Shown piece after piece: positions 1 through 64,000 of a DNA stretch of 64,000 nt. The DNA is taken from positions 1-64,000 of the forward strand of contig JAFZQJ010000026.1 of assembly GCA_017620395.1 (NCBI GenBank). The letters run 5' to 3'. Position 1 is the first letter of the stretch. Every line of letters starts with the position of its first letter. The position numbers were made by a program, and so were the translations under genes. Below the pieces are notes generated by a model. That model was given only the letters and a program-made list of their open reading frames with translations, did no database searches and was not told the DNA's origin. This DNA is from Clostridia bacterium. GTDB taxonomy: Bacteria > Bacillota > Clostridia > Oscillospirales > RGIG8002.

Positions 1-240
1 CGAGAGGACCGGGATGGACGCACCTATGGTGCACCTGTTGTCGTGCCAACGGCACAGCAGGGTAGCTAAGTGCGGAACGGATAAACGCTGAAGGCATCTA
101 AGCGTGAAGCCGCCCTCAAGATTAGATATCCCACAGCTTAAGCTGGTAAGACCCCTTGTAGACCACGAGGTTGATAGGTCGGAGGTGTAAGCGTGGTAAC
201 ACGTTCAGCTGACCGATACTAATAGGTCGAGGGCTTGTCC
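1..240 (+). rRNA. 23S ribosomal RNA, 3' end (partial)
   Basis: The first ~240 bases match the conserved 3' end of bacterial 23S rRNA, including the GATACTAATAGGTCGAGGGC-type ending near 216-236. The 5' part lies outside the window. The exact 3' end is set by similarity to the usual ending and may be off by a few bases. It is followed by two tRNAs and 5S in the same orientation, so it belongs to one rRNA operon. Confidence 0.95.
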
Positions 241-325
241 TTTGCTAGTCAAGGACCGTTGCCCGTCCTCCCTTTTCTCCTTCACATTACCTTGTCATTC
301 GGTTTTCAGGGTGCGAGTGTGATAT

Positions 326-401
326 GCACCATTAGCTCAGCTGGTAGAGCACCTGACTCTTAATCAGGGTGTCCAGGGTTCGAGTCCCTGATGGTGTACC
401 A
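326..401 (+). tRNA. tRNA-Lys (CTT)
   Basis: A full cloverleaf is visible. The acceptor stem GCACCAT pairs with ATGGTGT, the anticodon loop is CTCTTAA (anticodon CTT, lysine), the T arm contains GGTTCGAGTCC, and the 3' CCA is encoded. It lies between 23S and 5S rRNA and would be processed from the rRNA transcript. Confidence 0.95.
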
Positions 402-433
402 GACGGATCGCGCTTCACGCGCTTTCCATATAC

Positions 434-508
434 GGCCCGTTGGTCAAGCGGCTAAGACGCAGGCCTCTCACGCCTGAAACGGGAGTTCGATTCTCCCACG
501 GGTCACCA
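434..508 (+). tRNA. tRNA-Glu (CTC)
   Basis: A full cloverleaf is visible. The acceptor stem GGCCCGT pairs with ACGGGTC (one G-U), the anticodon stem-loop has loop CTCTCAC (anticodon CTC, glutamate), the T-loop is TTCGATT, and the 3' CCA is encoded. It is the second tRNA in the 23S-5S spacer. Confidence 0.95.
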
Positions 509-535
509 CCCGCTTTGACGCGGGAAAAGTGAATA

Positions 536-651
<116 letters not shown>

Positions 652-654
652 CGA

Positions 655-682
655 AAAACCACCTTTCGCGAGGTGGTTTTTT
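655..682 (+). terminator. rRNA operon terminator
   Basis: An 8-bp stem (AACCACCT at 657-664 with AGGTGGTT at 671-678) around a TTCGCG loop, followed by a T run, immediately after 5S rRNA. Confidence 0.92.
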
Positions 683-739
683 GCTATGCCCGAATAGTTG
701 CCGTTCCATGACTCGTGCGGCGGGCAACAGGTTTTTTTA

Positions 740-767
740 TTGCTTTTTTTCGTTTGTATGCTATAAT
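740..767 (+). promoter_or_regulatory. Promoter for the GH89 gene
   Basis: TTGCTT at 740-745 and TATAAT at 762-767 with a 16-bp spacer, about 90 bp upstream of the GTG start at 857. The T-rich stretch at 732-750 covers the -35 region. Confidence 0.6.
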
Positions 768-856
768 AATTACAGAGCAATTCAGCGATTCTCGCACCCA
801 TGGCGAAACTTCCTCAATAAGCAGGCGCTCATTTCAAAAAAAAGGAGTGGGTAGAT

Positions 857-3800
857 GTGAAAAAAACGATAACGGTTCTTTTGGTGTTCGCCATGCTTCT
901 GTCACTGCCGTTAGCGAGTTTTGTCAGCATCGGAGCCGCCACGGAAGAGAACGTCGCACTCAACAAGCCCGCGCGAAGCAACCTCAACCGCGCGGACGCG
1001 CATCTCGTGACCGACGGCAACAGCGAAACCTACTGGAAGGGCCGCGAATACCCTTCGTACGTCGACGTCGATCTCGTCGACAATTACGAGTTGGAAAAAC
1101 TCGTGATCAAGCACCCGTCTTCCGTGAGATCCGTTTACAGATACACGGTCTACGGCAGCGTCGACGGCGTGAACTACAATCAGATAGCGCAGAAATCCGA
1201 CGACAACCCCGTTTCGCGCGCCGGCGACACATATATTTTCGCCGAAAAGCCGCTCGTCCGCGTGATCAGGGTTTATCTGGAATATACCTCCGACGGCAGC
1301 AACGTATATTTGGGCGAGATCCTCGCGTACGGCGAGAAATCAGACGCGCCCGTAATCGACAACAGCGACGATCTGGTCATACCGGACTATGACGAAACCG
1401 AATACGCCGCTCCGATAACGGTCGACGACACGATAGCGGAGGTGCGCGGAATAGTCGAACGCACCGTCGGCGCGGACTATCTCGACTGGTTCGAGTTTGA
1501 GATCCGGCAGGACGCCTCGGCGGGAAATGACTACTATGTCCTCGAGGATACCCCGGAAGGGAAGATCCGCATCCGCGCGAACAACGGAGTTTCGCTCGCC
1601 GCGGGCCTGAACTACTACTATAAATACTACTGCAACGTCCACATTTCGCAGGAAACGCGGCAGACGAAAATGCCGGCGAGCGTCGTCCCGATAAACGCGA
1701 TTGTGCGAAAGGACAGTCAGGTTAAATACAGATACGCCTATAACTACTGCACCTTTTCCTATACGATGGCGTTCTGGGGCGAGAGCAAGTGGCAGGACGA
1801 GTTGGACTGGCTCGCGTTATCGGGCGTCAATCTTATGCTCGACGTCACGGGATACGAATACGTATGGCTCAAATACCTGACGGGCATCGGGTATTCCTTC
1901 CTTGACGCGAAAGACATCATATGCGGCTCGGCGTACTACGCCTGGCAGTACATGGGCAACATCGAAGGCAAAGAAGCGCCGCTGCACAATCAGTGGTTCA
2001 CCGACCGCGTGGAGCTTGCGCGCCGCAATCACAGGCGGATGCTCGCGCTCGGCATACAGCCGCTTTTCGAGGTGTATACCGGGATCCTTCCCAACGAGAT
2101 ACTTGATCACGGCGTAGACATAGACGCGAACCTGGTCATGTCTCAGGCGCGTTGGGCGGACATGTACCGCCCGGCGATGCTGCGCACCGACAACGAAACC
2201 TATAACTCATACGCTGAAATATTCTATCAGGCGCAGCGCGACGCATTCGGGGACATCACCGATTATTACGGCGGAGATATCTTCCACGAAGGCGGCACGA
2301 GGCCCGCGGATCTGAGCGACGCTGTGATTTCCGAGCAGATAATGCAGCAGCTGTTGAAGGCGGACGGGGACGCGGTCTGGGTGATACAGAGCTGGCAGAA
2401 CAATCCCACCGGCGGGACGCTCAGCACTTTCAGAAAATACCCCGGCCACGCGCTCGTGCTCGATCTTTCCACAAACACCGATCCCAAATGGGCAACGACC
2501 GATGAATTCAGCGGCACCCCGTGGATATACAGCACGATTGAACTTCTGGGCGGCCACAAGGACATGCACGGCTGCCTCACGACCTTCTCAAAGCTTCCTT
2601 CCTTCATAAAGGAGCGTGAGCACGCGGTAGGCATCGGCTTTGTTACCGAAGGCACCGAGGTCAATCCGGTCCTTTACGAGCTTATGATGGAGGCGTGCTG
2701 GGAAAAAAGCGACATAAAACTGTCGACATGGATACGTTCATATATAACGCGGCGCTACGGAGCCGAATCGAAATCCGCGCACGAAGGCTGGCTGATCCTG
2801 CTCGAAACTGTTTATAAGGACCTGGATTACTGGCACGTCGACACGAGCAACTCCTCCGCTTTCGCGACGATATGGACGCCTTCCGAGCCGACTTACAACC
2901 TAGAAGAGCTCGAAAAGGGGATGATCTATCTTCTTGACGACTACGCCGTTCTTTCCGAGAGCGAGTGTTATCTTTACGACGTATCCGACGTGTTGAGGCA
3001 GTATTTGAGCGGGTATCAGGCGATCATGTATAACGAGTTTATGAAGGCGTACGATGACGGCGACCTCGCCTTGTTCCGCGAAAAATCCGCGAAGTTCCTG
3101 AAAAGCTTCGACCTGCTCGATCAGATCCAGCAGACGCGCGTGAACTGCACGCTGGGTGAATGGCTGGGGCTCGCGACGGACGCCGCGGCGAGTTATGACG
3201 ACTTCTCGCGCCGCATCTTCGAAAAGAGCGCGAAGGCGCTTATAACCGTCTGGCACGCGATGGGTTCGCTCATGGATTACGCCTACCGCGCGTATTCGGG
3301 GCTGATCACGGATTATTACAAACCGCGTTGGGAAAAGCGCGTCAAAGCGTGGGACGACCGCCTGAACGGCATAAACACGCCGTTCCCATCGTCTGCGCAA
3401 TTCGACGATTCCGGCTGGATTTACGTGCTTGAGGATAAAGAATACGGCAGAGAGCTAAACAACGATAAGGCGGGCGTCGCCGCGGCGGCGTCGGACGTCT
3501 TGCAGTACTATTCATTCGTGCCGTCGATAAAGGATATAGACACCAACCACCTGCTTTTCAACCTCGCGCTCAAAAAGAACGTCTGGGCGACGAGCTATGA
3601 ATACGACAGCGAACCGGAATACGCGGTAAACGGACTGCGCACGATAGAAAGCAAATACTGGGGCGCGCAGTATCCCTGCTCCTTGACGATAGACCTCAAA
3701 GACGTTTATGAGATCGAAAAATTCAACATCGTCAATTTTTACAGCACGGACCGCTACTATCATTATGAAATATACCTCTCTACGAACAATCGCGACTATG

Positions 3801-4264
3801 TAAAAGTAGCGGAAAAGGTCAACTCCGATCCGCCGACCGCAGCGGGAGACACTTATGAGATAGAGCCGACGCCCGCGCGCTATGTAAAGGTGACGATGAC
3901 GTATAATTCCAGAAATACCGGCGCCCATATAGTCGAAGTTGAAGCGTGGGGCGATAATCCGAACATTTCCGCGGCGCAGAGGAGGGTGCTGATAAAGCAG
4001 CTCGAAGCGCAGCAGAAGAAGATAGAAGAGCTGCGCGCCTGCTACAGAGGCGTGCTCTCGACCGTAACGGAGTTCTCGACGCAGTCGCCGCAGCCGCAGG
4101 ATGTTGACGGCGACGGCGCGATAACGGTCTCCGACGTGCTGCTTGTTATGCGTATGGTCGTCGGGTTCGATCCCGTCGACCTTAACGGCGACGCTAACGG
4201 CGACGGCCACGTCAACATCTGCGACGCTCTCATTCTGCTTCGCTCCGCTGTCGGAGTAATATAA
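857..4264 (+). CDS. Secreted alpha-N-acetylglucosaminidase (GH89) with two discoidin domains and a dockerin
   Basis: Removes terminal alpha-linked N-acetylglucosamine from glycans such as mucin or heparan-type chains outside the cell (family knowledge). The order is signal peptide (about 1-28), F5/8-type C domain (about 30-160), GH89 N-terminal and catalytic domains (about 185-860), a second discoidin domain (about 890-1035), a short charged helix, and a type I dockerin (about 1075-1135) with DVDGDG and DANGDG calcium loops. Likely catalytic acids are Glu478 (FHEGG) and Glu598 (TEGTEVNP), matching the two conserved NAGLU glutamates. The start is GTG: AAAGGAG lies 10 bases upstream, and the overlapping ATG at 855 reads straight into a stop. 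An SGNH hydrolase follows 36 bp downstream, probably in the same operon. Confidence 0.93.
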   Translation: MKKTITVLLVFAMLLSLPLASFVSIGAATEENVALNKPARSNLNRADAHLVTDGNSETYWKGREYPSYVDVDLVDNYELEKLVIKHPSSVRSVYRYTVYGSVDGVNYNQIAQKSDDNPVSRAGDTYIFAEKPLVRVIRVYLEYTSDGSNVYLGEILAYGEKSDAPVIDNSDDLVIPDYDETEYAAPITVDDTIAEVRGIVERTVGADYLDWFEFEIRQDASAGNDYYVLEDTPEGKIRIRANNGVSLAAGLNYYYKYYCNVHISQETRQTKMPASVVPINAIVRKDSQVKYRYAYNYCTFSYTMAFWGESKWQDELDWLALSGVNLMLDVTGYEYVWLKYLTGIGYSFLDAKDIICGSAYYAWQYMGNIEGKEAPLHNQWFTDRVELARRNHRRMLALGIQPLFEVYTGILPNEILDHGVDIDANLVMSQARWADMYRPAMLRTDNETYNSYAEIFYQAQRDAFGDITDYYGGDIFHEGGTRPADLSDAVISEQIMQQLLKADGDAVWVIQSWQNNPTGGTLSTFRKYPGHALVLDLSTNTDPKWATTDEFSGTPWIYSTIELLGGHKDMHGCLTTFSKLPSFIKEREHAVGIGFVTEGTEVNPVLYELMMEACWEKSDIKLSTWIRSYITRRYGAESKSAHEGWLILLETVYKDLDYWHVDTSNSSAFATIWTPSEPTYNLEELEKGMIYLLDDYAVLSESECYLYDVSDVLRQYLSGYQAIMYNEFMKAYDDGDLALFREKSAKFLKSFDLLDQIQQTRVNCTLGEWLGLATDAAASYDDFSRRIFEKSAKALITVWHAMGSLMDYAYRAYSGLITDYYKPRWEKRVKAWDDRLNGINTPFPSSAQFDDSGWIYVLEDKEYGRELNNDKAGVAAAASDVLQYYSFVPSIKDIDTNHLLFNLALKKNVWATSYEYDSEPEYAVNGLRTIESKYWGAQYPCSLTIDLKDVYEIEKFNIVNFYSTDRYYHYEIYLSTNNRDYVKVAEKVNSDPPTAAGDTYEIEPTPARYVKVTMTYNSRNTGAHIVEVEAWGDNPNISAAQRRVLIKQLEAQQKKIEELRACYRGVLSTVTEFSTQSPQPQDVDGDGAITVSDVLLVMRMVVGFDPVDLNGDANGDGHVNICDALILLRSAVGVI

Positions 4265-4300
4265 TTTAACCGGTTCAAAATACCGCAAGGACGTGATAAT

Positions 4301-5401
4301 ATGAAAATCGACATTTCCGAATTAGGGCTACCGCGTGAAGCGGTCGACCGTTCGCTCGTTTCCGCGGGCGATCCCGCGCGGCTCTCGCGTGTTATGCGCA
4401 AGGCGCGTGAAGGCGGCAGGATATGCGTCGCCTGCATCGGCGGCTCGATAACCCAGGGCGCTTACGCTTCGGACTATGAAAAGACCAGCTACGCCGCGCT
4501 TGTCGGCGACTGGTGGCGCGATACCTTCCCGAAGGCGCAAATTGAATTCCATAACGCCGGCATCGGCGGAACGCAGAGCATCCTCGGCGTCCACCGGGTC
4601 GAACGCGACGTGCTCCGGTACGACCCCGACTTCGTTATCGTGGAGTTCGCCGTCAACGACCATCCGGACAACTGGGAGACCGAGGCGTATTCGAATCTCT
4701 GCCGCCGTATCCTTTCGTGGCGCACGAACCCCGCGGTGCTGCTGCTCTTCACGATGGATCACGCCTACATCAATACGCAGGAGACGGAGATCACCGTCGG
4801 CGAGCATTACGGACTGCCGATGGTCAGCCAGCGCGACGCGCTCAAGCCGGAGATCGAAGCCGGACGTATCGTCTGGACGGATATTGCGAAGGATTGGGTG
4901 CATCCCAACGACCGCGGCCACGCTATAATCGCGGCGCTTGTATGCGACCGCCTGCAAAGCGTGTTCGATAGCCTTGACGGCATAACGGATGAGGAAAAAC
5001 CGCTCCCTGAGATCTTTATCAGTGACCGCTACGCGAACGCACGCCTCTACACCTACGACGATATAACGCCGGAATCGCTCGGCAGCTTCACGTTCAAGTT
5101 CGAAGAGGAACGCTTCTGGCTCGCATACAGGAAATACTGGCACTGCGAGGGCGCTGGCGAACCGATAAGATTCAAGGTAACAGGCAGCCGCGTTTTCCTG
5201 ATGTACGATGGCGGCACGACCGACAAGCACAAGATCTCCTACAGCGTTGACGGCGGTGAAATAACGCCCGTTGTGCAAACGACTCTCGACGCCGGATCTG
5301 CCGCGCTCTACCGCGTTTTCGACGGCGCGGAAGGAGAGCACGAGATTGCCGTACGCTGCGACGAAGGCGTCTTCGATATGAAGGGGCTGCTCGTCAGCTG
5401 A
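4301..5401 (+). CDS. SGNH/GDSL hydrolase family protein
   Basis: A likely carbohydrate esterase or deacylase acting with the GH89 enzyme upstream. The SGNH blocks are visible: GGSIT with nucleophile Ser49, GIGGT (87-91), EFAVND with Asn119, and DWVHP with Asp198 and His201. There is no signal peptide, so it is probably cytoplasmic, which fits trimming of imported oligosaccharides. The C-terminal ~140 residues are beta-rich and may be an accessory domain. ATG at 4301 follows AAGGACGTG. The gene ends at a bidirectional terminator. Confidence 0.85.
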   Translation: MKIDISELGLPREAVDRSLVSAGDPARLSRVMRKAREGGRICVACIGGSITQGAYASDYEKTSYAALVGDWWRDTFPKAQIEFHNAGIGGTQSILGVHRVERDVLRYDPDFVIVEFAVNDHPDNWETEAYSNLCRRILSWRTNPAVLLLFTMDHAYINTQETEITVGEHYGLPMVSQRDALKPEIEAGRIVWTDIAKDWVHPNDRGHAIIAALVCDRLQSVFDSLDGITDEEKPLPEIFISDRYANARLYTYDDITPESLGSFTFKFEEERFWLAYRKYWHCEGAGEPIRFKVTGSRVFLMYDGGTTDKHKISYSVDGGEITPVVQTTLDAGSAALYRVFDGAEGEHEIAVRCDEGVFDMKGLLVS

Positions 5402-5437
5402 AACGGCTGAAACCGCTAAAAAAAGAAATAACGTAAT

Positions 5438-5471
5438 AAAATCAGCCCGCGGAACTCCGCGGGCTGATTTT
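5438..5471. terminator. Bidirectional terminator between convergent genes
   Basis: A near-perfect inverted repeat (AATCAGCCCGCGGA / TCCGCGGGCTGATT) flanked by A-rich and T-rich ends. It serves the esterase gene on the plus strand and the binding-protein gene on the minus strand. Confidence 0.9.
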
Positions 5472-5489
5472 ATTTCATATGATTTCGTT

Positions 5490-6896
5490 TTACTTTCCGC
5501 CGAAGAGAGAGTCTATAACGAGGTTCTGTTTCGGTCCGAAGGATTCGCGGATAGTGTACCAGTTTTCGCCTCTGAGCGCTCCGTTGAGGACTTCCTCCCA
5601 TTCGAGCAGCTCGTTATATGTGTACTGGTGCTCGTAATAACGCGGGGCGCGCATGCGGATGAACTGATCGTAGGTCCAACCGTTGATCTCGCACTGCGCG
5701 AGGGTGGAGGTCATATCGAGCTCCGGAGTCTGTTTGTAGAAGTTGAAGATCTCGATAAAGGCTCTCGCCTCGTTGACGTTCTTCGCGCCGACGGGGATCG
5801 CGTGGCCGCCGATGACGTAGTCCTGTCTCGGGCCGAGGCCGGTGGCGGTGTTTTCGGGGATCGGCACGAAGTCGATCTTGCCGTTTGCGGCCATCGAGCG
5901 GAAGGGCTCGGACATAGTCAGCCAGTTGCCGAAGAGGTACATCGCCGCCTTACCGGAGGCGAAGTAGGCGCTGGCCTTGCTCATATCGCAATAGAGCTTT
6001 TCGACGGATCCCATCTGTGAGATGTAGCTGATTGCGTCGGCGATCTTGGGATCGTCGAGGTTGCTGACGTACTTGCCGTTGTCGAATTTCGCAAAGTTCG
6101 TATCGAACATAGCGAAGACTTCACGCAGCCAGGTGTGTCCGAAGGCGAAGCCGTATATCGTGGTGTTGCCGCCTTCTTTAATCGTGAGCTTGCGGCAGAT
6201 ATTGTCGAAGTTGTCCTTCGTCCACTGTTTCTTTTCCCAGAGCTGGAGCGGATCTTCAAGGCCGTACTCTTCAAAAATGGTCCTGTTGAACCAGATCATC
6301 GTGTTGGCGTTGACTTCGGGAGCTGCGAGGATCTTGCCGTCAACGGTGACGTACTGCATGAACTGCGACAGATCGCGCCAGTTGCGGTTTTTCCAGTCGA
6401 ACTTATCGGTGATGTCGGACCAGACGTTCGAGAACATCAGCGTGATGAGGTCGCGGTCGCGAAGCTTATAAACGTCGGGGGCGTTTTCCGCAAGGACCAT
6501 CGCCTGAAGCTTCATTCCGCAATCGCCGTAGTTGTAGGTGAGGAACTTGATGTTCGGTCCGCCGTACTTCTCCATATAAGCTATCATATGGACAGAGTCG
6601 GGAGTCTCGGCGCTCCAGTGGCTGAGGAACGAGACGGTCTTATCGCGGTAGTGGTAAGTCGGCGTGATATAGGGCTCGCCGGAATTGTCGACGATCGTCT
6701 CAACGGAGCCGAGGTCGACTGAGGACGACCAGACGATGTGTCCGGCTTCGTCAGTCTTGCCGCCGTTGTCGTCGGCGACGCCGCTGCCGGAAGAAGACGC
6801 TCCGTTTCCGTCGCCCTGCTTTTTGCAGGCCGCCATGGCGAATACCATACCGACGGCGAGAAGCAGCGCGATGATTTTCAATAGTTTGTTTTTCAT
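5490..6896 (-). CDS. ABC-type sugar-binding lipoprotein (extracellular solute-binding protein family 1)
   Basis: Binds a carbohydrate outside the membrane and delivers it to an ABC importer (family knowledge). A signal peptide with lipobox-like end FAMAAC puts the lipidated Cys at residue 24, followed by a Gly/Ser-rich spacer. The rest (468 aa total) has the periplasmic-binding fold features of family 1, such as a FASGKAAMYLFGNW segment and Trp-rich ligand-site stretches. No permease or ATPase gene is next to it, so its partners are elsewhere. The ATG at 6896 has AAGGAGG upstream. A promoter with consensus spacing precedes it. Confidence 0.9.
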   Translation of the reverse strand: MKNKLLKIIALLLAVGMVFAMAACKKQGDGNGASSSGSGVADDNGGKTDEAGHIVWSSSVDLGSVETIVDNSGEPYITPTYHYRDKTVSFLSHWSAETPDSVHMIAYMEKYGGPNIKFLTYNYGDCGMKLQAMVLAENAPDVYKLRDRDLITLMFSNVWSDITDKFDWKNRNWRDLSQFMQYVTVDGKILAAPEVNANTMIWFNRTIFEEYGLEDPLQLWEKKQWTKDNFDNICRKLTIKEGGNTTIYGFAFGHTWLREVFAMFDTNFAKFDNGKYVSNLDDPKIADAISYISQMGSVEKLYCDMSKASAYFASGKAAMYLFGNWLTMSEPFRSMAANGKIDFVPIPENTATGLGPRQDYVIGGHAIPVGAKNVNEARAFIEIFNFYKQTPELDMTSTLAQCEINGWTYDQFIRMRAPRYYEHQYTYNELLEWEEVLNGALRGENWYTIRESFGPKQNLVIDSLFGGK

Positions 6897-6938
6897 AATC
6901 TGCCCTCCTTGCGGGAAAATGACTTCTCCACGATTATT

Positions 6939-6967
6939 ATAATAACACCTGAACGGAGCAAAGTCAA
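6939..6967 (-). promoter_or_regulatory. Promoter for the sugar-binding lipoprotein
   Basis: On the minus strand, TTGACT (6962-6967) and TATTAT (6939-6944) with a 17-bp spacer, 43 bp upstream of the start. Confidence 0.75.
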
Positions 6968-6991
6968 TAGATAAAACACGGTAAAGATATG

Positions 6992-7032
6992 AAAAAAACG
7001 GCTCTCAGCGTCAGCTGGCGAGCCGTTTTTTC
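6992..7032 (-). terminator. Terminator downstream of the sortase gene
   Basis: Inverted repeat AAAAAACGGCT / AGCCGTTTTTT around a GC-containing loop. It ends the minus-strand desulfurase-ThiI-CinA-sortase set and may also work on the other strand. Confidence 0.85.
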
Positions 7033-7057
7033 ATCGTGCGGTTTCGGCGGATCGGCG

Positions 7058-7918
7058 TTACGGGCGGTACGGTTGCCTAATGTCAAGCGCGTTCGGGTTT
7101 TCGCTCGCGGCGCATCCGCCGGCGGATTCGCCTTCGCGCAGCAGTCTGCCCATAACGACGAAGCGCGCGCCTTCGACGCCGTCGACGTAGGCGCAGGTGG
7201 AGAGAGTTATTATCGAATCGTCGGGCGCGACGTCGACGTTCGTTTTTATACTCGAACGCGCGAGAGCTTCGTTCACGACTGCGGAAAAGCCGCTCGCGGA
7301 ATACGACGGTCTTATGTAGTCAAACCGAACAGTCGTGTAAAACGCGGCGAAAATCTTGAACCTGTATTTTTTATAGAGTGTGGAATAGTCGATTATCGGC
7401 GCGGAGTTGTAAAAGGAGGCGCTGCGGTATTTCAGCAGCTGCGCGAAGAGCGTGTGATCCTTCAGGTTGTGCCCGAAGATCGTCGTGTTCTCGGACAGAT
7501 TGACCGGATCGCAGCGATAGTGCATAAAAACCGTACCGCCGGATGCGTAACCGCCGTAAAGGGTGCGGCGAAGATAGAAGTTGTTGTCGTAAGACTGTAC
7601 GACGGGGTAATCCATAAAGGCCACACCGCCGGCGTTCGTCAGAGTAAGCCATCCGACGACGTCGCTGTTGATCGAATAGGGGAGGCGCAGATTATCGAGC
7701 ACGCCGTCCGGTCCGTCGTAAGAGACTGCCGGCAGACCGTCGTCAACAATCGATTTGAGCTCGACCGAGCGCGGCGAACCGTCGTCTTCCGAGGTGACGT
7801 GGGAGACGCTTTCCGGTGCTGCGGAGGAGGCTCCGCCGCCGCTTTTGCACGCCGCCGCCGTGAGGAGCGTTGCGAGCGCGAGCAGCAGCGCGGCGGTTCT
7901 TAACGGTCTGTTTTTCAT
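7058..7918 (-). CDS. Class B sortase, membrane-anchored
   Basis: A transpeptidase that cleaves sorting signals of secreted proteins and attaches them to peptidoglycan or pilin partners on the outer face of the membrane. All three catalytic residues are visible: His150 (FGHNLKD), Cys242 (TLSTC) and Arg252 (ARFVVMG). The N-terminus is a hydrophobic stretch ending AAAC at residue 24, so it may be a lipoprotein, though the lipobox is weak; otherwise it is a signal anchor. Its C-terminal tail (GESAGGC, ASENPNALDIRQ) is nearly identical to that of the CinA-fused sortase upstream, so the two are close paralogues. No obvious sorting-signal substrate is encoded in the window. Confidence 0.93.
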   Translation of the reverse strand: MKNRPLRTAALLLALATLLTAAACKSGGGASSAAPESVSHVTSEDDGSPRSVELKSIVDDGLPAVSYDGPDGVLDNLRLPYSINSDVVGWLTLTNAGGVAFMDYPVVQSYDNNFYLRRTLYGGYASGGTVFMHYRCDPVNLSENTTIFGHNLKDHTLFAQLLKYRSASFYNSAPIIDYSTLYKKYRFKIFAAFYTTVRFDYIRPSYSASGFSAVVNEALARSSIKTNVDVAPDDSIITLSTCAYVDGVEGARFVVMGRLLREGESAGGCAASENPNALDIRQPYRP

Positions 7919-7927
7919 TAACTGCCC

Positions 7928-8302
7928 TCACAAAGCATTACACTTGTTCCACATATCAACAAACGCTTTCGCTTCGTCGCGGTCGGAAGCGGTTTTGCCC
8001 CACCACGTTATGCCTTCGAAATGTTCGAGATAATCGATTATTTCCAGAACAGTCGTCTTATATATCTGCTGAAACCTGACATTTTCAACAAAAGATACCG
8101 GTATCCAATCCGTAACGTATCTCCCGAACCGGTTGCGCCCTATAACGTAAACCGCATCCGAGTCAGTGTCCCAACGCAATCCGTTGATATATACTTTTGT
8201 TCCGCCGGTGAACGCTTTAGTGCCGAAGCGGGTGACGCCTTCGTCGTCAATGTGCTGCTTCACGATGTTTCCTGCGGCTCCGAAACGCCAAATGCTTTTC
8301 AT
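7928..8302 (-). CDS. Hypothetical protein, 124 aa
   Basis: I do not recognise this protein. It is 124 aa, soluble, rich in aromatic residues (six Trp), without signal peptide or membrane segment. It sits between two class B sortase genes, 33 bp after the CinA-sortase gene and 9 bp before the second sortase, so it is probably co-transcribed. The ribosome binding site is poor (GCAGG about 10 bases upstream of ATG). The coding frame is open over its whole length and the base composition is slightly less GC-rich than its neighbours. Confidence 0.65.
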   Translation of the reverse strand: MKSIWRFGAAGNIVKQHIDDEGVTRFGTKAFTGGTKVYINGLRWDTDSDAVYVIGRNRFGRYVTDWIPVSFVENVRFQQIYKTTVLEIIDYLEHFEGITWWGKTASDRDEAKAFVDMWNKCNAL

Positions 8303-8335
8303 ACTGTTAAACCTGCTTCCTGCCGAATTACCGGA

Positions 8336-10573
8336 TTACGCTCCCGCCGGAACGTATTCCTGCCTGATGTCGAGCGCGTTCGGATTCTCACTCGCCCAGC
8401 AGCCGCCGGCGGATTCGCCGTCGCGCAGCAGCCTGCCCATAACGACAAAGCGTGCGTCTTCAATACCGTCAATGTACGCGCAGGTCGAGAGAGTAATTAT
8501 CGTGTCGTCGACTCCGACGTCGACGTTGGTGTTGATGACGGAGCGTGCCTTTGCCTCGGAGACTATGGCGAGGAATTCCTTTCTGTCAGAGAAGGAGACC
8601 TGGATGTAGTTGAAGTCGGTCGTCGTATAGAACGCGGCGAATATCTTGAACTTGTATCCCTGATAGAGCGTTGAATAGTCGATTATCGGCGCGGAGTTAT
8701 AGAAGGATGCGCTGCCGTATTTGAGCAGCTGCGCGAACATACTGTTGTCCTTCATGTTGTGGCCGTAGACGACCGTGTTCTTCGAAAAGATAGAGGCGTT
8801 GCAGCGGTAATCAAGGAATATCGTGCCGCCGGTGGCGTAGTCTCCGAAGAAGGAGCGGCGCAGGTAGTGATCGTTATCGGAGGACTGCACGACGGGGTAG
8901 TCGATGAAGGCCGCGCCGTTGTTCTTCTTGATGGAGATCCATCCGACTATATCGGAGTTCTGCATATACAGCACGTGGAAGTTCTCGAGGACGTCCTCCG
9001 GTCCGGTGTAAATGAAGGACGGATCGTTTTCCTCGATATACTTCTGCGTGTCATTGTACATATCCTGCGCTTTTTCGGAGGCTTGGATGTTGCGGCGGCG
9101 TTCCATGAAATCGTTGAGGATGTACGCAGAGCTGACGACCAGCACGACGAACGCCATACAGAACGCTATGACGCGTACGAGGTTCAGCCAGTTGAAACCT
9201 CCGCTGCGGCGCGGATCGAATTTGTAGCGGCGGGGGAAGAATCCTTTTTTGGCGTCCTTGCCGTTATCCTTTTGTTTGACGTAGAAGGGGCCGACCTTGA
9301 TGTCCGGCATCAGCGAGTCGCCCTCCGCGAGCCAGCGCTCGGTAACGACCGGCAGTCCGGTCAGCCTGCGGCGGAGCATATCGAAAGCGTGCAGCGCCGC
9401 GATCTCGCGTATGCGCGAACGCGTGTAGCGCGGATCGGTCAGCGAGAGCTTGCGGACGAAGCAGTCGCTTCCGTCGTATAAGCAGATATATACTATACCC
9501 TTGTTCGGATCGTCGTCGCCGGCGCAGCCGGTGACGGAGAGCGCGTAGTCGGCTTTGGAGGTGAAAAGCGCGCCGGCGGCCATGTCGGCGGCGGTCTGCG
9601 GACTGACGGCGCCGTACTTTTTCAGCGTCTTGCCGCGCACGCTCAGCGCGGAGCGCTTGATGTCGTTGGAATATGCGGTGACGCCCTGTTCGAAGACGGC
9701 GGAGGAGCCGTTGATATCGGTGATGCGTTTGGCGATGAGTCCGCCGGTGCAGGATTCGGCGGTCGTCACGCGCAGCTTCTTTTCCTTCAGCAGTCGCACG
9801 ACCTCTTCGGCGAGGGAAGCGGCGTTCCTTCCGTAGGCATATTCCCCGAGAGCTTCCTGAACGCGGTCCGCGATCTCTTTTGCGGAGGTCTCCGCCTCTT
9901 CAGCGGAATCGGCGCTGACGGTTATCTCCGCGGTCAGCTCGCCGTTTCTGGCGTAGGTGCCGACGCCGGCGTTCCCGCAGTCGACAGTCTTGATGACGTC
10001 GTTCATCGCGGATTCGGGTATGCCGAACACGTTGACGGTTTCGGTCACGATATGCTTACCGCCGCCGCCGATTATGCGCTCGGCGCCGCTTTCAAAGACG
10101 TCGCGCAGCTCTGCGGGCGGGCCGGGGAGAAGCAGAATGGCCTTTTCGCCGGAGACGATGTACTGACCGGGGGCAAGCCCTCTGCCGTTTGAAAGCACCT
10201 TAGCGCCGGAGATGACGTCGGCTTCCTTTTCGGCGCTCGCGGGGACATCGTCGCCCTTGGCGGCGAAGTATTCTCTTATCGATTCAAGCAGCTCCGGGTC
10301 GCGCTGCATCGGTAGTCCGAGCAGCTCCGAAACGGCTTCGCGGGTAACGTCGTCGTCAGTACCGCCGAGTCCGCCGGTAGTAATAACGAGGTCGGAGCGC
10401 TCGAGCGCGGCGCGCAGACAGTTCTTGAGCCTTGTAACGTCGTCGCTGATGCTCGTTTGGCGCGAGACTTCGACGCCGAGGCGTTTGAGGCGCTTGGCGA
10501 GATATGACGCGTTGGTATTCACAATCTCTCCGTAAAGGAGCTCGGTGCCGACGGTAATTATTTCACATTTCAT
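8336..10573 (-). CDS. CinA-sortase B fusion protein
   Basis: One uninterrupted 745-aa frame joins two unrelated proteins. Residues 1-170 are the CinA N-terminal (molybdopterin-binding-like) domain with TTGGLGGTDDD at 65-75. Residues ~250-405 are the PncC-type nicotinamide-nucleotide amidohydrolase domain with TAESCTGG (271-278) and SVTGCAG (346-352). After a basic linker comes one membrane helix (about 467-486), then a full class B sortase with His605 (YGHNMKD), Cys698 (TLSTC) and Arg708 (DARFVVMG). Positive residues before the helix predict the CinA part inside and the sortase outside. The start at 10573 has GAGAGGTG upstream. It follows thiI by 11 bp. CinA alone is normally about 415 aa. 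Confidence 0.9.
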   Translation of the reverse strand: MKCEIITVGTELLYGEIVNTNASYLAKRLKRLGVEVSRQTSISDDVTRLKNCLRAALERSDLVITTGGLGGTDDDVTREAVSELLGLPMQRDPELLESIREYFAAKGDDVPASAEKEADVISGAKVLSNGRGLAPGQYIVSGEKAILLLPGPPAELRDVFESGAERIIGGGGKHIVTETVNVFGIPESAMNDVIKTVDCGNAGVGTYARNGELTAEITVSADSAEEAETSAKEIADRVQEALGEYAYGRNAASLAEEVVRLLKEKKLRVTTAESCTGGLIAKRITDINGSSAVFEQGVTAYSNDIKRSALSVRGKTLKKYGAVSPQTAADMAAGALFTSKADYALSVTGCAGDDDPNKGIVYICLYDGSDCFVRKLSLTDPRYTRSRIREIAALHAFDMLRRRLTGLPVVTERWLAEGDSLMPDIKVGPFYVKQKDNGKDAKKGFFPRRYKFDPRRSGGFNWLNLVRVIAFCMAFVVLVVSSAYILNDFMERRRNIQASEKAQDMYNDTQKYIEENDPSFIYTGPEDVLENFHVLYMQNSDIVGWISIKKNNGAAFIDYPVVQSSDNDHYLRRSFFGDYATGGTIFLDYRCNASIFSKNTVVYGHNMKDNSMFAQLLKYGSASFYNSAPIIDYSTLYQGYKFKIFAAFYTTTDFNYIQVSFSDRKEFLAIVSEAKARSVINTNVDVGVDDTIITLSTCAYIDGIEDARFVVMGRLLRDGESAGGCWASENPNALDIRQEYVPAGA

Positions 10574-10584
10574 GGTATCACCTC

Positions 10585-11754
10585 TCAGAGCGGTATCTTT
10601 TCGAGCGTCGCCATCGCCTCTTCGGTCAGGGCGGCGACGTCGATCTTCTTTTCTTCTTCAAGCACGTCCGCGAGGGACGGGTTGGTCTTAGGGTGCTTCG
10701 GCGTGAACATCGCACAGCAGTCCTCGTAGGGGAGGATGGAGGTCTCGAAAGCGCCTATCTGCCGCGAACGCGTGATGATCTCTTCTTTGTCAAGCCCGAT
10801 CAGCGGACGCAGGACGGGAAGCTCTCCCGCCGCGTCGTTGGTGACGGCGAGCGCGGGGATCGTCTGACTCGCGACCTGCCCGACGCTTTCGCCGGTGACG
10901 AGGGCGAGGCAGTCTTCGCGCTTCGCGAGCGCGGCGGCGCAGCGCATCATGAAGCGGCGGAGCAGCAGTGTGAAATATTCCTCGCGGCAGTTTGCGTAGA
11001 GCGCCTCCTGAACCTTAGTGAGCGAAACGGTGAAAAGGTTTATCGCGCCGCACCACGGTTTCAGTATCTTCGCGAGCGAAACGACCTTTTCCTTCGCGGC
11101 CGCGCCTGTGTAGGGCGGCGTCTCGAAGTAAACGGCGGAGAGGAAAACTCCGCGCTTGGCAATCATATGCCCCGCGACGGGGCTGTCTATGCCGCCGCTG
11201 AGCAGCAGCATCGCCTTCTTGCTCGTGCCGACGGGGAGTCCGCCCGCGCCCTTTACGGCGTCGGCGTGTATGTACGCGCCGAAATCGCGTATCTCGACGG
11301 TGACGGTCACCTGCGGCTGAAGCACGTCGACCTTCAGATGCGGGAACTTCTCAAGCAAGTATTCGCCTACGTCGGCGCATATCTCGGGAGACTTCTTCGG
11401 GAAGCCCTTGTCCGAGCGCTTGGCGTTGACCTTGAATGTGCGCGCGGCGTTCAGCTGCGGCGCGAGGTAGCCGGCGGACGCCTCGAGTATCTTCGCCATA
11501 TCCTTCTCGACGACGGCGCAGCGCGCGAGCGTCACGATGCCGAAGACCTTTTTCAGTCGCTCGAACGCTTCGTCGACGTCGCAGTCGTCGCTCATCGGTT
11601 CGCAGTACGCGGTCGACTGAGAGCGGTAGACCTCGAATTCGCCGAGGCCTTCAAGCCGGCGGCGCATATTTTTCAGCAGGGTGTTCTCAAAGCTGTCTCT
11701 GTTGAGCCCTTTGAGCACGACCTCGCCCATTTTTAAGATGATCAGTTCTTTCAT
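10585..11754 (-). CDS. thiI: tRNA 4-thiouridine synthase ThiI
   Basis: Adenylates U8 of tRNA and transfers sulfur to form 4-thiouridine; in many bacteria it also supplies sulfur for thiamine. Visible parts are the NFLD/THUMP region (about 1-165) and the PP-loop ATPase SGGIDSP near residue 186. At 389 aa it lacks the C-terminal rhodanese domain of the E. coli enzyme, as is usual in Bacillota, where a dedicated desulfurase hands over sulfur directly. That desulfurase is the gene 18 bp upstream. Confidence 0.95.
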   Translation of the reverse strand: MKELIILKMGEVVLKGLNRDSFENTLLKNMRRRLEGLGEFEVYRSQSTAYCEPMSDDCDVDEAFERLKKVFGIVTLARCAVVEKDMAKILEASAGYLAPQLNAARTFKVNAKRSDKGFPKKSPEICADVGEYLLEKFPHLKVDVLQPQVTVTVEIRDFGAYIHADAVKGAGGLPVGTSKKAMLLLSGGIDSPVAGHMIAKRGVFLSAVYFETPPYTGAAAKEKVVSLAKILKPWCGAINLFTVSLTKVQEALYANCREEYFTLLLRRFMMRCAAALAKREDCLALVTGESVGQVASQTIPALAVTNDAAGELPVLRPLIGLDKEEIITRSRQIGAFETSILPYEDCCAMFTPKHPKTNPSLADVLEEEKKIDVAALTEEAMATLEKIPL

Positions 11755-11772
11755 AGTTTCACTTCGTTCGTG

Positions 11773-12897
11773 TTATTTGTGAAGTATATTCTGTTTCGCC
11801 GCCGCGATCGCTTTTATCAGCGCGTCGACCTCGCGCTCCGTCGTCAAAAACGAAAGCGAAACGCGCACCGCGGAGGCGAGCACCTTTTCCGGAAGTCCGG
11901 TCGAGGCGAGCGCCTCGCTCTTGCGCCCCTTCTTGCAGGCGCTTCCGGCGGAGATGAAGATGCCCTCGCCGGAAAGGTAGTTGACCAGCGTCTCGGACGG
12001 GATGCCGACGACAGCGAAGGAGAGTATGTGCGGCACGGCGCTTTCGCCGGAGATGAACTCGACTCCGCCGAGAGCGGAGAGCCCTTCGCGCAGACGTGCG
12101 TTCAGCGCCGCGACCTTCGGCAGAGAATCCGGCATTGAGGCGACAAGCCGCGCCGCCGCGTCCGCGAAGGCGATTATCGCGGGCAGGTTTTCGGTGCCGG
12201 AGCGCATCCCGCGCTCCTGACCGCCGCCGAGTATCAGCGGTTCCGGTCTCGCGTGGCCGCGGATTATCAGCGCGCCCGAGCCTTTGGGCGCGAAAAGCTT
12301 GTGACTGCAGAGCGAAACGAGATCGGCGGCGCGCACCGTCTGCGTGTGCCGCGCCTTGCCGATGAGCTGGACGCAGTCGGAGTGCAGCAGCGCGGGAGTC
12401 GCGGAAAGCGCGGCGCGCAGCGCGGGAATGTCGTTGACTGCGCCGGTCTCGTTGTTGACCGCAGCGAGCGAAACGAGTATCGTTTCAGGACGCACCGCGG
12501 CGCGTATCTTCGCTATGTCGGTCGAGCCGTCGCGCTCGGGCGCGACTAATGTGACCTCGAAGCCCTCTTTTTCAAGCGCTCGAAGCGGCGCCTTTACGGA
12601 GTCGTGCTCCGCGAGCGACGAAACGATGTGACTGCCGCGCCGTTTCAGAGCGCGGGCGGCGCCGAAGATGGCGGCGTTGTTGCTTTCGCTCCCGCCGGAG
12701 GTGAAGTATACCTCCTCCGCGGAACAGCCGACGCTCTTGGCGAGCAGTTCGCGCGCCTCCGCGAGGCGTTTCGCGGCGGCGACTCCGGCGGAGTGTACGC
12801 TCGACGGGTTCGCGTAGCATTCGCGCAGCGCCTTTATATAGATTTCCTCAACGTCGGCGGTGACGGGCGTCGACGCGGTGTAGTCAAGATAGATCAT
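11773..12897 (-). CDS. Cysteine desulfurase (NifS/IscS-like, ThiI partner)
   Basis: A PLP enzyme that removes sulfur from cysteine and passes it on as persulfide. The PLP lysine lies in SLCSHKLFAPKG, and the catalytic cysteine in SAGSACKKGRK. Length (374 aa) and the position directly upstream of thiI match the NifZ-type desulfurase paired with ThiI in Bacillus. The start has GGAG four bases upstream of ATG at 12897. Confidence 0.94.
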   Translation of the reverse strand: MIYLDYTASTPVTADVEEIYIKALRECYANPSSVHSAGVAAAKRLAEARELLAKSVGCSAEEVYFTSGGSESNNAAIFGAARALKRRGSHIVSSLAEHDSVKAPLRALEKEGFEVTLVAPERDGSTDIAKIRAAVRPETILVSLAAVNNETGAVNDIPALRAALSATPALLHSDCVQLIGKARHTQTVRAADLVSLCSHKLFAPKGSGALIIRGHARPEPLILGGGQERGMRSGTENLPAIIAFADAAARLVASMPDSLPKVAALNARLREGLSALGGVEFISGESAVPHILSFAVVGIPSETLVNYLSGEGIFISAGSACKKGRKSEALASTGLPEKVLASAVRVSLSFLTTEREVDALIKAIAAAKQNILHK

Positions 12898-12981
12898 ATA
12901 ACTCCGTAATCATCCGTTGCGCTTTCAATACGTATTATCGCGCGTACGCGGCGGCAATATTCAAGCGAAAAGGACGCGTGA

Positions 12982-14502
12982 TTATTTCTTCCAGGTTCCG
13001 AAAAGGCCGCGGATGATGCTCTTGCCGAGCTCGCGCCCGATGGTGTTGGCGGTGGAGCTTGCGGTCTTCGAGAGGATGGCGGTGGTTTTTCTCGCTGCCT
13101 TCGAGGTTTTCTTGGCGGCTTCCTTGGCCTTCTTTTCTTTTTCTTTCGCTTTCGCGGCGGCTTCTTTTTCGGCCTGCTCCTTCGCTTCGGCTTCCGCGCG
13201 CGCGGCTTCCTCCTCTTCGCGCTGCTCCTCGATCAGCTCGTAAGCGGATTCGCGGTCGACGGCTTCGCTGTATTTATCGCGAAGCGGGCTGACGAATATC
13301 GCGTGTTGTATTTCCTCGTCGGAAGCGGCGCTCATCGAGCTGCGCGGAGGCAGTATGTTCGCGCGCTGGACTATGCCGGGCACGCCCTTCGGGTCGAGCA
13401 CGGACACGAGCGCTTCGCCGGTGGCGAGTTCCTGAAGCACCGTTTCGGTATCGAATTCGGGGTTGACGCGGAAGGACTTCGCGGCGTAGCGCAGCGCCTT
13501 CTGCTCGTTGGGGGTGTAGGCGCGCAGCGCGTGCTGAACGCGGTTGCCTATCTGCGAGAGGACGCTCTCGGGGATATCGGAGGGGTTCTGAGTGATGAAC
13601 CATACGCTGACGCCCTTAGAGCGGATGAGTCTGACGACCTGCTCGACCTTTTCGAGCAGCGCCTTCGGCGCGTCGTTGAAGAGCAGGTGCGCCTCGTCGA
13701 AGAAGAATGCGATCTTCGGCTTGTCGAGGTCGCCCGCCTCGGGGAGCATTTCGTAAAGCTCGGAAAGCATCCAGAGCAGGAACGTGCCGTAGAGCAGCGG
13801 ATGCTGGAACAGCGTCTGGCATTCAAGAATATTCATAACGCCGCGGCCGTCCTCGTCCCAGTCGAACCAGTCGGCGAGATCGAGCGCCGGCTCGCCGAAG
13901 AAGATGTTGCCGCCCTCGTCCTCAAGCGCGAGCAGCGCGCGCTGGATCGTGCCGATCGTCTGCGCGGAAACGTTGCCGTACTGCAGCTTGTATTCGTTCG
14001 CGTGGTCGCCGACGTGCTGAGCCATACTGCGCAGGTCCTTAAGGTCGAGCAAGAGCAGCTGCTTGTCGTCCGCGATTCGGAATATGATGCGCAGAACGCC
14101 GGTCTGGGTCTCGTTCAGTCCGAGCAGACGGGCGAGAAGCACGGGACCCATATCGGTTATCGTGGTGCGCACGGGATGGCCCTGCTGAGCGTAGACGTCG
14201 AAGAATCTGACGGGGAAGGGGGTGTAGGTGAAGTTCTCTATACCCATCGTGTCTATACTGCGGCGGATGTGCTTGTTTTCGCATCCCTCGTTGCACATGC
14301 CGGAAACGTCGCCCTTGATGTCGGCGATGAAGGTCGGCACGCCCATCTCGGAGAAGGATTCCGCGATGACCTTGAGGGTGACCGTCTTGCCGGTGCCGGT
14401 CGCGCCGGCGATGAGTCCGTGGCGGTTCGCCATGGACGGCTCGAGATAAACGCGTTCGCCTCCGGTGGCGAGCCAGATCTTTTCGTTGTCGTTCATATAC
14501 AT
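12982..14502 (-). CDS. HerA/YjgR-like ATPase (DUF853 family)
   Basis: A predicted HerA/FtsK-superfamily ATPase of unknown cellular job. Walker A is GATGTGKT and Walker B IAFFFDEAH, followed by an arginine-finger-like segment and SVWFITQNPSDIP. The last ~100 residues are a long charged Ala/Lys/Glu helix, probably coiled coil, ending in a basic tail. The start is placed at the ATG at 14502, because GGGAGG lies 8 bases upstream. A longer reading to 14568 would put that site inside the gene. It is transcribed divergently from galU. Confidence 0.88.
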   Translation of the reverse strand: MYMNDNEKIWLATGGERVYLEPSMANRHGLIAGATGTGKTVTLKVIAESFSEMGVPTFIADIKGDVSGMCNEGCENKHIRRSIDTMGIENFTYTPFPVRFFDVYAQQGHPVRTTITDMGPVLLARLLGLNETQTGVLRIIFRIADDKQLLLLDLKDLRSMAQHVGDHANEYKLQYGNVSAQTIGTIQRALLALEDEGGNIFFGEPALDLADWFDWDEDGRGVMNILECQTLFQHPLLYGTFLLWMLSELYEMLPEAGDLDKPKIAFFFDEAHLLFNDAPKALLEKVEQVVRLIRSKGVSVWFITQNPSDIPESVLSQIGNRVQHALRAYTPNEQKALRYAAKSFRVNPEFDTETVLQELATGEALVSVLDPKGVPGIVQRANILPPRSSMSAASDEEIQHAIFVSPLRDKYSEAVDRESAYELIEEQREEEEAARAEAEAKEQAEKEAAAKAKEKEKKAKEAAKKTSKAARKTTAILSKTASSTANTIGRELGKSIIRGLFGTWKK

Positions 14503-14546
14503 GGATGGTTCCTCCCGCATATAGCTATTCATAATAATACAAATAT

Positions 14547-14575
14547 ATAATAGCACAGGTTTGCGCATTTTTCAA
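14547..14575 (-). promoter_or_regulatory. Promoter for the HerA-like gene
   Basis: On the minus strand TTGAAA (14570-14575), 17-bp spacer, TATTAT (14547-14552), 45 bp upstream of the start. Confidence 0.7.
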
Positions 14576-14613
14576 TACGTCAGCGACATAAATGCGTAAT
14601 TTTCAAGTAATGT

Positions 14614-14642
14614 TTGAAATCAAAGGGAATATGTGGTAGAAT
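14614..14642 (+). promoter_or_regulatory. Promoter for galU
   Basis: TTGAAA (14614-14619), 17-bp spacer, TAGAAT (14637-14642), about 30 bp upstream of the galU start. Confidence 0.7.
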
Positions 14643-14673
14643 ATAAACGAACGATTGAAAGGAAGTAGTGCAG

Positions 14674-15537
14674 TTGAAAGTCAGAAAAGCCGTCATACCC
14701 GCCGCCGGCTACGGAACGCGTATGCTTCCCGCGACGAAGGCGATGCCCAAGGAAATGCTTCCGCTGGTGGACAAGCCCGCGATACAGTTCATAGTTGAGG
14801 AAGCCGCAGCCTCCGGCGTCGAGGAGATACTGATCGTAATCGGCGAACACAAGTATTCGATAATGGACCATTTTTCGCCCGCGCCTGAACTCGCGGACGC
14901 TATAGAGAAAAAGCACCCCGACCTCGCGGAGCAGATAAGGAAGCTTTCGCGGCTCGCGAAGATAAGCTTCGTCAAGCAGCCGGAGGGCGTGCGCGGACTC
15001 GGCAGCGCCGTGCTTTGCGCGGAGGAATTCGCCGCGGGCGAACCGGTCGCCGTCCTTTACGGCGACGACGTGATAGTCAGCGAAACGCCCGTCACCGCGC
15101 AGCTTATCGCGGCGTTTGAGCGGTATGGCAAAGGCGTCGTCGGAGTCGGCAGGGTCCCGCGCGAAGACATAGTCAAATACTGCACACTCGCCGTCGAACA
15201 GACCGGCGAGAGGGAATACGCCGTCAGCGATATGATAGAGAAGCCGCGGCCGGAGCAGATACTTTCCGAATTCGCCGTCCTCGGCAGGTGCGTGCTGCCG
15301 CCGGAGGTATTCGGCATACTTGCGCAGACTCCTCCCGGAGTCAACGGCGAGCGCCAGCTCACCGACGCTATGGGGACGCTCGCGCGGAGCGAAGGCATGG
15401 TCGCCGTCGAGTATGAGGGCAGGCGCTACGACGTCGGCAGCAAGCTATCCTACGCCGAAGCGGTAGTCGAAGCCGCGCTCGCGCATCCCGAGATAGGCGC
15501 GGACTTCAGAAGATTTCTTGAAGATAAAGTGAACTGA
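14674..15537 (+). CDS. galU: UTP-glucose-1-phosphate uridylyltransferase
   Basis: Makes UDP-glucose for surface polysaccharides and glycolipids. The nucleotidyltransferase signature PAAGYGTRMLPATK is at the N-terminus, followed by PKEMLPLVDKP. The start is taken as TTG at 14674: GGAAG ends 8 bases upstream, and the resulting MKVRKAVIPAAG matches the normal GalU N-terminus. The GTG at 14668 is only two bases from the ribosome binding site. Length is 287 aa, normal for the family. A terminator follows. Confidence 0.95.
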   Translation: MKVRKAVIPAAGYGTRMLPATKAMPKEMLPLVDKPAIQFIVEEAAASGVEEILIVIGEHKYSIMDHFSPAPELADAIEKKHPDLAEQIRKLSRLAKISFVKQPEGVRGLGSAVLCAEEFAAGEPVAVLYGDDVIVSETPVTAQLIAAFERYGKGVVGVGRVPREDIVKYCTLAVEQTGEREYAVSDMIEKPRPEQILSEFAVLGRCVLPPEVFGILAQTPPGVNGERQLTDAMGTLARSEGMVAVEYEGRRYDVGSKLSYAEAVVEAALAHPEIGADFRRFLEDKVN

Positions 15538-15554
15538 AAACAGCGGATAAAAAC

Positions 15555-15586
15555 GAGTCCGCCTTCCGATTCGGAAGGCGGACTCT
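15555..15586. terminator. Bidirectional terminator between galU and mgtE
   Basis: A 15-bp inverted repeat, GAGTCCGCCTTCCGA / TCGGAAGGCGGACTC, with A-rich and T-rich flanks between convergent genes. Confidence 0.92.
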
Positions 15587-15614
15587 TATTTCAATATCCG
15601 TTATTACGCCGTTA

Positions 15615-17003
15615 TCAGAAGTACGCGCTGAGAATGGTCGTCACGATCATGAAGTAGGCGAGGACGGAGACGGCGTCGACTATCGTCGTTATCATCGGCG
15701 AAGCCATCAGCGCGGGGTCTATCTTAATCTTGCTGGCGAGTATCGGCATCGAGCAGCCGAGGAACTTTGCCGTCGTTATCGTGACGAGCATCGCGCAGGC
15801 GGTGACTATCGCGAACATATAGGTCGGGATGTTCTGTTCGCCGATGCTCGCTCCGTACATAATGAAGACTCTGACCGTGTTCACGGCCGAGAGCGAAAGC
15901 CCGACGAGCAGCGCTATGCGCAGCTCCTTCCACACGGCTCTGAAGTAGTCGCTCGTTTTGATCTCTCCGACCGCGAGGCCGCGGATTATCATCGCGCTGG
16001 CCTGCGAACCGCAGTTGCCGCCGGTGTCCATCAGCGTCGGGATGAAGGCGACGAGCGCGGGTATCGCGGCGATCGCCGCTTCGTAATGCTGGATTATCAG
16101 TCCGGTCACCGTCGCGGAAAGCATGAGGACGAAGAGCCAGAGGAAGCGGTTGCGTGCGTGCTTGAAGACGGAGGTCTTGAAATAGGTGTCTTCAAGCGGG
16201 TTGACTGCCGCCATCTTGGATATATCCTCGGTGGCCTCTTCTTCCATGACGTCCATGGCGTCGTCGACTGTGATTATGCCGACGAGCCGCTGTTCGCCGT
16301 CGACTACGGGAAGCGCGAGCAGGTCGTATTTCTGGAACTGCTTGGCGACGACTTCCTTATCCTCGACGGTGTCGACGGATATGACGTTCGTCTCCATAAT
16401 GTCGTCTACGATCGTGCCGCTGTCCGCAAGCATCAGGTCCTTCGCGGTGACGACGCCCTTCAGCTTGCGCGCGCGGTCGGTAACGTAGCAGGTGTAAATC
16501 GTTTCCTTGTCTATGCCGGTGCGCTTTATGCGCTCGAACGCCTGTTCGACGGTCATTCCCTCGATGAGCGAGACGAACTCGATGGTCATCAGCGCGCCCG
16601 CGCTGTCCTTCGGGTATTTCAGTATCTCGTTTATCGTCTGGCGCGTCTTGGCGTCGCAGTTTTTGAGTATCCTCGTGACGACGTTCGCGGGCATCTCTTC
16701 GATAAGGTCGACGGTATCGTCCATATAGAGCTCGTCGAGCATATCGTGAAGCTCGCGGTCGGAGAAGGCGCGTATCAGCAACTCCTGCTGATCGCCGTCC
16801 ATCTCGACGAAGACCTCCGCGGCGAGCTCCTTCGGCAGTATGCGGTAGAGGAAGGGGAGCTTCTCCTCGTCGATATCCTGAAAGATGACTGCGATATCCG
16901 CCGGGTTCATGGGAGTAAGCACCTGTTTGAGCTTGGATATATTCTTTTCTTCAAGCAGCGCGGTTATTTCTTCCGTCACTTTTTCGAGTTCCAGCTCTTC
17001 CAT
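15615..17003 (-). CDS. mgtE: Magnesium transporter MgtE
   Basis: A Mg2+ channel-type transporter gated by intracellular Mg2+. The order is cytosolic N domain of helical repeats (about 1-125), two CBS domains (about 130-250), and five membrane helices (about 280-460) with the pore signature DTGGNCGSQAS. The ATG at 17003 is preferred over 17009: GGAGG is 7 bases from the former and touches the latter. No Mg2+ riboswitch is visible in the short upstream gap. Confidence 0.95.
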   Translation of the reverse strand: MEELELEKVTEEITALLEEKNISKLKQVLTPMNPADIAVIFQDIDEEKLPFLYRILPKELAAEVFVEMDGDQQELLIRAFSDRELHDMLDELYMDDTVDLIEEMPANVVTRILKNCDAKTRQTINEILKYPKDSAGALMTIEFVSLIEGMTVEQAFERIKRTGIDKETIYTCYVTDRARKLKGVVTAKDLMLADSGTIVDDIMETNVISVDTVEDKEVVAKQFQKYDLLALPVVDGEQRLVGIITVDDAMDVMEEEATEDISKMAAVNPLEDTYFKTSVFKHARNRFLWLFVLMLSATVTGLIIQHYEAAIAAIPALVAFIPTLMDTGGNCGSQASAMIIRGLAVGEIKTSDYFRAVWKELRIALLVGLSLSAVNTVRVFIMYGASIGEQNIPTYMFAIVTACAMLVTITTAKFLGCSMPILASKIKIDPALMASPMITTIVDAVSVLAYFMIVTTILSAYF

Positions 17004-17051
17004 GGTCATACCTCCCTGAAGTTATTATACCGGTCCGTTATTTAAGAGGAC

Positions 17052-17076
17052 AAAAATCCCCCCGCCGTGTCGGCGG
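17052..17076 (-). terminator. Weak terminator after the cyclophilin gene
   Basis: On the minus strand, CCGCCG-ACA-CGGCGG hairpin followed after four Gs by a short T run. The stem is only six pairs. Confidence 0.5.
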
Positions 17077-17121
17077 AGGGTAGAAAACCCTTCGGGCGCG
17101 GTGGGGCCGTTGATTACGGTA

Positions 17122-18000
17122 TCAATATTTGCCGATTTCGACGGACGTGATGGTTATATCCTGAAGCGGCTTGTAATTCTCGTCTACCTGAACGGCGTTT
17201 ATAGCGTCGATGACTTCGGCGCCTTCGTATATCTGGCCGAAGACGGTGAATTTTCCGTCGAGCGTCGGATCGCCGCCGATAGAAGCGTATTTCGCGATGA
17301 CTTCCTCGGAGAAACCGAGGCCGAGCGACTGCGCCGTTTCACCGCTCATAGCTTCGAGTATGTCGCTCGGAACGTTGTTGACCGTTACTATATAGAACTG
17401 ATTGGAGTTCTTATCGGTGTCGACGCCGCTGTTGACGCAGGCGCCGAGCGCACCGAGGTAGTTGTGCAGGTTTATCGACAGCTCTTTTTCGAAGCCGTCT
17501 TCGCCGTAGATGGTGTCCATATCGCCGTCGGACTGCAGCACGTCCTCATAAAGACAGATGAAGGACTTTCCGTTATAGTAGCCGTCCTTCGCCTTCGCGG
17601 AGAAGTTCGCGACCGCCTTGGGCGCGTTCTCGGGGAAAAGCTTGAACTTCATCGTGCCGAGCGAGGTGTTGATTATCGCGATATCGTCGCCGGTCTGAGG
17701 CGCGGCGAGCTGATAGTCGGGCGAAAGCTGCGTTTCACTCTCCGGATAGCCGGTGCGGTCTCCGCCGTCGGTTTCGTCGCCGGAATCGTTCGTTTCGCCG
17801 CTGTCGACGGCGCTGGAGGAGATATCGTCTCCGCTGCCGGCGCCGGAGTCCTTGGCGAATATGTTTCTGACGAAGTCGGAGATCGCCGTGCCGAAGAAAA
17901 TGAACACTATGAGAAGCACGACGACCGCGATCCCGATTATCATCAGCGCGGTACCTTTTTTGTTTTGCTTATACTTGATTTTGTCTTCGCTTTTACCCAT
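17122..18000 (-). CDS. Membrane-anchored cyclophilin-type peptidyl-prolyl isomerase-like protein
   Basis: The N-terminus has one membrane helix (about 19-40) after a basic cytoplasmic tail, then a Ser/Asp/Gly-rich linker (about 50-105) and a cyclophilin fold outside (about 110-290). Recognisable blocks are FKLFPENAPKAVANF, GYYNGKSF and NSNQFYIV. The catalytic segment that normally reads FHRVIxxFMIQGGD is FICLYEDVLQSDGD, so the catalytic Arg and the Phe/Met pocket are replaced. It may bind proline peptides or act as a chaperone without real isomerase activity. The ribosome binding site is weak. Confidence 0.82.
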   Translation of the reverse strand: MGKSEDKIKYKQNKKGTALMIIGIAVVVLLIVFIFFGTAISDFVRNIFAKDSGAGSGDDISSSAVDSGETNDSGDETDGGDRTGYPESETQLSPDYQLAAPQTGDDIAIINTSLGTMKFKLFPENAPKAVANFSAKAKDGYYNGKSFICLYEDVLQSDGDMDTIYGEDGFEKELSINLHNYLGALGACVNSGVDTDKNSNQFYIVTVNNVPSDILEAMSGETAQSLGLGFSEEVIAKYASIGGDPTLDGKFTVFGQIYEGAEVIDAINAVQVDENYKPLQDITITSVEIGKY

Positions 18001-18100
18001 CGGGCAGACACCAACTCCGTTCAGAGTGATTTTTTATGAAAGAATTATAGCACGCTTCGCCGAATAATTCAACACAAAATTACAATAATTTTGCGCCGTA

Positions 18101-18129
18101 TTGACACCCCGCGCGGAGGGTGGTAAAAT
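18101..18129 (+). promoter_or_regulatory. Promoter for nrdG
   Basis: TTGACA (18101-18106), 17-bp spacer, TAAAAT (18124-18129), close to consensus and 27 bp upstream of the start. Confidence 0.8.
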
Positions 18130-18156
18130 AGAATCACAAACGAGCGGGGTGATAGT

Positions 18157-18669
18157 ATGAAAATCAGGATATTCGGCATAGTGCCGGACTCTATAACCGA
18201 CGGGCCGGGCTTCCGCTGCGGCATATTTACCCAGGGATGCCTGCATCACTGCAAGGGCTGTCACAATCCGGAGAGCTGGGCGATGGACGGCGGCACGGAG
18301 TACGACACCGCGGACATAATCGCGACGTGGGATAAAAACCCGCTCTTGAAGGGGATAACCCTTTCCGGCGGCGACCCGTTCTATCAGCCGAAACCCTGCC
18401 TCGAGCTCGCGAAGGCGGCGCACGCGAAGGGGCTGGACGTCTTCGCTTTCACCGGTTACACCTTCGAGGAGATAATGAAGGTCGCGGAGACCGACGCGGA
18501 CGTCGCCGCGCTGCTGCGCGAATGCGACTTCCTCGTCGACGGCCCGTTCATCCTCGCGGAACGCTCGCTCGAGCTTCTCTACCGCGGCAGCGCGAACCAG
18601 CGCATCCTCGACATGAAAAAATCCCTCGCGGAAGGCAAGGCCGTCTGGGCGGAGGAATACAGAGACTGA
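18157..18669 (+). CDS. nrdG: Anaerobic ribonucleotide reductase activating protein
   Basis: A radical-SAM enzyme that installs the glycyl radical on NrdD. The iron-sulfur motif CLHHCKGC (CxxxCxxC) follows the conserved TDGPGFRCGIFTQG, and LSGGDPF is the SAM-binding glycine motif. Length (170 aa) is normal. NrdD itself is not in the window, and the gene stands alone between a promoter and a terminator. Confidence 0.94.
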   Translation: MKIRIFGIVPDSITDGPGFRCGIFTQGCLHHCKGCHNPESWAMDGGTEYDTADIIATWDKNPLLKGITLSGGDPFYQPKPCLELAKAAHAKGLDVFAFTGYTFEEIMKVAETDADVAALLRECDFLVDGPFILAERSLELLYRGSANQRILDMKKSLAEGKAVWAEEYRD

Positions 18670-18683
18670 CGGAATTGCGAAAA

Positions 18684-18721
18684 AAGGGCGCCTCCCAAAA
18701 TTTTTTTGGGAGGCGCTTTTC
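18684..18721. terminator. Bidirectional terminator between nrdG and nth
   Basis: Inverted repeat GCGCCTCCCAAAA / TTTTGGGAGGCGC with T run, between convergent genes. Confidence 0.92.
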
Positions 18722-18736
18722 CGTTCTTTTTCGCGT

Positions 18737-19363
18737 TCACACGCCTTTTTTCGCGCAGACGCCGGAGAGGACGCACGCTTCGCACTTCGGGCTTCTCGCG
18801 GTGCAGACGGCGCGGCCGTGCATCACGAGCCGGTGGCAGAAGTTGTTCTGCTCTTCGGGCGCGATCGCTTCGCGAAGCGCGTCCTCGACCTTGCGCGGAT
18901 CCTTGGAGTCCGCGAGTCCGAGGCGGTTGGAGATGCGTATGCAGTGCGTGTCCGTGACGACGGCGGGCTTGCCGTAGACGTCGCCGAGGATGAGGTTGGC
19001 GGTCTTCCTGCCGACGCCGCGGAGGGTGAGCAGGTCGTCCATATTATCCGGCACCTTCCCGCCGTAGACCTCGACGAGCCGGCGGCACATCTCGATTATA
19101 TCCGTCGCCTTCGTCTTGTAAAGCCCGCAGGACTCGATATACCCCTCAAGCTCGTGAACGTCCGCCTCCGCGAACGCCTGCGGCGACGTGTACCGCGCGA
19201 AAAGCGCGGGCGTGACCATGTTCACGCGCGCGTCGGTGCACTGCGCCGCGAGCCGCGTGGAGATCAGCAGCTCGTAGTCCTTTTCGTACTCGAGGGAGCA
19301 CTCCGCGTCGGGGTATTCCGCCTTGAGCAGCTCGGTTATTTTTTTGCCGTTTCGTTTATTCAT
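18737..19363 (-). CDS. nth: Endonuclease III
   Basis: A base-excision repair glycosylase/AP lyase for oxidised pyrimidines. The helix-hairpin-helix LTLRGVGRKTANLIL carries the catalytic Lys, TDTHCIR carries the catalytic Asp, and the C-terminal Cys-X6-Cys-X2-Cys-X5-Cys holds the 4Fe-4S cluster. The ATG at 19363 is preferred over the upstream GTG at 19372, which lies in the GGGTGG ribosome binding site. Confidence 0.95.
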   Translation of the reverse strand: MNKRNGKKITELLKAEYPDAECSLEYEKDYELLISTRLAAQCTDARVNMVTPALFARYTSPQAFAEADVHELEGYIESCGLYKTKATDIIEMCRRLVEVYGGKVPDNMDDLLTLRGVGRKTANLILGDVYGKPAVVTDTHCIRISNRLGLADSKDPRKVEDALREAIAPEEQNNFCHRLVMHGRAVCTARSPKCEACVLSGVCAKKGV

Positions 19364-19420
19364 ACAAACCACCCGTCTATATAATAATAAAATTCGGCAT
19401 AAAAGGCAAATATTTTTTTC

Positions 19421-19449
19421 TTGAAATTCGAATTGGACGGCGGTATAAT
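19421..19449 (+). promoter_or_regulatory. Promoter for glyA
   Basis: TTGAAA (19421-19426), 17-bp spacer, TATAAT (19444-19449), 43 bp upstream of the start. Confidence 0.8.
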
Positions 19450-19491
19450 TATAATAGCATAAATTTTAGCGGATGAAAGCGGGAAAGTGAA

Positions 19492-20742
19492 ATGAGCAGG
19501 AAGTTTGACTCCATCGGATTTGTTGAGAAATACGACCCCGAGGTCGGCGCCGCGATGGCCGCCGAGCTCGACAGACAGAGAGAAAACATCGAGCTTATCG
19601 CTTCGGAAAACTTCGTTTCGGAAGCGGTCCTTGCCGCGATGGGCACGGAACTCACCAACAAGTACGCGGAGGGCTATCCCGCGAAGCGCTACTACGGCGG
19701 CTGCGAGAAGGTCGACGTCGTCGAGAATCTCGCGATCGAGCGCGCCAAAAAGGTTTTCGGCTGCGACCACGTCAACGTCCAGCCGCACTGCGGCGCGACG
19801 GCGAACACCACCGTCTACTTCGCGCTGCTCGAGCCGGGCGACACCATACTCGGCATGAGCCTCGACCACGGCGGACACCTTTCGCACGGTTCGCCCGTCA
19901 ACATCAGCGGCAAGTATTATAACGTAGTTTCCTACGGCGTCGACCCCGTCACGCATTACATAGACTACGGCGAGGTACGCCGCCTCGCGCACGAGCACAA
20001 GCCGAAGCTCATCGTCTGCGGCGCCTCCGCGTATCCGCGGAAGATAGACTTCGCGGAATTCAGACGCATCGCGGACGAAGTCGGCGCGTATCTTATGGCG
20101 GATATCGCGCACATCGCCGGACTCGTCGCGGCGGGCGAACACGAGAGCCCCGTTCCGTACTGCGACGTCGTCACCACCACCACTCACAAGACGCTCCGCG
20201 GACCCCGCGGCGGCATGATAATGTGCAGGGAAGAGCTCGCGAAAGCGATCGACAAGGCGATATTCCCCGGCACCCAGGGCGGCCCGCTCATGCACATAAT
20301 CGCGGCGAAGGCCGTCTGCCTCGGAGAAGCGCTCACGCCGGAGTTCAAGGCGTACCAGCACCAGATAATCCTGAACGCGAAGGCGCTCGCCGCCGCCCTT
20401 ATCGAAAAGGGCTTCGACCTCGTCAGCGGCGGAACGGATAACCACCTTATGCTCATCGACCTGCGCCCGTTCCGCATCACCGGCAGGGATATGGAAAAGC
20501 GCCTCGACAGCGTACACATCACCGCGAACAAAAACGCGATCCCGAACGATCCCGAATCCCACTTCGTTACAAGCGGCATCCGCGTCGGCACTCCGGCGGT
20601 CACCTCGCGCGGCTTCAAGGAAGACGATATGCGCGAGATCGCGGAGCTTATCTACCTGACCGCCTCCGAATACGAAACGAAGGCGGACGAGATCAGAAGC
20701 CGCGTCGCCGCACTGACGGCGAAGTATCCGCTTTACGAATAA
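19492..20742 (+). CDS. glyA: Serine hydroxymethyltransferase
   Basis: Interconverts serine and glycine with tetrahydrofolate, feeding one-carbon units. The PLP lysine lies in [14 protein letters not shown]. Length (416 aa) is normal. The usual QPHSGxQAN phosphate-cup motif reads QPHCGATAN, a Ser-to-Cys and Gln-to-Thr change in an otherwise ordinary enzyme. It sits just upstream of serC and serA in the same direction, forming a serine/glycine block. Confidence 0.96.
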
Positions 20743-20806
20743 GCGGCGAAACAGTCAAAACGCGCACCGCGTGCGCAAAATATAATTTCAGAAAGAAGCG
20801 ATCACA

Positions 20807-21883
20807 ATGAGCAGAGTATTCAACTTTTCGGCAGGACCGTCCATGCTTCCGGAGGAAGTCCTGAAGACCGCCGCGGCGGAGATGCTTGACTATAAGGGCA
20901 GCGGAATGTCCGTCGCCGAAATGTCCCACCGCTCAAAGGTCTATATTTCCATCTTCGACGAGTGCGAAGCGCTCCTCCGCGAAGTTATGGCCATCCCGGA
21001 GAACTACAAGGTTCTCTTCCTGCAGGGCGGCGCGTCCACGCAGTTCGCGATGGTGCCGATGAACCTGATGACGAAGAACGGCAAGGCCGACTACTGCGTC
21101 ACCGGCAGCTTTGCGAAAAAGGCGTTCAAAGAAGCGCAGAAGTTCGGCGACGCCGTCGCCGCCTCCTCCAGCGAAGCGGATAACTTCTCCTACATCCCGA
21201 AGGAGTTCAGCATCCGCCCCGACGCCGACTACCTGCACATCTGCCAGAACAACACCATCTTCGGCACCCACTACAAGAAGCTGCCCGAGACGGGCGATAT
21301 CCCGCTGGTCGCGGATATGTCCTCCTGCATCCTGAGCGAACCGACCGACGTCAGCAAATACGGCCTTATCTACGCCGGCGCGCAGAAGAACATGGCGCCC
21401 GCGGGCCTGACCGTCGTCATCGTGCGCGAGGACCTCGTCGGCAACGCGCCCGACTCCGTCCCGACGATGCTGAACTACAAGACCCACGTCGACGCCGGCT
21501 CGATGTATAACACCCCGCCGTGCTACTCCATCTATATGTGCAAGCTCGTGCTCGAATGGATCAAGTCCAAGGGCGGACTTGCCGAGATGAAGAAGATCAA
21601 CGAGAAGAAGGCCGCGATGATCTACGACGTGCTTGATCACTCCGAGATATTCATCCCGAAGGCCGCGAAGGAAGACCGCTCCATCATGAACGTCACCTTC
21701 GCCACCGGCGACGCTGACCTCGACGCGAAGTTCGTCGCGGGCGCGGCGGCCGAAGGCCTCGTGAATCTCAAGGGCCACCGCCTCGTAGGCGGTATGCGCG
21801 CTTCGATCTACAACGCGATGCCCGTCGAGGGCTGCGAGAAGCTCGCCGCCTACATGAAGAAGTTTGAGGAGGAAAACAAATAA
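20807..21883 (+). CDS. serC: Phosphoserine aminotransferase
   Basis: Converts 3-phosphohydroxypyruvate to phosphoserine with glutamate. Diagnostic stretches are NFSAGPSMLP at the N-terminus, LQGGASTQFAMVPMNL for PLP binding, and YAGAQKNMAPAG with the PLP lysine. Length is 358 aa. Its stop overlaps the serA start by one base (TAATG), so the two are translationally coupled. Confidence 0.95.
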   Translation: MSRVFNFSAGPSMLPEEVLKTAAAEMLDYKGSGMSVAEMSHRSKVYISIFDECEALLREVMAIPENYKVLFLQGGASTQFAMVPMNLMTKNGKADYCVTGSFAKKAFKEAQKFGDAVAASSSEADNFSYIPKEFSIRPDADYLHICQNNTIFGTHYKKLPETGDIPLVADMSSCILSEPTDVSKYGLIYAGAQKNMAPAGLTVVIVREDLVGNAPDSVPTMLNYKTHVDAGSMYNTPPCYSIYMCKLVLEWIKSKGGLAEMKKINEKKAAMIYDVLDHSEIFIPKAAKEDRSIMNVTFATGDADLDAKFVAGAAAEGLVNLKGHRLVGGMRASIYNAMPVEGCEKLAAYMKKFEEENK

Positions 21884-23043
21884 TGTTCAACGTCAAGCTT
21901 TTCAACAAAATATCCAAAACGGGCGTCGCGAGCCTGACTCCCGATAAGTACGTCCTCGGCGAAGAGCTCGAGAACTACGACGCCGTCCTCGTGCGCTCCG
22001 CGAAGCTGCACGAAACGGAGTTCCCGGCGGACTGCAAGTGCATCGCCCGCGCGGGCGCCGGCGTCAACAACATCCCGATCGACCGCTGCACGAAGCAGGG
22101 CATAGTCGTCTTCAACACCCCCGGCGCGAACGCGAACGCCGTCAAGGAGCTGGTCGTCGCCGGCCTGCTGCTCGCCTCCAGAAAGATCTCCGACAGCATC
22201 GCCTGGGCGAACACGCTTGAGAACAACGACGAGACCGAAGCCGTCATCGAGAAGGGCAAGAGCAACTTCGTCGGCCCCGAGATATACGGCAAAAAGCTCG
22301 GCGTCATAGGCCTCGGCGCGATCGGCGTCATGGTCGCGAACGTCGCCCACGACCTCGGCATGCAGGTCTGCGGCTACGACCCCTATCTTTCTGTCAACGC
22401 CGCGTGGGGACTTTCCCGCAAGATCGAGAAGGCGGCGAGCAACGACGAGATCTTCGCCACCTGCGACTATATCACCATCCACGTTCCGCAGAACGACAGC
22501 ACCAAGGGCATGATCAACGCCGAGAGCATCGCGAAGATGAAGGACGGCGTTCGCATCCTTAACTTCGCCCGCGGCGGACTGGTCAACAGCGCGGATATGA
22601 AGGCGGCGCTGGAGAGCGGCAAGGTCGCCTCCTACGTGACCGACTTTCCGGCGGGCCTCATCGGCGTCAAGAACGTCGTCGCGATCCCGCACCTCGGCGC
22701 CTCCACTCCGGAGAGCGAGGAGAACTGCGCCGTCATGGCGGCGGCGGAGCTCCGCGACTACCTCGAGGACGGCAACATCAAGAACTCCGTCAACTTCCCG
22801 ACGGTGAACGTCCCGAGAGCCGGCGGCACCCGCGTCTGCGTCATCCACGCCAACGTGCCGAATATCATCTCGCAGATATCCTCCACCTTCGCGGCGAAGG
22901 GCATCAACATCGAGCATATGTCGAATATGTCGCGCGGCGATATCGCCTACACGATCCTTGACATCGTCTCCGACGTTGACGACTCCGTAGTCGAAGCGAT
23001 CAAAGCCATCCCGCAGATCGTGAGAGTAAGAGTGATCAAATAA
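21883..23043 (+). CDS. serA: D-3-phosphoglycerate dehydrogenase
   Basis: The first step of serine synthesis, oxidising 3-phosphoglycerate with NAD. The substrate domain is at the N-terminus, the NAD fold has GVIGLGAIGVMVA, and the C-terminal ~75 residues form an ACT domain (probable serine feedback site). At 386 aa it is the short type. It overlaps serC by one base. Two strong terminators follow. Confidence 0.95.
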   Translation: MFNVKLFNKISKTGVASLTPDKYVLGEELENYDAVLVRSAKLHETEFPADCKCIARAGAGVNNIPIDRCTKQGIVVFNTPGANANAVKELVVAGLLLASRKISDSIAWANTLENNDETEAVIEKGKSNFVGPEIYGKKLGVIGLGAIGVMVANVAHDLGMQVCGYDPYLSVNAAWGLSRKIEKAASNDEIFATCDYITIHVPQNDSTKGMINAESIAKMKDGVRILNFARGGLVNSADMKAALESGKVASYVTDFPAGLIGVKNVVAIPHLGASTPESEENCAVMAAAELRDYLEDGNIKNSVNFPTVNVPRAGGTRVCVIHANVPNIISQISSTFAAKGINIEHMSNMSRGDIAYTILDIVSDVDDSVVEAIKAIPQIVRVRVIK

Positions 23044-23096
23044 GCGCCGCAACCGCCGTCATCCCGAGGGATCCCCCGGGCAAAGCGGAAACAACA

Positions 23097-23133
23097 GGAC
23101 GCCTCTCTCAAATGAGGGAGGCGTCCTTTTTTT
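23097..23133 (+). terminator. serCA terminator
   Basis: Stem GGACGCCTC / GAGGCGTCC (with an extended CTC-rich upper part) and a run of seven Ts. Confidence 0.92.
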
Positions 23134-23177
23134 GCGCGGCAAAAAGACGGCGGGGTTGTATCTGACGCAAGACTGTA

Positions 23178-23219
23178 AATAAATATCCCCCCCGTAAAAC
23201 GGGGGGGGATATTTATTTT
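23178..23219. terminator. Second, bidirectional terminator
   Basis: Inverted repeat AAATATCCCCCCC / GGGGGGGATATTT between serA and the convergent beta-helix lipoprotein gene, with T-rich ends on both strands. Confidence 0.88.
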
Positions 23220-23262
23220 GCTTCGGCTGATACCGCGCCGAAGCGTGGAGGGAAAACTATCG

Positions 23263-24981
23263 TCAAGCGTGTGTTCCTTCATCGGGGAAGTCCGGCATCG
23301 CTTCGCCGTCGGGAGGGCTGGGGGGCGTTTCGCCGTCGGGAGGAGCAGTCGGGGTTTCACCGTCGGGCAGTTCGGGAGGCGTCTCGCCGCTGCCGCGGAA
23401 GTCCGTTCCGCTTCCGTCGGGGCGCCGTCCGCCGTCCGGATGCTCGCGTTTTTCTCCGTCGGAGGTTTGTCCGCCGTCGGGGCGTTCGCCTTTGTTTCCG
23501 TCGGGGCGCTGTCCGCCGCCGAAGCCGCCGCGACCTCCGCCGTTAGAGGAGTATCCCGCCGTCGCGGTCGCGCCGCCGTTGAGCGTACAGGTCTCGCCGG
23601 ATGTCAGATCCGGACTTGAGAAGAGCACGCTGCTTGCGTCGCGCACCGCTTTCGCGGTATAGAGGACGCTGCCGTCCGCGGCGGTTATCCTGATCTCGCC
23701 GCCTGCGGAGACGAGTCCGCTGCCGCTGAATTCAGCGTAGGGAGTCGCGGCGTTGTATCTCTGCGCCATCCCGGTATGCCCGACCGCGAGAACGGTCGCG
23801 CCGCCGAAATAGGTGCCGCTGTCGGAATCGAGCGGGTCGCCGTCGCCCTGCGAGGGCGCGTACACCTCGAGCGTGCCGCCCAGCAGGTAGGTCGTGCCGT
23901 TGGAGTCGATGCCGTCGCCGCCCGTCACGTCGACGACGACGCTGCCGCCGAACTGGTTGTAACTGTAGGCGTAGTTTTCAAGATCGGAATTCGCGGCGTT
24001 GATGCCGTCTTCGGACGCGCTGACGTTTACGCTGCCGGACCAGACGTTGATCGTTGCCGCTTCGACGCCTTCCTCCGCCTTCGTGACGGTTATCGTCGGG
24101 CCGTCGACGCCCTTCGTGCCGATGTTCATGACGTAGTCGGATTTGACTCCGTCGGAGGCCGCGGCGACTGTGATATTGCCGGAGAGGATATTAAGCAGTT
24201 TGTCGGATTTCAGTCCGTCGCCCGCCATTGCGGTGATGTTGAGCGTTACCTCTTTAACGGTCAGCGAAGCTTCCGAAAGCAGCTTGTCGGTAGCGTTGCC
24301 GTTTTCGTCTTCTTCGTAGAGATCGTAGCCGCCCTTGACGCCGTTTTTGCCGTTCGCGGTGACGTTTATCGTTCCGGCGCCGCATATGGTGACGTTCGAG
24401 CCGTCCTTGCATTTGATGACGGCGTTCTCTATGTCGGGATAGAGCGTTTCGTCGGTGTAGACGTCGTCGTTGTTGAATTCGTCGTCCGCAAGGTTGTTGA
24501 CCGTGCCTTCCGCGGCGATGATGCGCGCCTCGCTGCCCTTGTTGCAGGTGATGGGCGCGGTCGCGGAGGCGGAGAGGTCGAGCCCGCTCAGCACGAGCGT
24601 GACTCCGGTGACGTTCTTCTTGACTACTATCGTGCCGTTGGAGCAGGAGCCGGAAACGACGTAGGTGCCGGCGGCGGTTATCGACAGCGACGTGCCTTCG
24701 ATCTTATATCCGTCGTAAGCGCCGTCAGTCACCGTTATCTCCGAATCGGAGAATACGAAGCCCGTCGCGTCGGAAACGTCGTATACCGTCGCCTCGGCGA
24801 GCGACGCGGCGGGCGCTTCAACGTCCGGAAGCGTGAATTCCGCCGCCGCGTTTCCGTCGGCCGCCGTTTCGGATTCCGAGCCGCAGCCCGAAACGAGCGC
24901 GAAAGCGGCCGTCATGGCGAGGATGAGCAGCAGCGCCGCGATCCTCTTGAAAAGATTACCCGTGCGTTTGTTGTTTTTCAT
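23263..24981 (-). CDS. Carbohydrate-binding beta-helix lipoprotein (DUF4353/Cthe_2159-like)
   Basis: A surface lipoprotein with lipobox ALVSGC. The body (about 70-470) is a series of short beta-strand repeats such as DGLKSDKLLNI, DGVKSDYVMNI and EDGINAANSDL, the pattern of the Cthe_2159 family, whose founder is a calcium-binding beta-helix that binds acidic polysaccharide. The last ~90 residues are low-complexity Pro/Asp/Gly repeats (PDGETP, PDGGR), probably a wall-spanning stalk. There is no LPXTG-type signal. The upstream region carries a direct repeat shared with the response-regulator gene promoter, suggesting control by that two-component system. Confidence 0.85.
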   Translation of the reverse strand: MKNNKRTGNLFKRIAALLLILAMTAAFALVSGCGSESETAADGNAAAEFTLPDVEAPAASLAEATVYDVSDATGFVFSDSEITVTDGAYDGYKIEGTSLSITAAGTYVVSGSCSNGTIVVKKNVTGVTLVLSGLDLSASATAPITCNKGSEARIIAAEGTVNNLADDEFNNDDVYTDETLYPDIENAVIKCKDGSNVTICGAGTINVTANGKNGVKGGYDLYEEDENGNATDKLLSEASLTVKEVTLNITAMAGDGLKSDKLLNILSGNITVAAASDGVKSDYVMNIGTKGVDGPTITVTKAEEGVEAATINVWSGSVNVSASEDGINAANSDLENYAYSYNQFGGSVVVDVTGGDGIDSNGTTYLLGGTLEVYAPSQGDGDPLDSDSGTYFGGATVLAVGHTGMAQRYNAATPYAEFSGSGLVSAGGEIRITAADGSVLYTAKAVRDASSVLFSSPDLTSGETCTLNGGATATAGYSSNGGGRGGFGGGQRPDGNKGERPDGGQTSDGEKREHPDGGRRPDGSGTDFRGSGETPPELPDGETPTAPPDGETPPSPPDGEAMPDFPDEGTHA

Positions 24982-25099
24982 ATTTATTACCTCCTTGTGA
25001 TACGGCGGCGCGGATCGTATCGCCGCAAGCGCTTTTGAACCGTTCGCCGGTCTTTTATAAACGGGAAGCGGCGTACCGCTCTCCTGTTTTCTGATTATG

Positions 25100-25131
25100 A
25101 TTTTACCCGCGAAGATTGAATGAACCTTGAA
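25100..25131 (-). promoter_or_regulatory. Promoter with direct-repeat activator box, beta-helix lipoprotein gene
   Basis: On the minus strand, TTCAAGG and TTCAATC (25114-25131) repeat with an 11-bp period, followed 8 bp later by TAAAAT (25100-25105). The layout is the same as upstream of the response-regulator gene (29629-29661). No -35 hexamer is present, so the repeat probably binds an activator. Confidence 0.55.
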
Positions 25132-25185
25132 GCTTCTTTTTTATTAAAAAAGTTTTTGCGAGTGGAACGGATTTGAAAAAAACGC

Positions 25186-25234
25186 TTGACAAATCGGGAA
25201 TACGGTTGTATCATTGTGTTAGTTAAGTAATACA
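25186..25234 (+). promoter_or_regulatory. Promoter and YtrA-type operator for the GntR/ABC operon
   Basis: TTGACA (25186-25191), 17-bp spacer, TATCAT (25209-25214). Directly after it, 25215-25234 is an imperfect 20-bp dyad of the form TGTnTTAn..nTAAnACA, centred over the likely transcription start. This is where an autorepressor would block initiation. The 302-bp gap from 24982 to 25283 holds this site and the divergent promoter at 25100-25131; nothing else was seen in it. Confidence 0.75.
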
Positions 25235-25283
25235 GTGAAGCGCGGGCCGGCCGCCCGAACAAAGACTGAAGGGAAGTGAGCGC

Positions 25284-25640
25284 GTGGAGTTTGAATTCGA
25301 CAACGAACGTCCGATATATATGCAGCTTGTGCAGCGGCTTCGCGTCGGGATAGTTTCGGGCGAACTGCCGCCGGGCAGCCGTCTGCCGTCGGTGCGCGAG
25401 CTCGCGGTGCGGGCGAAGGTCAATCCGAACACCGTTCAGCGCGCGCTCGGCGAGCTGGAGGAAGACGGCCTGCTTTTCACGGAGCGCACCAACGGCAAAT
25501 TCGTCGCACTCGACGAGACGCATATCCGCCGCGAAAAGGAAAAACTTGCGCGCGAAAGTCTCGAGCGTCTGCGGCGCGAGCTGAAGGGTATCGGAATGAC
25601 CGACGAAGAAATACGACAGTTCTGGGAGGAGAACAGATAA
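25284..25640 (+). CDS. GntR-family repressor, YtrA subfamily
   Basis: A DNA-binding repressor of the ABC transporter genes that follow. The winged helix-turn-helix covers about residues 10-75, with LPSVRELAVRAKVNPNTVQRA as recognition region. The C-terminal part is a short charged helix of ~40 residues, as in YtrA, rather than a large ligand domain. The start is GTG at 25284, with GAAGGGAAG about 8 bases upstream. One base separates its stop from the next gene. Confidence 0.92.
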   Translation: MEFEFDNERPIYMQLVQRLRVGIVSGELPPGSRLPSVRELAVRAKVNPNTVQRALGELEEDGLLFTERTNGKFVALDETHIRREKEKLARESLERLRRELKGIGMTDEEIRQFWEENR

Positions 25641-25641
25641 T

Positions 25642-26334
25642 ATGGATTGGATAACCTGCGAAGGCGTAAAGAAACGCTACGGAACAAACGAGGTGCTGAA
25701 GGGAGTGGATCTCTCGATCCGTCCCGACCGCATCGTCGGGCTGCTCGGGAAGAACGGCGCCGGTAAATCGACGCTTTTCAAGCTGATGAACGATCTGCTC
25801 ACGCCGGACGAGGGCAGGATACTCTTCTGCGGCGAGCCGATTGGGGAGAAGAGCAAGGCGCGCATATCGTATCTGCCCGAGCGCACCTACCTCGACCGCG
25901 ATATGAAGATATCCGGCGCGCTGCGCTTTTTCGGCGAGTTCTACGCCGACTTCAACGCGGACCGCGCGCGTCAGCTTCTGCGTGAGCTCGATCTGAAAGA
26001 GGAAATGCGCATACGCAAAATGAGCAAGGGTATGCAGGAAAAGCTGCAGCTCATCCTGGTGATGAGCAGGGAAGCCGACCTCTATATTCTTGACGAGCCG
26101 CTCGGCGGCGTCGATCCCGCGACGCGCGAAACGATCCTCGACACGATCCTGTCGAATTTCCGCGACGGCGCGAGCTTGATAATTTCCACTCACATGATCG
26201 CTGAGGTCGAGCGCATCCTCGACGAGGTCGTGATTATCCGGGACGGCGTCGTCGCGCTCTCCGGCGCCGCGGACGAGCTGCGCGAGAGGGAAAACGCCTC
26301 GATAGACGAGATTTTCAGGAGGACGGTAAAATGA
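25642..26334 (+). CDS. ABC transporter ATP-binding protein (YtrB-like)
   Basis: Walker A is GKNGAGKS, the signature is MSKGMQEKL, and Walker B is LYILDEP. It couples ATP to the permease encoded next. YtrA-controlled transporters are induced by cell-wall-active peptides in Bacillus; whether that holds here is inference. At 230 aa it is a normal single ABC domain. It overlaps the permease gene by four bases (ATGA). Confidence 0.92.
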   Translation: MDWITCEGVKKRYGTNEVLKGVDLSIRPDRIVGLLGKNGAGKSTLFKLMNDLLTPDEGRILFCGEPIGEKSKARISYLPERTYLDRDMKISGALRFFGEFYADFNADRARQLLRELDLKEEMRIRKMSKGMQEKLQLILVMSREADLYILDEPLGGVDPATRETILDTILSNFRDGASLIISTHMIAEVERILDEVVIIRDGVVALSGAADELRERENASIDEIFRRTVK

Positions 26335-27104
26335 TGAAAAATCTGATAAAGCGCCATCTTCTCTGGGACGTAAAGCTCCCCGCGTACTACGCGGCGTTCG
26401 CGGCCGTATCCGTTATCATATGCCGCCTGACCGATCCGGTCACGGATTCGACGGTAGGACTTTTTATCAACCGGCTCTTTTTCGGGATCGCGATCTCGAT
26501 GGCGGTTTCGACCGTGATAAATATGCTTATCCGCTGCTGGATCCGCTTCACTCACACGTCGTATAAGGACGAATCGTATCTGTATCACACCCTGCCTCTG
26601 CCGCGCGCGAAGCTTTACCGCTCGCATCTGGTTTCCGCGCTTATCGCGGTTGCGGCGAGCGTGGTATTTGCGGTGCTGTGCGTGTATTTCCTGCTACTCG
26701 GCACCGGGGCGATGGATGCGATAAAGACTGTGATCGGTACTTCGGCCGGGCTGAAAAACGTTATTTTCGCCGCGGCGCTGATACTTCTTGAAACGCTTTT
26801 CCTGCTGATCGCGGGAATCGTCGGCACGATTATCGGCTATTCGTTCGACGGCTCGCGCACGCTTAAATCCGTTCTGTTCACCGTCGCGATCTATATCGGC
26901 GGCGGGATCGTCGCCCTGCTGCTCGTTCTGCTCTGGGGGCTTGCCGATCCCGCGGTGAAGTCGCTCTTCACCGCCGGCGCCGTTACGCTGCCGGATTCGT
27001 TCTGGAAGCTCGGCGCGGCGCTGACCGCTTATTACGTCGCGCTCAGCGCGCTGCTCGCGTGGATAGGCAAAAAACTCTATCTCAAAAAGATCAACGTCGA
27101 CTGA
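26331..27104 (+). CDS. ABC transporter permease
   Basis: A 257-aa membrane protein with about six hydrophobic helices, including two close together near residues 25-65 and pairs near 100-155 and 170-205. It has no recognisable conserved sequence motif. It is identified as a permease by its helices and by the overlapping ATPase gene upstream. The operon appears to end here. Confidence 0.85.
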   Translation: MMKNLIKRHLLWDVKLPAYYAAFAAVSVIICRLTDPVTDSTVGLFINRLFFGIAISMAVSTVINMLIRCWIRFTHTSYKDESYLYHTLPLPRAKLYRSHLVSALIAVAASVVFAVLCVYFLLLGTGAMDAIKTVIGTSAGLKNVIFAAALILLETLFLLIAGIVGTIIGYSFDGSRTLKSVLFTVAIYIGGGIVALLLVLLWGLADPAVKSLFTAGAVTLPDSFWKLGAALTAYYVALSALLAWIGKKLYLKKINVD

Positions 27105-27146
27105 ACGCGGCGCGCGAGCCGAACGGCTGCAGAGAAAGGGACCCGC

Positions 27147-27596
27147 ATGAGTTTTTCTTTTGTAAAGACCGACGCCGATTCGCCTGACGCCCGTATGCTT
27201 TTGAACGAGTTGAACGGCACGCTGATGAGCATACTCGGGCATAACGGAACGGCGCATATCCGCCTCGACGATTTCAGACGCGAAAAAGCGTTTTTCCTCG
27301 TCGGCTACGATGGCGAAACGCCCGTCTGCTGCGCGGGCGTCCGCAGGTTCGACGGCGATACCGGCGAAGTCCAGCGCGTTTACGCGCGGAACAATCACGT
27401 CGGCGCCGGCGCGGCGCTTATGCGCGCGGTGGAGGAACGCGCGCGCGAACTCGGTTACGCCCGGCTTATTCTGGAATGCCGCGAGGGAAACTCTCACGCC
27501 ATCGGCTTCTACCTGAGGAACGGATACGCTCTGCGGGAAAAATACCCGCCTTATGACAGCGAAGCCGACGCCGTCTGCTTTGAAAAGAAACTGTAA
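27147..27596 (+). CDS. GNAT-family N-acetyltransferase
   Basis: Acetyl-CoA-dependent acetyltransferase with unknown substrate. The acetyl-CoA motif is seen as VQRVYARNNHVGAGAALM, followed by the GNAT motif B segment ILECREGNSHAIGFYLRNGY. It is 149 aa. The ATG at 27147 follows GAAAGGGACC. It is 42 bp downstream of the permease gene and may be read from the same promoter; a terminator follows. Confidence 0.88.
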   Translation: MSFSFVKTDADSPDARMLLNELNGTLMSILGHNGTAHIRLDDFRREKAFFLVGYDGETPVCCAGVRRFDGDTGEVQRVYARNNHVGAGAALMRAVEERARELGYARLILECREGNSHAIGFYLRNGYALREKYPPYDSEADAVCFEKKL

Positions 27597-27608
27597 TAGA
27601 ATACGTAT

Positions 27609-27638
27609 AAAGAAGCCGCCCTAAGGGCGGCTTCTTTA
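27609..27638. terminator. Bidirectional terminator
   Basis: AAGAAGCCGCCC / GGGCGGCTTCTT with a three-base loop, between the acetyltransferase gene and the convergent histidine kinase gene. Confidence 0.92.
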
Positions 27639-27662
27639 TATTATTAATGATACATCGCGCGT

Positions 27663-28931
27663 TTACGCTTTCTTTACCGGCAGCGTTACGGTGAAGACGG
27701 CTCTGCCGTCCTTGAAGTCGGCGCGGATCTCGCCCTTGTGGGCTTCGGCGACCGCCTTGGCGATGGAAAGCCCGAGCCCGTAGTGCGAGCCGGCGTCGCC
27801 GCGCGCCTCGTCGCCGCGGTAGAAGCGGTCGAAAAGGCGGGAGGCCTTTTCCGCGTCGAGCCCCGCCGCGTCGTTGGCGACCGCGAGGACCGCGGAATGC
27901 TTATCGCGCTTGAGCGAAACGGCGATCTCATCGCCGGTCCCGTGCGAAAGCGCGTTGTCGAGCAGTATCGAAACGAGCTGCCGCAGCTGGTTCGGGTTGC
28001 CTTCGACCGTGACGCCGTCCTCGACGTCGGATTCAATCCTCACGCCTTTTTCAAACGCGAGCGGCTCGAAGGGGAGCACCTCTCCGCTGACGAGCTGCGA
28101 GAAGTCCAGCGTTTCGGTCGGCAGGTCGCCGTTTTCCGCGTGGGAGAGCGCGAGCAGCTGCTTGACGAGCTCGCTCATTCGCCCGTTTTCGTAGTCGATG
28201 TTGTCGAGCCATTCGCTTTCTCCGCCCTGCCTGCGGAGCAGCTCGCTGTTGGCGGAGATGACGGCGATGGGCGTTTTCAGCTCGTGACCCGCGTCGGAGA
28301 CGAAACGCTTCTGCCGCTTGTCGTTCTCCTCAAGCGGACGGACGATGCGCCGCGCTATGAAGATCGAGATGACGAAGAGCGCCGCCAGCGCCGAAGCGCC
28401 GATTATCAGCATCAGCTTTATCAGAGTTTTCTGGTTGTTGTCGTTTATCGTGCCGTCGAGCATGGCGACGAGGGTGTAGTCCTCGCGCTCATCGAGTATA
28501 TACGTCATACTGCCGACCGCGCCGCTGCGCTTTCCTTTTTCAAGAACCGACGACGCGAGCTCGAGCAGCGATTCGTCGCTCTGCATATTCCTGTTGCCGT
28601 TGTTTATCGCGAGCACTTCGCCGCTTCCGGAGTACGCTACCGAATAGAAGGTTGAGAGTCGGAACGCCGGCTCGATCCCCCGGAAGTTTTCGTTGTCGCG
28701 CGGCTCCGGCGGAGCGAAGTCGTGTTTGTCGTCGGGCTTGTCGCTTTCGTTCGGGAAAGCCGGCTGCCCGTCGAGCGTGAAGCGTTCGACGTAGGCGCTC
28801 AGTATGTTCTCGCTCTCGCGCCGGAGCGCGGCGCGGTTGGAAAAGTATATCGTCCCGAGGGTTACCGCCATCAGCGCCAGCAGGGACAGAACGACGGTGA
28901 AAACTATCTTTCTTCTCGTTTTATTGAACAT
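27663..28931 (-). CDS. Sensor histidine kinase
   Basis: Membrane sensor that phosphorylates the response regulator encoded just upstream. A first membrane helix (about 10-30), an extracellular sensor of ~130 residues, a second helix (about 170-190), then a HisKA domain with SDAGHELKTP (phospho-His) and an ATPase domain with LDNALSHG and HYGLGLSIAKA. The ATG at 28931 is used; the preceding GTG sits too close to GAGGTG. It overlaps the regulator gene by 11 bases. Confidence 0.93.
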   Translation of the reverse strand: MFNKTRRKIVFTVVLSLLALMAVTLGTIYFSNRAALRRESENILSAYVERFTLDGQPAFPNESDKPDDKHDFAPPEPRDNENFRGIEPAFRLSTFYSVAYSGSGEVLAINNGNRNMQSDESLLELASSVLEKGKRSGAVGSMTYILDEREDYTLVAMLDGTINDNNQKTLIKLMLIIGASALAALFVISIFIARRIVRPLEENDKRQKRFVSDAGHELKTPIAVISANSELLRRQGGESEWLDNIDYENGRMSELVKQLLALSHAENGDLPTETLDFSQLVSGEVLPFEPLAFEKGVRIESDVEDGVTVEGNPNQLRQLVSILLDNALSHGTGDEIAVSLKRDKHSAVLAVANDAAGLDAEKASRLFDRFYRGDEARGDAGSHYGLGLSIAKAVAEAHKGEIRADFKDGRAVFTVTLPVKKA

Positions 28932-29604
28932 CACGGCACCTCAATTCGTAGCCTATCCCGCGTATCGCCTTTATCTCGCAGCGCGAGCCGACAAAGGCCA
29001 GCTTCTTGCGCGCGAAGGAGGTGTAGACCTCGACGTTGTTGTATTCGGCGTCGCTTTCGTATCCCCACACCTTGAGCGCGATCTGATCGCGCGTCAGGAC
29101 GCGTCCCTGATTTGAAATAAGATATTCGAGAATGCGCATTTCCTTTTCGCCGAGGCGCACGCTCTTGCCGTTTTCGCAGCGGAGCTCCGCGTTTTTCGTA
29201 TCGAGGGTTATATCTTCGAACTTAAGGCTTCCGTCGTCCGTCGGAACGTTGCGTCTGCCGAGCGCGCGGAGCCGCGCGAGCAGCTCCTTCGTCAAAAACG
29301 GCTTCGTCAGATAGTCGTCCGCGCCGCTGTCGAGCCCCTCGACCTTGTCGTCGAGCTCGCTTTTGGCGGTCAGCATGAGGATGGGCGTGCGGATACCCGC
29401 CCTGCGCGCGCTTTTCGCCACGTCGAAGCCGTTCATCCCCGGCATCATGACGTCGAGCACGATAAGGTCGTAAAGGCCGCCCTCGATTTCGTAAAGCGCG
29501 TCCTCGCCGTTTTCGACGGAGGTGACGTCGTATCCCTCCTGGCGAAGTATCTCGCAGAGCGCGCGGTTCATTCTTTTTTCGTCTTCGGCAAGCAGAAGCT
29601 TCAT
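28921..29604 (-). CDS. OmpR-family response regulator
   Basis: Receiver domain (1-115) with the acidic pair at 7-9, phospho-acceptor Asp51 (IVLDVMMPGMNG) and a Lys near 102 (LTAKSE). The C-terminal winged helix (about 130-225) ends in VRGIGYEL-type sequence, here IRGIGYEL. Its own promoter carries an 11-bp-period direct repeat, which suggests autoregulation. It is the first gene of the pair with the kinase. Confidence 0.94.
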   Translation of the reverse strand: MKLLLAEDEKRMNRALCEILRQEGYDVTSVENGEDALYEIEGGLYDLIVLDVMMPGMNGFDVAKSARRAGIRTPILMLTAKSELDDKVEGLDSGADDYLTKPFLTKELLARLRALGRRNVPTDDGSLKFEDITLDTKNAELRCENGKSVRLGEKEMRILEYLISNQGRVLTRDQIALKVWGYESDAEYNNVEVYTSFARKKLAFVGSRCEIKAIRGIGYELRCRDVQ

Positions 29605-29628
29605 GCTTTGTCCCTCCGTTTCACCGTA

Positions 29629-29661
29629 ATAATAGCGGGCGAGGATTGAAGAAAGATTGAA
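29629..29661 (-). promoter_or_regulatory. Promoter with direct-repeat activator box, two-component operon
   Basis: On the minus strand, TTCAATC and TTCAATC (29644-29661) repeat with an 11-bp period, followed 9 bp later by TATTAT (29629-29634). The repeat occupies the -35 region, as OmpR-family activators do. Confidence 0.6.
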
Positions 29662-29680
29662 AAAACGCGGTTATATAACG

Positions 29681-29706
29681 AAAACGGCGCAGTTTACGCC
29701 GTTTTG
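29681..29706. terminator. Terminator after the glycosyltransferase gene
   Basis: AAAACGGCG / CGCCGTTTT around a seven-base loop. On the minus strand it is followed by GTTTTCG. It separates the polysaccharide cluster from the two-component promoter. Confidence 0.75.
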
Positions 29707-29708
29707 CG

Positions 29709-31121
29709 TCAATAGTTCATTTTCTTTGCGTCGCGGCGGCCCCTGCGGACGGCGCGGAGCATCTTTATCCTGCTGCGCCCTTTCGGATAGAGCATAAACC
29801 GCAGCAGCATATCCTTGAAGTTCGCCCACCTGTTGACGGTGGGGGACTTCGCCCTGTACTTCTTCAAAAACCACTTGTAATTCCGCGCGATATAATAGAG
29901 GCGGAAGTCTGAGTGTACGGAGAAATACTTCGGCCCGTGGTATTTGTGATCGCCGACGAAACGGTATACGAGGTTATAGAGCTTAACCGGTACGCGCTCG
30001 CCGATCTCCTGCACGATATACGTGTCGTTCGCGCGCAGTATGCGGTAGCCGGCCTTCATGAGCCTGTAGTTGAAATCGAAGTCGACCGCGTCGATAAAAA
30101 GCTCCTCGTTCCAGCCGCCGATCTCCTTTGCCGCCTTGACGTTCGTCAGCGCGGCGGAGGTGATGCAGCTGCCGAAGTCATAAATGAATTCGATCTCGGG
30201 CGCACTACCGGCGGCGAACTCTTCAACGGACATTTTCCCGCGGTGGATGATAAAGGGTGAGATTATCCCGATATTCGGCATACGGATATATCTTTTATAG
30301 ATGTTCAGAATACCGCTGTCGCACAATGTGTCCTGATCAAGCGTGAGAATCCAGTCAAAGCCTTCCTCCGCTGCGGCGTCGAGCGCACGGTTGAGTGCGA
30401 AGGCGATGCCTTTGTTCTCGCCGTTTCTGATAAAACGCACCTTGCCGCCTGCGGGGAAACGCGCCTCAAGAGACGATATATCGTCAGAGCCGTTATCTAC
30501 GATGAAGAACCGGCTGACGGAGGGCAGTATGTTTTCAACGTTTGCGGCAACCTTTTCGAGGTCGCCGTTGAAGACGACCATTCCGGCGCTGATAAGGGCG
30601 TCGTTTCCGGGGTCGGTCAGAGCGGTATTGCGTGGGCGGACCCCGATCTGATAACAGTCGACGAGGTCAGCGCTTTCTGAAAACGCGGATCCTCTTAACG
30701 CGCGGACGCCGTTTGCTTTGTCCTCAAACGCCTGCTTTTCCGGGCGCATCATGATCGCCTGTCTTATACCGAACAGACAGCCGTCCGGAATCGGCGAGGA
30801 GATCCGCACCGTGCAGTCGCATCCGCTTTCCTTTTCCGCGGCGTAAAGCGAAGCGGCGTCGCGGAAGCAGGTTATCCTGCCGTCCTTTGCCGACTCACGC
30901 CGCGCCGCGCGCTCGGAAGCGTCGCTGCCGCAGAGGATCAGCAGCCGCTCAAAGGGGTAGGTTTGCGCCTTCAAAGACGCAATAAGCTCGCGGAGAACCT
31001 TTGGACCGCGTTCTGTGCCGTATACCGATACGCAGAAGCGGCAGGGCGCGTCAAAACTGAACGCGCGTTCCTGCGCTATGCGTAATTCGTTTGCTTTTTT
31101 CTCACTCGGCTTTTTTGTCAT
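29709..31121 (-). CDS. Family 2 glycosyltransferase (rhamnosyltransferase-like)
   Basis: The C-terminal ~300 residues are a GT2 domain of the RfbF/WbbL type: GMVVFNGDLEKV at the start, FIVDNGSDD, a nucleotide-sugar motif LTLDQDT, and WNEELFIDAVDFDFNYR. The N-terminal ~150 residues resemble a partial GT-like fold without clear catalytic motifs. The start is taken at the ATG at 31121, which follows the upstream stop by one base (TGAAATG). The frame stays open to 31355, but that 78-residue extension is the shifted 3' end of the preceding gene. Likely adds sugars to the polysaccharide exported by the Wzm/Wzt pair. Confidence 0.88.
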   Translation of the reverse strand: MTKKPSEKKANELRIAQERAFSFDAPCRFCVSVYGTERGPKVLRELIASLKAQTYPFERLLILCGSDASERAARRESAKDGRITCFRDAASLYAAEKESGCDCTVRISSPIPDGCLFGIRQAIMMRPEKQAFEDKANGVRALRGSAFSESADLVDCYQIGVRPRNTALTDPGNDALISAGMVVFNGDLEKVAANVENILPSVSRFFIVDNGSDDISSLEARFPAGGKVRFIRNGENKGIAFALNRALDAAAEEGFDWILTLDQDTLCDSGILNIYKRYIRMPNIGIISPFIIHRGKMSVEEFAAGSAPEIEFIYDFGSCITSAALTNVKAAKEIGGWNEELFIDAVDFDFNYRLMKAGYRILRANDTYIVQEIGERVPVKLYNLVYRFVGDHKYHGPKYFSVHSDFRLYYIARNYKWFLKKYRAKSPTVNRWANFKDMLLRFMLYPKGRSRIKMLRAVRRGRRDAKKMNY

Positions 31122-31122
31122 T

Positions 31123-34100
31123 TCAGATGACCTTTTCCGTTCTCGGGAGGTACTCGTTGCTGTCGAGCCGCAGGTTTTTGTTGAAGAAAGGATCGCCGGC
31201 GGAAAGCTCGGTCTTCCATTTTGATTGGAATCTGTCGATTTCCGACTTGAAACGTTTGATCTTTTCCGGAGTATCGTCGTCGCGGCCGCGGGATTTGGAT
31301 TCGTAATGGTAAAGCCGCGCGTGCGGAGTGTAAATAATCCTCCCTCCGTTCGCACGGAGCTTCATACAAAGATCGATGTCGTTGAAGGCGACGACGAACT
31401 TCTCATCGAGTCCGCCTGCGGCGTCGAAGGCGTCGCGGCGCATAAGCATGCACGCGGCGGTGACCGCCCCGACCTCGCGCGTGCTTTTGCCGTAACCGAA
31501 GTAACCGCAGTCATTGTCGTCAAACATCTTCTCTATATGGCCGGCAACGCCGCCGAGTCCTATTATGACTCCCGAGTGCTGAACCGTATCATCGGGATAG
31601 AGCAGGCGTGCGCCGACAGCGGTAATGCCGTTCTGCAACACGACGGAAACCATCTCTGACAGCCATTCGTTTCCGATGCCTTCGATGTCGTTGTTCAAAA
31701 GCAACAGAAGTTCGCCGTGCGCGTAGGAGGCGCCGAAGTTGTTTATTTTTGAATAGTTGAATCCCTTGTCAGTGTAACGCACGATGCGGATACGGCTGTC
31801 TTTCGACAGCTCATCGTAAAGCGCGAATATCTCATCGGTTTCACTGTTGTTTTCAATTATGATTATTTCAACGTTGTCGTAATCCGCGGCGAGAACCGAA
31901 TCAACGCATTTTTTCAGATCATCGGCGGAATCTTTGTTCGGGATCAGCACCGAAACAAGGGGTTTGCTTTTCAGCGAGTACTTGACACGGTAGCGGAAGG
32001 GGAGATCGGTAGTCAGCGCTTCGCCTTCAACGCCGACGCGTCGAAGATGAGCTTCGACGGCCTTTCGCCCGGCTTCCTCGGCGTAGTTTTTGCTTCCTGC
32101 GGAAGCGGCTGTCGAACCCGGGTGGACGCGCCAGTGATAAAGCGGTTTAGAAATATGCTTTATAAGCTTTGCCTTCTCAGAGGCCTTGAGGAAAAGGTCG
32201 TAATCCTGTGCTCCGTCATATCCGGAGCTGAAACCGCCTATTTCGTCGAACAGCGATTTTTTCAACGCGGTAAAATGGCATATGTAGTTGAAGGAGCGCA
32301 GCGTATAGATTGAAAAATCCGGTTTGAAATGGGGTTCGAATCGCCGCTCGATGTTATCGGAGAACTTATCCTCATCGGTGTAAATGAAATCGGTTTCCGG
32401 CTCCGCGTTCACGACGCAAGCCATTTCATAAAGCGCGTCCGGCGCAAGGGCGTCGTCGTGGTCGAGCAGCGCGATATAGTCGCCGGAGGCAAATTCCGCC
32501 GCGGCGTTGGTATTGCCGGCGATGCCGAGGTTCTTATCGAGCCGGCGGTATATGACGCGCGAGTCTTCGGCGGCGTACTTTTCCGCGACCTCGCGGACAT
32601 AGCCGTGTTTGTCGTCGCTCGCATCGGCGAGGCAAAGCTCCCAGCCGGCGTAGGTTTGCGCCGTTACGGAGCATATCATTTCCTCAAGCATTTTACGGTC
32701 CGTGTTATAAAGCGGAGTGAGAATGCTGAAAACGGGTTTGGCGGCGAATTCGCGCTCTCTTTGTTTCTCGAGCTCCGACTTGTCCGGACAGTTGTGTTTT
32801 ATCCAAAGAGAATACGCGTCAGCGACGCCGTTCGGTGTGCTGAAACGCGCTTCGCGTTTTGCCTTAATGCGGCATCTCAAATAATTATACGGCGAGAGTA
32901 CGATTTTCACGGATTTATGGAGCGCCGGGTGCGCGTGCATAAAATTAACGCACCGTCTGCCGAAGCGGCGGTTTTCCATTCTTTCGATTTCCCCTTGCAG
33001 AGCGAGGACTTTTTCGTCGGACGCTTTAAGTTTGTTTATTTGTGCGCTTTTTTCATCCGAAACTTCCTTGAGCTTTAAGTTGAGATCTTCGATCTCGCAC
33101 GCAAACGCAGACGCGCGTTCATCGGGGGTCGCGTATTCTATCGCGTACCATTTTTTGTAGAAATCGCTGTATACCTCGTCTGAAAACGCGCGGTTCAGCT
33201 CGTTGAACAGTTCGACGTATTCGGATATTCCAAACAGATTGAAGAGGTTTTCGCGTACCGTTTCCGTAATGACTTCGCTGTTGGTCAGCGCTCTGAAAAT
33301 AATATATTCAAGCGGCGTGTTTTCAAAGCGCCACTCCTGGTCGTAGAACATATAGCGCCCGTCCTCGACGAAGCAGTTCTGGAAGATCATATCCATATAT
33401 CCGCGCTTGAGAAAGCGCAGGTCTGCACGCTGTTCGTCGGTCAGCTCCACGGAGAATCTGTCGAAGATGGTATCGGTGCTACTCCCTTTTCCCAACGCGT
33501 TGCAAACCGCGAGGAAAAAGCCATCGGCCATGGCTTTGAAGCGTTTTATTCCGCCGCTTCGATAGGCTTCAAGCAGAAGCTTGTCAAAGGTCTTTCCGCT
33601 GCAGATGCGGCTTGTAACGACGCGGTCGGCGTAAGAATCGGGCGTTGCGACGCCGCTTTCTTTCAGCTCGGCGATGTTTTTTCCGATGGTTTCGATATGC
33701 GCGATCGCCTTGTCGTTTGAGGGGTACTTGTGCGCGTATTCGTCGTCGACTACGGTATAGATTGCGTATTCCGGTTTGCGGTAGAGAGAAAAACAGACGA
33801 GCTTTGGCGTTTTCGGAGCGTTCGCACGCGAAGCTTCGACGAGGAACGCGTCCGCGATGAGAGGATAGGTCTGCGGGTCGGCTTCGATCAAGCGGCGAAA
33901 ATATGTGTTTTCGCTGAAGGTCGCCGTCGGCTGCGAGGGGTAGTATACAAGCCGGCGCTTGATGCTTTCCGTATCCGGAAGCTGCCTGTCGCTGAATATG
34001 ACGTTGGTGAAACGGTAATCCGGAGCGGGATAAAGCAGGGAGGAGTAATTAAGTCCGGCTTTTTCAAGCATTGAGCGGAACTCCGCGAGGGTATAGCCCT

Positions 34101-34596
34101 TGCGCGTGTACGTTTCTGCGGCCCTGCCGGAAAGCTTTCCGACCGCGAGCGAGTTATCGACTGCGATTATCAGTTTGCCTTCGGGCTTGAGGTGTTCGCA
34201 GACGCGCCGGAGAAAGCCGGGTTCATCGCCGTCCGCGTATTCCTCGAGTGTACCTATAAGTACGGCGCAGTCAAAGCCGCTTCCGGCGTCGTCGATTGAA
34301 GCGACGACCTTTGCTTCCGGATATCTTTCGCGGAGCGCGGAGGCTTTTTCGGTGTCTGACTCTACCGAAACGACGCTGCCTTTTTTCAGGAGCGCGCCGG
34401 TAATCGCGCCGCGTTCGCCGCCTATTTCGAGTATCCTTCCGCTTATATCGCACCAGACGACGACGTTCCCGCGTAAAGGCGAATAATCGTATGCGGTATC
34501 GTAGTCACAGGGGTATTCCTGAAAAACGGCGGCGGAGCCGTTTTTGCCGTCTGTGACATAATTGGCATTCATATCTTCTGAACGCTTATCCTGCAT
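31123..34596 (-). CDS. Methyltransferase / kinase-like / coiled-coil / double GT2 fusion protein
   Basis: A 1157-aa multidomain protein. Residues 25-210 are a SAM methyltransferase (ILEIGGERGA at 55-64). Residues ~225-440 look like a protein-kinase-type phosphotransferase: Lys290, catalytic loop DMIFQN (402-407), metal-site YDQEW (418-422). Residues ~492-545 form a charged coiled coil. Then come two GT2 domains: ~620-870 with DHDD (712-715), and ~878-1130 with LNND (967-970). The same methyltransferase, kinase and coiled-coil order is found in the O-antigen chain-terminating protein WbdD; here it is joined to the polymerising enzymes. Start 34596 has GGAGG 8 bases upstream. It lies between the exporter genes and another GT2 gene. 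Confidence 0.87.
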   Translation of the reverse strand: MQDKRSEDMNANYVTDGKNGSAAVFQEYPCDYDTAYDYSPLRGNVVVWCDISGRILEIGGERGAITGALLKKGSVVSVESDTEKASALRERYPEAKVVASIDDAGSGFDCAVLIGTLEEYADGDEPGFLRRVCEHLKPEGKLIIAVDNSLAVGKLSGRAAETYTRKGYTLAEFRSMLEKAGLNYSSLLYPAPDYRFTNVIFSDRQLPDTESIKRRLVYYPSQPTATFSENTYFRRLIEADPQTYPLIADAFLVEASRANAPKTPKLVCFSLYRKPEYAIYTVVDDEYAHKYPSNDKAIAHIETIGKNIAELKESGVATPDSYADRVVTSRICSGKTFDKLLLEAYRSGGIKRFKAMADGFFLAVCNALGKGSSTDTIFDRFSVELTDEQRADLRFLKRGYMDMIFQNCFVEDGRYMFYDQEWRFENTPLEYIIFRALTNSEVITETVRENLFNLFGISEYVELFNELNRAFSDEVYSDFYKKWYAIEYATPDERASAFACEIEDLNLKLKEVSDEKSAQINKLKASDEKVLALQGEIERMENRRFGRRCVNFMHAHPALHKSVKIVLSPYNYLRCRIKAKREARFSTPNGVADAYSLWIKHNCPDKSELEKQREREFAAKPVFSILTPLYNTDRKMLEEMICSVTAQTYAGWELCLADASDDKHGYVREVAEKYAAEDSRVIYRRLDKNLGIAGNTNAAAEFASGDYIALLDHDDALAPDALYEMACVVNAEPETDFIYTDEDKFSDNIERRFEPHFKPDFSIYTLRSFNYICHFTALKKSLFDEIGGFSSGYDGAQDYDLFLKASEKAKLIKHISKPLYHWRVHPGSTAASAGSKNYAEEAGRKAVEAHLRRVGVEGEALTTDLPFRYRVKYSLKSKPLVSVLIPNKDSADDLKKCVDSVLAADYDNVEIIIIENNSETDEIFALYDELSKDSRIRIVRYTDKGFNYSKINNFGASYAHGELLLLLNNDIEGIGNEWLSEMVSVVLQNGITAVGARLLYPDDTVQHSGVIIGLGGVAGHIEKMFDDNDCGYFGYGKSTREVGAVTAACMLMRRDAFDAAGGLDEKFVVAFNDIDLCMKLRANGGRIIYTPHARLYHYESKSRGRDDDTPEKIKRFKSEIDRFQSKWKTELSAGDPFFNKNLRLDSNEYLPRTEKVI

Positions 34597-34624
34597 TGAT
34601 TTATCCTCCGGTATAGCTTTGAAG

Positions 34625-35911
34625 TTATCTGGTGACTGTTATGCTGCTTTCCAGATCGAACAGTCCTATGGCGAACGGCCGCGCGGATATGTCTATGAAA
34701 AACGCGTCGTAATGGCGGCAGAATATCTCGAGATTACCGTCGTTATCGAATTTCGTGCATCCGAACGAGACGGAATACTTGTTCGTTGCGAGCGGCACGG
34801 TAAGCTTGAACTCGATATTTGCGACGTCTCCGGGCTTGTAGTCCCCTGTAGGAGTCTTATAGGCGAAGGTGTTCACGCCGCAGAGTTCGAGCCCCTGCGC
34901 GTTCTTGAAGCCGACGGCGAAGATGGGCTCCTGCAGCGGTTCGTTGAACTTTACCTTCATCCTGATAGTGACCTGTTCGTGGCTTTTGATGGAGTTGGTC
35001 TGCTTGCCGTCCGCGCCGAAAAGTCCGTAATCGACTATCTCGGCCTTTTGATTTCCGTAAATCAGAATATCGCTGTTGAGCTCGTGGTTCTTTTTCATTT
35101 CGCCTTCAACGGCGACGGCGCCGGATGCCGCGGAGACGGGCTTTTCTTCGCTTGCCGCTCCGCCGCGATTCTCGTCCATATCGATGCCGCTCATCAGCTT
35201 CTTATAGCGCTCGACGCCTTCCTTCGCGTCGCCGTCGAAGATGCACTTTCCCTGCTGCAGTATCATTACGCGGGAGCAGTTGGTGAGGATGTCGTTGACG
35301 TTGTGCGAAACAAACAGTATCGTCTTTTTGCGCTCCTTGAACTGCTCGAACTTCTTGAAGCACTTCATCTGGAACGCCATATCGCCGACTGAAAGCACCT
35401 CGTCGACGATGAGTATATCGGGGTCGACGTTTATCGCGCAGGCGAAGGCGAGGCGGGCGAACATACCGCTCGAATACGTCTTCACCGGTTGGGAAAGGTG
35501 GTCGCCGATATCGGCAAAGTCGATTATTTCCTGCTCACGCGCCTTGATCTCGGCGTTCGTCAGGCCGAAGATCTGACCGTGCTGGTATATATTTTCGTAA
35601 CCGGTAAGTTCCGGGTTGAACGCTGTGCCGAGCTCAAGCAGGGAGCTGACGCGGCCGTTGATCTTTATGCTGCCTTCGGTCGGGGAAACGACGCCGGTTA
35701 TCATTTTGAGCAGGGTTGACTTACCCGCGCCGTTGCATCCGAGGATACCCACCGATTCGCCCGCATAAACGTCGAAGCTTATATCGTTGACGGCGGTGAA
35801 AAGCGTATGTCTGTTCTTCTTCGGGAACATTGCCTCAACGATGATATCCTTCTTGCGGGCGAAGACCTTGTAACGCTTGCTGAGGTTCTTTATGCTGATT
35901 ATAGGTTCCAT
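34625..35911 (-). CDS. Polysaccharide ABC transporter ATPase with carbohydrate-binding C-terminal domain (Wzt/TagH-like)
   Basis: Energises export of a lipid-linked surface polysaccharide. The ABC domain (about 1-245) has Walker A GCNGAGKS, the signature YSSGMFARLAFA, and Walker B ILIVDEVLS, typical of the Wzt/TagH group. A linker and a beta-rich Wzt_C-like domain (about 285-428) follow, which in Wzt recognises the finished polymer's cap. It lies 12 bp after the permease gene. Confidence 0.93.
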   Translation of the reverse strand: MEPIISIKNLSKRYKVFARKKDIIVEAMFPKKNRHTLFTAVNDISFDVYAGESVGILGCNGAGKSTLLKMITGVVSPTEGSIKINGRVSSLLELGTAFNPELTGYENIYQHGQIFGLTNAEIKAREQEIIDFADIGDHLSQPVKTYSSGMFARLAFACAINVDPDILIVDEVLSVGDMAFQMKCFKKFEQFKERKKTILFVSHNVNDILTNCSRVMILQQGKCIFDGDAKEGVERYKKLMSGIDMDENRGGAASEEKPVSAASGAVAVEGEMKKNHELNSDILIYGNQKAEIVDYGLFGADGKQTNSIKSHEQVTIRMKVKFNEPLQEPIFAVGFKNAQGLELCGVNTFAYKTPTGDYKPGDVANIEFKLTVPLATNKYSVSFGCTKFDNDGNLEIFCRHYDAFFIDISARPFAIGLFDLESSITVTR

Positions 35912-35923
35912 ATCCGCACCCCC

Positions 35924-36757
35924 TTAAAGCACGTCGGCAAAGTCTTTTTTGTTTTTGTTGAAGACGTAGTTGCCGTAAAGGAAAACGAGTATGGTTATTA
36001 CCCAGAAGCCGAGGGTATAAAGCCCGTATTTAGCTGTGATTATGGGCAAATAATCCGCCGTGAAGGCCTGGCGGAAGCCGTAGACGAGATATGTGAACGG
36101 CGAGAAGCGCAGTATTTGCCCGAGTATCGGAACCTGCGCGTCGAGGATCTTGATATCCCAGAGTATCGCGGAAAACCAGAATATAATCTGGATGAAGATG
36201 TTGATGACCGCCATCACGTCCGCGACCTTCGTCGCAAGCGCGGAGGTCAGCCGCGTCAGCGCCGTGAGGAATATGAACGCCGCGATGATGATATAAAACG
36301 CGAGGAGCACATTCGGGAAAAGCGGTATACCGAGTACGATCCCGTAGACCGCGCATATCGTCCCGGCGATGCCGAAGACCACGAGTGCGACTATCCCGTT
36401 TGAAAGCAGGGTGAACACCGGGATAACGTCGACGTTGAATACCGTCTTTTTAACGAGATATGAATAGGTGCGTATTGAGGTCGTGGCGCTCGTTAGGCCG
36501 TCGCTGATGAAAAGCCACATCGAGAAACCGCTTAAAAACCAGACGATAAAGGGTATCTGCAGTCCGGACGGGGTGACGATATCGCCGCTTTTGAGCACGT
36601 AATTGAATATGACGTAGTATATCGTCATAAAAACGAGAGGTACAGCGAAGCCCCACACCGTTCCGAGCGACATGCTGGAGAACTTGTTGCGGAAGTCGTT
36701 GCGGCTCATCTGCCATATGAGTCTGCGGTTTTTGATAATGTTTTTTATAAAATCCAT
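35924..36757 (-). CDS. Polysaccharide ABC transporter permease (Wzm/TagG-like)
   Basis: ABC-2 type permease with about six membrane helices. The amphipathic start DFIKNIIKNRRLIWQMSRND and the FSSMSLGTVW segment are characteristic of Wzm/TagG. The ATG at 36757 has GGGAA upstream; reading further to 36802 adds residues unlike the family. It is the first gene of the export cluster. Confidence 0.92.
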   Translation of the reverse strand: MDFIKNIIKNRRLIWQMSRNDFRNKFSSMSLGTVWGFAVPLVFMTIYYVIFNYVLKSGDIVTPSGLQIPFIVWFLSGFSMWLFISDGLTSATTSIRTYSYLVKKTVFNVDVIPVFTLLSNGIVALVVFGIAGTICAVYGIVLGIPLFPNVLLAFYIIIAAFIFLTALTRLTSALATKVADVMAVINIFIQIIFWFSAILWDIKILDAQVPILGQILRFSPFTYLVYGFRQAFTADYLPIITAKYGLYTLGFWVITILVFLYGNYVFNKNKKDFADVL

Positions 36758-36805
36758 TTTACATTCCCGTTCCGTTATTCCCGACGCCGTTGCAAGCGTC
36801 ACGCC

Positions 36806-36834
36806 ATTATATTACTAATGAAAGAAAAAGTCAA
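36806..36834 (-). promoter_or_regulatory. Promoter for the polysaccharide export cluster
   Basis: On the minus strand, TTGACT (36829-36834), 17-bp spacer, TATAAT (36806-36811), 48 bp upstream of the permease start. Confidence 0.8.
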
Positions 36835-36884
36835 GCGCTTCAAACGGACAGGGCGGAACGCCTTGCCCGTTTGTTTTTGCGTTA

Positions 36885-38258
36885 TCAGAAGCGGAGCTTT
36901 TCGGCGATATACTTTGCAGCCTCGCTCATCGGGATACGAACCTGCTCCATGGTATCGCGGTCGCGGGCGGTAACGCAGCCGTCCTGCTCGCTCTCGAAGT
37001 CGTAGGTGAAGCAGACGGGCGTGCCGATCTCGTCCTCGCGGCGATAGCGCTTGCCGATGGAGCCGGCGTCGTCGAAGTCGACGTTGTATTCGCTCTTCAG
37101 CGTGCGGTAGAAGGCGAGGGCGCCTTCGTTGAGCTTCTTGGAGAGGGGCAGCACCGCCGCCTTGAAGGGCGCGATCGCCGGATGCAGGCGGAGCACGACG
37201 CGGACGTCGCCTTCGCCTACGGTCTCCTCGTCGTAGGCTTCGATCATCAGCGCGAGGGTGACTCTGTCCGCGCCGAGCGAAGGCTCGATGACGTAGGGCA
37301 TATATTTCTCGTTCGTTTCGGGGTCGAAGTATTCAAGCGGCTCGCCGGAATGCTCGCTGTGCTGCCGCAGGTCGAAGTCGGTGCGGTCGGCGATGCCCCA
37401 GAGCTCGCCCCAGCCGAAGGGGAAGAGGTACTCGAAGTCGGTGGTCGCCTTGGAGTAGTGCGACAGTTCCTTCTGCTCGTGCTGGCGGAGCTTGAGGTTC
37501 TCCGGCTTCATGCCGAGGGAGTAGAGGAAGTCGCGGCAGTAACCCTCCCAGTAGTCGAACCATTCAAGGTCGGTGCCGGGCTTGCAGAAGAACTCAAGCT
37601 CCATCTGCTCGAACTCGCGGATGCGGAAGATGAAGTTGCCGGGAGTTATCTCGTTGCGGAAGGACTTGCCTATCTGACCGACGCCGAAGGGGATCTTGCG
37701 GCGTGTCGTGCGCTGGATGTTCTTGAAGTTGACGAAGATGCCCTGCGCGGTCTCGGGGCGGAGGAAGAGCTCGCTCTTGCTGTCCTCGGTAACGCCCTGG
37801 AAGGTCTTGAACATGAGGTTGAACTTGCGGATATCGGTGAACTCCTTGCCGCCGCAGGCGGGGCAGGTGATGCCGTTGTCGCGGATGTAGGCCATCATTT
37901 CCTCAAAGCTCATGCCGTTCGGGTTTCCGCCGGCGGCCTCGATGAGCTGATCCGCGCGGTGGCGCGCCTTGCAGCTCTTGCAGTCGGTAAGCGGGTCGGA
38001 GAAGCCGCCGACGTGACCGGAGGCGACCCAGACCTGAGGATTCATAAGTATCGCGCTGTCGAGGCCGACGTTCGTCTCGGATTCGGTGACGAACTTCTTC
38101 CACCACGCGCGTTTGATGTTGTTCTTCAGCTCGACGCCGAGCGGGCCGTAGTCCCAGGCGTTAGCCAGGCCGCCGTAGATTTCGGAGCCGGGGTATACGA
38201 ATCCTCTGTTTTTGCAGAGGGCGACTATTTTTTCCATCGTTTTTTCGGTGTTGTTCAC
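36885..38258 (-). CDS. glyS: Glycyl-tRNA synthetase (alpha2 type)
   Basis: Charges tRNA-Gly. It is the single-chain class II enzyme found in many Bacillota. Motif 2 region [21 protein letters not shown], motif 3 [16 protein letters not shown], and an anticodon-binding domain at the C-terminus are visible. Two Cys pairs (CKSCK and CPACG) in the insertion suggest a zinc site. Length (457 aa) is normal. The ATG at 38258 has AAAGGAG upstream. No T-box leader is visible. Confidence 0.95.
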
Positions 38259-38294
38259 GGTAATATCTCCTTTATAATTATTATCTGTTCGGGA

Positions 38295-38969
38295 TTATAC
38301 TATCTTGCGGCGCAGCTCGACCGCGATCCCGCCTATAACGAGCGGAAGGGCGGCTATCTCGCGCTCGGAAAAATAGAGCGTGCGGTACGCCTGGTTGTTC
38401 GGCTTCAGCGTTACCGAGCGGTTGAAGTCGAGGAAGACCTTTTTCAGAGTGCCTTCCTGCTGACCGATGAAGACGAAGGCGTCCTGCCCGTTGCTGCAGA
38501 CGGTCTGACGGCGGATGATAACGACGTCGCCGTCGAGATAGCGGGGCGCCATGGAATCTCCGCGCATGAGGATGCCGTAATATTCTCCGTTCCAGTCCTC
38601 GGGAATATCAAGCGTCTGTATGACCTCCGCGTTGCCGGAGGCAAACTGCGCGGCGTTCAGCGAGGAATAGACCTTGATATATCTCGTCGGCTCCGGCGGA
38701 GGCGGCGCCTGCACCGGCGGCTGGACGAAAACGAGCTGTGCGCCCGCTTCGGGCAGCACTCCCGGCGGAGTGCCCTTCGGAACGTCTCTTCCGAGCACGT
38801 AATCTATGCTGACGCCGAAAAGATCGGCGAGCAGGATCTGCTTTGCCGTATCGGGAAGAGCCCTTCCGCATTCCCAGTAGGAAACCGCGGACTGGTCGAC
38901 CATCAGTTTTTCGGCAAGCGCTTTCTGCGTCAGCTTATTCTGCTTGCGCAGTTCGCATATTCTGTTCAT
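38295..38969 (-). CDS. LexA-like repressor: XRE helix-turn-helix with S24 peptidase domain
   Basis: The N-terminal XRE helix-turn-helix (about 1-60) contains LTQKALAEKLMVDQSAVSYW. A Pro/Gly-rich linker follows (about 62-95), then an S24/LexA peptidase fold with Ser139 (GDSM) and Lys176 (GTLKKV). Their 37-residue spacing equals that of the LexA catalytic pair, so self-cleavage is plausible. Whether a cleavable Ala-Gly exists at the right distance is unclear; Ala75-Gly76 lies in the linker. The ATG at 38969 has GGAGG 6 bases upstream. It has its own promoter with palindromes, suggesting autorepression. No phage genes are nearby. Confidence 0.9.
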   Translation of the reverse strand: MNRICELRKQNKLTQKALAEKLMVDQSAVSYWECGRALPDTAKQILLADLFGVSIDYVLGRDVPKGTPPGVLPEAGAQLVFVQPPVQAPPPPEPTRYIKVYSSLNAAQFASGNAEVIQTLDIPEDWNGEYYGILMRGDSMAPRYLDGDVVIIRRQTVCSNGQDAFVFIGQQEGTLKKVFLDFNRSVTLKPNNQAYRTLYFSEREIAALPLVIGGIAVELRRKIV

Positions 38970-39009
38970 CGTTCGCCTCCCGTTTAAGGACAATTACACA
39001 TATTGACAC

Positions 39010-39024
39010 TAATAATCATTATTA
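39010..39024. promoter_or_regulatory. Palindrome over the repressor gene start site (probable operator)
   Basis: TAATAATCATTATTA is a perfect 15-bp palindrome located at the predicted transcription start of the LexA-like gene. Confidence 0.55.
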
Positions 39025-39029
39025 TACCC

Positions 39030-39058
39030 ATTATATGAGTTTATTTCATATTTGTAAA
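39030..39058 (-). promoter_or_regulatory. Promoter for the LexA-like repressor gene
   Basis: On the minus strand, TTTACA (39053-39058), 17-bp spacer, TATAAT (39030-39035). The region 38970-39246 holds this promoter, two palindromes and a TATAAT (39123-39128) facing the PAP2 gene. Confidence 0.75.
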
Positions 39059-39075
39059 GGGTTTTTCTGAAAATA

Positions 39076-39090
39076 ATTCATAATATGAAT
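39076..39090. promoter_or_regulatory. Second palindrome in the divergent region (possible operator)
   Basis: ATTCATAATATGAAT, two perfect 6-bp half-sites around AAT, followed by another ATTCAT at 39094-39099. It lies between the divergent repressor and PAP2 genes. Confidence 0.45.
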
Positions 39091-39246
39091 GAAATTCATA
39101 CCAAAAGCGGGGTTTGATGTGTTATAATCGGGGAGAAAGAGGAAAAAACCGTCGAATTGTCAACGTAAAAGCGTCTGTTTGACAAACAATCGGTTATTTT
39201 ATAAGAAATACGCGCCGTTTGCGGCTTTTTATACCGGAGGTATGTG

Positions 39247-40143
39247 ATGGAGCTTGATATTCTGCAGTTTATTCAGAAGATAGGCAGCGATTTTTTCGAC
39301 TTCTTCTTCGGAGTTTTCTCAACAATAGGCGGAACTGCCGTGGTCGCGGCTTTTGTTCCGATTATTTATTGGTGCTTTGACAAGGCGACGGGTGAGGAAA
39401 TTGCGCTCGACGTTTTCTCCGGCTGCTACGTTAATTCTCTGCTGAAGGGAATAATCGCGAGAGCGCGTCCGGTCGCGACTCACGAGAACGAGCTGCGCAG
39501 GGGTAAATACGATTACATTTACGACTCGCAGCTGCACGACGGCGAATATCTCGCCGAATCCTTCCCGAGCGGACACTCGCAGGCGTCTGCCTCGCTTATT
39601 TCCGGTATCGCTTACAGGAAAGGTCTTAAAAAATACTGGCCGCTTCTGCTGATCCCCGTGCTGGTCGGCGTGTCGCGTCTGTACTTCGGAATGCACTGGC
39701 CGACGGACGTACTCGCCGGGCTCGCCGTCGGATTCTGCGTCAGTGCGGTCGTGCATATCTGCGTGAAGATCAATAAGAAAAAGACTTTCATCGCGATCCC
39801 GATAGTCGCCTCCGCGCTTATGTTTTTGAACTTTTTCGGAGTGGAGAGAAAGCAGCTGCTTATCACCGCCGCGCTGCTCGCGCTGCTCTGGGGCGGCTGT
39901 CTCGGGATGCTGACGGAAAATAAATATATCGAGTTCTCCACCGGGGACATAAAGTGGTGGATGCGCGTTCTGCGCCTGCCGGTGGGACTTATCGCCGTCG
40001 GGCTCTGCGCGGGCGTGGTCTTCCTGCCGCTGTGGCTGCTCGGAGCGGACAAATACCTTATGCTGATACCGGTAGCGCTTGTCGGCGGATTCGCGATGGC
40101 GACCGCCGCGCCGCTGGCCTTCAAAATGTTCAGACTGATATAA
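39247..40143 (+). CDS. PAP2-family membrane phosphatase
   Basis: Likely removes phosphate from a lipid phosphate such as undecaprenyl pyrophosphate or phosphatidate. The three PAP2 signature blocks are present: KGIIARARP, SFPSGHSQ with the catalytic His, and SRLYFGMHWPTD. About seven to eight membrane helices, 298 aa. ATG 39247 is chosen because GGAGG ends 6 bases upstream, while GTG 39244 is only three away. Confidence 0.92.
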   Translation: MELDILQFIQKIGSDFFDFFFGVFSTIGGTAVVAAFVPIIYWCFDKATGEEIALDVFSGCYVNSLLKGIIARARPVATHENELRRGKYDYIYDSQLHDGEYLAESFPSGHSQASASLISGIAYRKGLKKYWPLLLIPVLVGVSRLYFGMHWPTDVLAGLAVGFCVSAVVHICVKINKKKTFIAIPIVASALMFLNFFGVERKQLLITAALLALLWGGCLGMLTENKYIEFSTGDIKWWMRVLRLPVGLIAVGLCAGVVFLPLWLLGADKYLMLIPVALVGGFAMATAAPLAFKMFRLI

Positions 40144-40150
40144 TGAAACG

Positions 40151-40178
40151 ATCCCCGCGTCTTGTGCGCGGGGATTTA
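40151..40178 (+). terminator. Possible terminator between PAP2 and patatin genes
   Basis: ATCCCCGCG / CGCGGGGAT with a seven-base loop, but only a short T run, so read-through into the patatin gene is likely. Confidence 0.5.
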
Positions 40179-40194
40179 AGCAAAGGGAACGGCT

Positions 40195-41415
40195 ATGGAA
40201 GAAAAAGCGAAGACCGCTCTCGTCATGGAGGGCGGCGCGATGCGCGGGATGTTCACCTGCGGCGTCATCGACGTGATGATGGAAAACGGAATAGACTTCG
40301 AAGCCGCCGCGGGCATTTCCGCGGGTGCGGCGTTCGGCTGCAACTACAAGTCGCGCCAGATCGGCAGGGCGATAAGGTATAACAAAGCGTACTGCAAAGA
40401 TCCGCGCTACTGCAGTCTGCGTTCGCTGCGCAAAACGGGCGACCTTTACGGCGTGGACTTCTGCTACCGCGAGCTCCCGCTGGAGCTTGACGTTTTCGAC
40501 CGCGAGACCTTCGCCGCGGACCCGATGGACTTTTACGTCGGCGCGACGGATATAAACACCGGCGAAGCGGTATATCACAAGTGCTCGGACGGCGGCGAAG
40601 CCGATTTCGAGTGGATGCGCGCCTCCGCGTCGATGCCGCTCGTTTCACGCGTCGTGGAGATCGACGGCCGCGAGCTGCTCGACGGCGGTATCGTCGACGC
40701 CGTGCCGTATCGCTTCATGGAGTCGCTCGGCTATAACCGGAACGTCATAATTCTGACTCAGCCGAAGGGCTACCGCAAAAAGAAAAGCAGGGCGCTGCCG
40801 CTCGTCAGACGCAAGCTCCGCAAATACCCGAAGCTCGTCGAGGCGATGGCGGACCGCCACCTGATGTATAACGGACAGATGGACGAGATCGACGAACGCG
40901 AACGAGCCGGCGCCGCCCTCGTTATCCGCCCTCCCGAGCCGCTGAAGATAGGCCGCACGGAGAAGGACCCGGACGAGCTTGAGCGCGTTTATCAAATCGG
41001 CAGGGCGGAAGCGCTCCGCCGGCTTACGGAGCTGAAAGCGTTTCTGAACGATTTGAGGTTTTGCAGGGAAGGGGATATTCTTGAAATCAATATCAACGGC
41101 GATTATTTAACGGTTATGATAACCGGAGACGAATTTGAAGCTCCGTCTTCTCCGATCAAACGAGTGTGTCCGATCACTGATAAGTCACCTGTATCGGAGA
41201 ATATGAAGGTCGATATGGACGTTTACCCGTACAGAGTAGAGCTGAGCAATATAAAGACTTGGGGTTTCGTTATGTGCGACAATGAGTTTGAGATAGATCT
41301 GACGGAGGTCAACGCTTCGTATATAGAGAGCGCGCCGAGTAGGACAACATGGGAAGTCAGCCAATGCATAACCTCGTATAATTGGCCGAAAGACAGTGAA
41401 TACTTTATGGAATAA
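40195..41415 (+). CDS. Patatin-like phospholipase with unusual C-terminal extension
   Basis: A serine lipid hydrolase. The oxyanion GGAMRG (13-18), nucleophile Ser42 (GISAG) and Asp163 (DGG) form the patatin dyad. Bacterial single-domain relatives end near residue 285 with a helix like LTELKAFLND, which is present here at 278-286. An extra ~120 residues follow, rich in Asp, Glu, Val and Ser. They start where the base composition drops at about 41055, and I do not recognise them. The extension may be a fused unrelated domain or the relic of an insertion. A terminator follows. Confidence 0.88.
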   Translation: MEEKAKTALVMEGGAMRGMFTCGVIDVMMENGIDFEAAAGISAGAAFGCNYKSRQIGRAIRYNKAYCKDPRYCSLRSLRKTGDLYGVDFCYRELPLELDVFDRETFAADPMDFYVGATDINTGEAVYHKCSDGGEADFEWMRASASMPLVSRVVEIDGRELLDGGIVDAVPYRFMESLGYNRNVIILTQPKGYRKKKSRALPLVRRKLRKYPKLVEAMADRHLMYNGQMDEIDERERAGAALVIRPPEPLKIGRTEKDPDELERVYQIGRAEALRRLTELKAFLNDLRFCREGDILEININGDYLTVMITGDEFEAPSSPIKRVCPITDKSPVSENMKVDMDVYPYRVELSNIKTWGFVMCDNEFEIDLTEVNASYIESAPSRTTWEVSQCITSYNWPKDSEYFME

Positions 41416-41427
41416 TAACGTTTAACA

Positions 41428-41456
41428 TAAAACGCCCGCTTGTGCGGGCGTTTTGT
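41428..41456 (+). terminator. Terminator after the patatin gene
   Basis: AAAACGCCCGC / GCGGGCGTTTT with a four-base loop. Confidence 0.92.
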
Positions 41457-41535
41457 GCGTAAAAAAGAACCCTATCGGCTGTCCGTTAATAAGGTATAAT
41501 CCCCGTTAAGCAGTACCGATCAGGATTCTTGACAA

Positions 41536-41607
41536 TAGAGACACCTCTGAAACGGCGGGCTTGGTCCGAAATGACCTGGGCTTGTCGCCAACGGAGAATG
41601 CCTCTAC
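41536..41607 (-). ncRNA. Predicted small RNA, class A, copy 1
   Basis: Promoter TTGACT (41638-41643), 17 bp, TATAAT (41615-41620). The terminal stem pairs 41594-41606 with 41536-41547, with one bulge. Inside are GGC-GACAA-GCC and GGTC-ATTTCG-GACC hairpins. The 3' flank is not U-rich, so this outermost copy may end poorly. Confidence 0.55.
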
Positions 41608-41660
41608 GGGTATTATTATAACCGATACCGCAGGGAAAGTCAATACCAAAGAAACGCGGG

Positions 41661-41741
41661 TAAAAGTAAAAGAGACACCGCCCGGCCTTACGCCGGCGGG
41701 AGCGTCAACCCGACTTACTCCCTGAAGAACGGTATCTCTAC
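41661..41741 (-). ncRNA. Predicted small RNA, class B, copy 1
   Basis: Promoter TTGACT (41772-41777), 17 bp, TATACT (41749-41754). A 10-bp terminal stem pairs 41730-41739 with 41671-41680, followed by TTTTACTTTTA. Inside are a GGGAG/CTCCC hairpin with inner GTC/GAC, and CCGGC-GTAAG-GCCGG. Confidence 0.6.
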
Positions 41742-41793
41742 GGTTGATAGTATAACCGATAACGTCGGAAAAGTCAATACCGAAAAAACGCGG

Positions 41794-41875
41794 GTAAAAG
41801 TATAAGAGACACCGCGCGGCCTTACGCCGCAGACGGGGTCATTACGACTGGCCGCCTGAAGAACGGTATCTCTAC
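41794..41875 (-). ncRNA. Predicted small RNA, class B, copy 2
   Basis: Promoter TTGACT (41906-41911), 17 bp, TATACT (41883-41888). The terminal stem pairs 41864-41873 with 41805-41814, followed by TTATACTTTTA. Inside are CAGGCGG/CCGTCTG enclosing GTC-GTAAT-GAC, and GCGGC-GTAAG-GCCGC. Confidence 0.6.
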
Positions 41876-41933
41876 GGTTGATAGTATAACCGAAAAAGGC
41901 GGAAAAGTCAATACCGAAAGAAAAAAACGCGGG

Positions 41934-42013
41934 AAAAGTTATAGAGATACTCCTGAAAGGGCGGGCGTGGTTGAAAACAACTCACACTTGTCGCCAACAG
42001 TGAGTACCTCTAC
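41934..42013 (-). ncRNA. Predicted small RNA, class A, copy 2
   Basis: Promoter TTGACT (42045-42050), 18 bp, TATAAT (42021-42026). An 11-bp terminal stem pairs 42002-42012 with 41942-41952, followed by TAACTTTTCCC. The inner hairpin is GTTG-TTTT-CAAC. Confidence 0.6.
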
Positions 42014-42067
42014 GGGTATTATTATAACCGATACCAGCGGAAAAAGTCAATACCGAAAGAAAAAACG

Positions 42068-42151
42068 CGGAGAAAGTAATAGAGACATCTCTGAAAGGGC
42101 GGGCGGGGTTGCGAGCAACCCAGGCTTGTCGCCAACGGAGAATGCCTCTAC
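42068..42151 (-). ncRNA. Predicted small RNA, class A, copy 3
   Basis: Promoter TTGACT (42182-42187), 17 bp, TATAAT (42159-42164). A 12-bp terminal stem with one bulged base pairs 42138-42150 with 42080-42091. Inside are GGC-GACAA-GCC and GGGTTG-CTCG-CAACCC. The tail is TTACTTTC. Confidence 0.6.
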
Positions 42152-42205
42152 AGGTATTATTATAACCGACAGCGGCAGGAAAGTCAATACCGAAAGAAAC
42201 GCGGG

Positions 42206-42286
42206 CAAAAGTAAAAGAGACACTGCGCAGCATATAGCTGACGACGGGGTCGTTACGACTGACCGCCGGAGAAACAGTGCCTCTAC
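42206..42286 (-). ncRNA. Predicted small RNA, class B, copy 3
   Basis: Promoter TTGACT (42317-42322), 17 bp, TATACT (42294-42299). A 10-bp terminal stem pairs 42275-42284 with 42216-42225, followed by TTTTACTTTTG. Inside are GGCGG/CCGTC enclosing GTCG-TAA-CGAC, and CAGC-TATAT-GCTG. Confidence 0.6.
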
Positions 42287-42384
42287 GGTCGATAGTATAA
42301 CCGATAAAGGTAGAAAAGTCAATACCGAAAGCGAAAAAAGCTTGAAATCTTCGCGTGCGGCCGGCTTTCACTGCAAACAATGTA

Positions 42385-42491
42385 TATAAAAAGAAAGTCC
42401 GCTACAACCCCTGCTGTTGCGAATGCCACAGCCTCGAGCACTAATAATATAGCACCCTCTACGTCCAAGACGCAGGTAAGTCAGACTTTCT
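42385..42491 (-). ncRNA. Predicted small RNA, class C, copy 1
   Basis: Promoter TTGACT (42521-42526), 17 bp, TACGAT (42498-42503). An 8-bp terminal stem pairs 42484-42491 with 42392-42399, followed directly by TTTTTATA, a good terminator. The interior can form three hairpins: CTGCGTC-TTG-GACGTAG, GTGCTA/TAGTGC (with wobbles) and GCTGT/ACAGC. Confidence 0.62.
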
Positions 42492-42653
42492 ATGAGAATC
42501 GTACCACAAAAGGCACGAAAAGTCAAGGGCTTTCCAAAGTAAATACGGCGGATTTAGAAAAAGTGCGGAAATCTGCCGACAATACGCCGGAAAAAGCGCG
42601 GAATATACCCGAACGGGCGCAAAATGACGGTACCTACCATATTTACGACATAA

Positions 42654-42742
42654 CAAAAAGAATAAGAGCTACCGCACACCGATCTAACGGTGTTGGGAGC
42701 GTCACTCCGACTTACTCCCTAAATGGAAACGGTATCTCTTAT
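42654..42742 (-). ncRNA. Predicted small RNA, class B, copy 4
   Basis: Promoter TTGACT (42772-42777), 17 bp, TATACT (42749-42754). A 13-position terminal stem with one mismatch pairs 42730-42742 with 42662-42674, followed by TCTTTTTG. Inside are the same GGGAG/CTCCC hairpin as class B copy 1 and ACACCG-TTAGAT-CGGTGT. Confidence 0.62.
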
Positions 42743-42840
42743 GTAAAAAGTATAACCGATACCGACGGGAAAGTCAACACCGAAAACGAAAAAAACTTGA
42801 ACTCTTCGCGCGCGGCCGGCTTTCACTGCAAACAATGTAT

Positions 42841-42944
42841 ATAAAAAGAAAGTCTTCCGCCATTGCTGCTGCTTCCGCCGCAGCGACGACAGCTGAGAAC
42901 ACAGCCGTCACGACGCCCGAAGCGATGGTTGATCAGACTTTCTA
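42841..42944 (-). ncRNA. Predicted small RNA, class C, copy 2
   Basis: Promoter TTGACT (42973-42978), 17 bp, TATTGT (42950-42955). A 9-bp terminal stem pairs 42935-42943 with 42847-42855, followed by TTTTTATA. The interior forms GACGGCTG-TGTTCT-CAGCTGTC and GCTGC-GGCGGAA-GCAGC. Both flanks match class C copy 1, while the interior does not. Confidence 0.62.
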
Positions 42945-43057
42945 CGGAAACAATACCAGAAAAGGCGCGAAAAGTCAAGGGTTTTCTAAAGAAAATACGG
43001 CGGATTTAGAAAAAGTGCGGAAATCTGCCGAAGAAACGACGGAAAAAGTGCATGAAA

Positions 43058-43087
43058 AAAACAGAGCGTGGTATCACGCTCTGTTTT
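43058..43087 (-). terminator. Terminator after the two small genes
   Basis: A 13-bp stem, AAAACAGAGCGTG / CACGCTCTGTTTT, with a four-base loop and a T run on the minus strand. The stop codon of the 27-aa gene lies inside it. Confidence 0.9.
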
Positions 43088-43157
43088 GGTATTCCATCAG
43101 TTTTGCGACGGAAATGAATACCGGACACAAAACGATAGCCGCCAGCCAGACGCTCAT
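43074..43157 (-). CDS. Very small hydrophobic peptide, 27 aa
   Basis: The frame reads ATG to TGA for 27 residues: a hydrophobic stretch (SVWLAAIVLCPVFISVA) and a short polar tail (KLMEYQNRA), consistent with one membrane helix. Its ATG overlaps the stop of the 49-aa gene as ATGA, so translation could be coupled. It ends inside a strong terminator. I do not recognise it. Size and shape resemble small membrane peptides, including type I toxins, but nothing in the sequence proves that. Confidence 0.55.
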   Translation of the reverse strand: MSVWLAAIVLCPVFISVAKLMEYQNRA

Positions 43158-43303
43158 TCGTCTTCTCCTCCTTCGTAGTCGTAATCGGGCTCGGGATCGG
43201 TAAAATCCTGCTCTTCCGCGGCGAGCAGCGCGAGCAGCATTTCGCTGAAATCGACGTCGCCGAGGCCGCTGTCGTCAAACAGTTCGTCAATATCCTCCTC
43301 CAT
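43154..43303 (-). CDS. Small acidic protein, 49 aa
   Basis: ATG at 43303 follows GAGGTGG with a 7-base gap, a good ribosome binding site. The product is strongly acidic: an Asp/Glu-rich start (MEEDIDELFDD), a short hydrophobic helix (FSEMLLALLA) and an acidic tail. A TATAAT (43349-43354, minus strand) lies about 45 bp upstream; no clear -35 is present. It is unrecognised. With the 27-aa gene it forms a two-gene unit ending just upstream of the RNA array. Confidence 0.65.
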   Translation of the reverse strand: MEEDIDELFDDSGLGDVDFSEMLLALLAAEEQDFTDPEPDYDYEGGEDE

Positions 43304-43362
43304 TTTCACCACCTCTTTCCGCGGAGTTTTCTTCCGCTTTACGACCGTATTATAAAACGGCC

Positions 43363-43384
43363 GCTGTCCGATAAACAGGACAGC
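43363..43384 (-). terminator. Terminator after the acetyltransferase gene
   Basis: GCTGTCC / GGACAGC stem with a loop of eight bases, followed on the minus strand by GGCCGTTTTATA. It lies immediately before the TATAAT for the small-gene pair. Confidence 0.7.
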
Positions 43385-43417
43385 GACCGCGTTTTTTATT
43401 CTTTTTTGAAATTGCCG

Positions 43418-43882
43418 TTACAGCTTCAGCTCCATGTGTCTGCACTGCGTTTTGAAGCCGAGTTTTTCATAAAACGCCTTCGCGTCGGCGTTGGCCTCCC
43501 AGACGTTCAGCTCGAGCGAATCAGCGCCGATCTCGGCCGCGTATTCGCGTACGAAGGCGATCAGCGCGCCGCCGATCCCGCGTCCGCGGAAGGCGGAATC
43601 GACGCAGAGGTCGTCGAGGTAGAGCGCTTTGCGCGGAAGCATCTGCGGCGCGGCGGGCTGCCGTATCTCGCAGAGCGCGTAGCCGACGCAGACGCCGTCC
43701 TCTTCGGCGGCGAAGGAGGGGCGGTCGGGGCGCGTCAGCAGCGCCTCCAGCTCGGCCGCGTCGAACTTCTCGCGGTCGGCGCGGAAGACGTCCGGACGCA
43801 GCTCCGCGTGCAGGCGCAGTATCTGCCCGAGCAGCTCGTGTATGCGCGGTATATCGCGTTTTTCAACGGGTCTGATAAGCAT
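43418..43882 (-). CDS. GNAT-family N-acetyltransferase
   Basis: Acetyl-CoA-dependent acetyltransferase of unknown substrate, 154 aa. The acetyl-CoA loop is seen in LDDLCVDSAFRGRGIGGAL (motif A, R/QxxGxG/A), then ELNVWEANADAKAFYEKLGF (motif B). It lies 4 bp after the methyltransferase gene in the same direction, so the two are probably co-transcribed with yerC. Confidence 0.92.
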   Translation of the reverse strand: MLIRPVEKRDIPRIHELLGQILRLHAELRPDVFRADREKFDAAELEALLTRPDRPSFAAEEDGVCVGYALCEIRQPAAPQMLPRKALYLDDLCVDSAFRGRGIGGALIAFVREYAAEIGADSLELNVWEANADAKAFYEKLGFKTQCRHMELKL

Positions 43883-43886
43883 TGCG

Positions 43887-44621
43887 TTAAACCTTTTTGA
43901 AAACGTAGTGGATGCGTCGGCTGTCCGCCTTCGGCGGCGAAAGGGTGTAGGCGTCGTACTCCGCCTCGGGCGCGAAACCGCACTCCTCGAGCGTTGAAAC
44001 GAGCTCCTCGCGCGTCCAGCAGCGCTGCTCCTGCTCCTCGTCGAAGCGGCGCCACGCGCCGCCGTCGCGCTCGAACCAGGTCAGCTCGTACCTCGCCTTG
44101 CGCGTGCGGGGCGAATACCCGGTGTTCCAGACGAGGTAGAGGTCGTCGAGGTCGTAGGTGTACGTCCCGTCTGCGAGCTCGTCGGTGAACTTGCGTTCGC
44201 CGTCGGCGTCGAAGATGAAAACGCCGCCCTTGTCGGTGAAGATTGCGAGCCGCTTGAACGCCGCCTTCAGCGCGGTTTTCGTCGTGATATAGTTGACGCT
44301 GTCCATCGTGCTGAAGCAGACGTCGACGGTGTCGTTCAGGTCGAGCTCGGTCATGTCCTGGCAGAGCAGGAGCGTATCGGCGGGCAGGCGCTCCTTCGCG
44401 AGCGAAAGCATCTCGGGCGAGCCGTCCGCGCAGACGGGATCGAAGCCGAGCTTAACGAGCTCCGCCGCGAGCCGCCCGCTTCCGCAGGCGAGGTCGAGCG
44501 GCTTGAGCATCGGACTGCCGTGCTTTTTCGCGAGCTTAACGAGGTATCCCGCCGCGCCGGCGTAGTCGAAGTCGCTCATCAGCCGGTCGTAGACGGCGGA
44601 AAAGCTGCCGTATCCGCTCAT
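43887..44621 (-). CDS. Class I SAM-dependent methyltransferase
   Basis: The SAM motif LDLACGSGRLA is near residue 42, and VCADGSPEMLSLAKE follows. The substrate is unknown. The ATG at 44621 overlaps the yerC stop as ATGA and gives the typical start MSGYGSFSAVYDRLM. The frame is open further upstream to 44834, but that part is the yerC gene read in another frame. Length is 244 aa. Confidence 0.92.
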   Translation of the reverse strand: MSGYGSFSAVYDRLMSDFDYAGAAGYLVKLAKKHGSPMLKPLDLACGSGRLAAELVKLGFDPVCADGSPEMLSLAKERLPADTLLLCQDMTELDLNDTVDVCFSTMDSVNYITTKTALKAAFKRLAIFTDKGGVFIFDADGERKFTDELADGTYTYDLDDLYLVWNTGYSPRTRKARYELTWFERDGGAWRRFDEEQEQRCWTREELVSTLEECGFAPEAEYDAYTLSPPKADSRRIHYVFKKV

Positions 44622-44908
44622 TTTTGCTCCAATCTGTCGGCGCCGAGCTTGTAGCCGCCGCTGCCGTATTTCAGACAGCGCTTGACGCGGCTGACGGTGG
44701 CGGTCGAAGCCCTCGTCTTCTCGACTATGTCGGCGTAGACGCCGCCCTTGAGCAGCAGCCGCGCGACGGCGAAGCGCTGCGCCATCGTGTTGATCTCGTT
44801 TTCGGTGCATACGTCGTCGAAAAATACGTAGCATTCCTCGCGGGTTTTCAGAGAGAGTATTGCGTCAAACAGGCTGTCCGCCTGGGAATCTGCGGTCTTG
44901 TTAACCAT
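44618..44908 (-). CDS. yerC: TrpR-like regulator of the YerC/YecD family
   Basis: A 96-aa protein with a TrpR-type helix-turn-helix: FFDDVCTENEINTMAQRFAVARLL followed by TRASTATVSRVKRCL as recognition helix and the conserved YGSGGY. Conserved in Bacillota; the role is thought to be transcriptional control, ligand unknown. First gene of the yerC-methyltransferase-acetyltransferase unit. Confidence 0.93.
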   Translation of the reverse strand: MVNKTADSQADSLFDAILSLKTREECYVFFDDVCTENEINTMAQRFAVARLLLKGGVYADIVEKTRASTATVSRVKRCLKYGSGGYKLGADRLEQK

Positions 44909-44962
44909 TTCGTTGCGGCGCGGATTATCCGCGCGTCCTTTCTATATAATAGCGGAGCGCAC

Positions 44963-44996
44963 GAAAAAATGCGTACGCTCTCACATACGCATTTTA
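44963..44996 (-). terminator. Terminator of the Gld-type ABC operon
   Basis: AAAATGCGTA / TACGCATTTT stem with a ten-base loop, followed by TT on the minus strand. It lies in the 172-bp gap before yerC; a TATTAT-like element for yerC is just beyond it. Confidence 0.8.
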
Positions 44997-45080
44997 ACAC
45001 TAAAAAGCATAAAAGTAAACACTTTTTTGCGATATTTTTCAAACCTTAACGAAAGACGAAAAATACTTAAAAAAGCATTG

Positions 45081-46475
45081 TCAAATGGTGCTCTTGATCG
45101 GCTTGTTCTGCGCGACGAGCGCGGCGTCTGAGATTATCGCGTCGACCTGCGACTTGAGCACGAAGAAGACGCCTTCGCCGTCGATGAGGTAGGCGTATCG
45201 CATATTGTCGACCGGTACGAACTCGACCTTGACGTCTGCGCTTCCGTCGTTGAAGGAATAGGTGAGCGTCAGCGCCGCGGGCGCGGCCGGAACGGAATCC
45301 AGGCGTCCCTCTGAGAGCGTCATTATCAGGTTCTCGTAGAAGAGCTTGAAGTTATCCGCGTCGAGCTTCAGACCGCCGCAGGAGGGGATTATTCCGCCGC
45401 CGTCGCGGTCGACTTTGAAAACGTGGGCGCCGCCCGCGTAGTTCACGGTGAGTCCGGAGAGCGCGGAGAGCGGCTTTGTGAAGGTCAGGCGCGACATATA
45501 CGTGTCCGCGGGGTTGGAGAGGAATGAGGTGTAGGTCGGATAGGCGGTGAATACCGCGTCGAATCCGTCCATCTTCGCGTAGCAGAACTCGCCCGCGTCG
45601 GCGAAGCCGATACGCACTTCCTTGTCAGCGAAGCGGAAAACGAGCGTGTAATCGGGATCGTCGAGGCCGTAAAACGCGACGCGTTCGGGAGTCGGGCGTA
45701 TCTCGACGCATTCCGTGAAACTCATTCCCGAAGCGTAGGTCACAAGGTCGCCCGTCGTCGTGGAGTTGACGGGGTAATCTATCGGCTGCGTCATGACGTA
45801 AGGCGTCGACGCCGTTTCGTCGCTGACGTAGTTAGGATCCATGATTATCTCGATGTTCTCGGCGCGTTTTTTGCCGCCGATGAAGACGTATTTGACGTTT
45901 GTATCCGTTCCTTCGGGGAAGTCGTCTTTGGAGGGGATAACGTCGGTCTCGACGTAGGATGCCGCCGAGCGCGTCAGATAAAGCGGCAGGTTGTGGGTGA
46001 CGATATAAACGCCGTCCTCGCCCTGAAGGGACATATAGCGTCCGCCGGAGGGAGCTTCGTTGCCGAGCAGCAGCGTCTTCGCCGTGCCGTCCGCGAGCTC
46101 CACGCGGCAGGTCGCGGCGGGGGAGTCGAGCCCGTATTCCGAGAGCGCCCCGGGCGAAGCGACCGTGCGCGAAGCGTTCGGCGCGAGCAGCTTGTCGCCG
46201 ACCCAGCTTGTCGAGTACGCGTTCGTTTCGAAGCCCTCGTCCTCCTTAACGGTGTAGCCGTCCGCGGTTTTCACAAGAGTGAAGCCGCCGGCTTCGTTGC
46301 TCACGGATGCGCTTACGAATTCGTCGCGGGTGACGGAGTAGATGAGCGCCGTCTCGCTCGGCTCGTCGGAGGAAACGGTTTCCGCCGGCGCGGTGAGGAG
46401 TATGACGGCGACGCCCGCGGCGAGGACCGCGGCGATCGCAAGCAGTATTAAAAGCAGACGTTTGTTCTTGCTCAC
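45081..46475 (-). CDS. DUF4340 domain protein, membrane-anchored
   Basis: One N-terminal membrane helix (about 5-27) and a large extracellular region of repeated beta-rich blocks such as YTVKEDEGFETNAYS and LSEYGLDSPAATCRVEL, the DUF4340 pattern. In related operons it follows a GldG-like protein and an ABC transporter; its role is unknown. The start is GTG at 46475, overlapping the preceding stop as GTGA. Confidence 0.88.
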   Translation of the reverse strand: MSKNKRLLLILLAIAAVLAAGVAVILLTAPAETVSSDEPSETALIYSVTRDEFVSASVSNEAGGFTLVKTADGYTVKEDEGFETNAYSTSWVGDKLLAPNASRTVASPGALSEYGLDSPAATCRVELADGTAKTLLLGNEAPSGGRYMSLQGEDGVYIVTHNLPLYLTRSAASYVETDVIPSKDDFPEGTDTNVKYVFIGGKKRAENIEIIMDPNYVSDETASTPYVMTQPIDYPVNSTTTGDLVTYASGMSFTECVEIRPTPERVAFYGLDDPDYTLVFRFADKEVRIGFADAGEFCYAKMDGFDAVFTAYPTYTSFLSNPADTYMSRLTFTKPLSALSGLTVNYAGGAHVFKVDRDGGGIIPSCGGLKLDADNFKLFYENLIMTLSEGRLDSVPAAPAALTLTYSFNDGSADVKVEFVPVDNMRYAYLIDGEGVFFVLKSQVDAIISDAALVAQNKPIKSTI

Positions 46476-48088
46476 AGGTTCTTCCTCTTGACGAAAACGA
46501 ACGTACCCACGCCGATGATAACGGCGGGGAAGAGTATGGAGAATACCAGCGCGAAGATCCTGACCTGATTGTTAGTCAGATCGATTACCTCGGTGGCGAG
46601 ATCCTTTTTGACTATCGTAACGGGATCGGATTTTTCCTGCATCGATTCGAGGATCGCGGTGATCAGCGTGCCGTTGCCGTAGGTGTTGGATACGCCAGCC
46701 TTGATGGAATTAAAGTAGAAGTCGATAAAACCATCACTCGTTACGAGTACGCCGGAGGATTCTTCTATCGGGAGGTTGGTGTTGCGCTTGCGCGTCAGCG
46801 TCATAACTGCGAATTTGTCGGTGATGTCGTCGTCACCCTTCTTTATCGCCGCCGCGGATTCGGTATCAGGCGTTTCGGAGGCGGCGCGCTTAAAGGACGT
46901 GTCGTAGGTGCTCATCAGCGTCGTCACCGTACGGATATCGCGCTCCTCCCAGAGCACCTCGATCGGCTCCGGACTCTGAATTATCGTTTTAACTCTCGCA
47001 TTATTGAGTTCTTTAGTTATATCGCTGTCGGAGTCGTATTCTGTTATGACACAGAACGGAAGACCACTAATGCAGTTATCCTGATCGTAAACGCGGGAGT
47101 TCGGATCAATCCTCACACCCCAGTTGAGCTCGAGGTATTCGTAAAGATTCGGCAGGTCGGCGGTGCCGCCGTCGAAATAGAGCAGGTTGCGGCCGTAGTC
47201 CTTGCCGTTCTGCAGGAACTCGTCGAGCTTGGTTATTTCCGCCTGCGAGAAGTCGCGCTGCGGAGCGACGACGGCGAGGAATTTCGCGCTCTGCGGAATC
47301 GCGTCCTTCGCGAAGTCGATGACCTCAACGTTTAAGCCGTTATTCTCAAATATGCCGCTGATGGAGGCGAGGTTGCTCTCGTCCTCGGTGCGCTCGCCGT
47401 GTCCGTTCACGACGGCGACGGAGACGACCTCGTCGCGCAGAACGTATCCGACGGCGTTGATGAGCGGCTGCTCGGTGAAGTAGTAGTAGGTGAACGATTC
47501 CGAGTCGGTCTTATAGCTCGTCGTTTCGTTGAAATCCGTGTTGATGAATTCGGTCAGATCGACGAGCTTATGCCGTTTGGAGCTTTCAACAAGCATATAC
47601 ATCTCGGGCGGCGAAGGCTGCGAGATCATATCGTATTTGTTGAGGTAGTTGGGGTTGGCGTCCATATCGACGTATTTGACTGTGATATGTTCGTTTTTCG
47701 CTATCTCGGAGAGTATCTCCGGCAGGCGGCGTATGGGCGCCTCGTAGAATGCGGCGGCGTTTGCGCCGGCGTCCGAAAAGAGTGAAAAGTCACGCATCTT
47801 GTTTTCCGACGAAAGCACCGTTATCGTTACGTCGCCTTCCACGGAGTCGAAGTACGCCTTCGCCTCGTCGGTAAGCGAGAAGAGGCGGTTCGCCGTGATA
47901 TCGAAGCGCAGGTCTACGCGTTCGCCGATGAGAGTTACCGCGACGTTGAACAGGACTATCACGATTATGACGACCGCGGTTATCGCCGTCGCGAGCGAGC
48001 CGTGCTTGAAGCGCGGGTTGGAGAAGAAACGCTTCTTCGGCGTTTCCTGAATGCCGCCCTTGGGGGCGCCGTTGAGATTGCCGTTCAT
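46472..48088 (-). CDS. GldG-like ABC transporter auxiliary protein
   Basis: An N-terminal helix (about 34-55), a large extracellular alpha/beta region (ITVLSSENKMRD, AVVNGHGERTEDE, FLAVVAPQRDFSQ) and a C-terminal helix (about 508-530). This matches the GldG family, first known from gliding bacteroidetes but common in non-motile Bacillota. It works with the permease and ATPase genes just upstream and DUF4340 downstream. Confidence 0.87.
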   Translation of the reverse strand: MNGNLNGAPKGGIQETPKKRFFSNPRFKHGSLATAITAVVIIVIVLFNVAVTLIGERVDLRFDITANRLFSLTDEAKAYFDSVEGDVTITVLSSENKMRDFSLFSDAGANAAAFYEAPIRRLPEILSEIAKNEHITVKYVDMDANPNYLNKYDMISQPSPPEMYMLVESSKRHKLVDLTEFINTDFNETTSYKTDSESFTYYYFTEQPLINAVGYVLRDEVVSVAVVNGHGERTEDESNLASISGIFENNGLNVEVIDFAKDAIPQSAKFLAVVAPQRDFSQAEITKLDEFLQNGKDYGRNLLYFDGGTADLPNLYEYLELNWGVRIDPNSRVYDQDNCISGLPFCVITEYDSDSDITKELNNARVKTIIQSPEPIEVLWEERDIRTVTTLMSTYDTSFKRAASETPDTESAAAIKKGDDDITDKFAVMTLTRKRNTNLPIEESSGVLVTSDGFIDFYFNSIKAGVSNTYGNGTLITAILESMQEKSDPVTIVKKDLATEVIDLTNNQVRIFALVFSILFPAVIIGVGTFVFVKRKNL

Positions 48089-48101
48089 ATCCGCGCCTCC
48101 C

Positions 48102-48821
48102 TTAAGACCATCTGCGCCGTTCCATCACCCTCACGGTGAGGAAAAGGAAAACGGCGGTGAAGCTTATATAAAACAGAATGTTGCTTATGTCGAAAATGCC
48201 GCTTGTGAAATCGACGTAGCGCGTGTGCAGCGAAACAAGCCCCAGCAGCGTTTTCAGCACGGGGCTCGAAACTATCGAGGAAAGCAGCACCGGCACGAAG
48301 GTCAGCACTATCGCGCCGAAGGTCGCGAACGCCGCGACCACCTGGCTTTCCGTCAGAGCGGAGATGAATTCGCCGACGGCGATGAGTGCCGCGCCGATAA
48401 GGAGTATCCCGACCACCATTCCGATATACTCGACGAAGTTGAGCCTGCCAAACGCCGCGATGACTATAGCGAAAAACGCGGTCGTTCCGACGGCGATGGA
48501 ATATATCGCGAAGGCGGAGAAGAACTTGCCCATGACTATCTGCCCGAGTCCGACGGGGGAGGTGAGCAGCAGCTGATCGGTCTTCTGCTTGCGTTCCTCG
48601 CTCAAAAGGCGCATGGTCAGCACCGGAACGAGCAGCACGAGCACGAAGTAGATGAAGCCGAAAAAGTTCGACATACCGCTCGAGACGACTCCGCTTTTCT
48701 CGCCGCCCATGATGGAGACGTAAAAGAACACGCCGTAGAAGATCATGAAGAGCGTGAAGAAAACGTAGCCGATGACGGAGGTGAAATAGGTCTTGAACTC
48801 ACGCTTGAAAATCGTAAGCAT
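48102..48821 (-). CDS. ABC-2 type permease (GldF-like)
   Basis: A 239-aa permease with six predicted helices. The conserved MLTIFKREFKTYFTS start and the LLSEERKQKTDQLLLTSPV loop are typical of GldF/NosY-type permeases. Its start overlaps the ATPase stop by one base (TGATG). Confidence 0.9.
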   Translation of the reverse strand: MLTIFKREFKTYFTSVIGYVFFTLFMIFYGVFFYVSIMGGEKSGVVSSGMSNFFGFIYFVLVLLVPVLTMRLLSEERKQKTDQLLLTSPVGLGQIVMGKFFSAFAIYSIAVGTTAFFAIVIAAFGRLNFVEYIGMVVGILLIGAALIAVGEFISALTESQVVAAFATFGAIVLTFVPVLLSSIVSSPVLKTLLGLVSLHTRYVDFTSGIFDISNILFYISFTAVFLFLTVRVMERRRWS

Positions 48822-49816
48822 CAGAGATCGGCCTCCTCTCTCTTTTTGACGGAGCGCTTCGCCTTTCCGCCCGGCGCTCTGCGGGAGCCTCCGGTGAGGC
48901 TTATGAATACGTCCTCGAGCGACGAAGCGACGGGGTGGGTTTCGATAAGCGGAGTGCCGAGCGAAACACAGACGTTGAATATCGCCTTGCGGATATCGGT
49001 ATCCTTTTCCGCTTCCACGAGGTACTCGAAGGTGCCCTTTTCCTTCTCCGCGACGCGCTTGACGGAGGTGACTCCGGCGATGCCGCGCAGCGCGGCGATG
49101 ACCTGTCCCTCAGCGCCGTCGATAGTGACGGAGTAGGCGGGCTTGCCGCCGGCGTTGCGGGTGAGGTTTTCGGCGGAGTCGTCGGCGACGAGCCGCCCGC
49201 GGTTGATGACGATTATGCGTCCGCATACCGCCTGCACTTCGGGGAGAATGTGCGAGCTGAGTATGACGGTGCGCTGTTTGCCGAGGTCTTTGATGAGGTC
49301 GCGTATTTCGATTATCTGCCGCGGGTCGAGCCCGACGGTCGGCTCGTCGAGGATGAGCACCGGCGGATTGCCGATGAGCGCCTGCGCCAGTCCGACGCGC
49401 TGCTGATACCCCTTCGAGAGATGCCCGATTATGCGGCCGCGGACGTCGGAGAGCTTCACGACGTCGCATATCTCGGCGACGTGGGACTTCATATCGAGGT
49501 CCTTGCATTTCTTGAGCTTGAAGACGAACTTCAAATAAGCGTCCACCGTCATATCGGAGTAGAGCGGCGGATGCTCGGGGAGATACCCGACGAGCTTTTT
49601 GACCTCGTTGGGATTCTCGAGTATGTCGAAGCCGCCGACGGAGGCGCTGCCGGAGGACATCGAAAGATACCCCGTCAGAATGTTCATCGTCGTGGTCTTT
49701 CCCGCGCCGTTCGGGCCGAGGAAGCCGACGATCTCGCCTTCGTTGACCGTGAACGAGATGTTGTCCACGGCGGCTTTTTTGCCGTATTTCTTTGTCAGAT
49801 TGGTTACCGTGATCAA
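48821..49816 (-). CDS. ABC transporter ATP-binding protein (GldA-like)
   Basis: Walker A GPNGAGKT, signature LSKGYQQRVGLA, Walker B VLILDEPTVGLDP. A C-terminal ~100-residue regulatory extension with a basic tail follows. The start is set at TTG 49816 because it gives the family-typical MITVTNLTKKYG; an ATG at 49849 would add 11 untypical residues and cannot be excluded. First gene of the four-gene Gld-type operon. Confidence 0.88.
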   Translation of the reverse strand: MITVTNLTKKYGKKAAVDNISFTVNEGEIVGFLGPNGAGKTTTMNILTGYLSMSSGSASVGGFDILENPNEVKKLVGYLPEHPPLYSDMTVDAYLKFVFKLKKCKDLDMKSHVAEICDVVKLSDVRGRIIGHLSKGYQQRVGLAQALIGNPPVLILDEPTVGLDPRQIIEIRDLIKDLGKQRTVILSSHILPEVQAVCGRIIVINRGRLVADDSAENLTRNAGGKPAYSVTIDGAEGQVIAALRGIAGVTSVKRVAEKEKGTFEYLVEAEKDTDIRKAIFNVCVSLGTPLIETHPVASSLEDVFISLTGGSRRAPGGKAKRSVKKREEADL

Positions 49817-49910
49817 GCGGACTTCAGTCCTTTCGGAAGAATGCGGCAAGCCGCTTCTTGAATTATCTTATCGCGTAATGGTGAAATATCCGTTAATACC
49901 GGGTGAGAGA

Positions 49911-51167
49911 TCAGCGAAAAAACCCGACGAGGTCGGAGATTTTGATTTCCCGCGTTTCGCCGTCGCTCATGCGCTTGACGCGGCAGACGCCGCTTTCGAG
50001 CTCGGAGTCGCCGAGCACGACGGTGTATCCGGCGCGTATCTTGTCGGCGTATTTCATCTGCGCCTTGACGCTTCTGCCGACGGAGTCGTATTCGGCGGCG
50101 ACGCCCTCGCGGCGCAGCGCGAGCGCGATGCGGAAGGCTTCCTTCTCCGCCTTTTCGCCCATCGAGCCGATGAAGACGCGGCAGCCCTCGGCGGCTTCGG
50201 GGAAGAGCCCCTGCTTCTCGAGCAGGAGCATCATGCGCTCCAGCCCCATGCCGAAGCCGAGTCCGCATATCGGGGAGCCGCCCATTTGCGCGGCGAGCCC
50301 GTCGTAGCGGCCTCCGCCGCAGACGGTGCCCTGCGCGCCGATGTCGCTTGAAATGAACTCGAAGACGATGCCGTTGTAATAGTCGAGCCCGCGCACGATG
50401 CGGGGATTTACGGTGAAGTCTACGCCGCTTTCGGTCAGCAGCGTCTTGACCTGCTCGAAGTGCTCGCGGCAGTCGCCGCAGAGGTAGTCGGTGATCTTCG
50501 GCGCGTTCTCAACGTCGCCGTCGCAGTCGGGATCCTTGCAGTCGAGCACGCGGAGCGGGTTGACGTTCAGGCGTTCGCGGCAGAGCTTGCAGAGCTTGTC
50601 CTCGCGCTTTTTGAAGTATTCGACGAGCGCTTTTCTGTATTCGGCGCGGCATTCCGGGCAGCCGATGGAGTTGATGAAAAGCGAAACGCCCTTCACGCCG
50701 AGGCGGCGGATGCACTCGTCGGCGAGCGTGATTATCTCGCAGTCCGCCTTCGGGGTCGCCGCGCCGAAGAACTCGACGCCGAACTGGTGGAACTCGCGCA
50801 GACGGCCGGCCTGCGGCTTCTCATAACGGAAGCAGGGGATGAGGTAATACGCCTTGACGGGCAGAAGTCCCTTGTCGAGGCCGTTTTCGAGCAGGAGGCG
50901 CACCGCGCTGGCGGTACCCTCCGGGCGCAGCGTGATGCTTCTGCCGCCCTTGTCCTCGAAGGTATACATCTCCTTCTGAACGATGTCCGTCGTGTCGCCG
51001 ACGGAGCGGTTGAAAAGCTCGGTGTGCTCGAAGGTGGGGAAGCGTATCTCGGAGAAGCCGAAATCAGCCGCCGTCTTCGCGAGCGTGCTTTCGAGCCATT
51101 GATTTTTGAAGCTGTTTTCGGGAAGCAGGTCCTGCGTCCCTCTGGGAGCGGTGGTGATAAGCGCCAT
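49911..51167 (-). CDS. hisS: Histidyl-tRNA synthetase
   Basis: Charges tRNA-His. Class II motifs are visible: TLRPEGTASAVRL (motif 2 region), histidine-binding RGLDYYNGIVFE, and the motif 3 GLGFGMGLERMMLLLE. A Cys-rich insertion (CPECR, CKLCR) suggests a zinc site. Length (418 aa) is normal. ATG 51167 has AAAGGTG 7 bases upstream. The usual neighbour aspS is absent, and there is no T-box leader. Confidence 0.95.
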   Translation of the reverse strand: MALITTAPRGTQDLLPENSFKNQWLESTLAKTAADFGFSEIRFPTFEHTELFNRSVGDTTDIVQKEMYTFEDKGGRSITLRPEGTASAVRLLLENGLDKGLLPVKAYYLIPCFRYEKPQAGRLREFHQFGVEFFGAATPKADCEIITLADECIRRLGVKGVSLFINSIGCPECRAEYRKALVEYFKKREDKLCKLCRERLNVNPLRVLDCKDPDCDGDVENAPKITDYLCGDCREHFEQVKTLLTESGVDFTVNPRIVRGLDYYNGIVFEFISSDIGAQGTVCGGGRYDGLAAQMGGSPICGLGFGMGLERMMLLLEKQGLFPEAAEGCRVFIGSMGEKAEKEAFRIALALRREGVAAEYDSVGRSVKAQMKYADKIRAGYTVVLGDSELESGVCRVKRMSDGETREIKISDLVGFFR

Positions 51168-51194
51168 CGTGTTTCACCTTTCTTTATGTAAAAG

Positions 51195-53378
51195 TTATTT
51201 TTCTTTTTTCGCGTTCGGCTTGAAAAAGCGCAGTCGGAGCGAGTTGCCGACGACGAAGAGCGAGCTTACGCTCATCGCGGCGGCGGCCCAGACGGGGGAA
51301 AGCTCCCAGCCGAGCAGAGAGGAGAATGCTCCGGCGGCGAGCGGTATGCACAGGGCGTTGTAGAAGAGCGCCCAGAAGAAGTTCTGCTTGATGTTGCGGA
51401 GTACCGCGCGGCTGAGGCGTATCGCGGTCGGCAGGTCCGCGAGGTCGTCGCGGAGCAGCACTATATCGGAGGAGCGCAGCGCGATATCCGTTCCCGCGCC
51501 CATCGAAATGCCTATATCCGCCTTCGCGAGTGCGGGCGCGTCATTGATGCCGTCGCCGGCCATCGCTGTGATTTCTCCGCTTTCGCGCAGGGCGGTCAGC
51601 GCCGCCTCCTTGTCCTCCGGCATCAGTCCGGCGCGCACGTCGTCGATTCCCGCTTTCGCGGCGATGACGGCGGCGGTGTTGGGGTTGTCCCCCGTGAGCA
51701 TAAGCACTTTTATACCTTCGCTCTTCAGCTCCGCCACCGCGTCCGCGGAGGTGGGGCGTATCGAATCGGCGGCGGCGATCAGCGCGGCGAGCGCGCCGTC
51801 CGCGGCGAAGTAGATGACCGTCTTGCCTTCGGCTTTCAGCGCCTCCGCTTTTTCGGCGGCGTGGGAAATATCTACTCCGTTTTCCTCCATCAGCGCGGCG
51901 TTGCCGGCGAGGCAGCGCGCGCCTTCGACTACGCCGGAAACGCCCCTGCCGGTGAAGCTCTCGAAGTCGGATACCTCCGGCAGCTCGAGCCCTTCGGCGT
52001 AAGCGCAGACAGCGGAAGCGATCGGATGCTCCGAAAGCTTCTCGAGCGCGGCGGCCGCGGGGAGCGGGTCGACGTCCGTGAAGGAGACCACGTCCGTGAC
52101 CTCCGGTCTGCCGCCGGTGACGGTGCCGGTCTTGTCCAGCGCGACGGCGGTTATCTTGCCGGTGCGTTCGAGGATTTCGGCGGAGCCGTAGAGTATCGAG
52201 AGCTGCGCGCCTCTGCCGGTGCCGACCATAACGGCGACGGGGGCGGCGAGCCCGAGCGCGCAGGGGCAGGAAATGACGAGCACGGATACCGCGTGAAGCA
52301 GCGCGGATTCAAATCCGCCGCCGACGAGCATCCATATCGCGAAGGTGAGCGCGGCGACGCCCATCACCACGGGCACGAAAACGCCGGCGATCTTATCTGC
52401 GAGCCGCTGTATCGGCGCCTTTGACGCCGCGGCTTCGGAAACGAGCCTGACTATGCGGGAAAACGACGTGTCCTCGCCGACCTTGTCGGCGCGGAAGCGC
52501 AGGTATCCGCCGTGGTTGACGGAGGCGGAGATTATCGCGTCGCCCGCCTGCTTGAATACGTATTCGCTTTCGCCCGTGACCGCCGACTGATCGAGATACG
52601 AGCTCCCTTCGACGACCGTTCCGTCGACGGGCGCGGACATCCCCGGCTTCAGCGCTACAACGTCTCCGACGCGCAGTTCGTCCGCGGGTATCTCGGTTTC
52701 TGCTCCGTCGCGTACGACGATCGCCGTTTTCGGAGCCATATCCTCGAGCGCGTCGAGCGCGTCGCCGGTGACGCGCTTGGAACGTGCCTCCAGATATTTG
52801 CCGAGCGTTATAAGCGTAAGTATCATCGCGGCGGAGTCAAAGTAGAAATGCTCTCCGCCGGTCAGCAGGGAATACAAGCTGTAAAGGAACGACGCTGCGG
52901 AACCGACCGCGATAAGCGTGTCCATATTCGGCGCGCCGCGGAAGAGCGACTTGCCGCCGCCGATGAAAAACCTGCGGTTGACGATCATTATGGGAACTGT
53001 CAGCGCGAGCTGGACCCACCCGACGACCTTGTGCGTCATGAAGTCGGGCAACTTTACGCCCGCCATGTGCAGTATCATAAGTGCCATCAGCGGAACGAGG
53101 AACGCCAGCGAGAGCAGGAAGCACCTGCCGAGCGTTTTCGCCTCGTCGTTTTTCGGGCGCGGCTTGCCGTCCGCCTTTTCGGCTTTGTATCCGGCGGCTT
53201 TGACGGCGGCGCGGATATCCTTTTCCGAGAGCGCGTTTTCGTCGTATTCGACGACCATCGATGCGCCGAGCAGGTTGACGTCGGCGGAGGAAACGCCGTC
53301 AAGCCGTTTGACCGCGCGTTCTACTGCGGCCTGACATGCCGCGCAGTGCATTCCGGTAACGTTGAATTTTTCGGTCAT
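51195..53378 (-). CDS. copA: Copper-translocating P-type ATPase
   Basis: Exports Cu(I) across the membrane. One N-terminal metal-binding domain with GMHCAAC, eight membrane helices with the CPC copper motif (ISCPCALG), phosphorylation site DKTGTVTGG, the SEHPIASAV His-Pro motif and the GDGINDAPAL hinge. At 727 aa it has a single HMA domain. No CsoR or CopZ gene is adjacent. Start at 53378, GGAGG about 11 bases upstream. Confidence 0.94.
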   Translation of the reverse strand: MTEKFNVTGMHCAACQAAVERAVKRLDGVSSADVNLLGASMVVEYDENALSEKDIRAAVKAAGYKAEKADGKPRPKNDEAKTLGRCFLLSLAFLVPLMALMILHMAGVKLPDFMTHKVVGWVQLALTVPIMIVNRRFFIGGGKSLFRGAPNMDTLIAVGSAASFLYSLYSLLTGGEHFYFDSAAMILTLITLGKYLEARSKRVTGDALDALEDMAPKTAIVVRDGAETEIPADELRVGDVVALKPGMSAPVDGTVVEGSSYLDQSAVTGESEYVFKQAGDAIISASVNHGGYLRFRADKVGEDTSFSRIVRLVSEAAASKAPIQRLADKIAGVFVPVVMGVAALTFAIWMLVGGGFESALLHAVSVLVISCPCALGLAAPVAVMVGTGRGAQLSILYGSAEILERTGKITAVALDKTGTVTGGRPEVTDVVSFTDVDPLPAAAALEKLSEHPIASAVCAYAEGLELPEVSDFESFTGRGVSGVVEGARCLAGNAALMEENGVDISHAAEKAEALKAEGKTVIYFAADGALAALIAAADSIRPTSADAVAELKSEGIKVLMLTGDNPNTAAVIAAKAGIDDVRAGLMPEDKEAALTALRESGEITAMAGDGINDAPALAKADIGISMGAGTDIALRSSDIVLLRDDLADLPTAIRLSRAVLRNIKQNFFWALFYNALCIPLAAGAFSSLLGWELSPVWAAAAMSVSSLFVVGNSLRLRFFKPNAKKEK

Positions 53379-53430
53379 ATGCGTTTGTCCTCCGGGGAAA
53401 TCGGCCGAAGCCGCAGTTTTTTACACATAT

Positions 53431-53458
53431 ATTATAACCGAAAAAACGCAAATTTCAA
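53431..53458 (-). promoter_or_regulatory. Promoter for the copper ATPase
   Basis: On the minus strand, TTGAAA (53453-53458), 16-bp spacer, TATAAT (53431-53436). No clear CsoR or CopY operator was seen. Confidence 0.65.
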
Positions 53459-53481
53459 CTGTAATTATGAAAATTCTGCCA

Positions 53482-53907
53482 TTATGCGTACTTCTCGTAA
53501 ACCGAACGGAGCTCGCCGATCTCTTCGGCGGTCAGCCGTTCCGCCGCGAGCGAGTTGAAGTACGCGCGCTCCTCGTCGCTGACTCCGTCGGACGCCATCG
53601 CGATAAGCTCCTCAAGCTCTGCATCCGTTACCTTTGAAGAGAAGAGGGAATAGAGCCGCATTTTTTCGGCGGCGGTCATCTTCGAACAGACGGCGATTAT
53701 TTGAGAAAACTCCGGCTCATCCGCCGAAACGGCGGCTTTTCCGCCCTCTTCGCGTCTTGCCGAATAGTAGGGGGAAACCGGCCCCTCCGCGAGCGCTTTC
53801 GTTGGGAAGATTATCCCGAAAATCAGCGCGAAAAACAGCAGCGCGATGAGAAACACGACGATGAAAAGCGCCGCGTATTTGACGGTTCCGTTTAACCTTT
53901 TTGCCAT
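53482..53907 (-). CDS. Hypothetical membrane-anchored protein, 141 aa
   Basis: One strong N-terminal membrane helix (about 10-34), then a ~100-residue charged, helical domain rich in Glu, Ala and Leu, probably outside the cell. I do not recognise it. ATG 53907 is used; the GTG four codons earlier lies in the ribosome binding site. It lies upstream of copA in the same direction, but copA has its own promoter. Confidence 0.75.
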   Translation of the reverse strand: MAKRLNGTVKYAALFIVVFLIALLFFALIFGIIFPTKALAEGPVSPYYSARREEGGKAAVSADEPEFSQIIAVCSKMTAAEKMRLYSLFSSKVTDAELEELIAMASDGVSDEERAYFNSLAAERLTAEEIGELRSVYEKYA

Positions 53908-53973
53908 AAAAAACCACACCTTTCGGACTTTATAAAAAATACTATGCGGAAGCGCAAAAGATTAAAACAATCG

Positions 53974-54002
53974 TTGACGAAACCGATATTATGTAGTATA
54001 AT
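53974..54002 (+). promoter_or_regulatory. Promoter for manA
   Basis: TTGACG (53974-53979), 17-bp spacer, TATAAT (53997-54002), 25 bp upstream of the start. Confidence 0.8.
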
Positions 54003-54026
54003 ATAAAATCAGAAAGGAATGATTAA

Positions 54027-55049
54027 ATGGAACTTCTTAAACTCAAACCCGTTTTCAAGGAAATGATATGGGGCGGCGGCAAGCTCGGAACGATCTACGG
54101 CAAGCCCATCCCCTCAGACCGCACCGGCGAAAGCTGGGAGGCCGCCGAGCATAAGAACGGCTGCTCCCTCGTCGACGGCGGCAAATACGACGGAATGAAA
54201 ATAACCGAGGCTCTTTCCGATATGGACGGAATGGGCTCGCTCAACGCGGGTGCGGAAAAGTTCCCGCTGCTTATAAAGTTCATCGACGCCAACGACAAGC
54301 TCTCCGTGCAGGTGCATCCCGACGACGCCTACGCCGCGGAGCTCGAGCAGGGCGAGCTGGGCAAAACGGAGATGTGGTACATACTCGACGCCGCGCCCGG
54401 CGCTAAGCTCATCTACGGCTTCGACCGCGACGTTACCCGCGAGGAGTACGCGGAAGCGATAAAGGAAGGCCGCCTCAACGAGCTGCTCAACTTCGTCGAC
54501 GCGCGCAAGGGCGACGTCTTCTTCATCCCCGCCGGCAGAGTCCACGCGATATGCGACGGCCTGCTCATCGCGGAGATACAGCAGAACTCCGATACGACTT
54601 ACAGACTTTTCGACTGGAACAGAGTCGACAAAAACGGCAACCCGCGCCAGCTTCACATAGAGAAGGGCGTGAAGGTATCCGACGTTGCCTCCAGCAAGGG
54701 GAAGGAGTACACGACTCCGCTTGAATACGCGGCCGGGGACGCGGAGATCTCCGTGCTCGCGATGTGCCGCTACTTCGCCGCCGAACGCGTGAGCGTCAGC
54801 GGAAAAGCGAAGTTTGAATGCGGCGGCGGAAGCTTCAACATCTTTACCGTCCTCGAGGGCGAAGGCGGGATCGCCGGCAGCGCCGCGAAGGCGGGCGACA
54901 GCTTCATTATGCCGGCGGGCTTCGGCGGATACGCAGTCACCGGCGAAATAACCTACATCAGATCATACGTTCCCGATCTCGCGGAGGAGCGCGCGCGGCT
55001 CGAAGCCGCCGGCTTCACCTCGGAACAGATCGACGGAGTCATTAAATAA
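54027..55049 (+). CDS. manA: Mannose-6-phosphate isomerase, class I
   Basis: Interconverts fructose-6-phosphate and mannose-6-phosphate for sugar use or mannosylated polymers. The zinc ligands lie in LSVQVHPDD, the TEMWYIL segment and IPAGRVHAI. At 340 aa it is the short Bacillus-like type. First gene of a plus-strand run; 65 bp separate it from the amidase gene, with only a GGCCGG/CCGGCC hairpin lacking a T run between them. Confidence 0.93.
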   Translation: MELLKLKPVFKEMIWGGGKLGTIYGKPIPSDRTGESWEAAEHKNGCSLVDGGKYDGMKITEALSDMDGMGSLNAGAEKFPLLIKFIDANDKLSVQVHPDDAYAAELEQGELGKTEMWYILDAAPGAKLIYGFDRDVTREEYAEAIKEGRLNELLNFVDARKGDVFFIPAGRVHAICDGLLIAEIQQNSDTTYRLFDWNRVDKNGNPRQLHIEKGVKVSDVASSKGKEYTTPLEYAAGDAEISVLAMCRYFAAERVSVSGKAKFECGGGSFNIFTVLEGEGGIAGSAAKAGDSFIMPAGFGGYAVTGEITYIRSYVPDLAEERARLEAAGFTSEQIDGVIK

Positions 55050-55114
55050 CGGCCGGCTGTCCGGCCGCGAACCCCGCGCAAGCGGGCGAAATGCAGAAAA
55101 GTAAAGGAAAGCGT

Positions 55115-57535
55115 ATGAAAAAGCTTGTATCGTTCGTTTTGATATTCGCGTTCGCTGCGGCGCTGATACCGGCGGCGACGGTTTCGGCGTATCATAACTT
55201 CGTCGAAACCGCGCGCGTCGATCCGACCTGCACCGAGGACGGCTACGTCGACTACGTCTGCGCCGGCGGCTTCGTCGTCGAGGACCCGCTTATGATCCTG
55301 GGCGACATCGTGTTGACCGCGGAGGACCTTTACGCCTATTCCGAGCCGCAGATCCCGAATATGCGCCTGACCTGCACGATAGAGGAGCTCATAAACTACT
55401 ACCTGACTATCGGCGCGAAGTATCACCTTCGCGGCGACCTTGCGTACCTGCAGGCGATAAAGGAAACCGGCTGGTTCAAGTTCAACCGCCCGCAGAGCTA
55501 CCTCGCGCCGGACGGCGAAGGCGGCTGGGTGCGCGTATACGAGCCGCGTCCTGAGGGACTTTACGCCGTGCCGACGGATAACAACTTCTGCGGACTCGGC
55601 ATTACCGGCAAGCTCGGCGACGAAGCCAGCCTCTGCCGTTTCGCGACCGCGGAGCTGGGCGTTACCGCGCATATCCAGCACATTTACGCTTACGCGACCG
55701 CCGACGCGCTTCCGGAAGGGGAAGTGATCGTCGATCCGCGCTTCTACTATATGGAGCACGGCAGCAAGCCTTCGTGGAAGGAACTCGGAACGAACGACTG
55801 GACGAGCGATCCCGACTACGGCGGTTCGATCGTTACGGCGTACACCAAGGCGCTCACGAAGACCGCGCACGGCGAAGACTGCGGCGAAACCAAGCATGAG
55901 ATCCTCCCCGCGCTCGGACACGACTGGGGAGAGTGGACGGTGACCGTTCCCGCCGGCGAGGAAACCCCCGGCAGCAAGGAACGCGTCTGCGCGACCTGCG
56001 GAGGGAAGGAAACCGTTGAGATCCCGCCGACGACGCAGCATATATGGACCGAATGGCGCATGACCGTTCCGGCGACGTACACTGCCGCCGGCGAAGAAAC
56101 CCGTGTCTGCCTGCATTGCATGAAGCGCGAAACCCGTGCGGTCGCGGCGCTTCCGCAGGTTAGGTACGGAGATATCGACTGCGACGGCAAGATCACCGTA
56201 AACGACGCGTTGGCCGTGCTTCGCAGGGCTGCCGGACTCACAGAGGTGTTCGGGGCGCAATTCGTCCTTTCGGACGTCGATCGAGACTGCAGAGTCACGG
56301 TTTCAGACGCTCTTACAGTCCTTCGTGAAGCCGCTAAACTTGACATTGTTCCGCAGATCGGCTATCCGACCGGCAGAGCGGCGACGCTGATAAACGTGAG
56401 GAACGAGACCTTCAAGCCTGTTCCGAACGACAGCGACACGAGCTATCCGCAATTCTTCTGGCTGCCGAAGGGAACGACTGATTACATAACCGGCGAATCT
56501 ATATGCGCGAGCGACAATTCGCTGAGTTATTTCACTCTGCGCGGGGGACACCGCGTATATCAGAAGGATTCGCAAGTAAAGAACGGCGTCAGCATCCTCA
56601 CGAACGAGCTTCTCGCCGCCGAGTTGAAATCCGACGGCAGATTCACATATTTCACGGTCGGGGCGACTCAGAAGACCCCGTTCAAGTTCGTCGTTCACGG
56701 GCTCTACTCCGGAGACACTGCCGCGACAGACGCCTACTGCTCGAACTTCGCCTCAGTCAGTGTGACATTTACCGACGCCGCGGGCGCTCCCGCCGTAAGT
56801 ACGGACGCGAATCCGCTTTTCTCCGCCGCTTCGGTTACGGAGGCGGACGGGGCGGTGACGTACACCTTCACGCTGAGGCGCAAAGGTATGTTCTGCGGCT
56901 TCAACTCTTACTATGACGCGAGCGGCAACCTCGTTCTGCGCTTCCATAACCCGCTGAACACGTCGAACGGTCGCCTTGACGGCGCGGTCATATGCCTCGA
57001 CGCGGGACACGGCGGTTACGACACCGGCGCGAGCGGCAACGGACTGAGCGAGGCCGAGGAAAACGTCAAGGTCGCTCTCGCGCTGCGCACGAAGCTTCAG
57101 GCGCTCGGCGCGACGGTATATATAACCCGTGCGGAACAGTTTTATTTCTCGGACGGAGTGCGTGTGAACAAAGACACCGAGCGCGTGCACCGTCTCGAGC
57201 TGATCTCTTCCTACGATCCCGATTTGCTCATAAGCGTACATCATAACTACTACGAAAACACCTCCGCCAACGGCACCGAGGCGCTGTATTTCTACGGCTT
57301 CAACCAGGCGCTGGCGCAGAAGGTGAGCGACGCGATGCACGACGTCAGCGGGATGAAAAACCGCGGCGGCAAGTATCATAACGTCTTCGTCTACCGCAAT
57401 CACGACTTTATGTCGATACTGCTTGAGTGCGGATTCCTTTCAAACAGCGGCGACGCCGCGTGGCTCAAGGCGTCCGGCAACACCGACAAATTGGCGAACG
57501 CAGTAGCGAACGCAGTTGTCGAGTATTTCAGGTGA
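55115..57535 (+). CDS. Secreted N-acetylmuramoyl-L-alanine amidase with internal dockerin-like repeats
   Basis: Cleaves peptide stems from peptidoglycan. A signal peptide (about 1-25), a glucosaminidase-like domain (about 85-240) with possible acid Glu117 (AIKETGWFKF), two HxWxxW/CxxC repeats (about 269-340), a dockerin-like pair (about 350-410, DIDCDGKITVNDAL and DVDRDCRVTVSDAL), an unrecognised beta-rich region (about 415-620), then Amidase_3 (about 626-806). Zinc ligands are His632 region (DAGHGGYD), Glu in SEAEEN, His in SVHHNYY, and the catalytic Glu in LLECGF. ATG 55115 follows AAAGGAAAG; an upstream ATG at 55091 is less likely. Confidence 0.9.
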   Translation: MKKLVSFVLIFAFAAALIPAATVSAYHNFVETARVDPTCTEDGYVDYVCAGGFVVEDPLMILGDIVLTAEDLYAYSEPQIPNMRLTCTIEELINYYLTIGAKYHLRGDLAYLQAIKETGWFKFNRPQSYLAPDGEGGWVRVYEPRPEGLYAVPTDNNFCGLGITGKLGDEASLCRFATAELGVTAHIQHIYAYATADALPEGEVIVDPRFYYMEHGSKPSWKELGTNDWTSDPDYGGSIVTAYTKALTKTAHGEDCGETKHEILPALGHDWGEWTVTVPAGEETPGSKERVCATCGGKETVEIPPTTQHIWTEWRMTVPATYTAAGEETRVCLHCMKRETRAVAALPQVRYGDIDCDGKITVNDALAVLRRAAGLTEVFGAQFVLSDVDRDCRVTVSDALTVLREAAKLDIVPQIGYPTGRAATLINVRNETFKPVPNDSDTSYPQFFWLPKGTTDYITGESICASDNSLSYFTLRGGHRVYQKDSQVKNGVSILTNELLAAELKSDGRFTYFTVGATQKTPFKFVVHGLYSGDTAATDAYCSNFASVSVTFTDAAGAPAVSTDANPLFSAASVTEADGAVTYTFTLRRKGMFCGFNSYYDASGNLVLRFHNPLNTSNGRLDGAVICLDAGHGGYDTGASGNGLSEAEENVKVALALRTKLQALGATVYITRAEQFYFSDGVRVNKDTERVHRLELISSYDPDLLISVHHNYYENTSANGTEALYFYGFNQALAQKVSDAMHDVSGMKNRGGKYHNVFVYRNHDFMSILLECGFLSNSGDAAWLKASGNTDKLANAVANAVVEYFR

Positions 57536-57539
57536 TGAT

Positions 57540-60500
57540 ATGAAAAGCTCTGTCTTCAAAAAAGCACTATCTCTGATTATATCCCTGCTGCTGTGCGCCG
57601 GGTGCTTCACGCTGCCCGCCGCAGCGGAAGGGGAGGAGAACGGCTGGAGCATCGCGGAAACCGACTACGCAGGCGGAACGCTGACTGTCGAGACGTGGTC
57701 GCGTTCGGCGGGAGAAATGGCGCTTTCGCTTGACGGATCCGCCGTCGCCGGCGGCGCGGTAACACAGTCCGGCGGATACTACCGCCGCTCTTTTACCGTC
57801 GATACGACCGCCTTTGCGGACGGGGCAAAGACGCTTGCTTTCTCCGTCGGAGGCGTTCAGATTGCGGAGAAGGCAGTGCTTTTCGACAACACCGCGCCTT
57901 ATATCAGAAGCTGGCAGGCGATCGACGCGCTCGGCCGCAAATACACCGCGTACGATATGGAGGTTTACCCCGACGACATCATCGTTCTGAGCGACGGACA
58001 GACCTTCGATATAACATTCAACCCGACCGACGACGGCTGCGGAGTCGCATCCGTTACCGCCGTGCTCGACGGGCGGAGCATTACGCCGCCTTACGAGGTC
58101 GAATACGACTTCATCACCGGCGGCTACCACAATATGAGTTACACGCTGACGGATAACGCCGGCAACAGCGCGACGAGCAGTCTGCGCTTTGAGGTGCGCA
58201 AGCCTGCGCCTTCATATTCGGATATCAGAGTAGCGGAAACAGACGGCGGCATGCGCATTTCCGCGAAGCTGACCGGTTCGTTCACGCGTTACAGCGCGAA
58301 GTTCTGTCTCGCAGAGATACTGAAAGCGTCGGCGAGTGAAAACGTGACGCACGGCGACATTTCAGCCGAAACGCCCGCGGGCGAACGTCCGGTCGGAGCC
58401 GAGCGCGACGGCGGCTTCCTGACCGAGACGGCGGCCGGAGGGGAACTGTATCAAACCTTCGCCATCGACGTTTCCGGCAAGACCGGCAAGGTCTGCGCCG
58501 ATTATACCGGCGAGACCGCTGTCGGCAACAGGATAGAAATGAGCATTTACAACGGCGTTTCCGGAGAGTGGGAGCATTTCAAAACGAAAACGAGCTTCAA
58601 CGGAGAAGTGAACTTCAACCTCGGTAAGAACGGCGTGAACATTGCGGATTACGCTTCCGAAGGCGTGCTGAAGCTTCGCTTCCGCGTTATTTCCGACAGC
58701 GCCGTGAAGTATCTGAAAACGACGTCGTTCGTGCCGAGCGTTCGCTTCAATTCTCAGATAGGCGAAACGCAGACGGGCCTGAAAAACAGCACCGCCGCGG
58801 TCGTTTACACCGGCAACATAACTTCGTCGCTCGGCTGGTATATTCTCGGCACCGCCGACCTTTACAACTCATATTCGCCCACGCGCTCGTTCAGCGTTTC
58901 CGTCGATAACTCATCGCTGCTTGAACAGTTCAACGCGGCGTTCGGAGGCGATACCGCTACCCGCGTTTCGCTGACGTGGCAGTCTGCGGGGGATATGAAA
59001 ACACACGTGCAGCTCTTGCCGTACGGGAACATTTACCCCGACTTCAGCTCGAACGAAACAAAGAATTACACCGGCAGCACGACCTTCAGCGAAGAGACCG
59101 GCAAGTATATACACAAGCTGCGTATAAGCAGCCTGAAGCCCGGTACGAAATACTGGATGCGGTACGGCGACAAGAATCAGGGCGTCTGGTCGCACCCCTG
59201 TGTTTTTGAGACCGCGGCCGCGGACGATACCTTCGCCTTCGCGGCGGTCGCGCCCGGAGGCAGTGAAAGCGACGTGCGTTCCGCATGGAACGCGGCGTAT
59301 TGGAGCGTTGCGCCGGCGTTCGTGATGACGACCGGTTCCGAAGCCGCGGGCGAAGCGGCGTGGAAGAGCTATTTCTCCGCGATGTCCTGCGTGTTCGAAA
59401 ACGTTCGTACCGTACCGGCTGCCGGTCCGTCGGACAGCGGCGTCTGGTGGACGAAATACAATCTATCCGAGCAGTCCGGAGCCGGTCATGCAACCGGCGT
59501 CTACTATTCATTCGTTTATAAAAACGCGCTGTTCGTCGTGCTCAATTCAAACGACGTCGATGCGGAGGGTAAGCTGAATTCCAGGCAGCTCTCGTGGCTG
59601 ACAAGAACGCTTGGTGCGGACGAATACGACTGGAAATTCATGCTGCTTAACGCGCCGCTCACCGGCGACGCGTCGGCTTCGCCGCTTGCCGCGCAGCTCT
59701 GCCCGATAGCGGAGCAGTACGGCGTAAACGCGGTGTTCAGCTCCGGCTCAGCCGCCGTTTCTTGTGAAACCGGGAGCGAGACGCTGACGCTCGACGGCGT
59801 CGGATACTTCACCGGCGCGGAACCGGCTTATATCAACCTCGCATCCGCTGCTCAGGGGATGGCGACGGTAAGCATATCCGGCAGCAAGCTGCGGCTGAAT
59901 TACTGCGGAACGTCGCTCGATCTTTTCTCGGGCGCGTGCATTGAGCGCATCATCGCGCGCATAACCGCGCTTCCCGCGGTCGAGAATATAACGCTCGCGG
60001 ATGCCGGCGAAATCGGCGCTGTCAGGGAGGAATACGACGCGCTCGCCCCTGAGCTTCGCGATCGTCTCGCCTCGCATCTCGCGACGCTTGAAGCCGCTGA
60101 AGCGGCAATCGCCGCTCTAATAGCAGCGATTCCGCCGGTGCTTACGGTAAACGGCAGTCTGCCGAAGAAAGCGCTTTTCGGAAGCGTTCTCACGCCTCCT
60201 TCCGCAACGGCGAACGACGAACCGGACGGGGCGATCGCCGTCACGGTCGGCGTTATCGATCCGGACGGCCTCGACGTCCTTGTCGGCGGCTCGGTGGCTT
60301 TCGATAAATACGGCGTCTACACCGTGCTTTACACTGCTGTTGACTCGGACGGAAACGAAACGAGCGTTTCTTACCCGATAACCGTGCGCGAATACACGCG
60401 CTTTGATATGAACAACGACGGAAACGTGACCGTCGGCGACGCGCTCATGGCCCTTCGCATAGCGGCGAATCTCGTTACCGCAGACACGCTGGATATTGCG

Positions 60501-60584
60501 GCGGGCGACGCGGACGGCGACGGCGAAATAACGGTCGCCGACGCGCTTCAGATACTCCGCGCGGCTATCGGCCTGAGCGACTGA
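57540..60584 (+). CDS. Secreted dockerin protein with purple-acid-phosphatase-like fold lacking metal ligands
   Basis: Signal peptide (about 1-30), Ig-like domains (about 35-215), a cohesin- or CBM-like beta region (about 225-430), a PAP-type fibronectin domain (about 460-560; RVSLTWQSAGD, LKPGTKYWMRYG), a phosphatase-like domain (about 563-800), an Ig-like domain, and a C-terminal dockerin (about 950-1015; DMNNDG, DADGDG). Where phosphatases have GDxxY, GNHE, HxP and GHxH, this protein has TGSEAA (~595), AGPSDS (~626), NAPLTG (~702) and SGSAAV (~734), so it should not bind the two metals. The ATG at 57540 follows AGGTGATG, five bases after the amidase stop. Confidence 0.82.
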   Translation: MKSSVFKKALSLIISLLLCAGCFTLPAAAEGEENGWSIAETDYAGGTLTVETWSRSAGEMALSLDGSAVAGGAVTQSGGYYRRSFTVDTTAFADGAKTLAFSVGGVQIAEKAVLFDNTAPYIRSWQAIDALGRKYTAYDMEVYPDDIIVLSDGQTFDITFNPTDDGCGVASVTAVLDGRSITPPYEVEYDFITGGYHNMSYTLTDNAGNSATSSLRFEVRKPAPSYSDIRVAETDGGMRISAKLTGSFTRYSAKFCLAEILKASASENVTHGDISAETPAGERPVGAERDGGFLTETAAGGELYQTFAIDVSGKTGKVCADYTGETAVGNRIEMSIYNGVSGEWEHFKTKTSFNGEVNFNLGKNGVNIADYASEGVLKLRFRVISDSAVKYLKTTSFVPSVRFNSQIGETQTGLKNSTAAVVYTGNITSSLGWYILGTADLYNSYSPTRSFSVSVDNSSLLEQFNAAFGGDTATRVSLTWQSAGDMKTHVQLLPYGNIYPDFSSNETKNYTGSTTFSEETGKYIHKLRISSLKPGTKYWMRYGDKNQGVWSHPCVFETAAADDTFAFAAVAPGGSESDVRSAWNAAYWSVAPAFVMTTGSEAAGEAAWKSYFSAMSCVFENVRTVPAAGPSDSGVWWTKYNLSEQSGAGHATGVYYSFVYKNALFVVLNSNDVDAEGKLNSRQLSWLTRTLGADEYDWKFMLLNAPLTGDASASPLAAQLCPIAEQYGVNAVFSSGSAAVSCETGSETLTLDGVGYFTGAEPAYINLASAAQGMATVSISGSKLRLNYCGTSLDLFSGACIERIIARITALPAVENITLADAGEIGAVREEYDALAPELRDRLASHLATLEAAEAAIAALIAAIPPVLTVNGSLPKKALFGSVLTPPSATANDEPDGAIAVTVGVIDPDGLDVLVGGSVAFDKYGVYTVLYTAVDSDGNETSVSYPITVREYTRFDMNNDGNVTVGDALMALRIAANLVTADTLDIAAGDADGDGEITVADALQILRAAIGLSD

Positions 60585-60602
60585 CAAAGGGAGATAAACG
60601 TA

Positions 60603-61730
60603 ATGGAAATACTCAAACCGGAGAATTACGCTGAATTCGAGCAGTTCAACAGAAACCACCCGCGCGGACACTTTATGCAGTCCGCCGAATGGGCTGCGCT
60701 GAAAAACGACTGGAAGCGCGAGGTCGTCGTCACACGCAATGGCGACGGAAGCATACGCGGAGGGATATCCATCCTCGTGCGCAAGATACCCATGACGCCG
60801 TATACGCTTATGTACGCGCCGCGCGGTCCGATCTTCGACGAAGACGATTCCGCAGCATTCGCCGATATAGTCAACGGTGCGCGCAGCCTCGCGAAGCGGC
60901 ATCGCAGCGTCTGCCTGCGTATGGACCCCGACATTCGCGCCGATTACGAGCCCTTCAAAAAGGCGCTCGAATCAATGAAGCTGAAGGTCAAGGGCGGCAA
61001 GAACTTCGAGACCACCCAGCCGCGCTTCGTCTACCGCATGGATATCAAAGGCAAGACGGAAGACGAGGTCATGGCGAACTTCACCTCAAAAACGCGCTAT
61101 AACGTGCGCGTCGCCATCAAAAACGGAGTGGAAACGCGCGTTGTCAACGGCGATCCCGAAGCGATTGCGCAGTTCCACGCGCTGATGACGGTGACCGGCG
61201 AGCGCGACGGCTTCATCTGCCGCTCAAAGGAATACTTCGAGCGGCTGCTTAAGTCGCTCGGCGAAGACGCCCGCCTTTACGCCGCCTACTACAACGGCGA
61301 AATGATCGCCGGCACGCTCGCGATAAGATACGCTGACAAGGTCTGGTATCTCTACGGCGCCTCCTCCAACAAGGAACGCAACAGGATGCCGAACTACCTG
61401 CTGCAGTGGGATATGATCCGCTGGGCGATCGAGAGCGGCGTTTCCGTCTACGATTTCCGAGGCGTCTCTGGCGATATGGACGAGAGCAACCCGCTTTACG
61501 GACTTTACAGATTCAAGCGTGGCTTCAACGGCGAGCTGGTCGAGTTTGTAGGCGAGATCGACGCGGTGTTCAAGCGCTTCGGATACACCTTTACCGAGTT
61601 CGGTACGCGCACATTCAAGCATATGCGCAAGCGCCGCTTCCTCGCGAAGACGAAGGATAAGCGCCACCACGTGCCCGCGCCGCAGCATAAAGAAGCAAAG
61701 ACGGACGGCGAAGCCGAAAAGGCGGAGTGA
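60603..61730 (+). CDS. FemX/FemAB-type peptidoglycan aminoacyltransferase
   Basis: Transfers an amino acid from aminoacyl-tRNA to the peptide stem of lipid II, starting an interpeptide bridge (family knowledge). Two GNAT-like halves are visible, with MQSAEWAALKNDWKREVV at the start, FTSKTRYNVRVAIKNGV in the middle and YDFRGVSGDMDE near the end. There is a charged C-terminal tail. Neighbours acting on amino acids and the wall (alanine racemase-like, decarboxylase, amidase) fit a wall role. Confidence 0.91.
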   Translation: MEILKPENYAEFEQFNRNHPRGHFMQSAEWAALKNDWKREVVVTRNGDGSIRGGISILVRKIPMTPYTLMYAPRGPIFDEDDSAAFADIVNGARSLAKRHRSVCLRMDPDIRADYEPFKKALESMKLKVKGGKNFETTQPRFVYRMDIKGKTEDEVMANFTSKTRYNVRVAIKNGVETRVVNGDPEAIAQFHALMTVTGERDGFICRSKEYFERLLKSLGEDARLYAAYYNGEMIAGTLAIRYADKVWYLYGASSNKERNRMPNYLLQWDMIRWAIESGVSVYDFRGVSGDMDESNPLYGLYRFKRGFNGELVEFVGEIDAVFKRFGYTFTEFGTRTFKHMRKRRFLAKTKDKRHHVPAPQHKEAKTDGEAEKAE

Positions 61731-61750
61731 TCCCGCCGGAAGGAGCAGAA

Positions 61751-62845
61751 ATGGGAGCGAGACTTATCGTCGAAAAGGACGCCCTTATAAGAAACTACCT
61801 CAAACTGCGCGAAACGTGCGGCGTTGAGGTCATACCCGTGCTGAAGTCGAACGCCTACGGGCTCGGTCTGCTTCAGGCGGCGGGCATATACGTCGAGCTC
61901 GGCGCGAAGCGCATCGCCGTCAGCAGAGTGGGGGAGGCGGAGCTGCTTTCCAACTACGGATGCGAAGCGGAGCTTATCCTGCTTTCGTCCAGCGATCTGC
62001 GCTCGGATATCGAACGCGCGGTCGCCACCGGCGCGACGCTTGCCGCCGGCAGTATGCTTTCGCTCAAGCTCATCAACGAGGCGGGCGACAAAGCCGGCAA
62101 AAAGGTGAAGGTGCATCTGCTCATAGACACCGGATTCAGCCATTCCGGTCTGCGCGACTTCGAATACGAGCGCGCCGCGAATATGCTTCCATCGCTGCGC
62201 TACGTCAACGTTACCGGAATTTTCACGCAGTTCACCGAGAGCCACGCACAAAAGCCGCTTTTCACGGAGCTTCAAAACGAACGCTTCGAGAACGCCGTTA
62301 AGTTTTTCTCAAAGAATATCGGCACGAAGCTGCTCGTCCACGCTGCGAATTCCTGCGCGGCGGTGAAATACCCCGAAACGCGCTACGACGCGGTGCGCAT
62401 CGGCTCCGGCCTGATCGGCAGGATGCCCGCCGGCTTCGACGCGGGTCTGACGAAGATCGGCAGCCTCGAATGCGACGTCGCCGAGGTGAAACTCATCGAA
62501 AAAGGTCAATACGTCGGTTACAGCCGGCAGTTCAAGACAAAGCGCAAGACCAAGCTCGCGCTGCTGCATATCGGTATGTCCGACGGGCTCGCCGAGGGCA
62601 AACTGCCTTACGGCAGGAAGCGCATTTCAAAGCTGAAGGACGCCGTAAAAGGGCTTTTCAGAGCGTTTGACGACGACAGGATCTTCGGCCGGGTGAACGG
62701 CAAAAAGGTCCCCGTCGTTGGCAAGATCTCGCAGCACTGCCTCGCGCTCGACGTGACAGACGTTGAATGCGAGGTCGGCGACGTAGTGCGCTTCAGCGCG
62801 AACCCGCTGTTCGTTCCCGCCGGCGTGGAGAGAACGTATGTCTGA
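61751..62845 (+). CDS. Alanine racemase-like PLP enzyme
   Basis: The PLP lysine is in VLKSNAYGLG near the N-terminus. The barrel segment HLLIDTGFSHSGLR and a possible catalytic Tyr in YVGYSRQF match alanine racemases, but the C-terminal GYADG motif reads GMSDGLAEG, so the enzyme is divergent and could act on another amino acid. ATG 61751 follows AAGGAG by 6 bases and is preferred to an upstream GTG at 61727 that overlaps the femX stop. It overlaps the next gene by 8 bases. Confidence 0.85.
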   Translation: MGARLIVEKDALIRNYLKLRETCGVEVIPVLKSNAYGLGLLQAAGIYVELGAKRIAVSRVGEAELLSNYGCEAELILLSSSDLRSDIERAVATGATLAAGSMLSLKLINEAGDKAGKKVKVHLLIDTGFSHSGLRDFEYERAANMLPSLRYVNVTGIFTQFTESHAQKPLFTELQNERFENAVKFFSKNIGTKLLVHAANSCAAVKYPETRYDAVRIGSGLIGRMPAGFDAGLTKIGSLECDVAEVKLIEKGQYVGYSRQFKTKRKTKLALLHIGMSDGLAEGKLPYGRKRISKLKDAVKGLFRAFDDDRIFGRVNGKKVPVVGKISQHCLALDVTDVECEVGDVVRFSANPLFVPAGVERTYV

Positions 62846-64000
62846 GCTTGAACGCGCGATAAGAGAACACGCGGAGGGCTCGTTCGCCTCGTTCCATATG
62901 CCCGGTCACAAGGGCAGAAGGCCGGACGGCGTTCTGCCGTACGAGCTTTACGGCTTCGACGTGACCGAGCTGCCGTTTTCCGACGAGCTTTTCGAGGCGG
63001 ACGGCGCGATCTCGCGGCTCGAAGCGGACGCCTCGCGCCTTTTCGGCAGCGGCGCGACGATGATCTCGCCCTTCGGCGCGACCTCCTGCATACAGGTTAT
63101 GACCGCGATCGCAGCCGCGAAGGGCAAGCTGCTTATCCCGAGAAACAGTCACTATTCCGTTTTCAACGCCGTCGGACTCTGCGGCGCGGAAGCGGTGCTG
63201 CTCACGCCCGAGCCGAGTGTCGCGACGCCGGCGGGCGTCGTTTCTCCCGAAGCGGCCGAAGCGGCGTTCAAGGCGGACGGCGGCATTTCCGCCATGTTCC
63301 TGACCTCGGTCGATTATTACGGATACGTCGCGGACGTCGCTGCGTTCGCGGAAATATGCCGCAAATATAACAAGCTTTTGCTGGTCGACAATTCCCACGG
63401 CGCGCACCTTCGCTTCGTCGAAGGGTTCAGGCACCCGCTTGAATGCGGCGCGGATATCGTCACCGATTCTATACATAAAACGATGCCGGCGATGACCGGC
63501 TCCGCGCTGCTGCATTTTGCCGATCACGCGCTCGCCGCGGAGGGCAAAAAACTGATGAAGCGCTTCTGCTCGTCAAGTCCGTCATACCCGATAATGCTCT
63601 CGATCGCCGCGGCGCTCGGCTGGGCGAAGGACGAGGGCGAAAAGGCGTATAACACGCTCGCGGAGCGGCTCGGGCGGCTGAAAAAGGATATTGAAGACTA
63701 CGGTTACTCCGTAACGCGCGGCGAGCCGTGCCGCCTTTACGTGACCGGCGGAAGCACTGGCCTTTCCGGCGCGGAAATATCCGCCCGCCTGAATAAGTTT
63801 GGCTGCGTGCCGGAGTTCGCTGACGAAAGCGGCGCGCTGCTTATGTTCTCCCCGATGAACACGGAGGAGGAGCTTTCGCGGCTGACCGGAGTTTTCATCG
63901 GCGCGGAAAGGAAAAACGCGGTATTGCCAAAGCCGGCGCGGCGTGATATAATACCCCGCAGGGCGATGAGCGTCGCGGACGCGTTCCGAGCTGAATGCGA
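62838..64000 (+). CDS. Orn/Lys/Arg decarboxylase-like PLP enzyme (partial, runs off the edge)
   Basis: The frame opens at ATG 62838, inside the end of the racemase gene, and stays open to the end of the window (387 codons). Family features are FHMPGHKG near the N-terminus, SPFGATSCIQVM, DNSHGAHLRF and the PLP lysine in DSIHKTMPAMTG. Short family members of this kind in Bacillota decarboxylate arginine or lysine, giving polyamine precursors. The 3' end is outside the window. Translational coupling to the racemase gene suggests related amino-acid metabolism. Confidence 0.9.
   Translation, partial: MSELERAIREHAEGSFASFHMPGHKGRRPDGVLPYELYGFDVTELPFSDELFEADGAISRLEADASRLFGSGATMISPFGATSCIQVMTAIAAAKGKLLIPRNSHYSVFNAVGLCGAEAVLLTPEPSVATPAGVVSPEAAEAAFKADGGISAMFLTSVDYYGYVADVAAFAEICRKYNKLLLVDNSHGAHLRFVEGFRHPLECGADIVTDSIHKTMPAMTGSALLHFADHALAAEGKKLMKRFCSSSPSYPIMLSIAAALGWAKDEGEKAYNTLAERLGRLKKDIEDYGYSVTRGEPCRLYVTGGSTGLSGAEISARLNKFGCVPEFADESGALLMFSPMNTEEELSRLTGVFIGAERKNAVLPKPARRDIIPRRAMSVADAFRAEC

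Follow-up and report, generated by a model that had tools for sequence, protein, structure and literature searches.

A chromosomal island with nine structured small RNA units related to antisense RNA genes of phage polyvalent proteins in a Clostridia bacterium

The island and its neighborhood

The window, by which we mean the whole 64,000-nt stretch of contig JAFZQJ010000026.1 analyzed here, carries an array of nine promoter-bearing, structured units on a 2-kb island that was gained or lost recently (Table 1). In the same-genus sister genome G002, the flanking genes are 94–98.5% identical to those of the window and the segment 41046–43055 is missing. The GC content of the island is 0.44–0.48, compared with 0.61–0.63 in the flanks. 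Because of this low GC content and the absence from the sister genome, the island most likely arrived from outside. No direct repeats of 8 bp or longer were found at its ends.

Two side observations concern the borders of the island. On the plus strand, positions 40195–41415 encode a patatin-like phospholipase (with DUF6363) that is fused in frame to a MazF/PemK-like domain; the patatin of the sister genome is shorter. On the minus strand, positions 43056–43312 hold two tiny overlapping ORFs, which encode an acidic protein of 52 aa and a hydrophobic protein of 27 aa, followed by a strong terminator. The DNA sequence of the ORF pair and terminator is conserved in G002.

Table 1. Features of the island (−35, position of the 5′ base of TTGACT; R1, covariance model built from class A)
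Feature	Position	Strand	−10 hexamer	Remarks
Island holding the array	41046–43055			About 2.0 kb; missing at the matching site in same-genus G002
Divergent MazF/PemK-like domain	41047–41412	+		Joined in frame to the C-terminal end of the patatin by the island; a role in the array is doubtful
Class B unit 1	41525–41651	−	TATAAT	−35 at 41643; predicted RNA from ~41607; R1 match, 42.4 bits
Class A unit	41659–41785	−	TATACT	−35 at 41777; predicted RNA from ~41741; promoter, fold, R1
Class A unit	41793–41919	−	TATACT	−35 at 41911; predicted RNA from ~41875; promoter, fold, R1
Class B unit	41931–42058	−	TATAAT	−35 at 42050; 18-bp spacer; predicted RNA from ~42013; R1
Class B unit	42069–42195	−	TATAAT	−35 at 42187; predicted RNA from ~42151; promoter, fold, R1
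Class A unit	42204–42330	−	TATACT	−35 at 42322; predicted RNA from ~42286; promoter, fold, R1
Relic coding sequence: C-terminus and linker of a phage LPD3 polyvalent protein	42380–42844	+		...IYDITKRIRATAHR...SITDTDGKVNTE...; not an intact gene
Class C unit	42384–42526	−	TACGAT	−35 at 42526; predicted RNA from ~42491; hairpin CGU-CUUGG-ACG, then U-tract
Class A unit	42653–42785	−	TATACT	−35 at 42777; predicted RNA from ~42742; R1
Class C unit	42839–42978	−	TATTGT	−35 at 42978; predicted RNA from ~42944; hairpin CGC-UUCGG-GCG, then U-tract

Promoters and unit architecture

Nine TTGACT hexamers, all on the minus strand, lie within 1.45 kb. The first-pass annotation of this DNA had reported these elements with a spacer of 17 bp in eight promoters and of 18 bp in one, and all of them were found at the positions claimed. 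Promoters of the form TTGACT-17/18-TAnnnT occurred 0.03 times on average, and once at most, in dinucleotide shuffles of the region, compared with the nine observed. In a scan of the whole window, these nine were the only promoter-like sites with a downstream closed stem plus U-tract score of at least 23; all remaining promoter-like sites reached 21.5 or less.

The fold of each unit begins about 7 nt past the −10 hexamer and the RNA ends pair over 9–13 bp, and six units follow one another in tandem at a spacing of 134–139 bp. Both the end pairing and the regular repeat had been described before and were seen again. The U-rich sequence that had also been claimed to follow the units is clear in class C, and only moderate in classes A and B.

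RNA structure and family status

In the class A alignment, 98.5% of the pair cells are standard and four pairs have changed on both sides. The covariation score was 0.271, compared with 0.152 in shuffles, none of 500 of which reached the observed value, and it also exceeded every version of the alignment slid by 1–3 columns. The double, compensatory changes sit in the array members A41875 and A42286. Seven of the nine units have the more stable fold on the minus strand, with a difference of 2–15 kcal/mol from the plus strand; two class B units fold slightly better on the plus strand. Because of the promoters, the covariation, and this strand bias of the fold, the array is a structured RNA gene family, or recently was one. 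For an individual site, the score of the closed stem does not reach significance by itself, and synonymous-shuffle tests were therefore used.

A search of the window and the array against Rfam gave no match at the gathering threshold and nothing credible below it, in agreement with the earlier statement that the units belong to no recognized family. The skipping-rope RNA (RF02924), which is discussed below, was absent from the window even at E values up to 10 and was not found in G000.

Coding remains on the opposite strand

Read on the plus strand, units of classes A and B retain a piece of the linker of a polyvalent protein. The units run through all three frames with stops, so the array is no longer part of a protein; it lies outside any intact polyvalent ORF, with only coding relics on the plus strand. 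A tandem-repeat protein gene was considered as a candidate and rejected, since there is no continuous frame. The first-pass annotation had named a match to a known repeat protein as evidence against small RNA genes. Coding homology on the opposite strand does exist, but it is broken in the way described and no repeat-protein gene is present.

Relatives of the units in phages and in other genomes

Among 59 relatives searched, DNA matches to the array were restricted to the genus. In these same-genus relatives, the class A unit lies antisense within phage-type ORFs of at least 1099 aa, one of which has an LPD3 domain (Pfam PF18798). In same-genus prophages, class A units are placed directly after the LPD3 domain, antisense in giant ORFs for polyvalent proteins. 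The plus strand of class A encodes the end of LPD3 and a linker (...RDTARPYAGGSVNPTYSLKNGIST.DSITDN.GKVNTE...), and the reverse complement of the linker codons supplies the promoter, with K-V-N as the −35 and S-I-T/P as the −10 element. Separate class A units are nearest to separate phages: A41741 shares 93.5% identity with the antisense unit in a same-genus phage ORF (L045), and the RNA part of A42742 is nearest to the type found in another phage (L049, 88%). Named phages gave no DNA match to the array, and none of their proteins matched the LPD3 segment from the same-genus phage.

The covariance model R1 recovers all class A and B units as well as the phage units, with class B scoring 42–58 bits. 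A covariance-model search for further loci, as the first-pass annotation had proposed, was rewarded with two beyond the genus. In 295 genomes of the order, R1 found one locus outside the genus, in genome G206 (L089 1300–2400, G206:C28). This is a second chromosomal array of about six promoter and closed-stem units, which lies near an rRNA operon and adjoins a fragment of a phage polyvalent ORF beginning ...DSITEKGSNVNT...; its sequence is unrelated to the window array except for the first promoter. In 391 genomes of the class, one more locus was found, in G513 (L315 2693, minus strand), where an antisense unit with a strong stem lies in a polyvalent-like ORF of 756 aa from another lineage. As a separate observation, a short phage protein in the sister genome (L016 2657–3118, G002:C23) ends in the linker motif ...ADFEKMQKSAEKTSGNVQDIPDRGQN, and its linker is 79% identical at the DNA level to the linker beside the class C unit of the window.

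It is well supported that the units are copies of RNA genes that lie antisense in phage linkers after LPD3 or PBECR domains. The earlier description of independent small RNA genes, as opposed to spacer DNA, gains from promoter conservation, covariation, and homologues; it had missed the origin from phage linkers.

Linkage between nuclease-type domains and RNA units

PBECR domains are predicted to be injected RNases, and the mosaicism of the polyvalent proteins carrying them is strong (Iyer et al. 2017, PMC5512222). LPD3 domains and PBECR3 domains (PF18812) were gathered from 197 genomes of the order. Nearly every LPD3 or PBECR3 domain in a long ORF is accompanied by an antisense TTGACA-17-TATAMT-like promoter and a closed stem downstream. 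Phage-linked units were defined by TTGAC-17-TAnnnT, an RNA start within about 10 nt, a closing stem of at least 7 bp, and a U-rich end, and the units of the window array have all four features.

With one fixed criterion applied across the order, an antisense unit was detected 60–260 nt past the domain in 23 of 28 fused LPD3 or PBECR3 domains, a count for which the stem and promoter criterion was fixed after some of these loci had been viewed and whose shuffle control shares that criterion. Synonymous codon shuffling of the same proteins gave an expectation of 0.48, and the sense strand gave none. Windows elsewhere in these polyvalent ORFs had a unit in 11 of 186 cases, and three to five of the 28 domains have no detectable unit. 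Selected units had been tested against synonymous shuffles before, with a mean fold z of −2.46. In eleven contig stretches with polyvalent ORFs, a good stem followed 20 of 29 promoter-like sites in the antisense direction, compared with 1 of 14 in the sense direction.

Single loci follow the same arrangement. In the human-gut phage MT838554.1, three units accompany three LPD3 domains, and one IMG/VR contig has LPD3 and PBECR3 with a unit past each. A unit is also present after the MuF_C domain in G041; MuF_C has been described as a PBECR-type domain (PMC5512222). Pattern searches of IMG/VR were less specific: a promoter pattern returned ordinary promoters, and a second pattern returned mostly ordinary promoters, with 2 of 81 sites antisense in long ORFs and followed by a stem. 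Because no convincing unit was found at the PBECR3 proteins of a Helicobacter prophage and of Rhodobacter phage RC1, the rule seems limited to these Bacillota.

The RNAs also differ according to the domain. A hairpin of the form CGY-YUYGR-RCG is present in six of seven PBECR3-linked RNAs, in none of 18 LPD3-linked RNAs, and in both class C units of the window, whose homology to phage units is by hairpin type only. Since class A resembles the LPD3-linked RNAs and class C has the PBECR3-type hairpin, the array appears to cover two or more partner specificities, with class A as a putative LPD3 type and class C as a putative PBECR3 type. A profile comparison of LPD3 with the BECR fold was not significant, and no convincing relative of LPD3 was found in the PDB; AF2 models of LPD3 were of low confidence (pLDDT 39–45), and Foldseek returned no useful match. 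No LPD3 or PBECR3 domain was found in the host genome, which is 98.7% complete, and the array is an orphan version in which the RNAs stand without such a partner.

Stand-alone PBECR3 and the skipping-rope RNA

Short PBECR3 ORFs (118–167 aa) are without an antisense unit. Instead, the skipping-rope RNA follows in sense within about 30–60 nt of the stand-alone PBECR3 in all 11 sampled ORFs, in one of which (L105) the RNA was read off by near-identity to that of L103; the loci with this arrangement include L090, L091, L092, and L104. The promoter of the RNA overlaps or abuts the last PBECR3 codons. In most stand-alone loci, the −35 element falls within the conserved C-terminal ...ILYKxE* codons, where L-Y-K is written as TTTACA in most and as TTGACA in a few.

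Across 30 skipping-rope loci, an intact PBECR ORF lies directly upstream in about 13 and a degraded one in three, and the rest have none or the last codons only. The RNA occurs without a nuclease in about 14 of the 30 loci, and tandem orphan copies without an intact nuclease gene were found at two sites (L147/L166, G279:C25:5599–5795; G004:C7:27943–29644). No nuclease without the RNA was found among the 11 sampled stand-alone PBECR3 ORFs. An RNA that is often found without the nuclease, together with a nuclease never found without the RNA, is the pattern expected of a toxin and its antidote. Among the papers that could be searched, none was found to link the skipping-rope RNA to PBECR3 or to describe a function for RF02924.

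Proposed function and alternatives

Our main reading, to which we assign a probability of roughly 0.5, is that the RNAs are antidotes, similar to type III antitoxins, to phage-delivered nuclease domains, and that the host carries them as an orphan array. Each unit would be a small RNA gene of about 70–110 nt that is transcribed from a sigma-70-type promoter of its own and whose RNA is closed by base pairing between the two ends. In the phages, one related gene lies antisense directly past each BECR-type or LPD3 domain of the polyvalent proteins, and its RNA would be the specific partner of the adjoining nuclease-type domain, which it would bind and silence in the producing cell. The phage may use the RNA to protect the producing cell or to regulate the domain. 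The polyvalent protein presumably enters the cell along with the injected phage DNA, and a host that has the RNA only would be shielded from the incoming domain. The array would then correspond, at the RNA level, to arrays of orphan immunity genes and would cover several specificities. It is from the linkage of domain and RNA that we infer neutralization.

Antisense control of phage mRNA is the most serious alternative; here, the RNA would base-pair with the polyvalent mRNA to limit a late protein and the host array would provide RNA-based superinfection immunity in trans. Every polyvalent case has the RNA placed exactly antisense to the ORF, structured antisense RNAs such as P4 CI and c4 are known, and the 93.5% identity of A41741 to a phage unit, with further units matching further phages, fits such control. 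However, PBECR3 and skipping-rope RNA are paired in sense, which leaves no complementarity to the nuclease mRNA, and the array copies preserve pairing by compensatory change and not complementarity to a target. The type of RNA also tracks the type of domain, although linked inheritance of linker and domain could produce this as well. On balance, antisense control appears unlikely, though it deserves serious attention. A relic is improbable. Here, a tandem-amplified fragment of a polyvalent gene would be decaying, and its promoters and folds would be remains without present function, as the plus-strand remains of the LPD3 linker in class A and B units and the presence of the island in one genome and not in its sister might suggest. 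This is less likely because the frames are broken, whereas none of the nine promoters and closing stems is damaged; the compensatory pairs in A41875 and A42286 and the second array of unrelated sequence in another family (G206) also speak against it.

Two further explanations carry very little weight. A DNA-level element, whose hairpins would serve recombination or domain shuffling in phage genes and whose likeness to promoters would be incidental, agrees with the position of the units at domain borders of strongly mosaic proteins (PMC5512222). It is quite improbable, since promoter hexamers at the 17-bp spacing are more frequent than in synonymous shuffles, and the G-U pairs of the minus strand, its greater stability in most units, and the U-tracts after the stem are at odds with it. 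Slighter still is the chance that the array is a type III antitoxin of the adjoining MazF/PemK-like domain (41047–41412), comparable to ToxI for the MazF-fold ToxN. The domain shares the island with tandem RNA repeats, matches PF02452 with E=0.0054, below the curated cut-off, and has homologues with clear MazF motifs. But the phage relatives of the RNAs accompany LPD3 or PBECR and not MazF, no convincing RNA unit was found near five MazF relatives examined, and the array is convergent with the domain instead of upstream of it; the domain itself is divergent and fused to patatin.

An extension of the antidote reading is put forward tentatively, with odds somewhat against it as a whole. Phages of the Clostridia type may encode one antisense RNA antidote for each injected nuclease domain, with the antidote promoter written into a conserved linker peptide motif; hosts may bank these antidotes free of the toxin, and the skipping-rope RNA may be the antidote of the stand-alone nuclease. 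If so, the RNA array, an orphan Rfam family, and the BECR and LPD domains would be joined in one testable scheme of a nuclease domain with a dedicated RNA. The conserved phage peptide motif S-I-x...-V-N is suggested to be partly an antisense promoter. The scheme predicts RNA immunity islands borne by hosts and phage resistance from RNA genes alone, and the linkage of domain and unit offers a simple search rule for more such islands. No description of an RNA-only immunity island was found in the searchable literature.

Comparison with known systems

The skipping-rope RNA is similar in that a sigma-70-type promoter of its own overlaps or adjoins the 3′ end of a gene for a BECR-type nuclease, the RNA ends pair around inner hairpins, and both orphan and tandem copies occur. 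It differs in that there is no sequence match and in that it follows a stand-alone PBECR3 in sense, whereas the units described here lie antisense past a fused domain.

Type III toxin–antitoxin systems (ToxIN, CptIN, TenpIN; for a review, see PMC5086642) likewise combine a small structured RNA, possibly in tandem units, with a protein of the endoribonuclease type. In those systems, the RNA consists of repeats that lie upstream of the toxin gene and are transcribed together with it. In contrast, the array RNAs have their own promoters, the proposed partners have the BECR/LPD3 fold, and no such toxin is contained in the array. Tandem repeats upstream of and co-oriented with a ToxN, CptN, or TenpN gene were not found, nor was a ToxN-type Pfam match. 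The phage immunity RNAs P4 CI and P1 c4 are short and structured, can give superinfection immunity, and act on phage transcripts; they differ from the array RNAs in sequence and gene context.

The protein half of the linkage corresponds to the PBECR- and LPD-containing polyvalent proteins of phages (PMC5512222); neither antisense nor noncoding RNAs turned up in a term search of that paper. Orphan immunity-gene arrays of polymorphic and type VI secretion system toxins (PMC5361080, PMC10539506) resemble the array in that antidote genes are kept without the toxin. The antidotes there are proteins, whereas those proposed here are RNAs directed against phage-borne domains.
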